In this document: one piece after another, positions 1 through 64,000 of the stretch | How positions within the stretch are numbered: the stretch's first letter is position 1 | Layout of the letters: each line of letters opens with the position of its first letter | Assembly (NCBI RefSeq): GCF_001746835.1 | Contig: NZ_CP016094.1 | Span: 124,001-188,000, forward strand | Source of the DNA: Lacunisphaera limnophila | GTDB taxonomy: Bacteria > Verrucomicrobiota > Verrucomicrobiia > Opitutales > Opitutaceae | Reading direction: 5' to 3' | DNA: 64,000 nt | Notes under the pieces: generated by a model | What the model saw: only the letters and a program-made list of their open reading frames with translations | Told to the model about the DNA's origin: nothing | Databases searched by the model: none | Made by a program: the position numbers and the translations under genes

Positions 1-1045
1 TGTCGACGACCTTGGGCATGCGGGTCATGCCGCCGACCAGCACGAGCTCGTCGATCTTGTCGGTGGAGATGCCGGAATCCTTGAGACAGTTCTTGAACGG
101 CTGGATGCAACGTTCGAAGAGGCTGTCGCAAATCTGCTCCATCTTCGCGCGGGATAGCTGGAGGTTGAGGTGCTTGGGGCCCGAGGCATCGGCCGTGATG
201 AACGGCAGGTTGATGTCGTAGGTCGTGGCGGAGGAGAGGGCGATCTTGGCCTTCTCGGCCTCTTCCTTCAGGCGCTGGAGGGCCATCGGGTCCTTGCGGA
301 GGTCGATGCCGTTTTCCTTCTTGAAGGCCTCGACGAGCCAGCCGATGAGGGCGTCGTCCCAGTTGTCGCCACCGAGGTGGGTGTCGCCGTTGGTGGCCTT
401 CACCTCGAACACACCGTCGCCGATCTCGAGGATCGAGACGTCGAAGGTGCCGCCGCCGAGGTCGAACACGGCGATCTTCTCGTCCTTCTTCTTGTCGAGA
501 CCGTAGGCGAGCGAGGCGGCCGTGGGCTCGTTGATGATGCGGAGCACCTCGAGGCCGGCGATCTTGCCGGCGTCCTTGGTGGCCTGACGCTGGGCGTCGT
601 TGAAATAGGCGGGGACCGTGATGACGGCTTGGGAGACCTTCTCGCCGAGGTAGGCCTCGGCGTCGGCCTTCAGCTTGCCGAGCACAAAGGCGGCGATCTG
701 CTGCGGCGCGAACTGCTCGGTCTTGTCGCCGGCCTGCACCTCGATGTACGCATCGCCGTTCTTGCCGGCGACGACCTTGTACGGGAGGTTCTTGGCCTCT
801 TCGCTGACCTCGGTGAATTTGCGACCGATGAGCCGCTTCGCCGAGAAAATGGTGTTCTTGGGGTTAGTCACGGCCTGCCGCTTGGCGGCCTGACCGACCA
901 CGCGCTCGCCGGACTTGGTGAACGCCACGATCGAGGGCGTCGTGCGGGCACCTTCGGCGTTGGGGATGACGACCGGCTCGCCGCCCTCCATGATGGACAT
1001 ACAGGAATTGGTGGTGCCGAGATCGATACCGAGAATCTTGCTCAT
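1..1045 (-). CDS. dnaK: Chaperone DnaK (Hsp70), N-terminal part, cut by window edge
   Basis: Cytosolic ATP-dependent chaperone that binds exposed hydrophobic stretches of unfolded proteins, working with DnaJ and GrpE. The reading frame opens at the ATG at 1045 and stays open to base 1, giving about 348 of the usual 630-640 residues: the whole nucleotide-binding domain and no substrate-binding domain. Visible Hsp70 signatures are [10 protein letters not shown] at the N-terminus, [12 protein letters not shown] in the middle, [12 protein letters not shown], and [10 protein letters not shown] close to the cut. No dnaJ or grpE is visible beside it. No CIRCE element for HrcA lies upstream, so heat control must use another signal if it exists. 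Identity is certain; the C-terminus lies outside the window. Confidence 0.98.
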
Positions 1046-1400
1046 GCGCGCCTGTTAGCTGGCGGCATGCCCTGAATCTAAAACTCAACCTAAACAACTA
1101 TACCAAAACGTTTTAATTGTTTATGAGTCGTTCTCGAAGCTCCAGAGTTGAGACAATATTGAGCCGCAATGTCCCATTTGTCTCAATCCTATGCCCGGTG
1201 TGCCAGCCAACCTGTCACACTCTAAAAGTGCATTCCGCAGGTCGGTTGCACCGGCCGTCCCAGGGGTGTCTTCGCCCGGCGGGCTTGCCGAATGGGTCCC
1301 AGAGCTTACCTTCTAGGCGTTCCGACGGTTACCAGGGCCTCTAAATTTCACCCCATTCGAGCCGATAACTGTGGTCTAGCGACGGTTGAGGCATCCCGCG
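1046..1400. other. Divergent intergenic region upstream of dnaK
   Basis: This 355-bp gap separates dnaK (leftward) from the transglutaminase-like gene (rightward) and is clearly more AT-rich near dnaK than the rest of the window. It holds a 10-bp palindrome AAAACGTTTT at 1105-1114 and a perfect 9-bp inverted repeat at 1148-1186. Reading toward dnaK, a TATAGT hexamer near 1100 could be a -10 element. I see no gene in it. Confidence 0.6.
1148..1186. promoter_or_regulatory. Perfect 9-bp inverted repeat between dnaK and the divergent operon
   Basis: TTGAGACAA (1148-1156) and TTGTCTCAA (1178-1186) are exact reverse complements separated by 21 bp. On the dnaK side the right arm reads TTGAGA, which also resembles a -35 hexamer. 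The arm spacing, about four helical half-turns centre to centre, would suit a dimeric regulator, but it does not match CIRCE. Its function is unknown; a role in dnaK or operon control is inference from position. Confidence 0.4.
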
Positions 1401-2021
1401 ATGTCATCCGACCGGCCTCCGGCACAAATCGTGTCACCCACATCATCCATTTCTTCTCGACCCGCCCGGGCCGCCCTCTGGCTTTTACTGCTCGCCAGCG
1501 GCGTCGCCGCGCCCGCCGATCTGGATGCCGTCACTCTGCGGGAGCTGGCGGAGAACCCCGGGCTGAACCCAAAAAAATTCGCCTCCCACTTCGGGGACTT
1601 TGCCTATGAGTTCAACGGCCCGATCCAGCCCCCCAACACGTTCCTCGCCCGGGAACGGGGCGACTGCGACGACTACGCCGTGCTGGCCGACCACGTTCTG
1701 AAAAAGCGTGGCTACGTCACCCGGCTCATCCACATCCGCCTCGCGGGCCGCGTCGCCCATGCCGTTTGTTACGTCAACGAGAACAAGGCCTACCTCGACT
1801 ACAACAATCGCTCCGTCTTCTTCACCCTCACCCGTTCCGGTGCCGAGCTCCGCGAGATTGCCGCCAAGGTCGCCGCTTCCCTCGAGGCCAACTGGACCAC
1901 CGCCTCGGAATTCAGCTATTCCTACGCCACCCGGCGCAAGACCATGATCGCCACCGTGTCCCTGACCGGCGGCGAACCGGTCCCGGGCACCCCACGCTCC
2001 TCCGCCTTCGATGTCGACTGA
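1401..2021 (+). CDS. Exported transglutaminase-like cysteine protease family protein
   Basis: A protein of about 206 residues with an N-terminal hydrophobic export signal (AALWLLLLASGVAA) followed by a small transglutaminase-like domain. The motif GDCDDYAVLADHVLKKRGY places a cysteine and two aspartates as in bacterial transglutaminase-like peptidases, and HAVCYV downstream offers a histidine. The substrate is unknown. I chose the ATG at 1401 over the TTG at 1386 because the extra residues are not part of the signal peptide. The gene overlaps the next one by 11 bases (ATG at 2011, stop at 2019-2021), so it is the first gene of a three-gene operon with a sensor and a receiver protein. Such domains often act in the periplasm; a link to signalling is inferred only from the operon. 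Confidence 0.72.
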   Translation: MSSDRPPAQIVSPTSSISSRPARAALWLLLLASGVAAPADLDAVTLRELAENPGLNPKKFASHFGDFAYEFNGPIQPPNTFLARERGDCDDYAVLADHVLKKRGYVTRLIHIRLAGRVAHAVCYVNENKAYLDYNNRSVFFTLTRSGAELREIAAKVAASLEANWTTASEFSYSYATRRKTMIATVSLTGGEPVPGTPRSSAFDVD

Positions 2022-3180
2022 CCTCACCCCGCCCGCCTCCCCTGTTGACCGCACCCTGCGGCGCGTCCTCGCGTGCTTCGCGGTGATCGCGGCGGTGCTC
2101 GTCGCGGTCGTGACCGCCTCGCTCCAGAATCTCAACCGCAGCATCGCCACCAGCGACTGGGTCAACCACACCCACGCCCTCATCACCGAGGTAGACGCCC
2201 TCCAGCCCACCCTGCTCGCCGCCGAGGCTGATCTCAGCCGCTTCCTGCTCACGGCCGACGCGCATGATCACGAGGCCTGCCAGGAAAAATTCGCCGAACT
2301 CGGCGAGCGGGTCGACGTGGCCACCGCCCTCGCCGCCGGCTCCGCGCCCGAGGCCGCCGAATTCGCCGCCATCGCCGAACGCCTCGCCCGGCGCGCCGCC
2401 CGGGCCAGCCGCCTCGCCAACCTCAAACGCGCCGAAGATCCGGCCGCGCTCCAGCAGGCCCTGGCCGACGAAGCCGGCAATGGTGAACACCGCGAGCTCA
2501 CCCACCTGATTGAGAATTTCCGCGAACACCAGACTGACCTCCTCTCCGCCCGCGACCGCGCCTCCTTCCAGCAGGCACAAACCACCCGCTGGACCGTGCT
2601 AAGCGGGCTCGGGCTCGACCTGCTGCTGCTGTTCGGCGCCGCCTGGCTGATCCGCGACGACCTTGCGGCCCGCCGGCGCGCCGCCCGCCTCCTCGAGCAG
2701 ACCAATGAACAGCTCGAGGCTCGCGTGCGCGAGCGCACCGCCGAACTCACCGCCTCCAATGCCCGCCTCGCGATCCAGAATCTCGAGGAACGCTGGGCCA
2801 AGCAGGCCATCGAGCACCAGAACCGCTACAACCTGCTCATCATCGACTCCATCTCCGACGCCGTGTTCGTGGTCACCAAGGTCATGAACATCTCCCGCAT
2901 GAACCCCGCCGCCGTCCACCTGACCGGCTATGAGCCCGCCGACCTGATCGACCGGCCCCTCAGCCGCATCCTCTGGCTCGCCGGCGACACCCTGCCCACT
3001 TTCGACCCGATGGCCCGCACCCTCATCGAGGGCCATGAGATGCGCGACAAACCCGCCTTCCTCACCACCAAGGGCGGCAAATCCGTTTCGGTGCGCCTCA
3101 ATATCTATCCCCTCCGCGACCGCGACAAGGTCGTCGGCGGCGTCGTTGTCCTGCAATTCTCTCCCCCCGACTCACCATGA
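2011..3180 (+). CDS. CHASE3-PAS membrane sensor lacking a kinase domain
   Basis: This 389-residue protein has a transmembrane segment at about 19-38, an extracytoplasmic helical region at about 40-190 typical of CHASE3 sensor domains, a second transmembrane segment at about 195-215, a coiled coil at about 220-260 and a PAS domain at about 275-385 (ISDAVFVVTKVMNISRMN, then LTGYEPADLI). It stops right after the PAS domain: there is no HisKA, HATPase, GGDEF or other output module. It overlaps the upstream gene by 11 bases and the downstream receiver gene by 4 (ATGA), so the three are translationally coupled. It probably passes a signal to a separate partner, perhaps the receiver protein through an unlinked kinase. 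Domain calls are firm; the pathway is inference. Confidence 0.8.
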   Translation: MSTDLTPPASPVDRTLRRVLACFAVIAAVLVAVVTASLQNLNRSIATSDWVNHTHALITEVDALQPTLLAAEADLSRFLLTADAHDHEACQEKFAELGERVDVATALAAGSAPEAAEFAAIAERLARRAARASRLANLKRAEDPAALQQALADEAGNGEHRELTHLIENFREHQTDLLSARDRASFQQAQTTRWTVLSGLGLDLLLLFGAAWLIRDDLAARRRAARLLEQTNEQLEARVRERTAELTASNARLAIQNLEERWAKQAIEHQNRYNLLIIDSISDAVFVVTKVMNISRMNPAAVHLTGYEPADLIDRPLSRILWLAGDTLPTFDPMARTLIEGHEMRDKPAFLTTKGGKSVSVRLNIYPLRDRDKVVGGVVVLQFSPPDSP

Positions 3181-3584
3181 GCAGCCTCCCTCCCCCCTCC
3201 CCCGGCGCCTCCGCGCCGGCACCCCGGCACCTCCTGGCGATCGACGACGAGGCCCCCATCCTCGACCTGCTCAAGGAATACCTCTCCACCCAGGGCTTCC
3301 GCGTGTCCACCGCCAGCACCGCGATCGAGGCCCGCCGGGTCGTCGAGTCCGACCCGCCGGCGTTGATCATCTCCGATCTCCAGCTGGAGGAAACCGACGG
3401 CCTGCACCTGATCGAACAACTCCGCACCCACCTGCCCAAGACGCCCGTCATCCTCCTCACCGGCGTGCTCTTCGAACCCCAGGTCGTCGAGGAAACCCTC
3501 AAGTGGAAGGTCTCGTCCTACGTCAGCAAAACCGCCCCCCTGCAGGTCCTGGTGCAGGAAATCCGCCGCCTGCTCGGCAGCTGA
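3177..3584 (+). CDS. Stand-alone response regulator receiver domain
   Basis: A 135-residue protein made only of a phosphoacceptor (REC) domain after a proline-rich N-terminal tail. The acidic pocket is present (LLAIDDEAP), as are the phosphoacceptor aspartate (IISDLQLEETDG), the threonine (ILLTG) and the lysine (YVSKTAP), so it should be phosphorylatable. It has no DNA-binding or enzymatic output domain, like CheY-type shuttle proteins. It is the last gene of the operon with the CHASE3-PAS sensor, overlapping it by four bases. The partner histidine kinase is not next to it. A 28-base hairpin repeat begins five bases after the stop codon. Confidence 0.88.
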   Translation: MSSLPPPSPGASAPAPRHLLAIDDEAPILDLLKEYLSTQGFRVSTASTAIEARRVVESDPPALIISDLQLEETDGLHLIEQLRTHLPKTPVILLTGVLFEPQVVEETLKWKVSSYVSKTAPLQVLVQEIRRLLGS

Positions 3585-3588
3585 CCTC

Positions 3589-3616
3589 AGGTGGTACCCG
3601 GCCTCCGGACGGGTTG
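3589..3616 (+). repeat. 28-base post-stop hairpin repeat, copy 1
   Basis: One of four near-identical 28-base units in the window (others at 21318-21345, 22568-22595 and 57294-57321), each starting 5 to 18 bases after the stop codon of a plus-strand gene and all in the same orientation. The core ACCCGGCCTCCGGACGGGT folds into a short hairpin with a TCC loop and one internal mismatch. No T-run follows, so it is not a classical terminator. Confidence 0.75.
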
Positions 3617-3823
3617 CCCTTGCATATCCTTGCAGGGTCGGCGCCCGTGCCGACCCCACGCGCGCGGCGCCCCGCCCTGTAGACGGCCAGCTCGCTGGCG
3701 CCATGCCGGCGGCATGGGATTCGTGGCGCGAGCGAGCTCGCCGCCCACCCGGACGTGTTCATTGGTACCTTCCTCCCCACCCCCGCACTTGCCCGCCGCC
3801 CGATTCCGGCTTTGTTCACCCGC

Positions 3824-4504
3824 ATGGAAACGCTCCAGGTGCCCGACACCCTGCCGGTGATGACGCTGCCCAACACCGTCTTCTTCCCCCAGGCCCTGCT
3901 GCCGCTCCACATCTTCGAACCCCGCTATTGCCAGATGCTGCGCGACGTCCTCGCCCGCGACCGCCTGTTTGCCATCGCCCGCTTGGACAACACGAGCGCC
4001 GCCCCGGTCGGCGCCACCGAGCCCGCCCACCTCATCGCCACCGTCGGCATCGTGCGCGCCTGCCAGAAGGCCGACAACGACACCTCCAATCTCCTCCTGC
4101 AGGGCGTCTGCCGCGTCGCGATCCAGTCCATCGTGCGCGAACAACCGTACCGCCTCATCCACGTGAAGGCCCTCGCCACCGTCAGCGGCGGCAACGCCCC
4201 CGAACTCGAGATCGAGCGCCATGAGGTCATGCGCCTGCTTAACCTCCGCCGGCGCCTCGGTTCGCCCGTCCCCAAGGGCATGACTCAGTTCCTGGAGAGT
4301 ATCGAGGACGTGGACACCTTTGCCGACGTCGCCGCCTTCAACCTGTGCGAGGACGGCGAATTCAAGCAGTCCCTCCTGGCGGAGCTCGACACCCGCCGCC
4401 GGCTCCAGCGCTTCGCCGCCCGCCTCAAGGCCGAGATCGAGGACCAGAAACTCCGCCGCAAACTCCAGGGCCGCCTGACCGACGACCACATCACGGACAA
4501 CTGA
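3824..4504 (+). CDS. LON substrate-binding domain protein (stand-alone)
   Basis: A 226-residue protein consisting of the N-terminal substrate-recognition domain of Lon proteases without the ATPase or protease parts. It begins TLPVMTLPNTVFFPQALLPL and HIFEPRYCQML, the typical LON-domain start, and continues through the all-helical second half. I chose the ATG at 3824 (METLQVPDTLPV) over one at 3755, because the extra 23 residues come from repeat-rich intergenic sequence and the LON fold begins right after 3824. Stand-alone LON proteins are common in bacteria but their function is poorly defined; binding of unfolded proteins is a reasonable guess. The gene stands alone between two repeat-filled gaps. 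Confidence 0.88.
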   Translation: METLQVPDTLPVMTLPNTVFFPQALLPLHIFEPRYCQMLRDVLARDRLFAIARLDNTSAAPVGATEPAHLIATVGIVRACQKADNDTSNLLLQGVCRVAIQSIVREQPYRLIHVKALATVSGGNAPELEIERHEVMRLLNLRRRLGSPVPKGMTQFLESIEDVDTFADVAAFNLCEDGEFKQSLLAELDTRRRLQRFAARLKAEIEDQKLRRKLQGRLTDDHITDN

Positions 4505-4927
4505 TCTGCGGCAGCACCGCACCCGCTGGGCTCATCACCACGAGCCGCGCGCAGGATCCAGGGGATCGGGTGGGCGGCCAGCTCGCCCGTTCGACCTACT
4601 CAGGGCCCCGAGCCTGTCGCGGGGCTGGCGCCACGAACACCATGATACGACCGTGGCGTGGGCAAGCTCACCGCCCACCACTCCATCTCAGCCACCCAAA
4701 TCGTATCGCAGACCATTGACCGTTTTCCTGCAGGGCTGGCTCGCCGAGCCGTAGCCGCCACGAGCGGATCCGCCTGAGCGTCGCCTGACGTCTTTTCGCC
4801 GACCTGCACCCCAAGATCCAAAGGCTGGCTCGCCGAGTCGTAGCGGTAACGAAAGTAGTCCGCCTTCGCGCAGCAGACTGCGCTACGGCGCGACAGTCTT
4901 CGCCTTCGCTTCGCTGCGAGCGAAGAC
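4505..4927. repeat. Repeat-filled gap between LON protein gene and tRNA-Thr
   Basis: No gene is visible in this 423-bp stretch. It holds a 22-base direct repeat (4734-4755 and 4823-4844, one mismatch; core GGCTGGCTCGCCGAG) and several short inverted segments. Phrases such as GGCCAGCTCGC and GGCGCCA also occur in the gap before the LON gene (about 3690-3745), and a similar CGCCTTCGC palindrome lies inside queA. It looks like a deposit of several short palindromic elements. Confidence 0.6.
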
Positions 4928-5003
4928 TGGAGCCGCTTGTCGGATTTGAACCGACGACCTACTCATTACGAATGAGTCGCTCTACCAACTGAGCTAAAGC
5001 GGC
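4928..5003 (-). tRNA. tRNA-Thr (anticodon CGT)
   Basis: On the minus strand the sequence starts GCCGCTTTAGCTCAGTTGG and ends with an encoded CCA. The acceptor stem GCCGCTT pairs with AAGCGGC over 7 bp. The D loop is normal, the anticodon stem ACTCA/TGAGT encloses the loop TTCGTAA giving anticodon CGT (reads ACG, threonine), and the T arm contains GGTTCAAATCC. Length is 76 bases including CCA. It lies 63 bp from queA, which is transcribed away from it. Confidence 0.96.
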
Positions 5004-5066
5004 GTTAACCAACCGAATGTCGGAAGAAACTCGCCCCCCCGAGCAGAGCAAGCCTTCATTTGTGCC

Positions 5067-6269
5067 GTGTCCCCGCTGTCCACCGACCTCTTCGACTACC
5101 CGTTGCCGGAAAGGCTGATCGCCCAGTCCCCCGCGCAACAGCGCGACGCCTCGCGCCTGCTCGTCGTGGACCGCTCGACCCGCACCCTCGCCCACCGCCA
5201 TTTCCGCGACCTGCCCGACTACCTGCGCGCCGGCGACACCCTCTTTCGCAACAACGCCGCCGTCATCCCCGCCCGCCTCCACGCCACCCGCCCCACCGGC
5301 GGCCAGGTTGAGTGCCTGCTCCTGCGGCCGGCGGTGGACACGGCTGGCCTGCCAGCCGTCTTGTCCGCCATAGGCCCGGCGACGGCGGAAGCCACTCAAT
5401 CCCCGTCACGGATGGAAAGTCCTCCTTCGCCAAGCCTACGGCGGACAGCCTCCGCGCTCACTTCGCTCGGCGAAGGCTGGTGGTGCCTCCTCCGCCCCGG
5501 CAAGAAACTCCCGGTCGGCGCCACCTTCGGCCTCGCCGGCGCCTTCACTGCCACCGTGCTCGAGAAGACCGATGACGGACTCGCCCGCGTGGCGTTCACC
5601 ACCACCGGTGGGGATCTCCTCGCCGTCGCCAACCGCATCGGTGACATGCCGCTGCCGCCCTACATCAGCGGCCATGAGAACGCCGCGGACCGGACCACCG
5701 ACCGCGAGCGCTACCAGACCGTCTACGCCGACCGCGGCCACCAGGTCGCCGCCGCCGCTCCGACCGCCGGCCTGCACTTCACCCCCGAACTGCTCACCCG
5801 GATCGCCGGCCAAGGCGTCACCTTCGCCGACCTCACCCTGCACGTCGGCCTCGGCACCTTCCGCCCGATCATGACCGATACGATTCAGGACCACGCCATC
5901 CACCGCGAGGTCTACGAGATTCCCGTCGCCACGCAGCAGGCGCTCTTCGCCGGTCAAGGCCGCCGCATCGCGGTCGGCACCACGTCGGTCCGCAGCATCG
6001 AGGACTATCTCTCGCGCACGACGTCGGCCATGCCCCAGGACTGGATGGCCGAGGCCGGCATTTTCATCTATCCGCCCCGCCCCTTCCGCGGCGTCGATGC
6101 CCTCATCACGAACTTCCACCAACCGCGCTCCACCCTCCTCTGCCTGGTGTCCGCTTTCCTCACTCCCGGCTCCACCGAAGGCATCGCCTGGCTGAAGGAT
6201 ATCTACGCTGAAGCCGTCGCCGAGGAATACCGTTTCTTCAGCTATGGCGACGCCATGCTGATTCTGTAA
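5067..6269 (+). CDS. queA: S-adenosylmethionine:tRNA ribosyltransferase-isomerase QueA
   Basis: Transfers and isomerises the ribosyl part of S-adenosylmethionine onto 7-aminomethyl-7-deazaguanine in tRNA, making epoxyqueuosine at the wobble position of Asp, Asn, His and Tyr tRNAs. Recognisable parts are the start FDYPLPERLIAQ, the block RYQTVYADRGHQVAAAAPTA, LHVGLGTFRPI and the C-terminal NFHQPRSTLL. At 400 residues it is about 50 longer than usual. The excess sits at residues 89-137 (bases 5331-5477), a low-complexity stretch rich in S, P, A and T that interrupts a conserved beta-strand region between LLLRP and GWWCLLRPGKK and contains an 8-bp inverted repeat. It looks like an in-frame repeat insertion. 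The start is GTG at 5067. No other queuosine gene is nearby. Confidence 0.95.
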   Translation: MSPLSTDLFDYPLPERLIAQSPAQQRDASRLLVVDRSTRTLAHRHFRDLPDYLRAGDTLFRNNAAVIPARLHATRPTGGQVECLLLRPAVDTAGLPAVLSAIGPATAEATQSPSRMESPPSPSLRRTASALTSLGEGWWCLLRPGKKLPVGATFGLAGAFTATVLEKTDDGLARVAFTTTGGDLLAVANRIGDMPLPPYISGHENAADRTTDRERYQTVYADRGHQVAAAAPTAGLHFTPELLTRIAGQGVTFADLTLHVGLGTFRPIMTDTIQDHAIHREVYEIPVATQQALFAGQGRRIAVGTTSVRSIEDYLSRTTSAMPQDWMAEAGIFIYPPRPFRGVDALITNFHQPRSTLLCLVSAFLTPGSTEGIAWLKDIYAEAVAEEYRFFSYGDAMLIL

Positions 6270-6333
6270 CCTGATTATCAGTGATTTAAGAATTACTTGC
6301 ACATCGAAGGATTATGGCTTTGGTGTCCGCCTC

Positions 6334-6639
6334 ATGAGCAATCCGGCTTCCACCACCACCGCCAAGGCGCCCGCCGCTCGCCTGGCCCTGCGCCTTGCCG
6401 CGCTGGCCTTGTTGCTCGCCACGGTCGGATTCTGGGCCGCCAAGGGCGCCCACACCGGCTGGAGCCAGAACCAGGTGCCCGTGAAGCAAACCGACGAAAT
6501 CACCGGCATCGAGTTCGTGACCTACGAAAAACGCTTCGTGCCCGGGGTCGAATTCCTCGGCGCCGGTACCGGTCTGGCCGGCGCGCTATTCGTCATCTCC
6601 CTTTTGTTCAAACGCAAATCAACCCAACCCTCCTCATGA
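6334..6639 (+). CDS. Small two-helix membrane protein of unknown function
   Basis: A 101-residue protein with transmembrane segments at about 20-38 and 72-92 joined by a polar region of roughly 35 residues (WSQNQVPVKQTDEITGIEF, then TYEKRFVPGVEF). I do not recognise a named family. Its stop codon overlaps the start of the YceI-family gene by four bases (ATGA at 6636-6639), so the two are translationally coupled. The exposed loop and the coupling suggest a membrane partner for the exported YceI protein; that is inference. The start is the ATG at 6334. Confidence 0.75.
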   Translation: MSNPASTTTAKAPAARLALRLAALALLLATVGFWAAKGAHTGWSQNQVPVKQTDEITGIEFVTYEKRFVPGVEFLGAGTGLAGALFVISLLFKRKSTQPSS

Positions 6640-7256
6640 AAAAATCCGTCATCGTCAGCCTGCTCAGCCTCGCCACCGCCGCGGTCCTCACCGCCGCGCC
6701 CCAGTCCTTCGACTTCAAGGACCCGAAGGGCGTCAATGCCATCCAGTTCCACCTCGACTCCGTGCTGGAGCCCATCTCCGGCACCGCCGGCGGCGTGACC
6801 GGCACGGTCAGCTTCGATGCGGCCAACCCGGCGGCCACCACCGGCAAGATCGTCGTCGCGACCGCTTCCCTCACGGTCTCGAACGCCATGATGACCGATC
6901 ACCTCCGCGGGGAGAACTGGCTCAATGCCCCGGCCAATCCCGAGATCGTGTTCGAGCTCGTCTCCCTCGCCGATGTGAAGACCACCGGCAACGACACGAC
7001 CGCCACCGCCACCGGCAAGTTCACCCTCAAGGGCGTGACCAAGGAAATCTCCGTGCCGGTCAAGCTCACCTACCTCGCCGGTGCCTACGGCAAGCGCCTG
7101 AACAAGCCCGAGCTCGGCGGTGACCTCCTCGTCATCCGCGGCGAATTCACCATCGCCCGCGCCGACTACGGCGTCCAGCCCGGCAAGAACGAGGACAAGG
7201 TGAACCCCGAGATCAAGCTGTCGCTCGCCATCGTCGGCGGCGCCCCCAAGGCCTGA
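6636..7256 (+). CDS. Exported YceI-family lipid-binding lipocalin-like protein
   Basis: A 206-residue protein with a signal peptide (MKKSVIVSLLSLATAAVLTA, cleaved near AAP) followed by the YceI beta-barrel fold. YceI-type features include FHLDSVLEPISG, the block ATASLTVSNAMMTDHLRGE, LTVKGVTKEI-like FTLKGVTKEISVPVKL, and FTIARADYGV near the end. Family members bind polyisoprenoid or amphiphilic molecules in the periplasm. The ATG at 6636 gives the signal peptide directly; upstream in-frame sequence belongs to the overlapped gene. A strong intrinsic terminator follows 36 bases after the stop. Confidence 0.92.
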   Translation: MKKSVIVSLLSLATAAVLTAAPQSFDFKDPKGVNAIQFHLDSVLEPISGTAGGVTGTVSFDAANPAATTGKIVVATASLTVSNAMMTDHLRGENWLNAPANPEIVFELVSLADVKTTGNDTTATATGKFTLKGVTKEISVPVKLTYLAGAYGKRLNKPELGGDLLVIRGEFTIARADYGVQPGKNEDKVNPEIKLSLAIVGGAPKA

Positions 7257-7292
7257 TCCCCTGCGGGTCAGCGCACCCGCCAAACGTTTCGA

Positions 7293-7318
7293 GGACGGCC
7301 CCCGGGCCGTCCTTTTTT
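7293..7318 (+). terminator. Rho-independent terminator after the YceI gene
   Basis: A perfect 9-bp stem GGACGGCCC / GGGCCGTCC with a 2-base loop is followed by six T residues and a further T-rich tail. It ends the transcript of the small membrane protein and YceI genes. Confidence 0.93.
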
Positions 7319-7407
7319 ATTTTCGCTTCCCGGATTCCCCGTCCAGATCGACGAATATCACCTTCCCCGCCCTTCCCTTTTCCCTTCCGCGCGCTACCTT
7401 CCCGCCT

Positions 7408-7767
7408 GTGACCGACGACGCCATCCAACACCTCATCGAGGAAGCCACTTTCGACTACACGATGGGCGACAACGACGCCGCCCTCGCTAAGCTCACCCAG
7501 GCCACCACCGCGGCCCCCGACTCGTTCCCCGCCTGGCATGCCCTCGCCGAGGTGAATTTCAACCTCAGGCACTTCGATGCTGCCCTCGTCGCCGCCGAAC
7601 AGGCGCACCGCCTCCAGCCCGGCGACTTGTTCATCAACACTACCCTTTCCCGCATCTGGATGGAAAAAGGCGACAAGCCCAAGGCCGAGCACTATGGCGC
7701 CCAGGCCAAAATCCAAAGCTGGAAGGACCAGATCCAAAACCCCGACGCCACCAAGGGCGGGCTCTGA
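7408..7767 (+). CDS. Small tetratricopeptide-repeat protein
   Basis: A 119-residue soluble protein built of about two and a half TPR units (ATFDYTMGDNDAALAKLTQA, then AWHALAEVNFNLRHFDAALV and DLFINTTLSRIWMEKGD). TPR domains mediate protein-protein contacts; the partner is unknown. The start is GTG at 7408. It follows the strong terminator at 7293-7318 and is a single gene. Confidence 0.82.
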   Translation: MTDDAIQHLIEEATFDYTMGDNDAALAKLTQATTAAPDSFPAWHALAEVNFNLRHFDAALVAAEQAHRLQPGDLFINTTLSRIWMEKGDKPKAEHYGAQAKIQSWKDQIQNPDATKGGL

Positions 7768-7784
7768 GCCAATCCTGACAGGAT

Positions 7785-7935
7785 CGCCGCCACGGATGGC
7801 ACGGTGGGGCACGGATAAAATCCATCAACGCGGTCATCCTGATCCTTCGGTCGTGAAAACTGGATCAATGGGATCAGAAATTTAAATCCGTGTTGATCAG
7901 TGTCATCCGTGGCTAAACCGGGTTTGGGAGCTGGC
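7785..7935. repeat. Intergenic inverted repeat between TPR gene and accA
   Basis: The segment contains CCACGGATGGCAC near 7791 and its near-reverse GTGTCATCCGTGG near 7902, plus two copies of a TCCTGATCC/GGATC motif between. The wording ATCCGTGTTGATCAGTGTC is a phrase-like repeat of a kind I associate with verrucomicrobial and planctomycetal intergenic DNA. No gene is visible. Confidence 0.5.
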
Positions 7936-7977
7936 TCGTTGACAGGCGCCAAACCGCCCAACTAACCTCACGTCCCT

Positions 7978-8955
7978 ATGGATCGTCCCGCCTACCTGCT
8001 CGAATTCGAGAAGCCGCTCCGTGAACTGGAAAAGCAGCTCGAATCCCTCCATCAGCAGTCTCTCGAAAACAACATCGATATGTCCGCCGAGCTCGCGACG
8101 ATCGAGGAGAAGATCGAGATCACCCGGAAGGACATCTATACCAACCTCACCCCGTGGCAGCGCGTGCTGGTCGCCCGCCACCCCAAGCGCCCCTACGCCC
8201 TCGATTACATCGGCGCCCTCTGTACCGACTTCCAGGAACTCCACGGCGACCGCCAGTTCAACGACGACCGCGCTCTGATCGGCGGCACCGCCTTCTTCGA
8301 CGGCCGCGCCATCATGGTCATCGCGCAGCAGAAGGGCCGCGACACCAAGGAAAACATCGTCCGCAACTTCGGCATGCCGCAGCCCGAGGGTTACCGCAAG
8401 GCCCTCCGCCTGATGAAGCTCGCCGAGAAGTTCCGCCTGCCCGTCCTCACCTTCATCGACACCCCCGGCGCCTTCCCCGGCGTCGAGTCCGAGGCCCGCC
8501 ACGTCTCCGAGGCCATCGCCGTCAACCTCCGCGAAATGGCCATGCTCAAGGTCCCCTCCATCGCCGTCATCGTCGGCGAGGGCGGCTCCGGCGGCGCCCT
8601 CGGCATCGGCGTCACCGACCGCGTCCTCATCTTCGAGAACGCCTACTACTCCGTCATCTCCCCCGAGGGCTGCGCCGCCATCCTCTGGAAGGACCGCGCC
8701 CACGCCCCCAAGGCCGCCGCCGCCCTCAAGCTCAACGCCGGCAGCCTCAAGGAACTGGCCGTCGTCGACGACGTCATCCCCGAGCCCCTCGGCGGCGCCC
8801 ACTACGCGCCCGAGCAGGCCGCCGCCGCCCTCAAGGTCGCGCTGCAGAAACACCTCGCCGAACTCGTCGGCCTCCCCACGGAGAAGCTCCTCGACCAGCG
8901 CTACGACCGCTACCGCGCCCTCGGCGAATACCGCGAGACCGCGGCGGCAAAGTAA
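7978..8955 (+). CDS. accA: Acetyl-CoA carboxylase carboxyltransferase subunit alpha
   Basis: Alpha subunit of the carboxyltransferase that moves CO2 from biotin-BCCP to acetyl-CoA, making malonyl-CoA for fatty-acid synthesis. The 325-residue length is normal. Typical features are the N-terminal helical region starting YLLEFEKPLRELEKQLE, the block WQRVLVARHPKRPYALDYI, HGDRQFNDDRALIGG, FIDTPGAFPGVESE and the oxyanion glycine cluster GEGGSGGALGIG. The beta subunit is not adjacent. birA, which loads biotin on the carrier subunit, is at 23065-24054. A paired palindromic repeat lies 73 bases downstream. Confidence 0.97.
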   Translation: MDRPAYLLEFEKPLRELEKQLESLHQQSLENNIDMSAELATIEEKIEITRKDIYTNLTPWQRVLVARHPKRPYALDYIGALCTDFQELHGDRQFNDDRALIGGTAFFDGRAIMVIAQQKGRDTKENIVRNFGMPQPEGYRKALRLMKLAEKFRLPVLTFIDTPGAFPGVESEARHVSEAIAVNLREMAMLKVPSIAVIVGEGGSGGALGIGVTDRVLIFENAYYSVISPEGCAAILWKDRAHAPKAAAALKLNAGSLKELAVVDDVIPEPLGGAHYAPEQAAAALKVALQKHLAELVGLPTEKLLDQRYDRYRALGEYRETAAAK

Positions 8956-9028
8956 GGCGAGCGGGCGAGGTCGTCCGCGCTCCAACGGAAAGGGCGCCAC
9001 GGCGCCCCCGCGGTGGCTTTGCCTTAAC

Positions 9029-9136
9029 TGTAGGGCGGGGTCGCCGACGGAGGCTTGGCGGAGATGGCGCAGCAACCCCGCCTTTGCTCGATCGCTTTGC
9101 CGGGTGCGAGGCGGGGTTCGGCGACCCCGCCCTACA
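9029..9136. repeat. Paired palindromic repeat (REPIN-like), copy 1
   Basis: TGTAGGGCGGGGTCGCCGA at the left end is answered by its reverse complement TCGGCGACCCCGCCCTACA at the right end, enclosing about 70 bp that include GCGGGGTT/AACCCCGC sub-palindromes. Related copies are at 20142-20222, 36251-36331, 51087-51198 and 58198-58278, with a degraded one at 60706-60805. Confidence 0.85.
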
Positions 9137-9205
9137 ACGGAAGCCGCGCCAAAGTTGTCCGACGGAGAACCCTCGGCCTGGACCTAACTCCAACGTACGC
9201 CGGCC

Positions 9206-10192
9206 TCACGCCGTCGCCGCGATCGCCGCGCGCAACTCGGCCAGCATCCGGGGAATTTCCACGAAGGAATCATAGTCGGCCCGGCCCATCCGCAGGGTCT
9301 CGATCGGCACATAACCCCGGTACCCCGAGGCGCGGATGATCCCTACCAACCGCCGCATATCGATCCGCGGCGAGGTCGTCGTGCTTTGCAGCGTTTCCTT
9401 GATCTGCCAGTTAACGGCGTGGGGCGCCATGAGGGCGATATCCGCATAGGGATCGGCCGTCAGGTATTTGCCGGTGTCGACCATCGCCGCGCACCAGGCG
9501 TGCCCCACCCGCTGCAAGAGGCTCAGATGCTCCGCCCCGCTGCTGATGAAGTCGCCGTGGTTCTGCACCGCGACGATCACGCCGTATTTCGCCCCGTGCT
9601 CGGCGCAGCTGTGCAGTGCCTCGGCCATCCAGGCCTCGACGGTCTCGCGGCTGGCCCCGCCCGCCGCCTGCTGCCAGTTCCGGAACGGAGGCTGCGAGTC
9701 GGCAAAGGCTCGCACCGTCGGCGCACCCAGCTTGGCCGCGACCTCGATCCAGGCTTTGATGCGCTCCACGCCCTCGGCCCGGACCGCCGGGTCCGCCGCC
9801 GTGAAATCGTTGCGCACCCCCGTGCCGCTGAAACACAGCCCGAGGTCGAAGACATGCCGCTTCAACCGGATGAGATACCGGTCGTCCGGCACCCCCGGGT
9901 AGCCCGGAAAAAAGTAGCCGGTGACATCCACGCCCTCGAAGCCGTGGTCCGCGCAGAAATCACAGACCTTGAAGAGGTCGACCCCCTGGCTCGGATCCTT
10001 GGCGTTGGCATTCAACAGCTCGAGAAACGAATACGCATTGAGGCTCGTTTTCAGGAGCGCGCGGCCCGCGGGTGCCGCCGGCGTGGCGGCCGGCAGACCG
10101 GCCGGCGCGGCCAGCGCGAGGGCGCCGGCCACACCGAAGGGCGCGGCCGCGGCGGTGGCAAGAAACTGGCGACGGGAGACGGCGGTGCTCAT
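9206..10192 (-). CDS. Tat-exported sugar phosphate isomerase/epimerase-like TIM-barrel protein
   Basis: A 328-residue protein with a twin-arginine signal (SRRQFLATAAAAPFGVAG) and a xylose-isomerase-like TIM barrel. Segments such as GFEGVDVTGYFFPGYP, the VAVQNHGDFISSG strand, MVDTGKYLTADPYADIALM and GYRGYVPIETLRMG are typical of the AP endonuclease 2 / sugar isomerase superfamily and supply metal-binding E, D and H residues. Tat export implies folding with its metal before transport to the periplasm. It lies 35 bases downstream of the GH2 gene on the same strand, so the two likely form an operon for sugar processing. The exact substrate cannot be read from sequence. Confidence 0.88.
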   Translation of the reverse strand: MSTAVSRRQFLATAAAAPFGVAGALALAAPAGLPAATPAAPAGRALLKTSLNAYSFLELLNANAKDPSQGVDLFKVCDFCADHGFEGVDVTGYFFPGYPGVPDDRYLIRLKRHVFDLGLCFSGTGVRNDFTAADPAVRAEGVERIKAWIEVAAKLGAPTVRAFADSQPPFRNWQQAAGGASRETVEAWMAEALHSCAEHGAKYGVIVAVQNHGDFISSGAEHLSLLQRVGHAWCAAMVDTGKYLTADPYADIALMAPHAVNWQIKETLQSTTTSPRIDMRRLVGIIRASGYRGYVPIETLRMGRADYDSFVEIPRMLAELRAAIAATA

Positions 10193-10227
10193 GGAGTATG
10201 GGAGGTCGGGGGTTCGGACGGGAACGT

Positions 10228-12060
10228 TCAGGGCTTGGCGTATGCCGCCGCCTTGCGGGCGTAATACTCCTGCAACACCCCGAAGGCCATCTTGCGCGTG
10301 CCATTCTCGCCGATGAGCCCCTTGCGATTCCAGCCATCTTGGATGTTCGGCAGGTGCCGGCGCGGGGAACGGAAATCACACAGGATCCATGGCGTCATGC
10401 CGCGCAGCTGCGGGATCTTCTCCAGCATCGTCAGGGTCTGCGCGTAAAGGTCGGCCTGGAACTCCTCCGTGAAGCGGGCGCGTCGGTCGCCATGGAGGCC
10501 CTGGAGGGCGTCGGCGCCAAATTCGCTCACGATGACCGGCTTGTTGTAATTGATGATCCACTTCGCCTTGGCGCAATCGTCGGGCATGCCCACGTACCAG
10601 CCGATGTACTGGTTGAAGCTCACGAGGTCGGTCACCTCGGCGAGCTCGTCCTCGACAATGCTCGTGCTGGGATCGTCCGCGGGCGAGTGCCGCTCCATGG
10701 CGGCGGAAATCAGCCGCGTCGGGTCGAGGGCGCGGGTGTGGGCGACGAGCTTCTTGAGAAACACCGTGCGGGCGGGCGAGATCGGCGTCTCGTTCGCCAT
10801 CGACCAGATGATGACGCTGGCCCGGTTGCGGTCGCGGGTGATCAGCTCCGTGAGCTGGTTCTCGGCGTTCGCGTAGGTGTCGGCGTTGTCCCAGTGGATC
10901 GTCCAGTACACCGGCACCTCCGCCCAGAGCAAAATGCCCAGCTCGTCGGCGACGCGGGCCATGTGCTCGTTGTGGGGATAGTGGGCGAGGCGCACGTAGT
11001 TGCAGCCCAGTTCCTGCGCCCAGCCGAGCAGCTGGCGGGCGTCCGCCGGCGTCGTGGCGCGTCCGCCGCGCAGCGGGTTCTCCTCGTGCAGGCTGATGCC
11101 GCGCAGGAAAGTCGACTTCCCGTTCAGCAGGATGTCCGCGCCGCGGGTCTCAATCGTGCGGAACCCCACCCGGTCGGTGAGGCGGTCGGCCCCCGCCGTG
11201 AGGGTGACCGCATAGAGCCGCGGCGACTCGGGCGACCAAAGCTCGGCGCCGGTCAGGGCAAACTCGAAGGTCGCGCGACCCGCGGCATCCGCCGTGGCGG
11301 CGACCGCGATCTTCAGTTCCGGGATCTCCACCGTCACCGGCTGGCCCGGCCCGTCCAGCTGGACGAAGCCGCGCACCCGCCGGTCGGCCCCCGGCTGCAG
11401 CCGCAGGGCGAAGTCGCGGATCGCCGTCGCCGGCGTCTCCAGCAGCCGCACGTCGCGGGTGAGCCCGCCGTAGTTCCACCAGTCGGTGTTGACCGTGGGC
11501 ACGGCCTCGGGTCGACGCGCGTTGTTCACGCGGACGACGAGCGAGTTGCCGGTGGGCTTCAGCTTGCCGGTCACCTCGAATTCAAACGGCGTGAAACCGC
11601 CGACATGCCGGCCGAGCTTGGCGCCGTTGAGGTAGACGTCGGCCTCGTAATTGGCCCCGCCGAAATGGAGGAACTGGCGCGCCCCGGCGGCCCGGGGCGT
11701 GTAATCAAACCGCTTCCGGTACCAGACGGTGCTCTCGTAATAGAGGAGCTTGTCGTCCTGCGAATTCCAGTCGCCCGGCACGTTGAGCGAGGCGCTCGTG
11801 TCGAAATCGTACTCGATCAGCTCGGCCGGCGTGGCCGGCTTCCGGTCGAGGAAGTAGCCGCCGCTGGGTTTCGTCGCCTCATCGAAGCGCTGCAACCGGT
11901 AGTTGACGTAGCCGTTGTCGTAAGGATCGACAATCACGTGCCAGCGGCCGTTCAGCGCGAGCACCTCTCGGTCGGCGGCGTTGATGAGGGGGGTGGCCGG
12001 GGCGACGAGGCCCGTGAGGGCAGCCAGAGCGAGGACGAGCGGACGCAACAGACTTTGCAT
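10228..12060 (-). CDS. Glycoside hydrolase family 2 protein (beta-glucuronidase/galactosidase type)
   Basis: A 610-residue exported retaining glycosidase with a signal peptide (LLRPLVLALAALTGLVAPA), a jelly-roll sugar-binding domain (about 30-200), an immunoglobulin-like domain (about 200-300) and a TIM barrel. The acid/base glutamate is in VIIWSMANETP and the nucleophile in KPVIVSEFGAD. The architecture is nearest to beta-glucuronidases, but substrate specificity is not readable. I chose the ATG at 12060 because it precedes the signal peptide directly; an upstream in-frame start at 12105 adds 15 residues that spoil it. It is the first gene of a pair with the isomerase-like gene downstream. 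Confidence 0.92.
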   Translation of the reverse strand: MQSLLRPLVLALAALTGLVAPATPLINAADREVLALNGRWHVIVDPYDNGYVNYRLQRFDEATKPSGGYFLDRKPATPAELIEYDFDTSASLNVPGDWNSQDDKLLYYESTVWYRKRFDYTPRAAGARQFLHFGGANYEADVYLNGAKLGRHVGGFTPFEFEVTGKLKPTGNSLVVRVNNARRPEAVPTVNTDWWNYGGLTRDVRLLETPATAIRDFALRLQPGADRRVRGFVQLDGPGQPVTVEIPELKIAVAATADAAGRATFEFALTGAELWSPESPRLYAVTLTAGADRLTDRVGFRTIETRGADILLNGKSTFLRGISLHEENPLRGGRATTPADARQLLGWAQELGCNYVRLAHYPHNEHMARVADELGILLWAEVPVYWTIHWDNADTYANAENQLTELITRDRNRASVIIWSMANETPISPARTVFLKKLVAHTRALDPTRLISAAMERHSPADDPSTSIVEDELAEVTDLVSFNQYIGWYVGMPDDCAKAKWIINYNKPVIVSEFGADALQGLHGDRRARFTEEFQADLYAQTLTMLEKIPQLRGMTPWILCDFRSPRRHLPNIQDGWNRKGLIGENGTRKMAFGVLQEYYARKAAAYAKP

Positions 12061-12280
12061 GGGGATTGCCGGAGAGGGAGGAAAGAAGTGACGAAGACAG
12101 AGCAAGGCGCTGGGAGCCGGCCGATGGCCCGGCCGTCCCCCAGCGCCACACCCAGGAGGTTACCTGCACCAAATCAGAAATTCAGCCGGGCGGAGAGGGT
12201 GAAATTTCGCGGCAACAGAGAGGAATATTCGGCGGGCACGGTCCGGCCCCTTGTCACTGGCAAAAAAGGCCCAGCCGGAT

Positions 12281-12538
12281 ATGCTCCGCGCCGTGATCGT
12301 CATCCGCCGCCTCGTCGCCCGCCAGCGCGCCTACACCGCCATCTTCCTCCCCGGGGAGGAACCCCAGGTCATTCCCACTACCGACTACGAGCACGGCCGC
12401 ATCCTGCAGATCTACAAACAGGACCGACCGCACCCCGACATCCACAACGACTTCACAGACTTTCTGCTCCAGCCCTCCGTCCAACCCACGCCGCCCGCGG
12501 CCCCAAAGCCCCCCGCCCACCCCACGGGCGAACTATAA
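12281..12538 (+). CDS. Small hypothetical protein with proline-rich tail
   Basis: A possible 85-residue protein starting at the ATG at 12281 (MLRAVIVIRRLVARQRAYTA). The first 60 residues look like a compact domain (TDYEHGRILQIYKQDRPHP, then DIHNDFTDFLL), and the rest is a Pro/Ala-rich tail. I do not recognise the family. It sits between the divergent GH2 gene and katG, with no overlap with either. Codon use fits its neighbours, but so short a frame in GC-rich DNA may be chance. Confidence 0.45.
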   Translation: MLRAVIVIRRLVARQRAYTAIFLPGEEPQVIPTTDYEHGRILQIYKQDRPHPDIHNDFTDFLLQPSVQPTPPAAPKPPAHPTGEL

Positions 12539-12640
12539 CCTCCCGTCGCCCGGTCCAGTGCCGGGCCTACTACGCTCCCCCGCCCGCGTACCCATTCCGG
12601 CCCCCCGCCACTCAGCCCGCGTCGTTTCCGGACCGGCTAA

Positions 12641-14917
<2,277 letters not shown>

Positions 14918-14942
14918 GCGACCTGCCCGTCCCGCCACTCAC

Positions 14943-14982
14943 GGCGCCCCCGCAAACCCTGCGGCCGGGCGCCTTTTCTTTT
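14943..14982 (+). terminator. Rho-independent terminator after katG
   Basis: GGCGCCC (14943-14949) pairs with GGGCGCC (14967-14973), with an inner CCGCA/TGCGG stem and loop, followed by TTTTCTTTT. It lies 25 bases past the katG stop codon. Confidence 0.85.
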
Positions 14983-15034
14983 CGCGGAGTCATGCTTTTA
15001 AAAACCCGCCGGCCGCGATCAACGGCGATTAAGC

Positions 15035-15122
15035 TGGTGCCCGGGGTGGGGGTCGAACCCACAAGACTTTAGAGGTCGGTGGATTTTGAGTCCACTGCGT
15101 CTGCCAATTCCGCCACCCGGGC
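15035..15122 (-). tRNA. tRNA-Leu (anticodon CAA)
   Basis: On the minus strand the gene starts GCCCGGGTGGCGGAATTGG and ends with an encoded CCA, 88 bases in all. The acceptor stem GCCCGGG pairs with CCCGGGC. The anticodon stem GTGGA/TCCAC encloses CTCAAAA, giving CAA (reads TTG, leucine). A long variable arm makes it a type II tRNA, as expected for leucine, and the T loop has GGTTCGACCCC. Confidence 0.96.
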
Positions 15123-15337
15123 GACTGCGACCGGCAAGAAACCCCCCGCCCCCCGCAAAGTCCACCCCGATTTTGACGGAGGTTTACCCACCAAGAGTCA
15201 CCACAAGGCACTCGTCCCGCTGCCGTTGATATCCCGCGCGCCCAACGGTTCTTTGAGGGCGCGAGCCGCGGCTTGATTTTTTTGCGCCTTTTTGTGGCCA
15301 ATCCCTCCGGGGCTGGTTGAGTTAAGGCGAAATCCGC

Positions 15338-15904
15338 ATGAAAGCCGTCGACCGCTTCCTCCAGTCCTGGCGTGAACGCAAGGTGCGCGCGTGGCTGAAG
15401 CCCGGCGCCCGCGTCCTCGACGTCGGCTGCCACCAGGGCGAGTTCTTCGACCGCCTCGGCCCGGCGATCACCGACAGCGTCGGCCTCGATCCCCTCGCCC
15501 GGCCGCGCACCGCGGCCACCTTCACCCTGCGCGCCATCCCCTTCGCCGAGCCGCTCGACTACCCCGTCGGTCGCTTCGACGCCATCATCCTCCTCGCGAC
15601 CCTGGAACACATCCGCGACAAGGCCCCCCTCGCGCGCGAGGCCCGCCGCCTGCTCACCCCCGGCGGCCGCCTTATCATGACCGTCCCCTCCCCGCGCGTG
15701 GACGACATCGTCCACACCCTCGTCCGCCTCGGCCTCGCCGACGGCATGAGTCTCGAGGAACACCACGGCTTCAAGCCGGCGGACACCGACCCGATCTTCC
15801 GCGCGGGCGGGCTCGAGCTGGAACACCACTCGACCTTCCAGCTCGGCCTCAATCACCTGTTCGTTTTCCGGCGACCGGAAAACGAAGGATCAAGGGTCAA
15901 GTGA
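15338..15904 (+). CDS. Class I SAM-dependent methyltransferase
   Basis: A 188-residue protein with a Rossmann-type methyltransferase core: motif I RVLDVGCHQGEFF for SAM binding, a following acidic residue at SVGLDPLA, FDAIILLATLEHI as the post-II region and LTPGGRLIMTVPSP after it. The substrate is unknown; this subfamily includes small-molecule and glycan or lipid methyltransferases. The last residues (ENEGSRVK) run into a phrase-like repeat (AAGTGACAAGT) that continues into the gap before rsmE, so the natural C-terminus may have been altered by repeat insertion. Confidence 0.85.
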   Translation: MKAVDRFLQSWRERKVRAWLKPGARVLDVGCHQGEFFDRLGPAITDSVGLDPLARPRTAATFTLRAIPFAEPLDYPVGRFDAIILLATLEHIRDKAPLAREARRLLTPGGRLIMTVPSPRVDDIVHTLVRLGLADGMSLEEHHGFKPADTDPIFRAGGLELEHHSTFQLGLNHLFVFRRPENEGSRVK

Positions 15905-15994
15905 CAAGTATCAGGCCCGGCATGGTCGAGCCTCGATCCGCCTCCTGTCACTTGTTACTTGGCACTTGTTACTTCGCGACGTAATCGTCGCGTT

Positions 15995-16747
15995 ATGCCC
16001 GACTTCCGTGCCTACGCTCCCGATGTTCCCGCCGGCGCGGCGGAGATCCGGCTCGGCGCGGACGAGAGCCACCACCTCGTGACCGTCAACCGCTGCGGCC
16101 GCGGCGATCCCGTCACGGCCTTCGATGGCCACGGCCAGGAATGGCTCACCGAGTGCGTGGACCCGGCCAAGGCCGCCACCGTGCTCCGCGTGAAGGCAGC
16201 CCGGCCCGCCGCCACCCGCGCGTTTTCCCTCACCCTCGCCCAGGCCCTGCCCAAGGGCGCCACGATGGACGACATCGTCCGCCAGGCCACCGAGGTCGGC
16301 GCGGCCCGCCTCATCCCGCTGCTCAGCGAGCGCACTCAGGTTCACCTCGACGCGGATCGCGCCGACAAGAAAATCGAGAAATGGCGCACCACCGCCATCG
16401 AGGCCGCCAAACAATGCGGCAACCCCTGGCTGCCGGCCATCTCCCCGCTCCAATCCCTCGCCACCTTCCTCGCCGCGCCGCCGGAAAACGAGCTCCGGCT
16501 GATCGCCAGCCTGCACGCCGGGACGACCACCCTCAAAACCGCCCTTGCCACCTACGCGCGGAAGCACGGCCACGCCCCGCGCTCCGCCCTCTGGCTGGTC
16601 GGACCCGAGGGTGATTTCTCCCCGGCCGAGATGACCGCGGCCCTCACCGCCGGCTTCGTGCCGGTAACCCTCGGCCCGCTCGTCCTCCGCAGCGACACCG
16701 CCGCCCTCTACGCCCTGAGCATCCTGAGCCACGAACTGGGTGGCTGA
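15995..16747 (+). CDS. rsmE: 16S rRNA m3U1498 methyltransferase RsmE
   Basis: SPOUT-class enzyme that methylates N3 of U1498 in 16S rRNA. The 250-residue protein has the PUA-like N-terminal domain (LGADESHHLVTVNRCGRGDP) and the knotted C-terminal domain with LAQALPKGATMDDIVRQATE, the RLIPLLSERTQVH block, LVGPEGDFSPAEM and VTLGPLVLRSDTAA, all hallmarks of RsmE. I chose the ATG at 15995 because the in-frame upstream start at 15959 lies in repeat sequence. The stop codon is 5 bases from the left inverted repeat of the GxxExxY element. Confidence 0.95.
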   Translation: MPDFRAYAPDVPAGAAEIRLGADESHHLVTVNRCGRGDPVTAFDGHGQEWLTECVDPAKAATVLRVKAARPAATRAFSLTLAQALPKGATMDDIVRQATEVGAARLIPLLSERTQVHLDADRADKKIEKWRTTAIEAAKQCGNPWLPAISPLQSLATFLAAPPENELRLIASLHAGTTTLKTALATYARKHGHAPRSALWLVGPEGDFSPAEMTAALTAGFVPVTLGPLVLRSDTAALYALSILSHELGG

Positions 16748-16752
16748 ACCGG

Positions 16753-17198
16753 TTTCACGCAAAGCCGCCAAGACGCAAAGCAATGACGGAGAATGAAATC
16801 TCCCGGGCTGTGGTCGATGCGGCGTTCCAGCTGCATGTCGAACTTGGACCGGGCTTGCTCGAATCCGTCTATGAAACACTGCTGGCTTGCGAGCTTGAGC
16901 ACCGCGGATTCAAGGTTGTCCGCCAGCAACCCATCTCCTTTGAGCACCGCGGTATTCGATTTGACGAGGGTTTCCGTGCTGACCTGATCATAAATGACAA
17001 GGTCATCATCGAGCTCAAATCAGTCGAGGACTTGCATCCCTCGCACAAGAAACAGCTCAAAACTTACCTTAAGCTGACCGGCAAGAAGCTTGGATTACTG
17101 ATCAATTTTGGGGCACCATTGATTAAAGATGGCATCCACCGGGTCGTGTTGGGATTGCCTGACGCCTGATCTTTGCGTCTTGGCGGCTTTGCGTGAAA
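16753..17198. mobile_element. 446-bp element: GxxExxY gene within perfect 28-bp inverted repeats
   Basis: A 28-base sequence at 16753-16780 (starting TTTCACGCAAAGCCGCC) recurs as an exact reverse complement at 17171-17198. Between them lies only one gene, starting 2 bases inside the left repeat and ending 1 base before the right one. The unit is fitted between two convergent genes, 5 bases after the rsmE stop and 3 bases from the kdsA stop. No transposase is encoded and I see no target-site duplication, so mobility is inferred from the structure. Confidence 0.75.
16783..17169 (+). CDS. GxxExxY protein, putative PD-(D/E)XK nuclease
   Basis: A 128-residue protein with the defining motif GPGLLESVYE (G-x-x-E-x-x-Y) near residue 24 and a C-terminal block with a PD-(D/E)XK-like core: FRADLIINDKVIIELKSVE gives the metal-binding D and the E-x-K pair. 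Family members are small, of unknown function, and common in several copies in Verrucomicrobiota and Planctomycetota. The gene is less GC-rich than its neighbours and sits exactly inside 28-bp inverted repeats, which points to transfer as a cassette. Nuclease activity is a family-level prediction. It could take part in its own spread or in DNA repair or defence; nothing here decides. Confidence 0.9.
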   Translation: MTENEISRAVVDAAFQLHVELGPGLLESVYETLLACELEHRGFKVVRQQPISFEHRGIRFDEGFRADLIINDKVIIELKSVEDLHPSHKKQLKTYLKLTGKKLGLLINFGAPLIKDGIHRVVLGLPDA

Positions 17199-17201
17199 AA
17201 C

Positions 17202-17993
17202 TCAGCTCCGCGCAGCCTTCCACACCGCGACGCACGTCGCGATCAGCGCCGGCAGCTCAGCCAGCGGCACCATGTTGGGTCCGTCCGAGATCGCCTTGTC
17301 CGGGTCGGGATGCGTCTCGATGAAGAGTCCGTCGGCCCCCGCCCCCAGCGCGGCCTTCGCCAGCGGCGCCACAAATTCGCGTCGACCGCTGCTCTTGCCA
17401 CCGCCCGCCCCGGGCAGCTGCACGCTGTGCGTGGCGTCAAAGATCGCCGGATAGCCCAGCGCCTTCATCTGCGCGAAGCTGCGCATGTCCACGACGAGAT
17501 TCTGGTAGCCGAAGGTCGTGCCGCGTTCCGTCTGCCAGATCTCGGTGGCGCGGCCCTGCTTCAGCTTGCCCACCACGAATTCCATTTCCTGCGGCGAGAG
17601 AAACTGCCCCTTCTTCACGTTCACCACCGCGCCGGTCTTGGCCGCGGCGAGCAGCAGATCGGTCTGCCGGCAGAGGAAGGCGGGGATTTGCAGCACATCA
17701 ACCACCTTCGCCACCGGCGCGCACTGCGGCCGTTCATGGATATCGGTCAGGACCGGGAAACCGTACTCGCGCTTGATGAGCGCGAGCAGCCGCAGCCCTT
17801 CCTTCAACCCGGTGCCGCGGCCGCCCAGCGAGGTGCGGTTGGCTTTGTCGAACGAGCCCTTGAACACGATGTTCAGCTCGCGGTGTTTCTTCCCGAGCTT
17901 CACCAAGCCCTCCGCCACGCTCCGGCAGACCGCCTCGTTCTCCAAGGAACAAGGCCCGGCAATGAGGAGCAGCCGCTTGGGGTCGAAGAGCAT
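17202..17993 (-). CDS. kdsA: 3-deoxy-8-phosphooctulonate synthase KdsA
   Basis: Condenses arabinose 5-phosphate and phosphoenolpyruvate to KDO 8-phosphate, the first committed step to the lipopolysaccharide inner-core sugar KDO. The 263-residue length is usual. Characteristic parts are [74 protein letters not shown] and [17 protein letters not shown]. It lies 24 bases downstream of pyrG in the same direction, an arrangement seen in many Gram-negative bacteria. Its presence supports an outer membrane with lipopolysaccharide. The start is the ATG at 17993. Confidence 0.97.
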
Positions 17994-18017
17994 GCCGTGA
18001 TTCTTCCTTCTTAACTC

Positions 18018-21312
<3,295 letters not shown>

Positions 21313-21317
21313 GCCGC

Positions 21318-21345
21318 CGGTGGCACCCGGCCTCCGGACGGGTTG
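21318..21345 (+). repeat. 28-base post-stop hairpin repeat, copy 2
   Basis: Near-identical to the copy at 3589-3616 (core ACCCGGCCTCCGGACGGGT), beginning 5 bases after the stop of the PfkB gene, same orientation. Confidence 0.75.
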
Positions 21346-21403
21346 GATGGGTGCAATTAAAGGGAACCGACCGTCAATTGACCGTTCCAACCCCTACCCT
21401 CCG

Positions 21404-21943
21404 ATGAAACCGGCTGGAACCCTCCTGCTCCTCTCCGTCGGATTGGTGACGTCCGCCCCGGCGGCCGCACCGGCGGATGGGATCATCTCCCGCGAAATCT
21501 CCGCCAAAATCCGCGAGGGCCTGCCGGCGTTCACGCCCCCGGCACCCGCGCCCGCCGGCGAAGCCGACTCCGCCACCCAAACCACCGACCCCAACGTCCT
21601 TATCCTGCCCAAGCTCATCGTGAAGGAGAAACGCCTCCCCGCCGACGCCGCCGACCAGCTCATGAGCCGGCGCGATTTCAAGCGTAAGATGGAGAACATC
21701 TATCTCGACGAGATCGCCAAGGACGGCCCGCTGAACTACCTGCTGAACTCCTTCACCATCCCCCTCCTGAGCCCCTCCAAAGCCGCCCGCGGCCACTCGA
21801 TCTATCGCCAACGGGAACTCGACCGGTTGCGCAACGTCATCGACGCCGGCTCAACCCTCGACCCCGGGGCCCGCCAAAAATACGAACAGGAAATGGACAA
21901 CACCTGGACCACGCGGCCCGCCGGCGGCCTGGAAAAACGCTAG
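21404..21943 (+). CDS. Exported protein of unknown family, paralogue 1
   Basis: A 179-residue protein with a signal peptide (MKPAGTLLLLSVGLVTSAPA). After it comes a proline-rich stretch (LPAFTPPAPAPA), then DPNVLILPKLIVKEK, a charged helical part and LLNSFTIPLLSPSKAARG. The same order of blocks is found in the next gene (22002-22562), so the two are divergent tandem duplicates. I do not recognise a named family. It may sit at the inner or outer membrane surface, since the short hydrophobic block could be membrane-associated; that is inference. The start is the ATG at 21404, immediately before the signal peptide. Confidence 0.75.
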   Translation: MKPAGTLLLLSVGLVTSAPAAAPADGIISREISAKIREGLPAFTPPAPAPAGEADSATQTTDPNVLILPKLIVKEKRLPADAADQLMSRRDFKRKMENIYLDEIAKDGPLNYLLNSFTIPLLSPSKAARGHSIYRQRELDRLRNVIDAGSTLDPGARQKYEQEMDNTWTTRPAGGLEKR

Positions 21944-22001
21944 GACCCCGCTCACCGGGTTTTTCACTCGATAGATCCGACAACCTGAATACGCTTTCCC
22001 C

Positions 22002-22562
22002 ATGAAAACCACGACCACGCTGGGCCTCCTGATCCTCGCCCTGGCCGTGCCCGCGCTCGCGGATGACACCCCGGTCACCCCGCCCCCGGTTGTACCCGCT
22101 CCGGCCACCGTCGCCGCGCCGGAACCCGCCGCTCCCGCCCCGCCCGCTCCCACCCCCGCCGTGCGACCCGCCACCCTCCTCCCCGGCCTGCCGGCCTACG
22201 ACCCGCCGCCGCCGCCCGAGCCGAAGAAACTCGACCAGCCCGCCGCCGATCCCGACCTCCTCGTGTTGCCCACCATGACGGTGAAGCAGAAGCCCCGCCC
22301 GCGCCTCAACGCCGAGATCGTCCACTCTTCCAAGGATTACGGCAACCTGCTCGCCAAACAGAAATTCTCCCAGCTCGACCAGGCGCTGAACAAATTCACC
22401 CTGCCCCTCTTCGGCCAATCCCTCGCCCAGCGCGCGCTCGAGGAAAACGAGCGGGAAAAGAACGCGGCCCTCACCGCCGACGTGCTGAATATCTCCAAGG
22501 CCCTCGAGTCCGCCGACCCCGCCGAGGCCAAGGCCCTCAAGGAAGCGATCACCCGCCCGTAA
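22002..22562 (+). CDS. Exported protein of unknown family, paralogue 2
   Basis: A 186-residue protein with a signal peptide (MKTTTTLGLLILALAVPALA) and a long proline/alanine linker. It shares with its upstream neighbour the blocks LPAYDPPPPPEPKK, DPDLLVLPTMTVKQK and ALNKFTLPLFGQSLAQRAL, in the same order and spacing. This is evidence for tandem duplication followed by strong divergence. It ends in an acidic helical tail (SADPAEAKALKEAITRP). Function unknown. A post-stop hairpin repeat starts 5 bases after the stop codon. Confidence 0.75.
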   Translation: MKTTTTLGLLILALAVPALADDTPVTPPPVVPAPATVAAPEPAAPAPPAPTPAVRPATLLPGLPAYDPPPPPEPKKLDQPAADPDLLVLPTMTVKQKPRPRLNAEIVHSSKDYGNLLAKQKFSQLDQALNKFTLPLFGQSLAQRALEENEREKNAALTADVLNISKALESADPAEAKALKEAITRP

Positions 22563-22567
22563 CCCCA

Positions 22568-22595
22568 AGGTGGAACCCGACCTCCGGGCGGGTTG
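22568..22595 (+). repeat. 28-base post-stop hairpin repeat, copy 3
   Basis: Variant core ACCCGACCTCCGGGCGGGT: relative to copies 1 and 2 the single mismatched position in the stem has changed from G/A to A/G. It starts 5 bases after the stop of the exported-protein gene. Confidence 0.75.
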
Positions 22596-22715
22596 GTTCG
22601 AGTTCGGTCCGTACTGACCGCGCCCCCCGGTGGGCGGCCTGGTCGCAGGCACCACGAACCACTCATCAGCATCGGTTCGCGACTCGCCGCTCGTCCCCGC
22701 TGCCCGCGCCTGCTT

Positions 22716-23003
22716 TCAACGTGCCGCTCTGAGCAGCGTCCGCACGATCTCCGCCCACTCGGCCGCGAGATCCCCCGTCGCCGCCGGCCGCCCCGCCCGC
22801 GCATACCAGTAACCGGCGTTCATCTCGTCCCCTTCCTTGCGGTGCAGGTACGCATGCACCCACGCCCCGTCCCGATCACCCGCGGCCTGCGCCAGGGTGT
22901 GCGCCTGCTCCCACTCGCCGCGCGCGTCGAACCACAGCGCCCGCAACGCCGGGCCCGCCGTCGCCGCCGGCTCGCCGCCCCGGGCAAATTCCTCAGATGA
23001 CAT
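22716..23003 (-). CDS. Conserved hypothetical protein (short helical)
   Basis: A 95-residue cytoplasmic, all-helical protein. The sequence EWEQAHTLAQAAGDRDGAW, then VHAYLHRKEGD and NAGYWYARAGRP is a conserved pattern in small bacterial proteins of unknown role. I prefer the ATG at 23003 (MSSEEF) over the one at 23015. It is divergent from birA, with about 60 bp between the start codons. No catalytic motif is obvious, though its conserved H, W and Y residues suggest a specific function. Confidence 0.75.
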   Translation of the reverse strand: MSSEEFARGGEPAATAGPALRALWFDARGEWEQAHTLAQAAGDRDGAWVHAYLHRKEGDEMNAGYWYARAGRPAATGDLAAEWAEIVRTLLRAAR

Positions 23004-23064
23004 TTGCACGCCCATTGTTAATCACTTTGTTAGCGTCCCCGCGCCGCCCCGCCACGCTATTTTC

Positions 23065-24054
23065 ATGTCCCAGACCGAAGTCACCATCCTCCGCGAGCTC
23101 CTCGCCGCCGACACCGGCTACGTCTCGGGCACCAAACTCGCCAAGCAACTGGGGCTCTCGCGCGTCGCGGTCTGGATGCAGCTCCAGAAGCTGACCAAGC
23201 AGGGTTTCGTGTTCGAGGCCGCCCGCAGCCGCGGCTACCGGCTGGCCGGCTTCCCGCCCCAGCTCCACCAATCCCTCATCCAGGCCCATCTCGCCGGCCG
23301 CACCCGCACCCCCACCCTCATCACCCTCGATCGGGTCGACAGCACCAACACCGAGGCCGAGCGCCACCTCGCCGCCGGCAGCCGCACCCCCCTCGTCATC
23401 CTCGCCCGCGAGCAAACCCAGGGCCGCGGCCGCCGCGGCCGCGTCTGGCACAGCCCGGCCGCCGGCAACCTTTACGGCACCTTCGTCTTCCGCCCCAAGC
23501 TCGAGCCCACCCGGCTCCAAGACTTCACCCTGTGGATGGGCCTCAACGTCTGCGAGCTGATCGCCAACTTCTGCTCGATCGAGCCCGGCCTCAAGTGGCC
23601 CAACGATGTCCACCTCCAGGGCCGCAAGGCCGGCGGCATGCTCACCGAGGCCCGCATCGACGCCGACGAGGTGCACGACCTCGTTTTCGGCCTCGGCCTC
23701 AACCTCAACGCCCGAGCCGCCGACCTGCCCCGGGAACTCCAGCACTCCGCCATCTCGCTGGCCGAGGCCGCCGGCGCCCCGGTCGACGTCAACCGCTTCG
23801 CCGCCGCCCTGATCGGCCGCGTGCTCTCCGCCTGCGCCCGCTTTGTCGAAAACGACTACCGCGACAAATTCACCGAGCTCTGGACCCGCTTCGACCTCCT
23901 CCGCAACCAGCCCGTGGCCGTCACCCAGGGTGACCGCACGGTCACCGGCACCGCCACCGGCATCGACGCCGAGGGCTCCCTCCTCGTGCGCACCGCCGCC
24001 GGCCGTACGGAACGCTTCCGCGCCGGCGAGGTCACGCTCAGCCGCCAGCCCTGA
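23065..24054 (+). CDS. birA: Biotin-[acetyl-CoA-carboxylase] ligase, HTH-containing
   Basis: Activates biotin with ATP and attaches it to the carrier protein of acetyl-CoA carboxylase. The 329-residue protein has an N-terminal winged helix (ILRELLAADTGYVSGTKLAK, then LGLSRVAVWMQLQKL), so it may also repress biotin genes. The catalytic core has LDRVDSTNTEAER, the biotin/ATP loop GRGRRGRVWHS and LKWPNDVHLQGRKAGGMLTE, and a C-terminal SH3-like domain (VTGTATGIDAEGSLLVRT) follows. The ATG at 23065 gives the family start; upstream in-frame sequence is antisense to the divergent gene. No biotin synthesis genes are in the window, so any targets lie elsewhere. Confidence 0.95.
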   Translation: MSQTEVTILRELLAADTGYVSGTKLAKQLGLSRVAVWMQLQKLTKQGFVFEAARSRGYRLAGFPPQLHQSLIQAHLAGRTRTPTLITLDRVDSTNTEAERHLAAGSRTPLVILAREQTQGRGRRGRVWHSPAAGNLYGTFVFRPKLEPTRLQDFTLWMGLNVCELIANFCSIEPGLKWPNDVHLQGRKAGGMLTEARIDADEVHDLVFGLGLNLNARAADLPRELQHSAISLAEAAGAPVDVNRFAAALIGRVLSACARFVENDYRDKFTELWTRFDLLRNQPVAVTQGDRTVTGTATGIDAEGSLLVRTAAGRTERFRAGEVTLSRQP

Positions 24055-24113
24055 TACACGAGGCTTGCGGGGCGGTCGGATTCCCCGTCTAACTCTGCAT
24101 TTGCACCCGCGGC

Positions 24114-25139
24114 ATGGCCGATATTCCCGACAACACCATTGAGGTCTCCAATCTCGTCAAAACCTACGGTTCGCTGACTGCGGTCAACAACCTGAGTTTC
24201 ACCGTGAAGCGCGGCGAGATCGTCGGCCTGCTCGGCCCCAACGGCGCGGGCAAGAGCACGACCATGCGCATCCTGACGGGTTACCTGCCCGCGAACGCGG
24301 GATCCGTGCGCATCTGCGGCCTGCCCGTCGCCAGCCACCCCGAGGCCACCCGCCGCCACATCGGCTACATGCCGGAGAACAACCCCCTCCCCGAGGACCT
24401 CCGCGTCTCCGAGTACCTCTGGTTCCGCGGCCGCCTCAAGGAAATGCCCCGCGCCAAGCTCCGCGCCCGCATCGACGAGGTCCTCGAGCTCTGCGACCTC
24501 AAGCGCAACCGCCACCGCATCCTCGGCCGCCTCTCCAAGGGCAACCGCCAGCGCGTCGGCATCGCCGAGGCCATCCTCGCCGAACCCGCCGTCATCATCA
24601 TGGACGAGCCCACCATCGGCCTCGACCCGCACCAGATCATCATCGTGCGCAACCTCATCGCCAGCCTCCGCGGCCGCATGAGCGTCATCATCTCCAGCCA
24701 CATCCTCCCCGAGATCGAGGAAACCTGCGACCGCGTCCTGATCATCAACGGCGGCCGCATCGTCGCCTCGGGCTCCCCCGCCGACCTTCGCCGCGAGATG
24801 TTCGGCCACACCACCTACCGGGTCGAACTGGCCGGCGACACCACCCGCCTCGCCGCCGACCTCACCGCCCTCGACCCCACCCTCCGTCTCTCCGGCCTGG
24901 GCGAACTTGGCCCCGATGGCTTCGCCACGGCCACCCTGCTGACCGAGGCCCCGGAGGACCTCGGCGAAAAGCTCCTGCTGGGGCTCCCCGCTCGCGGCTA
25001 CCGCGTCCGCTCCCTCGGCCACGCCCACCCCTCGCTCGAGGATGTCTTCCTCGCCGCCACCCGCCGCAGCTGGGACGCCCGCCTCCCCGACCAGAAACCC
25101 ACCGAGGGCGCCAGCCGCGCCCCGCTGCCGAAAGTATGA
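24114..25139 (+). CDS. ABC transporter ATP-binding protein (GldA/CcmA-like)
   Basis: A 341-residue ATPase of an ABC exporter. Walker A is LLGPNGAGKSTT, the signature is LSKGNRQRVGIAEA, Walker B is VIIMDEPTIGLDP and the switch histidine is in ISSHILPEIEE. The extra C-terminal domain of about 100 residues is typical of ATPases paired with ABC-2 permeases. It is followed by a permease, a GldG-like protein and a DUF4340 protein in the same direction, so the set forms a GldAFG-type export system. What is transported is unknown; in Bacteroidota the related system is needed for gliding, but most carriers of this set do not glide. Confidence 0.93.
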   Translation: MADIPDNTIEVSNLVKTYGSLTAVNNLSFTVKRGEIVGLLGPNGAGKSTTMRILTGYLPANAGSVRICGLPVASHPEATRRHIGYMPENNPLPEDLRVSEYLWFRGRLKEMPRAKLRARIDEVLELCDLKRNRHRILGRLSKGNRQRVGIAEAILAEPAVIIMDEPTIGLDPHQIIIVRNLIASLRGRMSVIISSHILPEIEETCDRVLIINGGRIVASGSPADLRREMFGHTTYRVELAGDTTRLAADLTALDPTLRLSGLGELGPDGFATATLLTEAPEDLGEKLLLGLPARGYRVRSLGHAHPSLEDVFLAATRRSWDARLPDQKPTEGASRAPLPKV

Positions 25140-25142
25140 AGT

Positions 25143-25220
25143 AAGAAGGAAGAATTAAGAAACACCGACCAACGCCCGCCTGTCCGCCTTTACTTCCTCC
25201 TTCTTAATTCCTCCTTCTGC
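25143..25220. repeat. Inverted doublet of the AAGAAGGAAGAATTAAG repeat
   Basis: GGAAGAATTAAGAA near 25148 is mirrored by TTCTTAATTCCTCC near 25201, with about 40 bp between. The doublet fills the gap between the ABC ATPase and permease genes, so it would lie within their common transcript. Confidence 0.65.
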
Positions 25221-25228
25221 CTTTTTCC

Positions 25229-25990
25229 ATGCGCCACTACCTCACCATCCTCTCCCATGAGATCCGGGCGCTGCTCTACAACCCCAGCACCTACATCGCG
25301 GCCGTGCTCTTCCTGCTGGTGATGGGCTTCATCTTCACCGGGATCCTCGACGACTACAGCCGCACCCCCCAAGAAACCCCGCCGGCCGTCGTCTTCTTCC
25401 AGCTCTTCTGGATTCCCGTCTTCTTCATGGTCCCGCTGCTGACCATGAAATCCTTCGCCGAGGAACGCCGCCTCGGCACCCTCGAAACCCTGCTCACCAC
25501 CCCCGTCAGCACCACCGAGGTCGTGCTCGGCAAGTTTTCCGCCGCCTACCTCTTCTACGTCCTCCTCTGGGCCACGACCCTCGGCTTCCACTACATCCTC
25601 CAGGTCTACGCGCGTGACGTCCGTTACCTCGACTCCGGCCCGCTCATCGGCGGCTACCTCTTTGTCGCGATCAGCGGCCTGCTCTTCATCGCCGTCGGCA
25701 TCCTCGCCAGCGCGGTCACCCGCAGCCAGGCCGTGGCCGGCATCCTCAGCTTCACCCTGCTGCTCGCCCTCATCGGCGGCCTCAGCTACGTCAGCGAGCT
25801 CGGCGCCCTCAACCAGGACTTCCTCTCTCCCATGCGCACCACCCTCGAGGGCCTGCGCATCCCCGGCCACGTCGACGACTTCACCCACGGCATCGTGGAC
25901 ACCCGGCAGGTCTTCTTCTACCTGACCGGATCCATCCTCGCCCTCCTCTTCAGCATCCTCGGCGTCGAGGCGAAGATCCTGAACAGCTGA
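25229..25990 (+). CDS. ABC-2 type permease (GldF-like)
   Basis: A 253-residue integral membrane protein with about six transmembrane helices, starting MRHYLTILSHEIRALLYNPS. The motif MKSFAEERRLGTLETLLTTP is the coupling region typical of ABC-2 permeases. It forms the membrane channel for the upstream ATPase and is followed 4 bases later by the GldG-like gene. The gap to the ATPase gene (89 bp) is filled with a repeat doublet. Confidence 0.92.
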   Translation: MRHYLTILSHEIRALLYNPSTYIAAVLFLLVMGFIFTGILDDYSRTPQETPPAVVFFQLFWIPVFFMVPLLTMKSFAEERRLGTLETLLTTPVSTTEVVLGKFSAAYLFYVLLWATTLGFHYILQVYARDVRYLDSGPLIGGYLFVAISGLLFIAVGILASAVTRSQAVAGILSFTLLLALIGGLSYVSELGALNQDFLSPMRTTLEGLRIPGHVDDFTHGIVDTRQVFFYLTGSILALLFSILGVEAKILNS

Positions 25991-25994
25991 GCCC

Positions 25995-27467
25995 ATGGCC
26001 AACTACGACAGCTTCCGCGCCGCCCGCTGGATCCGGTTCATCAACCTGATCCTCCAGGCCGGCCTCTTCCTGTCTCTCTTCGCCGGGCTCAACTACATCG
26101 CCCTCAACCACGCCTGGCGCTTCGACCTCACTGCCAACCGCCGCCACTCCCTCTCCGCCGAAACCCGCGCCTACCTCACCGAGCTCGAGCGCGACGTCCG
26201 CATCATCGTCACGATCTCCGACGACGCCGATGATGACGAGCTCGAGCAGGCCCGCCGCGACATCAGCGCCCTCCTCCGCGAGTACACCTACCACACCCGC
26301 AACAGCACCAAGGGCCGCATCGCGGTCCGCGAGCTCGACATCTACCAGCACCGCCGCGAGGCCGAGGCCCTCGGGCTCGAGCAGCCCAACCAGGTCATCC
26401 TCCTCACCGACCGCCACCGCCGCGTGCTCACCCTCGGCGACTTCTACACCACCCGCGACCTCCAGCGCGAGGGCTTCCACGGCGAGGCCACCCTCACCGC
26501 CGCCCTGCTCGACGTCTCCAGCGCCGAGAAGAAGAAGATCTATTTCCTCTCCGGCCACGGCGAGATGCGGCCCGACGACGTGGACCGCCGCCGCGGCCTC
26601 TCCGACCTGCGCGACGAGCTCCGCCAGCGCAACTACGAGGTCGCGGGCCTCGACCTCAGCCTCACCCGGAAGATCCCCGACGACGCCGCCCTCGTCGTCA
26701 TCGCCTCCCCCCAGGGCCCGATCAAGCCCTTCGAGGAACTGCTCCTCCGCGACTACCTCACCACCCGCGCCGGCCGCCTCATCGTCCTCCTTGACCCGGG
26801 CGTTGCCCACGGCCTCGAGAACCTCACCTTCGACTGGGGCGTCATCGTCTACGACAACGTCCTCATCGACCTCGACCCGCGCAGCCTCACGGAGAACAAC
26901 GACGTGCGCCTGTGGAATTTCACCCGCGATCCCGCCAGCCGCATCACCGACAACCTCATGAACAACGGCATGGTCGCCATCGTCGGGCCCGCCCGCGTGG
27001 TCAGCGACGACCTCGGCCGCTCCCTCGACGACGGCCTCAGCGTCAAGCGCCTCATCGCCACCAGCCCGGAGGCCTGGGGCGAGACCAGCTACCGCCTCAA
27101 GAGCTTCGAGTACACCCCCGGCCAGGACCTCAAGGGCGAGCTCGGGGTCATGGTCATCTCCGAGCGCCTCAAGCCCGCCAACCTCCCGCTCAGCGTCCGC
27201 GGCGGGCGCCTCGCCGTGCTCGGCACCGCCGACCTCGTGAGCAACGACCGCATCATCTCCATCGGCAACCTCAACCTCTTCCTCGCCACCGTCAACTGGG
27301 CCGTCGAGCGCGAGAACCGCCTCAACATTCCCGTCCGCCCCATCGACCGCTTCCAGCTCGCGCTCAGCGCCGAGGAACTCGTCCGCCTCCGCCTCGGCCT
27401 CCTGCTCGGCCTCCCCGGCCTCGTCGCCGCCCTCGGCCTCGTCGTCTACTGGACCCGCCGCAACTAA
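25995..27467 (+). CDS. GldG-like ABC accessory protein
   Basis: A 490-residue protein with one N-terminal membrane helix (FINLILQAGLFLSLFAGLNY), a large extracytoplasmic domain that begins NRRHSLSAETRAYLTELE, and one C-terminal helix (LLGLPGLVAALGLVVYW). This is the layout of the GldG family (ABC-type uncharacterised transport, auxiliary component). The middle contains YFLSGHGEMRPDD and VVIASPQGPIKPFEE, conserved in the family. It probably works with the permease at the outer face of the inner membrane. The start is 4 bases after the permease stop. Confidence 0.9.
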   Translation: MANYDSFRAARWIRFINLILQAGLFLSLFAGLNYIALNHAWRFDLTANRRHSLSAETRAYLTELERDVRIIVTISDDADDDELEQARRDISALLREYTYHTRNSTKGRIAVRELDIYQHRREAEALGLEQPNQVILLTDRHRRVLTLGDFYTTRDLQREGFHGEATLTAALLDVSSAEKKKIYFLSGHGEMRPDDVDRRRGLSDLRDELRQRNYEVAGLDLSLTRKIPDDAALVVIASPQGPIKPFEELLLRDYLTTRAGRLIVLLDPGVAHGLENLTFDWGVIVYDNVLIDLDPRSLTENNDVRLWNFTRDPASRITDNLMNNGMVAIVGPARVVSDDLGRSLDDGLSVKRLIATSPEAWGETSYRLKSFEYTPGQDLKGELGVMVISERLKPANLPLSVRGGRLAVLGTADLVSNDRIISIGNLNLFLATVNWAVERENRLNIPVRPIDRFQLALSAEELVRLRLGLLLGLPGLVAALGLVVYWTRRN

Positions 27468-27475
27468 CCGCCCCC

Positions 27476-29434
27476 ATGCGCTCCAAAGTCACCGTCGTCC
27501 TCCTCTTCCTGAACGTTGTCCTGTTCTTCTACATCTTCCGCTTCGAGGAGAAATGGCGCGCCGAGCGCGCCACCCTCGAGGCCCGCCGCCGCGTCCTCCC
27601 CGCCGAGATCGCCAGCCTCGAGTCCTTCACCCGCACCACCTCCGACGGCGCCACCGTGAAACTGGAGAAAAAGGGCGACGCCTGGTGGCTCACCGCCCCC
27701 TACGAGTGGCCGGCCAACCCCAACGCCGTCTCCCGTCTCCACAACGAGCTCCAGTTCCTTGAGCATGAGACCAGCTTCCTCGTCGCCGACCTGCCCAAGA
27801 GCGGCCAGACGCTCGCCGACTACGGCCTCGCCGAGCCCGCCCTCACCGTCGACCTCACCGCCGCCGGCAAAAGCTTCCGCCTGCTCATCGGCGCCGACAC
27901 CCGCACCGGCAACCGCCTCTACCTCCTCTCCCCCGACACCGAGCGCATCCACGTCGTCAGCCGCAGCCTCGCCGAGAGCGTGGGCATGGCCCTCGCCGAC
28001 CTCCGCACCGACACCCTCTTCACCATCCCCGTCTTCGAGGTCCGCTCCCTCAACATCCAGACCGGGCCGCCGTCCAACCTGAAGGTCCGCCTCCGCCGCG
28101 ACAACGCCAGCCGCTGGGGCTTCGAGACCCCCATCCTCGCCCGCGCCAACAAGGCCAATGTCGAGGTCACCATCAACGCCCTGAACGCCCTCACCGCGAA
28201 GTCCTTCCTCGACCGCTCGGAAGCCGACCGCACCGGCCTCGATTCGCCCTCCCTCCGCGTCACCTTCGAGGGCAACGCCCGCCGCGAGACGCTCCTGCTC
28301 GGCTCGGCCGCCACCCCCGGGGAATACTACGCCCGCTTCGAGGACAAGAACGTCGTCTTCACCACCGCCGTCCCCGCCCACCTGCTCGAGGTGCTGCGCG
28401 CCTCCCAGGATGAGCTGCGTGACCGGCACGTGCTCGATTTCGACCCCGCCACGGTCACCTCGCTCAACCTGCGCGCGCCCAACCAGCCCGCGCTCTCGCT
28501 GCAGAAGCTCGAGACCGCGCCCGCCTCCGGCGGTCCCGCGGTCGCCGCGCCCGCCCCCGGCGCCTGGCAGCTCATCACCCGCGCCGACGGCCAGGCCCCG
28601 GTTACCACGGCCGCGGACCCCGACGTGATCCGCGACCTGCTCGGCCGGCTCGAGCGCCTCTCCGTCGTCAAGTTTCTCAGTGACGCGCCTTCGGCCGCGG
28701 ATGTCGAAAAGTACGGGTTCACCGAGCCCGAGCGTGAGATCACCCTCGGCCTCACCACCGGCGGCGGCCTCGACGGCCGCGCGCCCTCGACCCTCGTCCT
28801 CCAGGTCGGCGTCGATCCCGGCACCACCGGCACCGCCTTCGCCCGGCTCACCAACCCCCCGTTCGTCTACGAGATCCTGCCCGACATCATCGAGGATACC
28901 CCCGTCCTCGCCCGGCACTTCCGGCACCGTCTCCTGCGCAAGCTGCCTGAGGGCGCCCTCCTCACCACTGTCAGCCTGGTGGACCTCACCACCGGAACTC
29001 CCGTCTTCGCCCAAAAAATCAAGGAGGGCGAACAGACCTGGACCGCCACCCTCGCCGCCACCCCGGAAGCGACGCGCCCCGCCCTCGCCGCGATCCTCGC
29101 CCAGCTCACCGAACTTCGGGCCGCCGCGTTCACCGCCGACGCCTTCTCGCCGGACCACGCCGACACGCCGGAGGGCAACCGGCCCTGGCGCTACCGCCTC
29201 GATTACAGCGTCACCTTCAACGGCGGTCCGGAAATTCCCGCCAGCCTCCTGCTCACCGAACGCCTCGGCGGCATGACGCTCGTCGCCGGCACCGCGGACT
29301 TTGGCGGCGTGGTCTTCACCGTCACCCAGCCCCTCCTCGACGCCCTCTTCGCCCTGACCTACACCGCCACCCAGGACCCCGGCCCCGTGGAGCCGGCCGC
29401 CGCCAGTCCGGCCCCGGCAGCGCCCAAGAATTGA
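27476..29434 (+). CDS. DUF4340 domain protein
   Basis: A 652-residue protein with an N-terminal membrane anchor (VTVVLLFLNVVLFFYIFRF) and a large exported part containing repeated DUF4340 beta-rich modules: KKGDAWWLTAPYEWPANPNA, then LADYGLAEPALTVDL, and again DVEKYGFTEPEREITLGL. DUF4340 proteins almost always follow GldG-like genes, as here (8 bases apart). They are thought to be an extracytoplasmic subunit of the ABC system. The ATG at 27476 is fixed by the membrane anchor; the long in-frame extension upstream overlaps the GldG-like gene and is not coding. Confidence 0.88.
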   Translation: MRSKVTVVLLFLNVVLFFYIFRFEEKWRAERATLEARRRVLPAEIASLESFTRTTSDGATVKLEKKGDAWWLTAPYEWPANPNAVSRLHNELQFLEHETSFLVADLPKSGQTLADYGLAEPALTVDLTAAGKSFRLLIGADTRTGNRLYLLSPDTERIHVVSRSLAESVGMALADLRTDTLFTIPVFEVRSLNIQTGPPSNLKVRLRRDNASRWGFETPILARANKANVEVTINALNALTAKSFLDRSEADRTGLDSPSLRVTFEGNARRETLLLGSAATPGEYYARFEDKNVVFTTAVPAHLLEVLRASQDELRDRHVLDFDPATVTSLNLRAPNQPALSLQKLETAPASGGPAVAAPAPGAWQLITRADGQAPVTTAADPDVIRDLLGRLERLSVVKFLSDAPSAADVEKYGFTEPEREITLGLTTGGGLDGRAPSTLVLQVGVDPGTTGTAFARLTNPPFVYEILPDIIEDTPVLARHFRHRLLRKLPEGALLTTVSLVDLTTGTPVFAQKIKEGEQTWTATLAATPEATRPALAAILAQLTELRAAAFTADAFSPDHADTPEGNRPWRYRLDYSVTFNGGPEIPASLLLTERLGGMTLVAGTADFGGVVFTVTQPLLDALFALTYTATQDPGPVEPAAASPAPAAPKN

Positions 29435-29470
29435 GCGACGAACGCTGACCGGTTCGTCGTCACTCCGCGC

Positions 29471-32242
29471 ATGTCCCCCGCGCCCACCCACTCCTGGTTC
29501 AAGACGGGCCTGCATTTCTGCGGCTCGTGCGTGGTCACGTTGCTCTGCTGGACGCTGTGGATCGGCCTCGGCGCGCTGCTGGTCCTGCTACTCTACATCG
29601 CCCTCGCGAAGGAACTGCCGGTCCCGGACTATGTCCTGCGCCGGACCGAGGTCGAACTCGCGCGCTCCGGCCTGATCCTGAAGTTTGGCCGGGCCCGCTT
29701 CGACCCCACCGGCAAGGTCCTGCTCGAGGATGTCCGGGTCCACACCACTGCGTTTGAGGATCCCCTGCTCACCTGCCGGCTGCTCTACGTGCGCCACGAT
29801 TTCTGGTCCCTCCTCTCCGGCCAGACGACGCCCGCCGAAATCCAGATCGAGGGCGCGGCGCTGCTGCTGCCGGCCATCCTCGCGCCGGGCGGCACCGCCG
29901 AGCCGCTGGTGCGCGATCTCGCCCTCACCCTCCGGCACCACGACCACCGCTGGCGGGTGGTCCAGGCCGCGGGTCGCGTGGGGCCGCTGGCGCTCACCGT
30001 CCAAGGCGAATTCACCCCGCCCCGGCGGGGCGCGGCCGCCCCCGCCCTCGACGGTCTGGCCGGCCAATACCTGCAGGCCGCGCGTCGCCTGGCTCCCGTC
30101 ATGGACCGGCTCAATGCCTTTGCGGATCCCGCCCTCGCCGTGCAGCTCGACACCGACGCCGCCGGCGCCAACCGCGCCACCGTGCTCTTCACCGCCACCG
30201 GCGCAGTCCGGCCGTGGGACCAACCCTTCACCGCCGGCCTGGTGGCCGCCGGCACCTCCTTGCCGCTCGGGGGCGCCGCCAGCCGGCCGCTGACCGTGCA
30301 GCTCGCGATCCGCCACCTCACCGGGCCGCGCGAGGTCACCGCCCACACCCTCCGCGCCACGCTCCAGGCCGAGGTGTCGCCGGCCCGCTTCACCGGCCGC
30401 GCCCTCTCCCTGGAGGTGGCCGCCGGATCCGTCACCTCCCCCGAGGGCACGCTCGCCGGTCCGGTCATCCACGCCGATCTCGCCGCCTGGCCGGTGTTGC
30501 GCACCACCCTGGCGACCCGGATCGAGGGCGAGTTTCTCGCGGCCGAGGTCGAGGCCGGTCTGACGGAAAAGTCCGCCCGCATCCACGCGAGCGGTCGCGG
30601 TGATCCCGCCTTCATCAACCGCACCCTCGCCCGCCATACCCCGCGCGCCGCGCCTTTCTTCGTCTTCGGGGATACCGTGTCGTTTGCCGCCGACGCCGTG
30701 CTCGCCCCCGGCTGGCGCTTTACCGGCCTCACCGCCTGGGCGGACGCCGGGCGCATCGACTCCCGCGGGGTCCTCATCTCCTCCGCCCGCGGCCGGATCG
30801 ACATCGCCGGCACCCGCTTCGTGGCGAGTGAGGCCCGGGTCGCGATGGGGGAAAATCACGCCCGCGGTTCCTATGAGATGGATTTCATCACGACCGACTA
30901 CCGCATGCTGCTCCGGGGCGCGCTGCGGCCCGTCGCCATCAGCGGCTGGTTCCGCGGCGACTGGTGGCCCGCTTTCTGGGACCGCTATTTCAACTTCGCC
31001 GGCGGACCGCCCACCGCGGAAGTGGACGTGCAGGGACGCTGGAAAAAACCGCTGCTGAGCACCAACTTCATCCGCGCCCAGGCGAGCCGGGCCACGGTGT
31101 GGGGCGGCGATTTCGAGGCGATGGACGCCACCGTGTTCGTGCGGCCCTCGTTCACGCACGGCCTCGCCGTCCAGGCCACCCGCGCCGGTGGCACCGAGCA
31201 CCTCGCCGGCAGCTTCCAGCGGGTCGGCGTGCCCGGCACCCGCGAGACCGCCCGCTTCGCCTTCGACTTCACCACCGACGCCGATCCCGCCGTCCTCGGC
31301 CGCATGCTCGAGGGCCGGGCCGACGACGTGCTGGCCTCGCTCCGTTTCACGCGCCCGCCGTCGGTCCACGCCTGGGGCGCCATCGCCGCCGGCGTGCCGG
31401 AATACCACTTCACCGGCCGGGTGGCCGACCCCTTTCACTATTACGGCTTCCCGCTCGAGGCGGCCCAGGTGCAGGGCGCGGTGAGCGGCTCCGATGTCCA
31501 GATCACCAATGTCTCCTTCTCCGCCGGCGGCGGCACGGGGGCCGGCAAGGCCACCCTGAGCGGTCCGTCTGGGGCGCGCCGCCTCGGCTTCGATCTGTTC
31601 CTCAACCAGGCGAACCTGTCGCGCACGGTCCGCGCCGTCCAGGAGTACGAGGCCAACCGCACCGGTATACCCGCCCCGGAAACCGAGGCGAAATTCGTCA
31701 AGCAGGCCGCCAACAGCCGCCTCGACGTCGCTCTCTCCGCCCTGGGCGACCCGGTCGACCTGGCCAGCTTCAAGGGCTCCGGCCACGCCGCGCTCACGGG
31801 CGCCGAACTCGGCGAGATCAACCTCTTCGGCGTGCTCTCCCAGGTGCTCAGCACCTTCTCCCTCAGCTTCTCGTCGCTCAAGCTCGACGCCGCCCGCACC
31901 AACTTCGATCTGCTGAATGGCGAATTGCTCTTCCCCAACTTCAAGGTCACCGGCCCCAGCGCCGCGATCGACGGGCGCGGCAAGTACACCTTTGCCACCA
32001 GCGCCCTGGATTTCTCCGCCCGTTTCCGCCCCTACGAGGAACCCGGCAGCCTGCTCGCCGCCGCCGTCAGCCTCGTGATGAATCCGCTGACCAGCATCCT
32101 CGAGCTGCAACTCACGGGCCAGTTGGCGGATCCCAAATGGTCGGTGGTGGTCAGCACCGGCACGGATCCTTCCAAGCCCTCGGCTCCGGCCCCCGCCCCC
32201 ACGGCCGCCACCCCGGCGCCTGACGCGGCTCCAGTCAGGTAA
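29471..32242 (+). CDS. Large AsmA-like inner-membrane protein
   Basis: A 923-residue protein with one N-terminal transmembrane helix (about 29-47) and a long periplasmic part rich in beta-strands. The C-terminal 200 residues (GHAALTGAELGEINLFGVL, then FSLSFSSLKLDAARTNFDL and NGELLFPNFKVTGPSAAIDG) match the AsmA-like C-terminal region. Such proteins bridge the inner and outer membranes and are implicated in phospholipid transport and outer-membrane homeostasis. A Pro/Ala-rich tail follows. The gene is 36 bp downstream of the DUF4340 gene on the same strand and may be in the same transcript, which would tie the exporter to envelope maintenance; this is inference. Confidence 0.85.
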   Translation: MSPAPTHSWFKTGLHFCGSCVVTLLCWTLWIGLGALLVLLLYIALAKELPVPDYVLRRTEVELARSGLILKFGRARFDPTGKVLLEDVRVHTTAFEDPLLTCRLLYVRHDFWSLLSGQTTPAEIQIEGAALLLPAILAPGGTAEPLVRDLALTLRHHDHRWRVVQAAGRVGPLALTVQGEFTPPRRGAAAPALDGLAGQYLQAARRLAPVMDRLNAFADPALAVQLDTDAAGANRATVLFTATGAVRPWDQPFTAGLVAAGTSLPLGGAASRPLTVQLAIRHLTGPREVTAHTLRATLQAEVSPARFTGRALSLEVAAGSVTSPEGTLAGPVIHADLAAWPVLRTTLATRIEGEFLAAEVEAGLTEKSARIHASGRGDPAFINRTLARHTPRAAPFFVFGDTVSFAADAVLAPGWRFTGLTAWADAGRIDSRGVLISSARGRIDIAGTRFVASEARVAMGENHARGSYEMDFITTDYRMLLRGALRPVAISGWFRGDWWPAFWDRYFNFAGGPPTAEVDVQGRWKKPLLSTNFIRAQASRATVWGGDFEAMDATVFVRPSFTHGLAVQATRAGGTEHLAGSFQRVGVPGTRETARFAFDFTTDADPAVLGRMLEGRADDVLASLRFTRPPSVHAWGAIAAGVPEYHFTGRVADPFHYYGFPLEAAQVQGAVSGSDVQITNVSFSAGGGTGAGKATLSGPSGARRLGFDLFLNQANLSRTVRAVQEYEANRTGIPAPETEAKFVKQAANSRLDVALSALGDPVDLASFKGSGHAALTGAELGEINLFGVLSQVLSTFSLSFSSLKLDAARTNFDLLNGELLFPNFKVTGPSAAIDGRGKYTFATSALDFSARFRPYEEPGSLLAAAVSLVMNPLTSILELQLTGQLADPKWSVVVSTGTDPSKPSAPAPAPTAATPAPDAAPVR

Positions 32243-32289
32243 TACCGTTGCCTTGGCCCGGCGGCCCACCTAGCAGATGGGTGCGCCCC

Positions 32290-36240
<3,951 letters not shown>

Positions 36241-36250
36241 TCGGCCTGGC

Positions 36251-36331
36251 TGTAGGGCGGGGTCGCCGAACCCCGCCGGGAACGAGGCGCGAGCATCGGG
36301 CAAAGGCGGGGTTCGGCGACCCCGCCCTACA
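36251..36331. repeat. Paired palindromic repeat (REPIN-like), copy 3
   Basis: TGTAGGGCGGGGTCGCCGA and its exact reverse complement bracket a short centre that also contains CCCCGCC/GGCGGGG. It lies between the convergent kinase and sulfatase-like genes, and its right arm overlaps the end of the latter: the stop codon TAG is part of the repeat. Confidence 0.88.
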
Positions 36332-37529
36332 TCAGCTTCACCAGCTCCGCGATCTCCCCCGCCCGCGCCGGATCCTCCGCCAGGTTCTTCAACTCCAGCG
36401 GATCACGCTCGAGGTCGAAATAGAGCCAGGGTGCGCCATCCTCGTTGAGCACCAGCTTGTGCTTCGCCGAGCGGAACCCCCGCCACGCCACCGGACACTG
36501 CAGCGGAATCTCTGTCGCGCTCGGCATCGAGATCAGCGCGCTGTCCCGCCGGCAATGCCACTCGCGCCCTTCCGCCCACGCCACCGCCATGTGCGGCAGG
36601 TCGGCAATACTCACCGGGCTCGGATCAATCCGTCCCCGGTTCTCCGGCCTCTGGCCTCTGATCAGCAGCGGCACCCGCACCGACTCCTCAAATGGCCACG
36701 CCTTCCGAAAAAGCCCGTGGCTCCCGTGCATGTCGCCATGCACCGAGGTGAACACCACGATCGTCTCCGCCAGGTCCACCTCGGCGATGAGCTTCCCGAT
36801 CGCCCGGTCGGTCGCCTCGATGTGCGCGTAATAACCCGCCAGTTCCTCGCGCGCCTGGCGCTCAATGGGTCCGCCGGCCGGCACGTTCCCCCGCAGCCGG
36901 ATCTCCGCCGGCGCCATCTCCCGCACATGCGGGGCCACCGCATGATACGGCGGATGCGGTGCCTCCAGGCTCACCACGCCGAAGGTCGGCTGGGTATGCG
37001 GGGTCCTCAGCCACTCCGCCACCCGCTGGACCAGGATGTCCGCCTGATACCCCTTGAAATGCTGCGGCTGCGGCAACCGCGTCCCGTGCAGCCACGGATC
37101 ATTGAGCAAAAAGCCGCTTTCAAATCCTTCCCACAGCCCAAAGCCCCCGCGCCGCTCCGGCGGCACGATCATTCGCGCGTGCGCCTCGCCCACGAGCGCC
37201 GCCGACCGGTCGCGCTCCGCCAGGTGCCACTTCCCGAAAAAGGCCGTCGCATAACCCCGGTCGTTCAACGCGTGCGCGACCGTGCGCGCGTCGGGCGGCA
37301 GCGCATCCCAATACCCCCGCACGCCGTTCTCCGGGCCAAGCCGACCCGTCAGCAGCGCCGCCCGCGCCTGCGGCCCGAGCGGGTGCGGCGTCACCGCCTG
37401 CGTGTAATTGACCGCCTCGCTCGCCAGCCCGTCCAGCCACGGCGTCAGCGCATTGGCGTCACCGGCGTAACCGGTGGCCTGCGCCCGCCATTGGGTCGTG
37501 ACAATCCAGAGGATATTCGGGCGGTTCAT
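36327..37529 (-). CDS. Sulfatase-fold protein with degenerate active site
   Basis: A 400-residue member of the alkaline phosphatase/sulfatase superfamily: NILWIVTTQWRAQATGYAGD, RAALLTGRLGPENGVRGYW, ATAFFGKWHLAERD, SLEAPHPPYH, FTSVHGDMHGSHGLFRKAWP. Expected catalytic residues are missing. The C/S-x-P-x-R box that makes formylglycine reads GPQAR, the N-terminal metal aspartate (usually VTDQQ) is replaced in VTTQW, and TSDHGD reads TSVHGD. It probably binds a ligand but does not hydrolyse sulfate esters. No signal peptide is visible with the ATG at 37529. It lies 37 bases downstream of the DUF1080 gene, likely in one operon. Its stop codon lies within a palindromic repeat. Confidence 0.88.
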   Translation of the reverse strand: MNRPNILWIVTTQWRAQATGYAGDANALTPWLDGLASEAVNYTQAVTPHPLGPQARAALLTGRLGPENGVRGYWDALPPDARTVAHALNDRGYATAFFGKWHLAERDRSAALVGEAHARMIVPPERRGGFGLWEGFESGFLLNDPWLHGTRLPQPQHFKGYQADILVQRVAEWLRTPHTQPTFGVVSLEAPHPPYHAVAPHVREMAPAEIRLRGNVPAGGPIERQAREELAGYYAHIEATDRAIGKLIAEVDLAETIVVFTSVHGDMHGSHGLFRKAWPFEESVRVPLLIRGQRPENRGRIDPSPVSIADLPHMAVAWAEGREWHCRRDSALISMPSATEIPLQCPVAWRGFRSAKHKLVLNEDGAPWLYFDLERDPLELKNLAEDPARAGEIAELVKLM

Positions 37530-37566
37530 CGGCCTCAGGCTGTCGCCGGCTGCACCGCCCGGGCCC

Positions 37567-38625
<1,059 letters not shown>

Positions 38626-38767
38626 GGGGTGAGCCGGCAGTTTGCGCCGCCCGGTGGCGGCTGTCCAACGGAAAGGTTCGCCCCGGGCGAATGGTTAAAC
38701 CGTTTTCAAAGTCGGCGCGCGGCATATTAGTCTGGCCTCGGCCCGACCCGCTCCAAATATCCGGGGG

Positions 38768-39184
38768 ATGAATCTCGCCGACGCCCGCACCGCTGTCGTT
38801 CACGCCCTCGGACGCATGCACACGCTCTACCGGCAGCCCCTCTTTGATGAGTGGGTGCTGGTCAAACTCGCCCGGGAGACCGGGGCCATCCTCGCCTACG
38901 AGGGTCCCCGCGCCGATTCCTACCAGCGCCGTTTCAAGACGGACATCGCGCCCCTGCAGGTGGAGATGGAGGGCCGCAAGATGGCCGTGGGCGACTTCGA
39001 GTTCGCCCCTAACGCCCACGGCGCCCACTTCGACGCCTGCATCCGCCTGGGTCCGGCCGCCTATCTGTTCTGCAACCACACGGCGAAGTCTATGACCGAG
39101 ATCCGCGCCGACGCCCACTGGCTCTCCGCGCAAAAACCCTTCGTGGAACTCGCGGCCAAGTTCCGCGAGGACCCGCTGGAGTAA
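38768..39184 (+). CDS. Conserved hypothetical protein, 138 residues
   Basis: A soluble protein starting MNLADARTAVVHALGRMHTL, with a mixed alpha/beta pattern (VLVKLARETGAILAYEGPRA, VGDFEFAPNAHGAHFDACI, AYLFCNHTAKSMTEI). It has no signal peptide or membrane segment and I do not recognise the family. It is divergent from the DUF1080 gene, with about 140 bp between. An inverted purine/pyrimidine repeat doublet follows directly after its stop codon. Confidence 0.75.
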   Translation: MNLADARTAVVHALGRMHTLYRQPLFDEWVLVKLARETGAILAYEGPRADSYQRRFKTDIAPLQVEMEGRKMAVGDFEFAPNAHGAHFDACIRLGPAAYLFCNHTAKSMTEIRADAHWLSAQKPFVELAAKFREDPLE

Positions 39185-39189
39185 AACAA

Positions 39190-39276
39190 AGTTAGAAGGA
39201 AGAAGGATGAATTAAGAAATTAAGGCAGCGAACACCCCGCTTCGTTTCTTAATTCTTCCTTCTTCCTTCTTCCTTT
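39190..39276. repeat. Inverted doublet of the AAGAAGGAAGAATTAAG repeat
   Basis: AGAAGGAAGAAGGATGAATT at the left is mirrored by TTTCTTAATTCTTCCTTC at the right, with about 20 bp between. It fills the gap between two convergent genes and could form a hairpin in either transcript, though neither side has a canonical terminator tail. Confidence 0.7.
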
Positions 39277-39281
39277 CGCCC

Positions 39282-40301
39282 TCAGCCGACCAGTCCCGCG
39301 TACACGAACCCGCCGTACGCGAGGCACATCACCCCGCCCGCCCAGCGCGGGAGGCCGCCCGCGATGAGCAGGAAGCCCGCCTGCACGACCGCCACGCCGG
39401 CGAGCAGCAGCAGCGAGTTCAGCGCGAAGGGCGGCACCGGCAACGGGCCCGAAAGCGCAAACAGCCCCAGGCAAAGCGGGATGCAGATATGCCCGTCGCC
39501 GACCTGCGAGCTGTAGACCACGTCGGCCCGCCGCCGCCAGCCCCAGTAGAGCGCGAGGATGGCGTTGGGCAGCACCATCAGCCAGCCGGTCAGCCAGCCC
39601 AGGTTGTCGCGGCTCAGGAAACCGTGCCGCTGCGCCGAGAGCCAGGCCACCAGCCAGTCGATCGACTCGTAGAGAAAATACGCGCAGACCAGCACCACGG
39701 CGGCATTGAGGTAGAATTTCCACCCGAAGCTCACCCGCTGCCGCACGTTGTGCTTCAGCACGTCGAACACCTGCACGCACTGCCAGAAAAGAAACAGGCC
39801 GATCAGCGCGATCCCATCGGTGCGGTCGAGCCGGCCGTCCCGGCCGAGCAGCCAGGCCGCGCCGGTGAAGAACAGCACGGCGGCGAGCGTGAGCAGCAGG
39901 GACAGCCGGTTGAGTTGCGCCTCCCCGCCCCCGCCGCCCTTCTTGCGGTCCGTCGCCACTTTCCCCGCCGCCTTGGGCATGATCGTCAGCCCCCAGAACA
40001 GCGCGGGCAGGCCGAGCAAGAGCGTGAGATTCGTGACATTGTTCACCAGGCTGTTGGTCAGCACTTCGCGACCGCCGCCGAATTTGCCGACCATCAGGCC
40101 GACGAAGATCAGGTTGCCCAACCCTGAGCAGTACGGCAGCAGCAGCGTCCCCAGCGCCGTGCCCTCCAGCCCCTGGTCGAGCATCGCCTCGATTCGCCAG
40201 AGCATGAGCAGCGACACGCCGAGAAAGACCGCCAGGTAGGCCGGCGGATCGTTCAGAGCGAGGGACTCGAGCAGGTCGGGTAACAGATGCACGGCGGCCA
40301 T
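39282..40301 (-). CDS. Cation exchanger, CaCA (sodium/calcium antiporter) superfamily
   Basis: A 339-residue membrane protein with about ten helices in two halves. The alpha-repeat of the first half is visible as EGTALGTLLLPYCSGLGNLI and EVLTNSLVNNVTNLTLLLG, matching the G-N-x-x-G-S-N pattern of CaCA carriers. The second repeat is weaker (LMVLPNAILALYWGWRRRAD). Between the halves is a cytosolic loop rich in K and G (TDRKKGGGGGEAQLNR). It should exchange Na+ or H+ for Ca2+ or another cation across the inner membrane; the ion is not readable. The start is the ATG at 40301. Confidence 0.82.
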   Translation of the reverse strand: MAAVHLLPDLLESLALNDPPAYLAVFLGVSLLMLWRIEAMLDQGLEGTALGTLLLPYCSGLGNLIFVGLMVGKFGGGREVLTNSLVNNVTNLTLLLGLPALFWGLTIMPKAAGKVATDRKKGGGGGEAQLNRLSLLLTLAAVLFFTGAAWLLGRDGRLDRTDGIALIGLFLFWQCVQVFDVLKHNVRQRVSFGWKFYLNAAVVLVCAYFLYESIDWLVAWLSAQRHGFLSRDNLGWLTGWLMVLPNAILALYWGWRRRADVVYSSQVGDGHICIPLCLGLFALSGPLPVPPFALNSLLLLAGVAVVQAGFLLIAGGLPRWAGGVMCLAYGGFVYAGLVG

Positions 40302-40349
40302 TCAGCCCGGCGGGCGCGCGCCTGTAAACACCGGAGCGGCCCGCTATCG

Positions 40350-40440
40350 AAGGTAGAGGGATGAATTGGGAATGAGGCAGCCAGGGCCGCCCGGCCGGCC
40401 TCCCCTTTTCTTAACTCTTCCTTCTTAATTCTTACTTTCC
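40350..40440. repeat. Pyrimidine/purine-rich repeat doublet
   Basis: GAGGGATGAATTGGGAATGA near 40360 and TTCTTAACTCTTCCTTCTTA near 40413 form another imperfect inverted doublet of the TTCTTAATTCTTCC family, in the gap between two minus-strand genes. Confidence 0.55.
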
Positions 40441-40444
40441 AAGC

Positions 40445-41833
40445 TCACTGCAGCCGGATCGGCAGCCGCGACCACCGCGTCTGCAGGTCCGCCAGGATCG
40501 TGCTCGTCTTCGGCTCGGGATTGTCCCCGGCCTGCAACTTGTGCGACGCGGCGAAATTCCCCAGCACCGCACAATAGTCGTTGTTGACCATGATGCCGAT
40601 CAGGTCGCCCGTCTTGCTGAACACCAGGTCGCCGCGCTTGGGCGCGATCTCGCCGAACAGGCGCGTCGAGATCCGGTTGTCCAGCTTCACGTAGCTGGCG
40701 TTGGCCGGGTCGATCCGGAAGGGCGTCTCGCCGTAGCGACCGTCGTCGGCCCGCACCAGCACGGCATCGGGAAACTTGAAGGGCTCCTTCGCCAGCTGGT
40801 AGATCTTGGTCCCCATCAGGGCCGAGAGGGCGGGATCGACCGGCGCCACCACCAGCCGCGGGTCGAGCCGCAGGAAATTCAGCTCGGCAATCGGCGCGTT
40901 GAACGAGCCGCGCGCCAGCCGGCCGGTCACCTGGTCGTAATCGGTCGGCACCTCGCTCAGCGTGAACGGCGTGTCGCTCAGGTGCATGAGCGCGTAGACC
41001 CGGTCCCCGTCGCTCACCAGCACGGTCTGGGCCGTCTTCTCCTTCACCGCGGGGCCGAAGAGGCCCGCCCGCCGCGCGGTCAGGCTGGTCTGCACCCGGT
41101 TGGCGAGGAATTCCGAGAAGATCAGGTTCGGGTTGATCGGCCGGTTGTCCCGCAGCTCCTGGCTGAGCTGCCCCGACTGCTCCGCCAGCTGGCCGACCCC
41201 CTGCGCCAGCACCGTGGTCTGCTCCTGCACCTTCACCCGCTCCAGGCGCTCCACCTCGACCTGCTGCTTCGCCTCGACCAGGTTCTGGGCGATGAGCTGC
41301 TTCTCCTGCTCGGCCACCCGGACCGCGACATTGAGGTTCTCGATGCGCTGCCGGGCCTCGGCCTGCTGCCGCTCCATGCGCACCAGCTCCGCCTGCTGCC
41401 GCGCGGCCTCGGCGCGCTTCTCCTCCAGCTCGCGCTGCAGCTGGGCCAGCTGCTCCTTGGTCAGGAAGGCGTCCTGCGCAGCCGCGGTGTAACGCTGCTC
41501 CAGCTCCCGGGCGCTGGCCTGGGTGGAACCGAGGGCGCCCTCGAGCTGGCCCTTCTGCTGCTGCAGGGCGGCGACATTCTTCTCGCGTTCGGCCAGCGCG
41601 CCCTGGGTGGAGCCGAGCTGGGCGGAGAGCTGGTCGCGCGCGGCCTTCTCATCTTCCAACGACACGCGCATGAGCTCGACCATGTCGGCGTTGATCGCCG
41701 GCGCGGCCTCGGCGGAACGCGGCGCGGCCGTTTCCAGCCGGGTGTGCGAGGGCTCGGCCTTCTCCCAGCGCGTGAGCGCCAGGAGATTGAGCAACATGAA
41801 GTCGCACATGATCAGGAGGAGGGTCTTGTTCAT
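40445..41833 (-). CDS. Membrane-anchored coiled-coil protein, first-helix MNKTLLLIMCDF type
   Basis: A 462-residue protein with an N-terminal hydrophobic segment (MNKTLLLIMCDFMLLNLLAL), a coiled coil of about 200 residues rich in Q, E, A, L and R (about 65-255), and a C-terminal globular domain (RVQTSLTARRAGLFGPAVKE to the end). The C-terminal part (KRGDLVFSKTGDLIGIMVN) faintly resembles a trypsin-like beta-barrel without a catalytic serine. The family is unnamed to my knowledge. It lies 11 bases downstream of a large membrane protein gene in the same direction, a likely two-gene operon. I chose the ATG at 41833 because it begins at the membrane segment. Confidence 0.82.
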   Translation of the reverse strand: MNKTLLLIMCDFMLLNLLALTRWEKAEPSHTRLETAAPRSAEAAPAINADMVELMRVSLEDEKAARDQLSAQLGSTQGALAEREKNVAALQQQKGQLEGALGSTQASARELEQRYTAAAQDAFLTKEQLAQLQRELEEKRAEAARQQAELVRMERQQAEARQRIENLNVAVRVAEQEKQLIAQNLVEAKQQVEVERLERVKVQEQTTVLAQGVGQLAEQSGQLSQELRDNRPINPNLIFSEFLANRVQTSLTARRAGLFGPAVKEKTAQTVLVSDGDRVYALMHLSDTPFTLSEVPTDYDQVTGRLARGSFNAPIAELNFLRLDPRLVVAPVDPALSALMGTKIYQLAKEPFKFPDAVLVRADDGRYGETPFRIDPANASYVKLDNRISTRLFGEIAPKRGDLVFSKTGDLIGIMVNNDYCAVLGNFAASHKLQAGDNPEPKTSTILADLQTRWSRLPIRLQ

Positions 41834-41844
41834 CGCCGGGCTCC

Positions 41845-43590
41845 TCAGGTGGTGGCGGACCGCTGCATGGCGAGGATCAGCTGACGCTTGTAGGGCCGCA
41901 CATGCCGGATCTTCACCAGCGCAACGCACACGATGCCGAAGAGGTTGGACGAGTAGGCGGCGAGCAGGTTGGCGTCGATCAGGCCGAGCACCTGGAGCAC
42001 CAGCGCCGTGGCTGTGCCGGCGATGCCGATGTAGAGGCCGCCGTCGAACAGGTTCTCCTCATTATCCATCAGCTTGAGCTTGGTGGCGGGTTCCACGTCC
42101 TGCCGCGCCACTTCGGCGATCTTCAGGAGACAGATGACATACATGCCGACCTGGATGGCGGCAAACAGGGTGATGGAGAGGATGGTGGAGAGGTCCATGG
42201 TGGTGGCGGGGGTTGAAGGATCGGGAGTGGGCGCCGCGGTGGCGCCGATGACGGGGATGCTGAGCCTGAGGCTGTAGTCGGAAAGGGGCGCGGCCTTCAG
42301 CAGGAAGGGCTCGGAAAAAACGAAGAAGAGGAAGGTCAGGATGGCCGCGATGAGCCCGCTGCCCATGCGCGGAAAGCCGGCGCGCAACAGCTGCTCCACC
42401 GGGCGGAACAGCCGCAGGTCCACCGCCCGCAGCAGCAGGAACACGCCGCCGAGAAACGCCGCGTATTTCGCCAGCAGCGCCAGCTCCGGGTGCCGCAGCG
42501 CGAACCCGGCGCCCCACTCGAACTCGGGCCCCGCCCCGGCCGTGACCGGCGCCTGGCGCGTCACGAGCTGTTTCACCGCCCCCTCGCCGTGCGTCAGCGC
42601 CAGCCGCAGGTGCTCCGCCCCGGGTTGGCCGAAAGCGATGAGGTATGCCGCCACCCCGTCCGCCGACCGGGTCAGCAAGGCCGCCGTGTAGATCACCGGC
42701 AGGTGCTCGGGCGCCAGGCGGGCGAGGTGCGCGAACTGCCCGACGGTCGCGAGGCTGCCGGTGGTGCGTAGCAATTCGGACAACTGCACCCAATTGAGCC
42801 GTTTGCCCAGCGTCAGGACATCAAGGTAGAAATCTTCCAGCTCGCCCAAGTTGCCGCTGGCCACCGCCGCCTCGGCCTGTGCCCGCACCTCGCGTTGCAA
42901 GCCCGCCGCGAGGTGCTCGGTCTGCCAGAGGTACGCGGTCAGCAGAATCACCGCATCCAGCGGCTGGCCGCCCGGCCGGCCGGCCGGCACAAAACGCTGG
43001 GTCGTGGTCAGGGCCGCCGTCCGCAGCAGGGTCTGCACGCCGGGCAGTCGGGAAACCGACAGGTAACGGCGCAGGTTGTCGCGCGCCTGCTGCGTCACCA
43101 TGAAATTCAGCACGGGCTGCGAACGACCGTCACCGCTCGGCCGGGCCGCCAGCAGCGGCTCCAGAGCGACATCCCAGCCGCCCCACGGCATCAGGTCGGC
43201 ATGCAGCGCGGCATAGGCCTCGAACGCCGTGCCCAGCTCGGGGGCAGCGGGATCCGCCACCTGGCGCGCCGCCTCAAGCACGAGTGCGGCCGGGCCGGGC
43301 TTGTCGCGCTGCAACAGGTCGCGCCCAAATCCCGCCACCGGGGTCGTGCCCCGGCCGGCCTCGCGCAAAAGTGCCGGATTCAGCGACTTGACGTTCACCG
43401 GCAGCAGCCAGGCCACCAGCAACAAACCCACCCCCAGACCCAGCCAGACCAGCCAAAGCGCGGACCGCGGGCGGAGGCGGAAGCGGGCGGGGACATGGAA
43501 TGGTTCATAACGTTTTGGCCGGGCAGCGGAAACAAATTTATTTGCCGCCCACCGGGCGGTCTTGCACCTTGCGAGACTAACCTGACCCAT
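41845..43590 (-). CDS. Large membrane protein of unknown function, partner of coiled-coil protein
   Basis: A 581-residue protein with a helix at about 45-63, a long extracytoplasmic helical region (about 70-380) and three to four C-terminal helices (KYAAFLGGVFLLLRAVDLRL; then near FSEPFLLKAAPLSD; IQVGMYVICLLKIAEV; IGIAGTATALVLQVLGLIDA). The only in-frame start that keeps the first helix is the ATG at 43590, which shares a CATG with the start codon of def on the other strand. With such starts, each gene's promoter would lie inside the other. A start inside the helix or a non-standard codon remains possible. It is followed by the coiled-coil gene and the pair probably forms a complex. Confidence 0.78.
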   Translation of the reverse strand: MGQVSLARCKTARWAANKFVSAARPKRYEPFHVPARFRLRPRSALWLVWLGLGVGLLLVAWLLPVNVKSLNPALLREAGRGTTPVAGFGRDLLQRDKPGPAALVLEAARQVADPAAPELGTAFEAYAALHADLMPWGGWDVALEPLLAARPSGDGRSQPVLNFMVTQQARDNLRRYLSVSRLPGVQTLLRTAALTTTQRFVPAGRPGGQPLDAVILLTAYLWQTEHLAAGLQREVRAQAEAAVASGNLGELEDFYLDVLTLGKRLNWVQLSELLRTTGSLATVGQFAHLARLAPEHLPVIYTAALLTRSADGVAAYLIAFGQPGAEHLRLALTHGEGAVKQLVTRQAPVTAGAGPEFEWGAGFALRHPELALLAKYAAFLGGVFLLLRAVDLRLFRPVEQLLRAGFPRMGSGLIAAILTFLFFVFSEPFLLKAAPLSDYSLRLSIPVIGATAAPTPDPSTPATTMDLSTILSITLFAAIQVGMYVICLLKIAEVARQDVEPATKLKLMDNEENLFDGGLYIGIAGTATALVLQVLGLIDANLLAAYSSNLFGIVCVALVKIRHVRPYKRQLILAMQRSATT

Positions 43591-44155
43591 GGTTCTCCCG
43601 ATTGTTCACTTCAACAGCCCCGTCCTGCGCAAAAAAGGTGCGCCGGTGACGGCCTTTGATGCCGCCCTGGCCCGCCTGGCCGGCGACATGATCGATACCA
43701 TGCACGAGGCCCAGGGCATCGGCCTGGCCGCCCAACAGATCGGCCATCCCCTCCAGCTCTGCGTGCTGGACCTGCGGGAAACCGAGGCGGACTTCACCTG
43801 GGAATACGACGGCGCCCGCCCGCCCCTCGAGCTCTTCATGCCCCTCGTGGTGGTCAACCCCGATGTGAAGATAGTGCCGGAACCAACCACCTCCTATGAG
43901 GAAGGCTGCCTGTCCTTTCCCGAGATCCGGGGCGACGTGGTCCGCCCCGACGAGATCACGGTGAAATTCCAGGACCTGGCCGGGGTGCCCCACACCCTGC
44001 GTTGCAACGGCCTGCTCGCCCGCTGCGTGCTCCACGAACACGATCATCTCCAAGGCATCCTCTTCATCGATCGCATGGCCAAGGACGTCCTCACCGTGAT
44101 CGACCCCGAGCTCAAGGCCCTCAAGAAACTGACCCGCGAGGCGGCCAAGAAGTGA
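43589..44155 (+). CDS. def: Peptide deformylase
   Basis: Removes the formyl group from the initiator methionine of new proteins. The 188-residue protein has the three metal-site motifs of the family: GIGLAAQQIG, EEGCLSFPEI (Cys ligand) and the zinc/iron motif HEHDHLQG. It starts MVLPIVHFNSPVLRKKGAPV, the usual deformylase start. The ATG at 43589 overlaps the start codon of the divergent membrane protein gene. No fmt gene follows, which is the usual partner in many bacteria. Confidence 0.97.
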   Translation: MVLPIVHFNSPVLRKKGAPVTAFDAALARLAGDMIDTMHEAQGIGLAAQQIGHPLQLCVLDLRETEADFTWEYDGARPPLELFMPLVVVNPDVKIVPEPTTSYEEGCLSFPEIRGDVVRPDEITVKFQDLAGVPHTLRCNGLLARCVLHEHDHLQGILFIDRMAKDVLTVIDPELKALKKLTREAAKK

Positions 44156-44257
44156 TGAAGTGAAAGGGAACGTGAAGGTGGCCCCCTACCCGCCCTCACC
44201 TTCGCCGACTTCCTCCCCTCCCCCTCCCTTTCACGCTCCACCCTCACTCTTTCTACC

Positions 44258-44812
44258 ATGCCTTCCCCGTCCATCGCGACCCGCACGGGCGACGCCGGCA
44301 CCACCAGCCTGCTCTACGGGCAGCGCGTGCCGAAGGACCACCCGCAAGTCGAGGCGGTAGGCACGCTGGATGAGTTCAATGTCGCCCTCGGCGTCGCCAA
44401 GTCCGCGCGCCCGCCCGGCTGCGCCGCCCCGGAGCTGGAGCGCATCCAGCACAACCTCATCGCCCTGATGGGCGAGGTGGCCTGCGCCGAGGAGGATGCC
44501 GCGCGCCACGCCGCCTCGGGCTTCGCCCGCCTCACCGAGGCCGATCTGGCCCGGCTGGACACGGCCGTCACGGCGCTGGAAGCCCGCGGCCTGCGCTTCG
44601 ACGGCTGGGCCACCCCCGGGACCACCCCGTATGCCGCCGCGCTGGAAGTCGCCCGGACCACCGCCCGCCGCGCCGAGCGCCGCCTCGTCACCCTGGCCAC
44701 TCACGGCCGGAATCTGCGCCCGCTCCTGCTCCAGTTTGTCAACCGGGCCTCCGATCTGCTCTGGCTCATGGCCCGCGAGGCCGAGAACGCCTGCGAACAG
44801 AATGACAAATAA
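44258..44812 (+). CDS. Corrinoid adenosyltransferase, PduO type
   Basis: Transfers the 5'-deoxyadenosyl group of ATP to cob(I)alamin, making coenzyme B12. The 184-residue protein has the PduO-type signatures: TRTGDAGTTSLLYGQRVPKD for ATP binding, VEAVGTLDEFNVALG, RTTARRAERRLV and FVNRASDLLWLMARE. It lies about 100 bp downstream of def and 50 bp upstream of a DUF6580-like membrane protein gene. Together with the riboswitch-controlled receptor and metH it shows that the organism uses corrinoids. No B12 synthesis genes are in the window. Confidence 0.95.
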   Translation: MPSPSIATRTGDAGTTSLLYGQRVPKDHPQVEAVGTLDEFNVALGVAKSARPPGCAAPELERIQHNLIALMGEVACAEEDAARHAASGFARLTEADLARLDTAVTALEARGLRFDGWATPGTTPYAAALEVARTTARRAERRLVTLATHGRNLRPLLLQFVNRASDLLWLMAREAENACEQNDK

Positions 44813-44864
44813 TGCCCGATTTTTCGTTTTGTCCCCCGCCCGCTTAGCCGGCTAGATCCCCGCT

Positions 44865-45488
44865 GTGCGCAACGCCGCCCTCATCCTCATCATCCTCGCC
44901 CTCGGCTATCGGCTTCTGCCGACCCTGGACATGGCTTGGGCCAACTTCCCGCCCCTGATGGCGCTCGCCTTCTGCGGCTCGGTCTATTTCCGCAACCGCT
45001 GGATGTGGCTCATCCCCTTCGCCGGCCTCTGCCTCACCGACCTGTACATCAACTGGTTTTACGCCCGCGAATACGGCTACCACTGGGAACTCAGCGGCTT
45101 CATTGCCCGCGCCGCCAGCTTCGGGCTCGCCCTGGGCCTCGGCACCTGGGTGTCGCGCCGCAAGTCCTGGCTCTGGCTGCTCAACGGCTCGCTCATCGGC
45201 GCCCTGGTTTTCTATTTCATCACCAACACGCAATCCTGGTTCTCCGATCCGTTCTACGCGAAGTCCCTCGCCGGCTGGTGGCAGGCCATGACCATCGGCC
45301 ACCCCGAGTATCCGCCCACGATCTTCTTCTTCCGCAACACCCTCTTCGGCGACCTCATGTTCACTGGCATCTTCGCCGGCGTCATGGAGTGGCTGGCCAA
45401 GCGCGCCGAGGAACCGAGCCTCCTCGACCACGAGACCGAGGAGGCCGAGGACGAGGAAAAACCCGCGGAGGTCGAGGTGAAGGATTAA
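44865..45488 (+). CDS. DUF6580-like integral membrane protein
   Basis: A 207-residue protein with about five or six helices: ALILIILALGYRLLPTLD, FPPLMALAFCGSVYF, WMWLIPFAGLCLTDLYINW, SGFIARAASFGLALGLGTWV, LWLLNGSLIGALVFYFITNT and FRNTLFGDLMFTGIFAGVM, with an acidic tail (ETEEAEDEEKPAEVEV). The pattern N-F-P-P-x-x-A and N-T-L-F-G-D suits the DUF6580 family, which resembles the substrate-binding S subunits of ECF vitamin transporters. Its position next to a cobalamin adenosyltransferase gene makes a cobalt or corrinoid link possible; this is inference. The start is GTG at 44865. Confidence 0.8.
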   Translation: MRNAALILIILALGYRLLPTLDMAWANFPPLMALAFCGSVYFRNRWMWLIPFAGLCLTDLYINWFYAREYGYHWELSGFIARAASFGLALGLGTWVSRRKSWLWLLNGSLIGALVFYFITNTQSWFSDPFYAKSLAGWWQAMTIGHPEYPPTIFFFRNTLFGDLMFTGIFAGVMEWLAKRAEEPSLLDHETEEAEDEEKPAEVEVKD

Positions 45489-45694
45489 GGGTGGCACCCC
45501 AACCCATAGGGCTCCCAATTCTCACGCCGGCCACCGATCGCACCCGTGATCTCGTGGTTGGATTCTAACCTTACCCCATCGCCCCCCTGACATTCGTCTA
45601 GCGCTTCGGCCAGGAAAGGAGTTAACTTCACCCATTCCCCTGGTCAGTGCGATCCCGGTCACCCGCTTCGTCATCCCCCCAACGTTCATCCTCC

Positions 45695-47113
45695 ATGTAT
45701 CACCCCGCCCCCCAGAACCGCCGCGATTTCATTAAATTCTCCGCCCTGGCTGCCGCCCTCCTCGGCTTTGCCGGCTGCACGACCCTCCAGCGCAATCCGC
45801 GCAAACCCCGGCCGATCGCCGCGGGCGCCAAGATCCGCCTCGCCCAGATCGGCTGCGGCGGCAAGGGCTACAGCGATATCATGGCCCATGAGGACGAGGA
45901 AGTGGTCGCCCTTTGTGATATCGATTGGGTCGGTACGCCCAACCCCTGGGACACGAAGCCCGGCGAGGAACCCCTCTCGAACGTCAAGAAGCTCATCGCC
46001 CGGTTTCCCAACGCGAAACGCTACACGGATTACCGCAAGATGTTGCTCGAGATGGATGATCAGATCGACGCCGTCTGCGTCTCCACGCCGGACCACATGC
46101 ACTTCCTGCCGGCCTACATGGCGATCCTGATGGGCAAACACGTTTACGTGCAGAAGCCGCTCACCCAAACCGTGGGCGAGGCGCGGGAATTGCTCCGGAT
46201 CGCCCGCCTCACCGGCGTTTGCACCCAGATGGGCAACCAGGGCCACGCCGGCGAAGGCATTCGCCTCGTCAAGGAGTGGCACGACGCCGGCGTGATTGGC
46301 GACGTCCGCGAAGTCAACGTGTGGACCAATCGTCCGGTCTGGCCGCAGGGCATGCCCGCCTGGCCAAAGGCTGAGCCGGTGCCCGCCGGGCTTGATTGGG
46401 ACTCCTTCCTCGGCCGCGCGCCGGACCGGCCCTTCAGCAGCGAGATTCACCCGTTCAAATGGCGCGGTTATGTCGACTACGGTTGCGGCGCCTTGGGCGA
46501 CATGGCCTGCCACTTGATGGACGCCGCGTATTGGGGCTTGGATCTGGGCGCGCCGACCTCCGTCGAACTCAAAAAGATCGTCGGGGCGAGCCCGGTCGCC
46601 TTCCCCACGTCCGCCATCGTCGAGTATCAGTTCCCCGCTCGGGGCGGCAAACCGCCGGTTAAACTCACCTGGTATGAAGGCGGCTTGAAGCCGGAGAAAC
46701 CGGCCCAGCTCGAGGCCAATCGCGAACTCGCGCAGGGCGGCCAGCTCATCGTCGGCAGCAAGGCGACCGTCTATGACGGCAACGACTACTGCAACAGCCC
46801 GCGCATCATCCCCGCGGAGCTCCATCGCACGATGGCGCCGAACTTCCCGCCGAAAACCATTCCCCGCGTCCCGCAGGGCAACCCGCACAAGGAGTGGACC
46901 GCCGCCATCCGCGCCGGCCAGCCCCAGGCGGCCGGTTCCAATTTCGAGTATTCCGTGCCGTTCACCGAAACGGTCTGCCTGGGTTCGCTGGCGATCCTCG
47001 TCGGCAAAAAATTCACCTGGGACGCGACCGCGATGAAGACCAGCCTGCCCGAAGCGGACCAGTTGCTCTATCCCACCTACCGCCCCGGCTGGAAGCCGGC
47101 GGAACTCGCCTAA
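45695..47113 (+). CDS. Tat-exported Gfo/Idh/MocA family oxidoreductase, possible lipoprotein
   Basis: A 472-residue protein with a twin-arginine signal (NRRDFIKFSALAAALLGFAG) followed directly by C-T-T, which may be a lipobox. The NAD(P)-binding Rossmann domain starts KIRLAQIGCGGKGYSDI, with ALCDIDWVG at strand two and CVSTPDHMHFLPAYMAI, VYVQKPLTQTVGEAREL further on. The C-terminal domain contains FKWRGYVDYGCGALGDMACH and LMDAAYWGLDL, typical of the bacterial exported subfamily. Members oxidise or reduce sugars; the cofactor is bound before Tat export. The ATG at 45695 gives the signal peptide; the upstream in-frame start adds 16 residues without sense. Confidence 0.92.
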   Translation: MYHPAPQNRRDFIKFSALAAALLGFAGCTTLQRNPRKPRPIAAGAKIRLAQIGCGGKGYSDIMAHEDEEVVALCDIDWVGTPNPWDTKPGEEPLSNVKKLIARFPNAKRYTDYRKMLLEMDDQIDAVCVSTPDHMHFLPAYMAILMGKHVYVQKPLTQTVGEARELLRIARLTGVCTQMGNQGHAGEGIRLVKEWHDAGVIGDVREVNVWTNRPVWPQGMPAWPKAEPVPAGLDWDSFLGRAPDRPFSSEIHPFKWRGYVDYGCGALGDMACHLMDAAYWGLDLGAPTSVELKKIVGASPVAFPTSAIVEYQFPARGGKPPVKLTWYEGGLKPEKPAQLEANRELAQGGQLIVGSKATVYDGNDYCNSPRIIPAELHRTMAPNFPPKTIPRVPQGNPHKEWTAAIRAGQPQAAGSNFEYSVPFTETVCLGSLAILVGKKFTWDATAMKTSLPEADQLLYPTYRPGWKPAELA

Positions 47114-47384
47114 GCGGATTGCCCGAAATCGTTTCGTCCACCTGCGCCGCGCAACGGATCCGCGCGAGGCGCAGGACCGCGGAGCGAACGCTCCCTCCCC
47201 GTGCGATCGCGGCTCCGGCCGGGAGCGCCACGGATGACCGCGCCGCACCCTGGTCACGCCGAGGGTGTACCCCGCGCGACAATGCGACTAAATCTTCTCG
47301 TCGCCCCGCTTGCTATCGCCCTCCGGACCGTCAAGCGTTCAACCCGTTCCGGGCCAGCCTCTACCCCGCCCCGGCCCTCTCCCT

Positions 47385-48698
47385 ATGTCTACCCCGACCC
47401 CGGCCAACCCGGCTCTCCTCACCCGCCGCACCGCCCTCAAACACGGCCTCGCCGGCATCCTCGCCACCGGCTTCGCGCCGCTCCTCCTGCCATCCCGCCT
47501 CTTCGGCGCCTCGGCCCCGAGCAACCGGATCAATGTCGGCATCGTCGGCAACGGCCTGATCGCCACCAGCCACGTCGGCGCCCTCCTCGGCCGCGATGAC
47601 TGCCAGATCACCGCCCTCTGCGACGTCTGGCGCACCAAGGCCGAGAAGATGCAAAAACGCATCCAGCAGGGCTACGCCGAGAACGCCGGCACCGCCGGGT
47701 TCAAGGGCGTCGACCTGCACGCCACCCACGAGGAACTCGTCGCCCGGCCCGACCTCGATGTCGTCTTCGTCACCACCCCCGACCACTGGCACGCCGCCGT
47801 CTCCATCGCCGCCATGCAGGCCGGCAAGGACGTCTATTGCGAGAAGCCCATGACGCTCACCGTCCGCGAGGGCCGCACCATGGTCAACATCGCCCGCCGC
47901 ACCGGCCGCGTGCTCCAGACCGGCACGCAGCAGCGCTCCGAATCCGCCTTCCGCCGCGCCGCCACCATCGTCCGCAACGGCTGGATCGGCGACATCACCC
48001 TCATCCGCACCCGCCTCGGCAACTTCCCCGCCGCCACCGAACTCGCCGAGGAACCCATCCCGGCGGACTTCAACTACGACCGCTGGCTCGGGCCCACCCC
48101 GTGGCGCCCCTACAACGCCCAGCGCGTCCTCGGCAACTACGGCGGCGGCTGGCGCGTGTTTCTCGAGTACGGCTCCCGCAAGAACGGCGACTGGGGCGCC
48201 CATCACTTCGACATCATCCAGTGGGCGCTCGGCATGGACGCGTCCGGCCCCGTCGAGTTCATCCCCGCCGGCTTCGAGGGCTCGCCCTACCAGACGCACC
48301 GCTACGCCAACGGCGTCACCGTGCAGCGCGTCGATGGCAACCAGCCCGCCATGATCGAGTTCATCGGCACCAAGGGCACCGTCGGCGTGGGCCGCGACGA
48401 CTACCTCGTCTGCAACCCCATCGCTCTCGCCACCCGCCCCGTGCGCGCCGACGAGGCCCACCTCTACGAGAGCAACGACCACCACACCGACTTCTTCAAC
48501 TGCGTGCGGACGCGCCAGCGCCCGATCGCCGACGTCGAGATCGGCCACCGCTCCGCCACCGTCGGCCACCTCTGCGGCATCGCCCGCCAGCTCCGCCGGC
48601 CGTTGCGCTGGGACCCCGCCACGGAGGAGATCATCGGCGATCCCCTTGCCTCGCGTCTCCTCGACCGCCCTCGCCGCGCCCCGTACTCCCTCCTTTGA
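47385..48698 (+). CDS. Tat-exported Gfo/Idh/MocA family oxidoreductase
   Basis: A 437-residue protein with a twin-arginine-like signal (LLTRRTALKHGLAGILATGF) and a Rossmann domain (RINVGIVGNGLIATSHVGAL, ALCDVWRTKAEKMQ, VVFVTTPDHWHAAVSIAAMQ, VYCEKPMTLTVREGRTM). The C-terminal domain holds NGDWGAHHFDIIQWALGMD. It is a different subfamily from the neighbour at 45695-47113. The ATG at 47385 is chosen since it leads into the signal; the 271-bp gap before it contains only GC-rich palindromic sequence. The following lipoprotein gene begins 13 bases after its stop codon, so both are probably cotranscribed. Confidence 0.92.
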   Translation: MSTPTPANPALLTRRTALKHGLAGILATGFAPLLLPSRLFGASAPSNRINVGIVGNGLIATSHVGALLGRDDCQITALCDVWRTKAEKMQKRIQQGYAENAGTAGFKGVDLHATHEELVARPDLDVVFVTTPDHWHAAVSIAAMQAGKDVYCEKPMTLTVREGRTMVNIARRTGRVLQTGTQQRSESAFRRAATIVRNGWIGDITLIRTRLGNFPAATELAEEPIPADFNYDRWLGPTPWRPYNAQRVLGNYGGGWRVFLEYGSRKNGDWGAHHFDIIQWALGMDASGPVEFIPAGFEGSPYQTHRYANGVTVQRVDGNQPAMIEFIGTKGTVGVGRDDYLVCNPIALATRPVRADEAHLYESNDHHTDFFNCVRTRQRPIADVEIGHRSATVGHLCGIARQLRRPLRWDPATEEIIGDPLASRLLDRPRRAPYSLL

Positions 48699-48711
48699 TC
48701 CGCGCCCTCCC

Positions 48712-51056
48712 ATGACGTCCTTCTCCCTCTCCTCCTTCGTTGGGCCCCGCGCGGCGCTCCTCGCCTCCCTCTTGCTGCTGGCCGGCTGCTCCAGCGACAC
48801 CACCACCGGGTCCGCCCCGGCCGTGCCCGTCACCGGCGCGAAAGCCCCGGGGCCTTCGACGACGACGCGCGCCCGCCCACGGCCAACGAGGCGGCCGTGG
48901 CCGCCGCCGGTCGCGACCCCGCCAAACTCGCCGCCCTCGAGCGCAGCCTCACCGCGGTGTTGGTCGACCCGGCTTCGGCCACCGCCGTCGCCCAGGACGC
49001 CGCCCAGCAACTCGGCTATGTGGTTTTGGCCGGGACACCCGAGGCCTCCGCCGCCACGCTCGAGGCCGTCGCCCCGCTCTTCGCCGATGCCAGCCGCTTC
49101 GACTATGCCCGCCTCGTTCTCGACCGCGTGCCGGGCCCGCAGGTGGATGCGCTCTACCTCAAGGCCTTGGCTTCCGCCACCGGCCGCACCCGCCTGGGCC
49201 TGCTCGATGCCATTGGCACGCGCGGCATCACCGACGCCGTGCCGGCCCTCGCCGCCCTGCTCCAGAATGAGGATGCGGCCACGGCCGCCGCCGCCTCGCT
49301 GGCCCTCGCCCGCATCGGCGGGGCCGACGCCCTCGCAGCCCTCGCCCGCCATTCCGGAACCGCGACGCCGGCGTTCCTGAATTCCCGCCTCGTCTCCGCC
49401 GGCCTCGCCGACGCCCCCGTCGCCGCCCGCATCGCCACGGAAATCTACGGCAACACGTCCGCGCCCCTCGCCCAGCGCTCGGCCGCCCTCCGCACCCTGA
49501 TCGCCGCCAACCCGGCCTCGGCCGTGGCCGAGATCCACGCCGCCCTCCTCGGCTCCGAGCCGGCCTTCCATGCCGTCGCCATCCAAGCGGTCGCCACCCT
49601 CCCCACCCCCGGCTCCGCCGCGGCCCTCGCCGACCGGCTCGGCGCCTACACCCCGACCGTCCAGGTCGCCCTGATCGCCGCCCTCGGCCAAAGCGGTGAT
49701 GCCGGCGCGCTGCCGGGCCTGACCACCGCGCTGGCCTCACCGGAACCCGCCGTCCGCCTCGCCGCCCTCGCGGCCCTGGGCCTCCTGCCCGGCAACGTGG
49801 CGGTGGCCCAAAAACTCTCCGACCTGGCCCTCGGCCAAGGGGACGAGGCCAAGGCCGCGTTCGCCAGCCTCACCCGCCTGCATGGTCCGGCCATCGATGA
49901 CTATTTCGCAGCCCGCGCCGCCGACACCGGTTTGTCCGCCGCCGCCCGCGCGGTCGCCATCCAGCAACTCGCCGCCCGCAACCAGACCGAGGCGCTGCCT
50001 TTCCTCTTCAGTCTGCGCGACAGCGGGGAGCCGGCCCTCCGGCTCGAGGTGCTCGACGCCCTGCGCCTCATCGCCCCGCCCGCGGAGCAACCCGCCCTGA
50101 TTGCTTGGGCCCTCGGGGCCCAACCCAAGGCCGAGCAAACCCGCGCCGTCCGCGCGCTCATCACCACCATCCTGCGCGCCGATGACGCCGAGACCCGCGC
50201 CGCCCCCGTCGTCGCCGCCCTCAAGACCGGCGATGCCGCGGCGCGCCTGACCCTGCTCCCCGTGCTCTCGCGCATCGCCGGCCAGACCGCTCTCACCAGC
50301 GCCGGCTCGCTGGCCCTCAGTGAAGACGAGGCCGTGGCCGCCGCCGCGACCGCCGAACTCGCGCGCTGGCCCGACGCCACCGCGCTGCCCGTGCTCGTCT
50401 CCGTCGCGGTCGGCACCACGCAGACTTCCATTCGCAACGCCGCCGCCGCGGGCGCCGCCCGCTTCCTCACCCAGGCCACCGGCCCGGCCCGCGACCGCCG
50501 CTCCACCCAGGCCCGCGCGCTTCTCGAGCTTTCCCTCGAACTGCCGGCCCGGCTCGCCCTGATCCATGTGCTCAGCCTCTGCGCCGACGAGGCCAGCCTC
50601 GCCAGCGCGCGCGGTTTCCTCGCCGATCCCGCCACCGCCGCCGTCGCGCAGGATGCCGTGGACGCGATCGTTTCCACCCTCGCCGGCCCGCCCGTGGTGA
50701 CGTCGTCCGCGACTATGGAAGACCCGGCCGTCATGGCCGATGGCAACGCCACCACGTTCTGGCAGGTGCCGGCCAACGAGGCCGGGACCTGGATCCGCGC
50801 CGACCTGCACAGCGCCCGCCCCGTGCGGAAGATCTTCCTCGACCACCGCGGCCGCGGCTGGGGCTATCCCGGTAAGTTCAACGTGCAGGTCTCCGACAAC
50901 CCCGACCAGCCCGGCGAGCCCGTCTTCTCGACCGAGGGCGAGCGCAGCGAGACCGTGGTCGTGCTGCCCGCCGGCCTCCGCGGCCGTTACGTCTGGCTCC
51001 GCCTCACCGGCGGCCGCGACGCCCCCCTCGCCATCAGCGAGCTCCGGGTGGAGTGA
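48712..51056 (+). pseudogene. HEAT-repeat lipoprotein with C-terminal discoidin-like domain, frameshifted
   Basis: The ATG at 48712 opens a lipoprotein signal peptide (ALLASLLLLAGCSSDTTT), but that frame turns into nonsense after about 48845. The body lies in another frame: AFDDDARPPTANEAAVAAAG from about 48852, then some 580 residues of HEAT-like alpha-helical repeats (VPALAALLQNEDAATAAAAS, then LARIGGADAL) and a C-terminal galactose-binding/discoidin-like domain (VMADGNATTFWQVPANEAG, GRYVWLRLTGGRD). Adding one G to the CCCCGGGG tract at 48845-48852 restores a single frame of about 780 codons. Either a sequencing error or a recent mutation is likely; the rest is intact. It would be an outer-membrane-anchored protein, possibly binding carbohydrate, cotranscribed with the oxidoreductase gene. 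Confidence 0.82.
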
Positions 51057-51086
51057 GGAACCGCTTCCTGGCTAGGAAGGATCGGC

Positions 51087-51198
51087 TGTAGGGCGGGGTC
51101 GCCGACTGCGTCAGCCATTGGCTTGGCGACGGCTGAACCCCGCCTCGAACGCGGCATGCTGATCAGACAAAGGCGGGATTTGGAAATCCCGCCCTACA
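51087..51198. repeat. Paired palindromic repeat (REPIN-like), copy 4
   Basis: Left end TGTAGGGCGGGGTCGCCGA; right end reads AAATCCCGCCCTACA, so the right arm has diverged. The centre contains GTCAGCCATTGGCTTGGCGA, a phrase also found in the degraded copy at 60706-60805 (AGCCATCGCCTTGGCGACGG). Confidence 0.82.
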
Positions 51199-51208
51199 CA
51201 ATAGCGGC

Positions 51209-52744
51209 TTACAGCAGATCCGCCGCGAGCTCGGCGAGCTTCGAGCGCTCGCCCTTCGACAGCTTCACGTGCGCCGCGAGGGCATGGCCCTTCATCCGGT
51301 TGTGGCAGTAGACCAGCCCGTTGCTGCGCGAGTCCACGTAGGGATTGTCGATCTGCGCCGGATCACCGATCAGCACGAGCTTCGAGCTCTCGGCGATGCG
51401 GGTGATCACGGTCTTGACCTCGTGCGGCGTGAGTTGCTGCGCCTCGTCCAGGATGAAAAAGCGGCGGGCGATCGAGCGGCCGCGGATGAAGCACAGCGCC
51501 TCGATCTCCACGACGCCGTTCTTGATCAGGCGCTCGTACGGCTTCATCAGCGGGGCCCCGCTGCCGTTGCCGCCGCCGTGGGACGGCTGGGCCGACGTCA
51601 TCATCGCCATCGTGTCGTCGTGCTTCTTCTTTTTCTTGGCGGTCTTCTTGCTGGCAAACTGGGGCTCCTTCTGCGGCTTCGAGGGCATCAGCACCTCGAG
51701 TGCGTCATGGTACGGCTGCAGCCACGGCTTCATCTTCTCCTCGAGCGTGCCGGGGAGAAAGCCGATGTCCTTGCCGAGCGCGATGACCGGGCGGGAGATG
51801 GATAGGCCGTCGTAGCGCGAGCGCTCGTCGGTCGTCTGGAACAGCGCGCAGGCCGTGGAAAGCAGGGTCTTGCCCGTGCCCGCCTTGCCGAAACAGGTGA
51901 CGAGCGAGATGCTGTCATCCATCAGCGCGTCCACGAAGAACTGCTGCTCAAGGTTGCGCGGCCGGATCGGGATGCCACCGGGCGCCTTCACGAAATCGGG
52001 GAGCTGCAGGCGGCGTACCGTGTTGGCGCCGTAGTAACGCGCGGGCATCGTCTTGCCCTCGGGCGTCATGAGCAGGACGTATTCGTTCAGGAAAAGCCGC
52101 TTCCCCGTGTCCTCGCCGATCTCCAACTCGCCCTCGGAGCAGAAGCGCTGCATGTCGTACACATCGAGCGTGATGGTCTGGTAGGAATCGTCGTCGCTGA
52201 CCGCCTCGGGCACCTTGTCGTTGAGGTAGTCCTCGGCCTCGAGGCCGACGGCGCGCGCCTTGAGCTGCACGTTGACGTCCTTCGTCACCAGGATCGTCGG
52301 CGGCGGGTAGGTTTCCTGCACGAAGAGCGCGGCCGCGATGATGCGGTTGTCCTTCTTGGTGAAGTCCGAGACCACCGCCCGCAGCCGCTGCATCGCGGGC
52401 GACGACCAGTTGTTCTCGACGAGGTAGCGGTTGATGATGACGGACAGCGTGCCCCCGTTGGGCAGCTTCACGCCCTCATGCATGGAGCGCGAGTCCGGCA
52501 GGAGCTCCTGCAGGATGCGGTGCACGCGGCGGGCATTGCGGCCGCGCTCGGTGGACTGCTCGCCCTTGATGGCGTCGAGTTCCTCGAGCACCTCCACGGG
52601 TATCGCGAGGTTGTTGTCCTCAAATTTGAAGATCGATTGCGGGTCGTGCAGCAGGACGTTCGTATCGAGAACGTAGGTCTTGGCTCTAACCTCTACGTGG
52701 TGCGGCGCCGGCGTGAAATGGACCGAGCTGGTGGTGTTTTCCAT
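51209..52744 (-). CDS. PIN domain-PhoH family ATPase
   Basis: A 511-residue protein with an N-terminal PIN ribonuclease domain (AKTYVLDTNVLLHDPQSIF, EVLEELDAIKGEQSTE, IILVTKDVNVQLKARAVG-like ILVTKDVNVQLKARA) fused to a PhoH ATPase domain (Walker A CFGKAGTGKTLLS, Walker B RRFFILDEAQQLTPHEVKT, VLIGDPAQIDNPYVD). This architecture (PhoH2/YlaK type) is an RNA helicase/nuclease in studied cases. An insertion of about 50 residues in the ATPase domain is rich in lysine, then serine and glycine (KKTAKKKKKHDDTMAMMTS). I chose the ATG at 52744 (MENTTSSVHF) over 52843, since the upstream part looks non-coding. Confidence 0.93.
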   Translation of the reverse strand: MENTTSSVHFTPAPHHVEVRAKTYVLDTNVLLHDPQSIFKFEDNNLAIPVEVLEELDAIKGEQSTERGRNARRVHRILQELLPDSRSMHEGVKLPNGGTLSVIINRYLVENNWSSPAMQRLRAVVSDFTKKDNRIIAAALFVQETYPPPTILVTKDVNVQLKARAVGLEAEDYLNDKVPEAVSDDDSYQTITLDVYDMQRFCSEGELEIGEDTGKRLFLNEYVLLMTPEGKTMPARYYGANTVRRLQLPDFVKAPGGIPIRPRNLEQQFFVDALMDDSISLVTCFGKAGTGKTLLSTACALFQTTDERSRYDGLSISRPVIALGKDIGFLPGTLEEKMKPWLQPYHDALEVLMPSKPQKEPQFASKKTAKKKKKHDDTMAMMTSAQPSHGGGNGSGAPLMKPYERLIKNGVVEIEALCFIRGRSIARRFFILDEAQQLTPHEVKTVITRIAESSKLVLIGDPAQIDNPYVDSRSNGLVYCHNRMKGHALAAHVKLSKGERSKLAELAADLL

Positions 52745-52842
52745 CGAGTGGATAACTTGTGAATAACCCATGCATCCACTTGGTCGCTTTGTAAATGCAG
52801 TAATTGCAAAATTGTGAAAACTTCTGGTGACGGCCCCCACCA

Positions 52843-53145
52843 TTAGCGCGACGCCGGTGGTTTTCGCGGTTTCACCGGCGGTCCCCAGAGGCGGATCACA
52901 TGCTCGGCGAGGTTGAGCAAACTCACCCGCCCCAGATCCTCCAGCCGCAGCGCCCGCAGCGTCGGCACATGCGCGCTGCGCTCACCGAGGTACTCCCACA
53001 ATTCCCGCTCCAATCCGCGCGCCAGCTCCACCGGCGCCACCGCCCCGCGCGTCAGGTCCGCGACCTTGCCCTGCCAGTGCCGACGCTCGTCCGGCGCCCG
53101 GTCCCAATAGTCAAAGATGGCTTGTTCATAACGGTTAAGGCTCAT
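52843..53145 (-). CDS. Conserved hypothetical protein, 100 residues
   Basis: A short helical protein starting MSLNRYEQAIFDYWDRAPDE, with RHWQGKVADLTRGAVAPVEL and DLGRVSLLNLAEHVIRLWGP. It is basic at the C-terminus (KPRKPPASR). I do not recognise a named family; no signal or membrane segment is visible. It is upstream of the PhoH gene, same direction, about 100 bp apart, and divergent from the coiled-coil gene at 53226. Confidence 0.72.
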   Translation of the reverse strand: MSLNRYEQAIFDYWDRAPDERRHWQGKVADLTRGAVAPVELARGLERELWEYLGERSAHVPTLRALRLEDLGRVSLLNLAEHVIRLWGPPVKPRKPPASR

Positions 53146-53225
53146 GGGGCGGTTAAGGGCGGCATTGCTTTTGAACTAACTCCTGCTAGGGCTGTCCGAG
53201 CACACAACCCAACCCCTCTCCCTCC

Positions 53226-54041
53226 ATGTGGCAAAAGCTAAAAGACCAGATTCCTGCAATCATCCTCACCGCCGTCCTGATCCTGGGCGTCGCTTTCTGG
53301 TTCAACCAGAAGACCGCCGCTGAGATGGCGGCCCGGCAGCAGGCCGAGATCGCCCAACTCCGGGAGCAGACCAACGCCGAGATGAAGGCCTCCGCTGATG
53401 AGACCCGCCGCCATATCGAGTCCGTCAACCAGCTCCTCAAGGACGCCATTTCCAAGCGCGCCGCCGACGTCTTCATGACCGAGGAGGAGGTCGCCAAGCT
53501 TAACGCCGAGAAGGTCGACGCCCTCGCCGAGGCCATCGCCAAGAAGGTCCAGCCCTACAACCCGTTGCCGAAGAGCCCCGAGGAGGCCGAACAGCTGCAG
53601 AACGAGCAGGTCGACAAGGTTTCCGGCCGCATGGCCGAGAAGATCCAGCCCATCCTCGCCGAGATGGCCGCCGACCAGAACCTCACCCGCGAATCCATCC
53701 AGGCCTACAGCCAGCGCGTCTCCGACCAGATCTCCGGCGTCCTGACCTCCGAGATGTCCCGCAACCAGGAGCTCAACACCCAGCTCCTCTCCTCGCAGGC
53801 CGTCGCCCAGGACGCGATGAAGCTCTCCCACGAGATCACCGCCCTCTACCTCAGCAGCTTCAAGGACCAGGGCCTTGTGACCCGCATCCTCTCCCTCCCG
53901 GCCAACATCGTGCGTGACGCCGCCAACATGAGCATCGTCAACAGCACCGAGCGCAAGAAGATGGAAGAGCGCCTCATCTCCGAGATGAACACCCTCGACC
54001 GTCGCCTCGGCGAGATCCAGGCCAACGCCCCGACGAAGTAA
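53226..54041 (+). CDS. Single-pass membrane protein with coiled-coil domain
   Basis: A 271-residue protein with one N-terminal helix (AIILTAVLILGVAFWF) and a long helical, probably coiled-coil ectodomain rich in E, K, Q and A (about 30-260). No catalytic motif is visible. The topology suggests a periplasmic rod or a scaffold. It is a single gene with a strong intrinsic terminator 22 bases after the stop codon. Function unknown. Confidence 0.8.
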   Translation: MWQKLKDQIPAIILTAVLILGVAFWFNQKTAAEMAARQQAEIAQLREQTNAEMKASADETRRHIESVNQLLKDAISKRAADVFMTEEEVAKLNAEKVDALAEAIAKKVQPYNPLPKSPEEAEQLQNEQVDKVSGRMAEKIQPILAEMAADQNLTRESIQAYSQRVSDQISGVLTSEMSRNQELNTQLLSSQAVAQDAMKLSHEITALYLSSFKDQGLVTRILSLPANIVRDAANMSIVNSTERKKMEERLISEMNTLDRRLGEIQANAPTK

Positions 54042-54063
54042 CCGGCCCCTTTGGTATTAATCC

Positions 54064-54094
54064 GGCCGCGCCTGGCAGGGCGCGGCCTTTTTTT
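54064..54094 (+). terminator. Rho-independent terminator after the coiled-coil gene
   Basis: GGCCGCGCC (54064-54072) pairs with GGCGCGGCC (54079-54087) around a short loop, followed by seven T residues. Confidence 0.93.
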
Positions 54095-54179
54095 GCCCGG
54101 TTGAGCCGACCCCGAGTTTGCACACCCCGTCCCGCCTTTTCATGCTTTGCGTGTTTTTCCCGGCCGCCACAGTCGCCGC

Positions 54180-55301
54180 ATGACGCCCCTGCGCCTCGAC
54201 CCCCTCACCGCCCGCCGCTTCCAGCGCCGGGCGTTGCTGCTCGACGCGCCGGCCCCGGATGTCGCCACCGCCCTCGCCCACCACGGCTACATCCAGATCG
54301 ACCCGATCAATGTCTGCGGCCGGATGCACGACCTCATCCTGCGCAACCGCGTGCACGCCTACCCCGAGGGCGGCCTCATGCGCCACCTCCACGGCGGCGA
54401 TTCCCTCCTGCCCGCGGCCCAACGCACCGCCTTCGAACACCACCTCCCCGCCACCGGGATCCTGGTCGCCTTCACCACCGACGCCTGGCCTCACCTGCAG
54501 GCCGCGATGCGCGAACGCACGCGCCGCTCCAGTGCGTGGTCGGGCCGCCTGACCCCCAAACAAAAAGCCCTCGCCCCGCATCTCCTCGCCGAGATCGCCG
54601 CGCGCGGGCCGCTCAGTTCCGAGGATTTCGCCGACACCGGGCGCTCCCGCTCCGTCTGGGGCGCCGCCACCGTCGCCAAGGCCACGCTCCAAAAACTCTT
54701 CTTCCACGGCCGCCTCCTCATCGCCCGCCGCGGCGAGGGCAACCGCCGCTACTACGACCTGCCCGAGCGCGTCCTGCCCGCCCCAATCCTGGCCGCCCCC
54801 GCTCCGACCCCGGCGGAATCCGCCCGCTGGGAAGTCCTGCTCAAACTCCGCCAACGCCGCCTCACCGCTCTTAAACGCACCGAGCTGCCCGCCGTCGCCG
54901 ACCTCGTCCAACCCATCACCGTCGAAGGCTGTCCGCCCCTCTACTGCCTCAAATCCGACCTCCCCCTGCTGGCCGAGATCTCAAATCTGAAATCTCAAAT
55001 TTCCAATGAGCCGCCCGCCGTGCTGCTCCTCGCGCCGCTCGATCCTCTCATCTACGACCGCCGCGTCACCGCCGCCCTCTGGAACTTCACCTACACCTGG
55101 GAGGTGTACGTCCCGCCCGCGAAACGCACCCGGGGCTACTATGCCCTCCCCGTCCTCGCCGGCACCGCCCTCGTCGGCCACGTCGACCCCAAGGCCGATC
55201 GCGCCGCCCGCCGCCTCCGCATCGTCTCCCGCTCCGCCCCGCGCCGCCACCCGCTCACCGCCACCGTCCGCGCCTTCGCCCGCTGGCTCGGCCTGCGCTG
55301 A
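54180..55301 (+). CDS. Winged-helix DNA glycosylase family protein (YcaQ/AlkX-like)
   Basis: A 373-residue protein of the HTH_42 family, which includes E. coli YcaQ, a glycosylase that unhooks interstrand DNA crosslinks. It has the early family block HHGYIQIDPINVCGRMHDLI (compare QIDT in relatives), a winged-helix middle (LLAEIAARGPLSSEDF, AKATLQKLFFHGRLLIARR) and the C-terminal FTYTWEVYVPPAKRTRGYYA and LPVLAGTALVGHVDPKADR. Residues from about 266 to 276 read ISNLKSQISN, encoded by a repeat (GATCTCAAATCTGAAATCTC) that also occurs in metH and upstream of the TonB gene, so this linker holds an in-frame insertion. recQ follows, giving a small DNA-repair neighbourhood. The ATG at 54180 is chosen because family similarity begins there. 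Confidence 0.9.
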   Translation: MTPLRLDPLTARRFQRRALLLDAPAPDVATALAHHGYIQIDPINVCGRMHDLILRNRVHAYPEGGLMRHLHGGDSLLPAAQRTAFEHHLPATGILVAFTTDAWPHLQAAMRERTRRSSAWSGRLTPKQKALAPHLLAEIAARGPLSSEDFADTGRSRSVWGAATVAKATLQKLFFHGRLLIARRGEGNRRYYDLPERVLPAPILAAPAPTPAESARWEVLLKLRQRRLTALKRTELPAVADLVQPITVEGCPPLYCLKSDLPLLAEISNLKSQISNEPPAVLLLAPLDPLIYDRRVTAALWNFTYTWEVYVPPAKRTRGYYALPVLAGTALVGHVDPKADRAARRLRIVSRSAPRRHPLTATVRAFARWLGLR

Positions 55302-55446
55302 TGCCTGCCCGACTGGAGCCGGGACGCCCTCGTCCCGGTGGCCTTGAGATCGTGGAGGGGGCTTTCGCTCCCTCTTTTCAGGCGGAAATATATTTTCCCG
55401 CTGCAGCCTTGCCCGGCGCAAACTCCGCCCACCACACTGACCCTTC

Positions 55447-57276
55447 GTGGACGATCTTCTCCTCACCCTCAAAACCACCTTCGGGTACGCCAGCTTCCAC
55501 CCGTTGCAGCGCGAGATCATCGAAACCTCCCTCGACGGGCGCGATGTCTTCGCCCTCCTGCCCACCGGCGGCGGCAAATCCCTCTGCTTCCAGCTGCCCG
55601 CCCTGCACCGCCCCGGCCTGACCATCGTCGTCTCGCCGCTCATCGCCCTGATGAAGGACCAGGTCGACCAGCTCCAGGCCGCCGGCGTCGCCGCCACCTT
55701 CCTCAATTCCTCCCTCGATGCCGACGAGTCCCGCTCCCGCCTTCGCGGGCTCCACCGCGGCGAGTTCCGCTTGCTCTACGTCGCGCCCGAGCGCCTCCTC
55801 CTCGACAACTGGCAGGAGAACCTGAAGGCCTGGAACATCGCCGCGCTCGCCATCGACGAGGCCCACTGTGTCTCCGAATGGGGCCACGACTTCCGCCCCG
55901 AGTACCGCCAGATCGCCAAGCTCCGCGACTTCCTGCCCGACGTCCCGGTCATGGCCCTCACCGCCACCGCGACCGACCGTGTGCGCGCCGATATCGTCAA
56001 GCAGCTCAAGCTCCGCGACCCGGCCACCTTCGTCGCCAGCTTCAACCGCCCCAACCTCTCCTACAAGGTCATCCCCAAGGACCAGCCCGCGAAGCAGATC
56101 ATCAATTTTGTCCGCACCCGCGAGCACGAGAGCGGCATCATCTACTGCGCCAGCCGCGCCACCGCCGAGCGCGTGGCCGAGTCCCTCGCCGGCCGCGGCT
56201 TCCTCGCGCGCCCCTACCACGCCGGCCTAGACGCCGCCGAGCGCTCCCGCAACCAGGAGCTCTTCCTCCGCGACGAGTGCCGCATCATCTGCGCGACCAT
56301 CGCGTTCGGCATGGGCATCAACAAGCCCAACGTCCGCTGGGTCATCCACCACGACCTGCCCAAGAACATCGAGGGCTACTACCAGGAAACCGGCCGCGCC
56401 GGGCGCGATGGCCTGCCCGGGGACTGCCTGCTGCTCTTCAGCGCCGGCGACATCGCCAAGCAGACCCACTTCCTCGCCGAAATCACCGACGAGCACGAGC
56501 AGGCCGTCGCCCGCGCCCAGCTCCGCCAGATCGTGCACTACGCCGAGAGCGCCGGCTGCCGCCGCGCCGAGCTGCTGTACTACTTCGGCGAGAAATTCCC
56601 CCTCGATAATTGCGGCGCCTGCGACAACTGCCTCGAGCCCCGCGAGACCTACGACGGCACCGTTGTCGCCCAGAAGTTCCTCTCCTGCGTCTACCGCATC
56701 GCGCAAAATTCCAATTTCAGCGTCGGCCTGAACCATATCATCGAGGTCCTCACCGGCGCCGACACCGAGAAGATCACCCGCTGGGGCCACGACCGCCTCA
56801 CCACCTACGGCATCGGCCGCGACCTCCCCCGCCCGGCCTGGGCCGCCATCGGCCGCGAGCTGATGCGCCTCGGCTACCTCACCGTCGCCGAGGGCGAGTT
56901 CGCCACGCTCGAACTCACACCCGAAGGCCGCGAGGTGCTCCGCTCCCGCGCCCCCATCACACTCACCAAGCCCATGGACCTGCCCAAGGCGAAGCGCGTC
57001 ACCCGCCGCGAGGGCGACATCGCCTGCGACGAGATCCTCTTCGAGGCCCTCCGCGCCCTGCGCAAGCGCCTCGCCGACGATCGCAAGGTCCCCGCCTACG
57101 TCATCTTTGGCGACGCCACCCTCCGCGAGATGGCCCGCCGCTACCCGACCCGCGTCAGCGAGATGGACGGCATCACTGGTGTCGGCGAAAAGAAGCGCGC
57201 CGAGTTCGGGGCGATCTTCGCCGAGGCCGTGTCCGCCTACCTCCAGACCAATTCCAAGATCCAGTTCAACGACTGA
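55447..57276 (+). CDS. recQ: ATP-dependent DNA helicase RecQ
   Basis: A 3'-5' DNA helicase in recombinational repair. The 609-residue protein is complete: FHPLQREIIETSLDGRDVFA, Walker A PTGGGKSLCFQLP, DEAH box IDEAHCVSEWGHDF, motif VI QETGRAGRDG, a zinc-binding part with C-R-R and NCGACDNC, a winged-helix RQC domain (FLSCVYRIAQNSNFSVGLNH) and a C-terminal HRDC domain (ILFEALRALRKRLADDRKVP). The start is GTG at 55447. The 146-bp gap upstream contains a GGGACGCCCTCGTCCC palindrome. A post-stop hairpin repeat begins 18 bases after the stop. Confidence 0.97.
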   Translation: MDDLLLTLKTTFGYASFHPLQREIIETSLDGRDVFALLPTGGGKSLCFQLPALHRPGLTIVVSPLIALMKDQVDQLQAAGVAATFLNSSLDADESRSRLRGLHRGEFRLLYVAPERLLLDNWQENLKAWNIAALAIDEAHCVSEWGHDFRPEYRQIAKLRDFLPDVPVMALTATATDRVRADIVKQLKLRDPATFVASFNRPNLSYKVIPKDQPAKQIINFVRTREHESGIIYCASRATAERVAESLAGRGFLARPYHAGLDAAERSRNQELFLRDECRIICATIAFGMGINKPNVRWVIHHDLPKNIEGYYQETGRAGRDGLPGDCLLLFSAGDIAKQTHFLAEITDEHEQAVARAQLRQIVHYAESAGCRRAELLYYFGEKFPLDNCGACDNCLEPRETYDGTVVAQKFLSCVYRIAQNSNFSVGLNHIIEVLTGADTEKITRWGHDRLTTYGIGRDLPRPAWAAIGRELMRLGYLTVAEGEFATLELTPEGREVLRSRAPITLTKPMDLPKAKRVTRREGDIACDEILFEALRALRKRLADDRKVPAYVIFGDATLREMARRYPTRVSEMDGITGVGEKKRAEFGAIFAEAVSAYLQTNSKIQFND

Positions 57277-57293
57277 ACCTTCCGGCCGATCCA

Positions 57294-57321
57294 AGGTGGC
57301 ACCCGACCTCCGGGCGGGTTG
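57294..57321 (+). repeat. 28-base post-stop hairpin repeat, copy 4
   Basis: Same variant as copy 3 (core ACCCGACCTCCGGGCGGGT), located 18 bases after the recQ stop codon in the same orientation as the gene. Confidence 0.75.
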
Positions 57322-57425
57322 TTGAGCGCACGTCGACCCAACCTGCCCCGATTGATCGACCGCCCCCCGCCATCTCACTCCGTCAATTGCGTTGCGCCGC
57401 ACCGCTTGCCCCCGTCTCCTGCCCC

Positions 57426-58187
57426 ATGTCCTTCGCCTCCGCCCGTCGTCTGCCGGAAAATGCCGGTCTCGCCTATATTGGCGAACGCGTGGCGCGCGGC
57501 CTCTCCATCCCCGACGCGATGGCCGATCGCATGCTACGCACCCCCAACCGCAACGGCCGGCCCAATGCCGATGTCGTCCGGCAGATTATCGGGGTCGCCG
57601 TCCGGCACCGCCTCAACCGCCACTGGCAGGTCGATTTTCCCTCGCACATGGGCGAGGCCGAGGCCGCCTGCTACGAGCACCCCTACCACCACCTCCACCG
57701 CACCCTGCGGCCCGACCGCGACGGCTGGTGGGTCAACCCGCACGCCGACAGCCGCCTGCGCGCCGCCCTCACCCGGCGGGAACGCTTCCTCGCCACGCCG
57801 TTCGGCGCCAGCCCGCCGGAGTTCACCTGGTTCGAAAGCGCCGTGATTCCCGACGACACCCTGCTGGCCGTCGCCCGGGACGATGATTTTACCCACGGTA
57901 TCCTTCAATCGCGCGCCTTCGTGCTTTGGTGGCAGGAGGTCCACTCGCGACGCACGCCGACGCTCGCCGTCGATTCCTTCCCCTTCCCCTGGCCGCCGGC
58001 CACCGAGCTCAACGCCCTGACCGCAGCCCAGGAGGAGCAGCGCCACGCCATCGCCCGCGCCGCCCGCGCCCCGGACTTTGATGCGCTCAACGCCGCCGTT
58101 GCCGCCGCCTACGGCTGGCCCGCCGATCTCGACGATGCCGCCCTGCTGGAAAAACTCACCGACCTGAACCGCACCCGCGGCGGCTGA
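57426..58187 (+). CDS. Stand-alone target-recognition/C-terminal module of MmeI-type (type IIL) restriction-methylase
   Basis: A 253-residue protein that resembles only the specificity part of MmeI-family enzymes. It has RPNADVVRQIIGVA, WQVDFPSHMGEAEAACYEHP, FTWFESAVIPDDTLLAVARD, DDDFTHGILQSRAFVLWW and TLAVDSFPFPWPPATELNAL, ending in the helical spacer RAPDFDALNAAVAAAYGWPA. In full-length enzymes these follow a nuclease and a SAM methyltransferase domain. Here neither is present and the upstream gene is recQ, not a methylase fragment in another frame. It could be a relic or a domesticated DNA-binding protein. The ATG at 57426 and an intact frame with family-like length argue for a functional gene. 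Confidence 0.75.
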   Translation: MSFASARRLPENAGLAYIGERVARGLSIPDAMADRMLRTPNRNGRPNADVVRQIIGVAVRHRLNRHWQVDFPSHMGEAEAACYEHPYHHLHRTLRPDRDGWWVNPHADSRLRAALTRRERFLATPFGASPPEFTWFESAVIPDDTLLAVARDDDFTHGILQSRAFVLWWQEVHSRRTPTLAVDSFPFPWPPATELNALTAAQEEQRHAIARAARAPDFDALNAAVAAAYGWPADLDDAALLEKLTDLNRTRGG

Positions 58188-58197
58188 TCGTGAATTT

Positions 58198-58278
58198 TGT
58201 AGGGCGGGATCGCCCTATCCCGCCACGAACGCGGCACGGTTTTCGCACGAAGGCGGGATTCGGCGATCCCACCCTACA
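58198..58278. repeat. Paired palindromic repeat (REPIN-like), copy 5
   Basis: Left end TGTAGGGCGGGATCGCC, right end GGCGATCCCACCCTACA, one change from a perfect inverted pair. It lies 10 bases after the stop of the target-recognition gene and before the end of the convergent TonB receptor gene. Confidence 0.85.
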
Positions 58279-58337
58279 ATCAAGGCAACCCGTTCAATCA
58301 GAACCGGGGCGCAGGCGCCCCGGCTCCATTTAGAACC

Positions 58338-60191
58338 TCAGAACTTCCACTCAACCCCCGCATACGCCCCGAGGCCGGGCTGCGGGTAGCCGTGCACCTG
58401 GTCGTATTTCTCATCGAGCAGGTTCTCCACGCGGGCCTTGAGCGTCACGCGCTCGCTGGCCTGCCACGCGCCGTAAACGCGCATGACCGTGTAATCCTCG
58501 CCGGCGATCGTCGCAAAGGTCACGGCATCCACATCCATCCTGTCGCTCACGACCACCAGCCCGGTCCCGGCGCTGAACGCGCCGAAACGCTTCCACACGT
58601 CCAGCGACCCACTCAGCCGCGGCCGGCGCAACAGCCGCGTACCGTTCGTGACATCGTCGGCGTCGAGATGCGCGCCGGCCACCCGCACCTCCACGGCGCC
58701 CGGCAGTGTGAACTTGCCCGACAACTCGAGCCCCCGCGTGCGGGCCCGGCCCACGTTCTGCACCGTGCTCGGGAAGGCCGCGAAATCAAACGTGACAAGG
58801 TTGCTGATCCGGGTGTCGAACCAGGTCAGGCTGAGCATCCCTTGCTTGTCGGCGAAGAAGTAGTCCACGCCCGCATCCCACCCCTTCGCCTTCTCGGGCT
58901 CGAGGTCGGGGTTGCCCACGTAGTACGAGCTCTGGCCATAGAGATCGAGGAAGCTGGGCGAACGGAATGCCGTGCCGTAGCTCGCGCGCACTTTCCAGCG
59001 GGATCCTGGCGACAGCCACGCCGCCGTGGCCTTGCCGGTCGTCGCCCGGCCGAAACTATCATGGTCATCACTGCGCAGGCCGGCGGTGAGGAAGACATTC
59101 GTCAGCGGGCTCCACTCGTCCTGCACGAACAGGGCCAGCAGCTTCTGCCGCCGGTTGATGTCGCCGAAGCCGGTGTTGCGCGTGTGGTTCGCCTCCGCCG
59201 TGACGCCGCCGGTCACCCGGTGCGCCTCGTTGGCCGTCCATGTCGCCTGCCAGTCGAGCACGGCGCGGCGGTTCTTCACCAGCGTGGTCGACGTGCCGTT
59301 GAACGATTCGTAGCGCCGGTCCTGGCCGCCGAGCACGGCCTTGCTGCTGAACCCGGGCGCCGGCGTGAACTCCGCAAACACCGTCGCGAGCTGGTTGCTC
59401 TCGCGCTCCTCGTTGTCGGGATCGTTGGCGCCCCAGCCGATCGCCGGCCCGGGCGAGCCATAGGCGCCGATGAAACCGCGCCAGGTGGCGCCGACCGCCA
59501 CCTTGGCCGAGACCCGGCGGTCCACGCGCAGCGCGTAGCTCGCACTGTCAAAGGCGTTGTTCGCGCGTTCGTTGTCGGTGTGCCCGCCACTGAGCGAGAA
59601 CGTGTAGCCGCCCTGCTCGTCCCCCGCCTGCACGCTGGCCGCACCCTGGATGGTGCCGAAGGAACCGGCCTCGAGCGCGACACTGCCGCGCCGCGCGCCC
59701 CGGCCGCGCTGGCCGCGGATGGCGATCACGCCGCCGACCGCCTCGCCGCCGTACAGCGTGCTTTGCGGGCCGTGCGAGACCTCGAGGTTGTCACAGGCCC
59801 CGAGACACAGGCCGCCGAGCGTGGCCTGATAATCGGTGTTGGGATCATTGGCCCGGATGCCGTCCACGAGAAACAGCGTCTGGTTGGAATTCGACCCGCG
59901 CAAAAAGAGCGAGGTCACACCGCCTGGCGCGCCCGAGGCGGCGGACGGCGCGCCGGGAATGCCGGCGAGCGCATAATTCAGCCCGAGCACCTGCATGCGT
60001 GCCAGCTCGGCGGCACTGATCGACTCCACGGCCGTGCCGAGGGTGGTCAGTGCGGCGGGCGTGCGCGTGGCGGTGGTCACGTAGTCCGGCAGGACTACGG
60101 TGGATTCCTGCGCGGCCAGCCGGCCGGTGGCCAGCGCCGCGAAGGCGAGGAACGAAAGGCGTCGCAAGGACGCCGGGAGGGAGGTTTGCAT
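58338..60191 (-). CDS. TonB-dependent outer-membrane receptor, BtuB-like
   Basis: A 617-residue outer-membrane beta-barrel with a signal peptide (RLSFLAFAALATGRLAAQ), a TonB-box-like start (ESTVVLPDYVTTATRTP), a plug domain (GVTSLFLRGSNSNQTLFLVD, GPQSTLYGGEAVGGVIAI) and a barrel ending in the aromatic residue expected for BamA recognition (YAGVEWKF). The size and plug are closest to the B12 receptor BtuB. A cobalamin riboswitch about 250 bases upstream on the same strand supports corrinoid uptake. I chose the ATG at 60191 because it leads into the signal peptide; the frame stays open upstream through the leader, but that part is not protein-like. Confidence 0.92.
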   Translation of the reverse strand: MQTSLPASLRRLSFLAFAALATGRLAAQESTVVLPDYVTTATRTPAALTTLGTAVESISAAELARMQVLGLNYALAGIPGAPSAASGAPGGVTSLFLRGSNSNQTLFLVDGIRANDPNTDYQATLGGLCLGACDNLEVSHGPQSTLYGGEAVGGVIAIRGQRGRGARRGSVALEAGSFGTIQGAASVQAGDEQGGYTFSLSGGHTDNERANNAFDSASYALRVDRRVSAKVAVGATWRGFIGAYGSPGPAIGWGANDPDNEERESNQLATVFAEFTPAPGFSSKAVLGGQDRRYESFNGTSTTLVKNRRAVLDWQATWTANEAHRVTGGVTAEANHTRNTGFGDINRRQKLLALFVQDEWSPLTNVFLTAGLRSDDHDSFGRATTGKATAAWLSPGSRWKVRASYGTAFRSPSFLDLYGQSSYYVGNPDLEPEKAKGWDAGVDYFFADKQGMLSLTWFDTRISNLVTFDFAAFPSTVQNVGRARTRGLELSGKFTLPGAVEVRVAGAHLDADDVTNGTRLLRRPRLSGSLDVWKRFGAFSAGTGLVVVSDRMDVDAVTFATIAGEDYTVMRVYGAWQASERVTLKARVENLLDEKYDQVHGYPQPGLGAYAGVEWKF

Positions 60192-60439
60192 GTCTGCTAT
60201 TCCTAACGGCAAGAGCAGACCGCCGCCCCTGTAGGTCGGGCTTTGCGCCCGACACGCCGGGGCTGGGCCCCGGCCTACATAAGACACGTCTCTACTCTCA
60301 CGCTTCATTGAGTGCGATGAAGGTTTGTCGCCCGGGCGCGCACACGCCCCGGCGCGGTGAGTTTCCGCAGACAGATGTTCGGACTCCGCATATCGGGTGC
60401 GACGCACCCGAATGTGAAATCTCAAATTTGAAATCTCAG

Positions 60440-60612
60440 ATTCGGTGCCTCGCACCGGCCTCGCCCCCGCCTTCGCCCCCGACCGGAGTCGGAAACTGGC
60501 TCTGCTCCCGCCCTGAAGCGGAATGGGGGTCTGTGATGCGTTACCGCAGCGCTACTGTGGCCGGTTTTCACGGCCTTCCCTGTGACTGCTGAATTAAAAT
60601 GAAAGAACCTCA
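60440..60612 (-). promoter_or_regulatory. Cobalamin riboswitch upstream of the TonB receptor gene
   Basis: On the minus strand the leader contains CACAGGGAAGGCCGTGAAAA followed by CCGGCCACAGTAGCGCTGCGG and GTAACGC, the conserved core of the B12-sensing riboswitch (GGGAA-x-x-x-x-GTGAAAA-x-CGGC, then the GC-rich pseudoknot partner). An upstream GGTTCTTTC and a downstream GAGCCAGTTTCC suit the outer paired segments. A CGGTGC/GCACCG hairpin closes the 3' end near 60441-60455. Binding of adenosylcobalamin would be expected to lower expression of the receptor. Exact boundaries are approximate. Confidence 0.88.
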
Positions 60613-60705
60613 GGAGAGGCCGCGAGCAAACCACCCGCCCCACCCGACCCGCAAGCCCCAACCCTGTGCATCCCTTGACTATGACTAACCGTGTGCCGGA
60701 TTTGT

Positions 60706-60805
60706 TGTCGGGCGGGGTCTCCGACTGCGGCAGCCATCGCCTTGGCGACGGCTGGCCCCCGCCTCGATCGTGATATCATCCTCGCATACGGCGGGGTTCC
60801 TAGCT
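60706..60805. repeat. Degraded paired palindromic repeat, copy 6
   Basis: The left end TGTCGGGCGGGGTCTCCGA matches the family with three changes, and the inner GCAGCCATCGCCTTGGCGAC matches the centre of copy 4. The right arm is lost: GGCGGGGTTC is followed by unrelated sequence. Confidence 0.65.
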
Positions 60806-60858
60806 CGCCAACACCGCCCCCCCTCCCCCCTTCGTTAGACCAATCCAAAGCTTGCAAA

Positions 60859-60880
60859 CATATCATTAAATCCTGATATG
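60859..60880. promoter_or_regulatory. Inverted repeat CATATCA-8-TGATATG upstream of metH
   Basis: CATATCA (60859-60865) and TGATATG (60874-60880) are exact reverse complements 8 bp apart, ending 16 bases before the metH start codon. This size and spacing suits a dimeric winged-helix repressor such as ArsR-family regulators known to control methionine-cycle genes in other phyla. That assignment is inference; I cannot confirm the regulator here. Confidence 0.55.
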
Positions 60881-60896
60881 TAGATCATCTCTGCCC

Positions 60897-64000
<3,104 letters not shown>

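Follow-up and report, generated by a model that had tools for sequence, protein, structure and literature searches.

GxxExxY genes and the inverted word arrays around them: a candidate pairing of a nuclease with dispersed DNA sites

GxxExxY genes are associated with arrays of 7-bp words that flank them in inverted orientation, and the words vary together with the encoded protein. Arrays of such words also occur without a gene, and in the genomes compared the type of gene co-occurs with the type of word. These observations suggest that a nuclease and dispersed DNA sites of its own form a pair not recognised before. We think it rather likely that GxxExxY is a nuclease acting in trans on cognate dispersed word arrays and that the unit in the window (the whole 64,000-nucleotide stretch of DNA that was analysed) is one gene-bearing member of such a dispersed inverted-repeat family.

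The GxxExxY unit and its relatives

The unit in the window consists of one gene between two arms (Table 1), with an arm layout of TTTCA-CGCAAAG-C-CGCCAAG-A-CGCAAAG in which the words are spaced 8 bp. A preliminary description of this DNA had read it as a minimal mobile cassette, and the anatomy that it gave is correct: the perfect inverted repeats are complementary at 28 of 28 positions, the gene starts two bases past the left arm and ends one base before the right arm, and gaps of 5 and 3 bases separate the unit from the ends of rsmE and kdsA, both intact. Nor is there a transposase, as it had also said, since the gene that fills the unit matched PF13366 and no transposase in profile searches. 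Within the window, no other copy of the 23-bp arm core was found at up to 3 mismatches (0.00 expected from 100 shuffles). The whole-genome search that the description proposed for the 28-base repeat did yield further copies, though mostly in pairs without the gene: the 4.2-Mb genome (G000), which has one GxxExxY gene, holds 9 extra arm sites at up to 3 mismatches (0 with a reversed-pattern control), of which 8 are by eye halves of apparently intergenic, gene-less inverted pairs and the ninth, at 2123259, has no visible partner. The window also contains one gene-less CACGGAT pair, whose arms are 75% complementary. Separately, the stretch before rsmE (15860-15973) contains a 12-bp perfect inverted repeat at 15860-15886 and another inverted repeat at 15891-15906 / 15946-15961 with a 14-bp tandem, TGTCACTTGTTACT; these are possibly another iterated-palindrome family.

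Table 1. Features of the unit and its surroundings, in window positions
Feature	Position	Strand	Basis or remark
Left arm, TTTCA and three 7-bp words	16753..16780	+	sequence read
Left-arm words	CGCAAAG 16758-16764, CGCCAAG 16766-16772, CGCAAAG 16774-16780		period 8
GxxExxY gene, 128 aa	16783..17169	+	ORF translation, profile matches
Right arm, exact reverse complement of left arm	17171..17198	-	same three words on minus strand
rsmE, intact flanking gene	15995..16747	+	name from preliminary description; start picked by eye
kdsA, intact flanking gene	17202..17993	-	name from preliminary description
CACGGAT inverted pair without gene, 69-nt loop	7789..7913	.	word type differs from that of resident gene

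The protein is a clear member of the GxxExxY family and a putative PD-(D/E)XK nuclease, as had been proposed, with scores far above cut-off against both PF13366 (PDDEXK_3; 135.4 bits, cut-off 22, E 1.5e-39) and TIGR04256 GxxExxY (137.5 bits, cut-off 35, E 2.4e-40). It carries the PD-(D/E)XK signature as H18, GxxE27xxY30, D67, E77xK79 and Q91xxxY95; across 42 proteins H18, G24, E27, D67, E77 and K79 are invariant, and Y30, Q91 and Y95 are kept in at least 90%. The AlphaFold2 model (pLDDT 93.9, pTM 0.87) has a PD-(D/E)XK-like fold that VIA-align matched best to 4ic1 (SSO0001, which we take to be a Cas4; Z 9.3, rmsd 4.9 over 103 residues), then to the Spirosoma restriction-endonuclease-like protein 3ijm (Z 9.1), BamHI (Z 7.4) and Hjc resolvase (Z 7.1), where Z values of such size are evidence on fold alone. 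Foldseek returned nothing at E <= 0.001 (best 1.1e-3), and a PDB sequence search with the window protein matched no chain. The likeness to Cas4/RecB-type nucleases, for which QxxxY is a motif name, lies in this fold and in the ExK and QxxxY motifs. PADLOC gave weak matches only, with Cas4 the best, and Cas4 profile matches were likewise weak (E 0.0037-0.051), PF01930 (15 bits vs 22.7, E 0.027) and TIGR00372 (13.4 vs 65) both falling below cut-off. Cas4 has a four-cysteine Fe-S cluster; the 128-residue window protein has one cysteine and therefore no such site. The best reading of the sequence and the model is that GxxExxY would be a minimal Cas4/RecB-like PD-(D/E)XK nuclease. A passage of PMC8934634 mentions a GxxExxY annotation at a place that a different program had called as cas4.

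To look at GxxExxY loci generally, we took them from the same family (PF13366 in 169 of 200 genomes), from the phylum (TIGR04256 in 163 of 288) and from named genomes (the best 80 loci of at least 579 relatives). Loci were sampled best score first except in a nine-genome set, so that the core of the family is over-represented. As the words differ between units, most arms escaped a search of relatives with the repeat of the window unit, and the loci were instead scored for inverted arms in general and for six-word arrays. With a Smith-Waterman score of at least 30, the two flanks matched in inverted orientation at 98 of 138 loci (family 28/33, named 47/76, phylum 23/29; 4 of 142 left out for short flanks); such a match was seen in 0 of 1051 controls with shifted positions and, for mismatched left/right pairs, in 104 of 1500. 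A six-word score of at least 36, with three words per arm, was reached at 130 of 202 loci (family 28/33, named 45/76, phylum 20/29, further copies 37/64; 4 of 206 left out) and in 2 of 773 shifted controls; removal of five duplicate or near-duplicate loci leaves 125/197. Among the 45 passing named loci, 43 were assigned to 13 phyla, with phylum taken from the record title, and when all listed matches of nine genomes were taken (70 matches, 67 loci), 40 of the 67 passed the six-word threshold. Repeats and gene thus belong together, as the preliminary description had held. It had also raised the case of GxxExxY genes that lack flanking repeats, which is true in part, as 72 of the 202 loci miss the threshold that the other 130 reach. 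The long PF13366 ORFs, seven in number (230-267 aa; L235-L237 and L242-L245, in genomes G239 and G416), are all below it and are probably a separate subfamily; two of them, L235 and L237, have two matches each.

The arms themselves are not uniform, and in some units, as read at L322 and L326, each side has a full palindrome in place of a single arm. We compared left with right arms at 83 loci of equal spacing, after leaving out five loci that duplicate or nearly duplicate others and those with flipped frames or unequal spacing, and found agreement at 1617/1743 in words, 174/308 in spacers and 213/730 outside the arms. Block-wise copying of a terminal repeat would not give words that agree more than spacers. 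A search for matched arms that enclose other cargo covered a small sample of 1.26 Mb and turned up 6 inverted pairs of arrays at distances of 250-1500 bp; of these, the window's own pair alone agreed in its words.

Covariation of word and protein

Across loci the common form of the word is CRCNNAN. For 115 proteins less than 80% identical, protein identity was correlated with word similarity (Mantel rho 0.42, 0/500 permutations) and with word spacing (rho 0.27, 0/500 permutations), and word similarity was 5.0 of 7 at 45-50% protein identity vs about 4.2 below 35%. A tree of 105 proteins requires 5 changes in the word's last letter vs 27.4 when shuffled, and 19, 25 and 16 changes at positions 2, 4 and 5 vs 37.8, 42.3 and 35.9, counts from a tree with few columns and many open forks in which co-inheritance adds to the word-protein signal. 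Ten flipped rows and rows more than 80% identical were left out of this tree, ACAGGAT word frames were corrected by hand before the count, and a truncated protein, L108 (13% filled), was kept. The window gene lies in a clade of 41 rows, mostly with period-8 words, that includes named rows from many phyla.

The same relation is seen at short distance. By tblastn, 16 loci are at least 75% identical to L203; CGCGGAT predominates in the arms of 15 of them, and the other, L325, has a CACGGAT palindrome on the right. The 14 loci below 75% have CACGGAT (7), CGCGGAT (3) or no such word within 75 bp (4). At the residue aligned to L203 K112, all 17 CGCGGAT-arm proteins have K (15) or R (2) and 7 of 9 CACGGAT-arm proteins have D (loci L306-L335, with L320 left out for its mixed arms). 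This position is a candidate recognition residue, confounded with clade. Close contrasts of this kind (CGCGGAT vs CACGGAT arms on proteins about 70% identical) make recognition and mobility directly testable, and the pairing of word and protein would supply a natural set of small nucleases that are candidates for sequence-specific action.

Paralogues within a genome mostly have their own words. The nine words called in G071 are all different, and the exceptions to one word per gene are two CGCAAAG genes in G164 and two CACAAAA genes in G110. Recognition of the word by GxxExxY is well supported by these data, and the protein would presumably bind the arrays itself.

Arrays without genes and what is dispersed

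Sampled DNA contained 12 palindromes without a gene in 400 kb of G071, which has 11 GxxExxY genes, 7 in 464 kb of the window's genome with its one gene (two of them with a common right arm) and 0 in 400 kb of G228, which has no GxxExxY. Read by eye, the G071 palindromes fall into four word types, and for each of these the genome has a gene-bearing unit; only one of the 7 in the window's genome is of the resident gene's word type. Array totals in G071 were 47 for CGCGGAT and 44 for CACTAAT, and both words were followed across 200 family genomes. For CGCGGAT, the median was 13 arrays in 15 genomes with the gene at 75% identity or above, 2 in 44 genomes with it at 60-75%, 1 in the 110 whose GxxExxY genes are all of other types and 0 in the 31 that lack GxxExxY; at least four arrays were present in 15/15, 31/110 and 0/31 of the first, third and last groups, for a cut at 75% that was set post hoc, the test at a 60% cut being not significant (p 0.12). 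For CACTAAT the rule was therefore fixed in advance: genomes with an L209-like gene at 60% identity or above should have more arrays beyond the gene's own two. Indeed, this prediction held (Mann-Whitney 9e-7, 200 family genomes), and at least four arrays were found in 12 of 23 genomes with the cognate gene, in 3 of the 146 whose GxxExxY is of another type and in 0 of the 31 that have no GxxExxY (Fisher 7e-10), p-values that overstate independence because genomes and proteins share ancestry and many genomes are drafts. Here the identity rule and the direction were preset, and the four-array summary and Fisher test were added afterwards.

The main complication for a pairing of nuclease and site is the orphan words: the window's genome has 34 CGCGGAT arrays, yet its only GxxExxY gene is of the CGCAAAG type. 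Similarly, the CACTAAT arrays of G011 (L376-L385) mostly stand as singlets and have in common a short tail outside the array, and the one GxxExxY found there (67% complete) has arms of another type (L021). In G053 the arms are shared and the loops unrelated in the copies read. A search for a clean empty site or target duplication found neither, the junctions of the nearest relatives being degenerate hairpins. With such loops, singlets and orphan words, and with this result, dispersal of the arrays stays an inferred step, and dispersal as whole palindromes does not follow from these copies. Two candidates for clean evidence of movement were set aside. The near-identical palindromes L253, L260 and L264 of G071 share their flanks too and seem to be parts of one longer repeat, and the 230-bp difference between L013 and L018 consists of repeated palindromic sequence beside the right arm and is no clean insertion.

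The positions and numbers of the arrays also bear on the possibility, unlikely in our judgement, that GxxExxY is a regulator or chromosome-organising protein, with the arms as its operator, the dispersed pairs as its regulon and no mobility. Such a protein would fit with the greater conservation of words than of spacers, with arm ends that are often about 10 bp or less from the start and stop codons, and with palindromes that lie wholly inside ORFs of at least 150 aa less often than chance (9 of 19 vs 722 of 800 random windows, with mechanical ORFs). It is less easily reconciled with nuclease residues that are invariant or nearly so over 42 proteins, or with 0 to 71 arrays of one word per genome within one family, which is unlike a stable regulon.

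The dispersed part looks to be the repeat, not the gene. The best match of a GxxExxY gene to a paralogue in its own genome has a median identity of 47%, reaching at least 80% in two and at least 90% in 0 of 66 copies, so the gene is unlike a spreading transposon. With the window protein as sole query, relatives were found on 0 of 50,697 phage records and 7 of 72,556 plasmid records, and these seven plasmids are predicted to be non-mobilizable throughout; an alignment search gave one viral contig. The perfect inverted repeats, the snug fit of the gene and the relatives in many phyla do resemble a minimal transposon or cassette of the ordinary kind with a nuclease as cargo, and we consider this very improbable: the gene is single-copy in the window's genome, near-identical copies are absent from the multi-copy genomes examined, the arms match by words and not as copied ends, and relatives on plasmids, phages and viral contigs are few. 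A simple transposon was rejected on the lack of a transposase and of near-identical copies. Of the mobile cassette first proposed, then, the bond between gene and repeat stands, whereas movement of the gene as a unit finds no support in the one gene in the genome, the 0/66 close paralogues and junction copies that look vertical.

These junction copies come from the 3' end of rsmE, where 12 junctions were readable, all by eye. Three are filled by the gene (G000, G113 and G198), three have a gene-less hairpin in its place (G208, G161 and G187), one has a right-arm remnant (G207) and five show no arm of this type; seven further kdsA-bearing genomes have no rsmE in reach. The gap is thus not occupied by the same gene in all relatives, a case that the preliminary description had considered, and the filled, gene-less and remnant forms coexist within one genus. 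In G198 the unit (L058) has reversed orientation, a partial gene duplicate and an adjoining gene-less hairpin, and an inversion between the arms is possible. DNA identity of the window gene to L049 and L058 is 69.5-71.6%, compared with 77.7-78.9% for kdsA, and the copies would fit vertical descent with patchy loss. Alternatively, a selfish endonuclease gene could home into pre-existing palindromes, its targets, and then filled and gene-less rsmE 3' ends with opposite gene orientations in one genus would be expected, as would the gene-less pair that the window's genome has (by eye) where L022, L031 and L037 have a gene. We regard homing as quite improbable, since 0/66 copies have a paralogue of at least 90% in their own genome despite tens of cognate arrays (G071), and the divergence of the junction genes is what vertical descent would give.

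GxxExxY units also recur at the same junctions across genera (L022, L031, L037 and L004; L023-L026, L030, L032, L039 and L041). One of these two junctions, which has only a gene-less pair in the window's genome (by eye), looks to us like parE-parC, and the other is presumably gatA-gatB.

A proposed nuclease-repeat pairing and known systems

In the explanation that we favour, the GxxExxY nuclease would recognise the 7-bp words iterated in both inverted arms, paralogues would mostly recognise their own words, and the same words would recur at other places in the chromosome, both as single arrays and as gene-less pairs. The gene would be kept inside one pair, and the nuclease would act in trans on its cognate arrays by analogy with RAYT/REPIN systems; nicking or cutting of the arrays could then lead to array copying or gene conversion. 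Cleavage of the arrays is presumed, and it may be what drives dispersal. A widespread protein family, to which the literature searched gives no role, would then have one, and a likely agent could be named for intergenic repeats in many bacterial phyla. A broader version, to which we give rather less than even weight, is that GxxExxY proteins are phylum-spanning nucleases, each dedicated to one iterated 7-bp word, that maintain and spread dispersed inverted-repeat families as a Cas4/RecB-fold counterpart of RAYT/REPIN and lie behind a large share of unexplained intergenic repeats (of the CACGGAG, CACAGAG, CACGGAT and CGCAAAG kinds).

PMC3116915 and PMC8266576, on RAYT/REPIN systems, describe repeat and enzyme as appearing to co-evolve and propose action in trans on the repeats. 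As there, inverted pairs of short repeats are dispersed in the chromosome, distinctive nuclease genes adjoin their repeats and the two seem to co-evolve. The enzyme there is single-copy, and here 0/66 copies have a paralogue of at least 90%, although in G164, and likewise in G110, two genes share a called word. The enzyme here is of the PD-(D/E)XK and theirs of the HUH Y1 type, the arms here have three iterated 7-bp words and theirs are one tagged stem-loop, and the gene here sits inside the inverted pair; the GTAG or CGTC tag of RAYT/REPIN repeats is absent from the ends of the 28-bp arm. With a different enzyme and different repeats, the unit is not a member of a RAYT/REPIN family. The palindromes could in principle still be REPINs moved by Y1/HUH transposases (RAYTs), with GxxExxY as a passenger, and Y1 transposase genes are indeed present in 12 of 12 genomes checked. 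However, an array lies within 700 bp at only 4 of 30 Y1 loci (from 51 listed Y1 matches) vs 36 of 44 GxxExxY loci (the poor G164 loci L223 and L228 being outside the 44), so that this comparison disfavours mobilisation of the arrays by RAYTs. G228 and G034 have Y1 genes without GxxExxY, and of these G228 has 0 palindromes in 400 kb and G034 has no CGCGGAT or CACTAAT arrays. As the words also covary with GxxExxY, we give the passenger explanation next to no weight.

A search of the open-licence PMC literature by name, repeat strings and theme found no link of GxxExxY to these repeats, the sole repeat-string match being an animal-development paper (PMC7044464). Passages on Geobacter genomes (PMC2996986, PMC2700814) and from a survey of palindromes (PMC3733652) describe many intergenic palindromic or iterated families and attribute them to no agent. 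The Geobacter consensus strings given in these passages are other sequences than the words here. Unlike the MITEs and multicopy intergenic sequences in such passages, the word types described here can be matched to nuclease clades.
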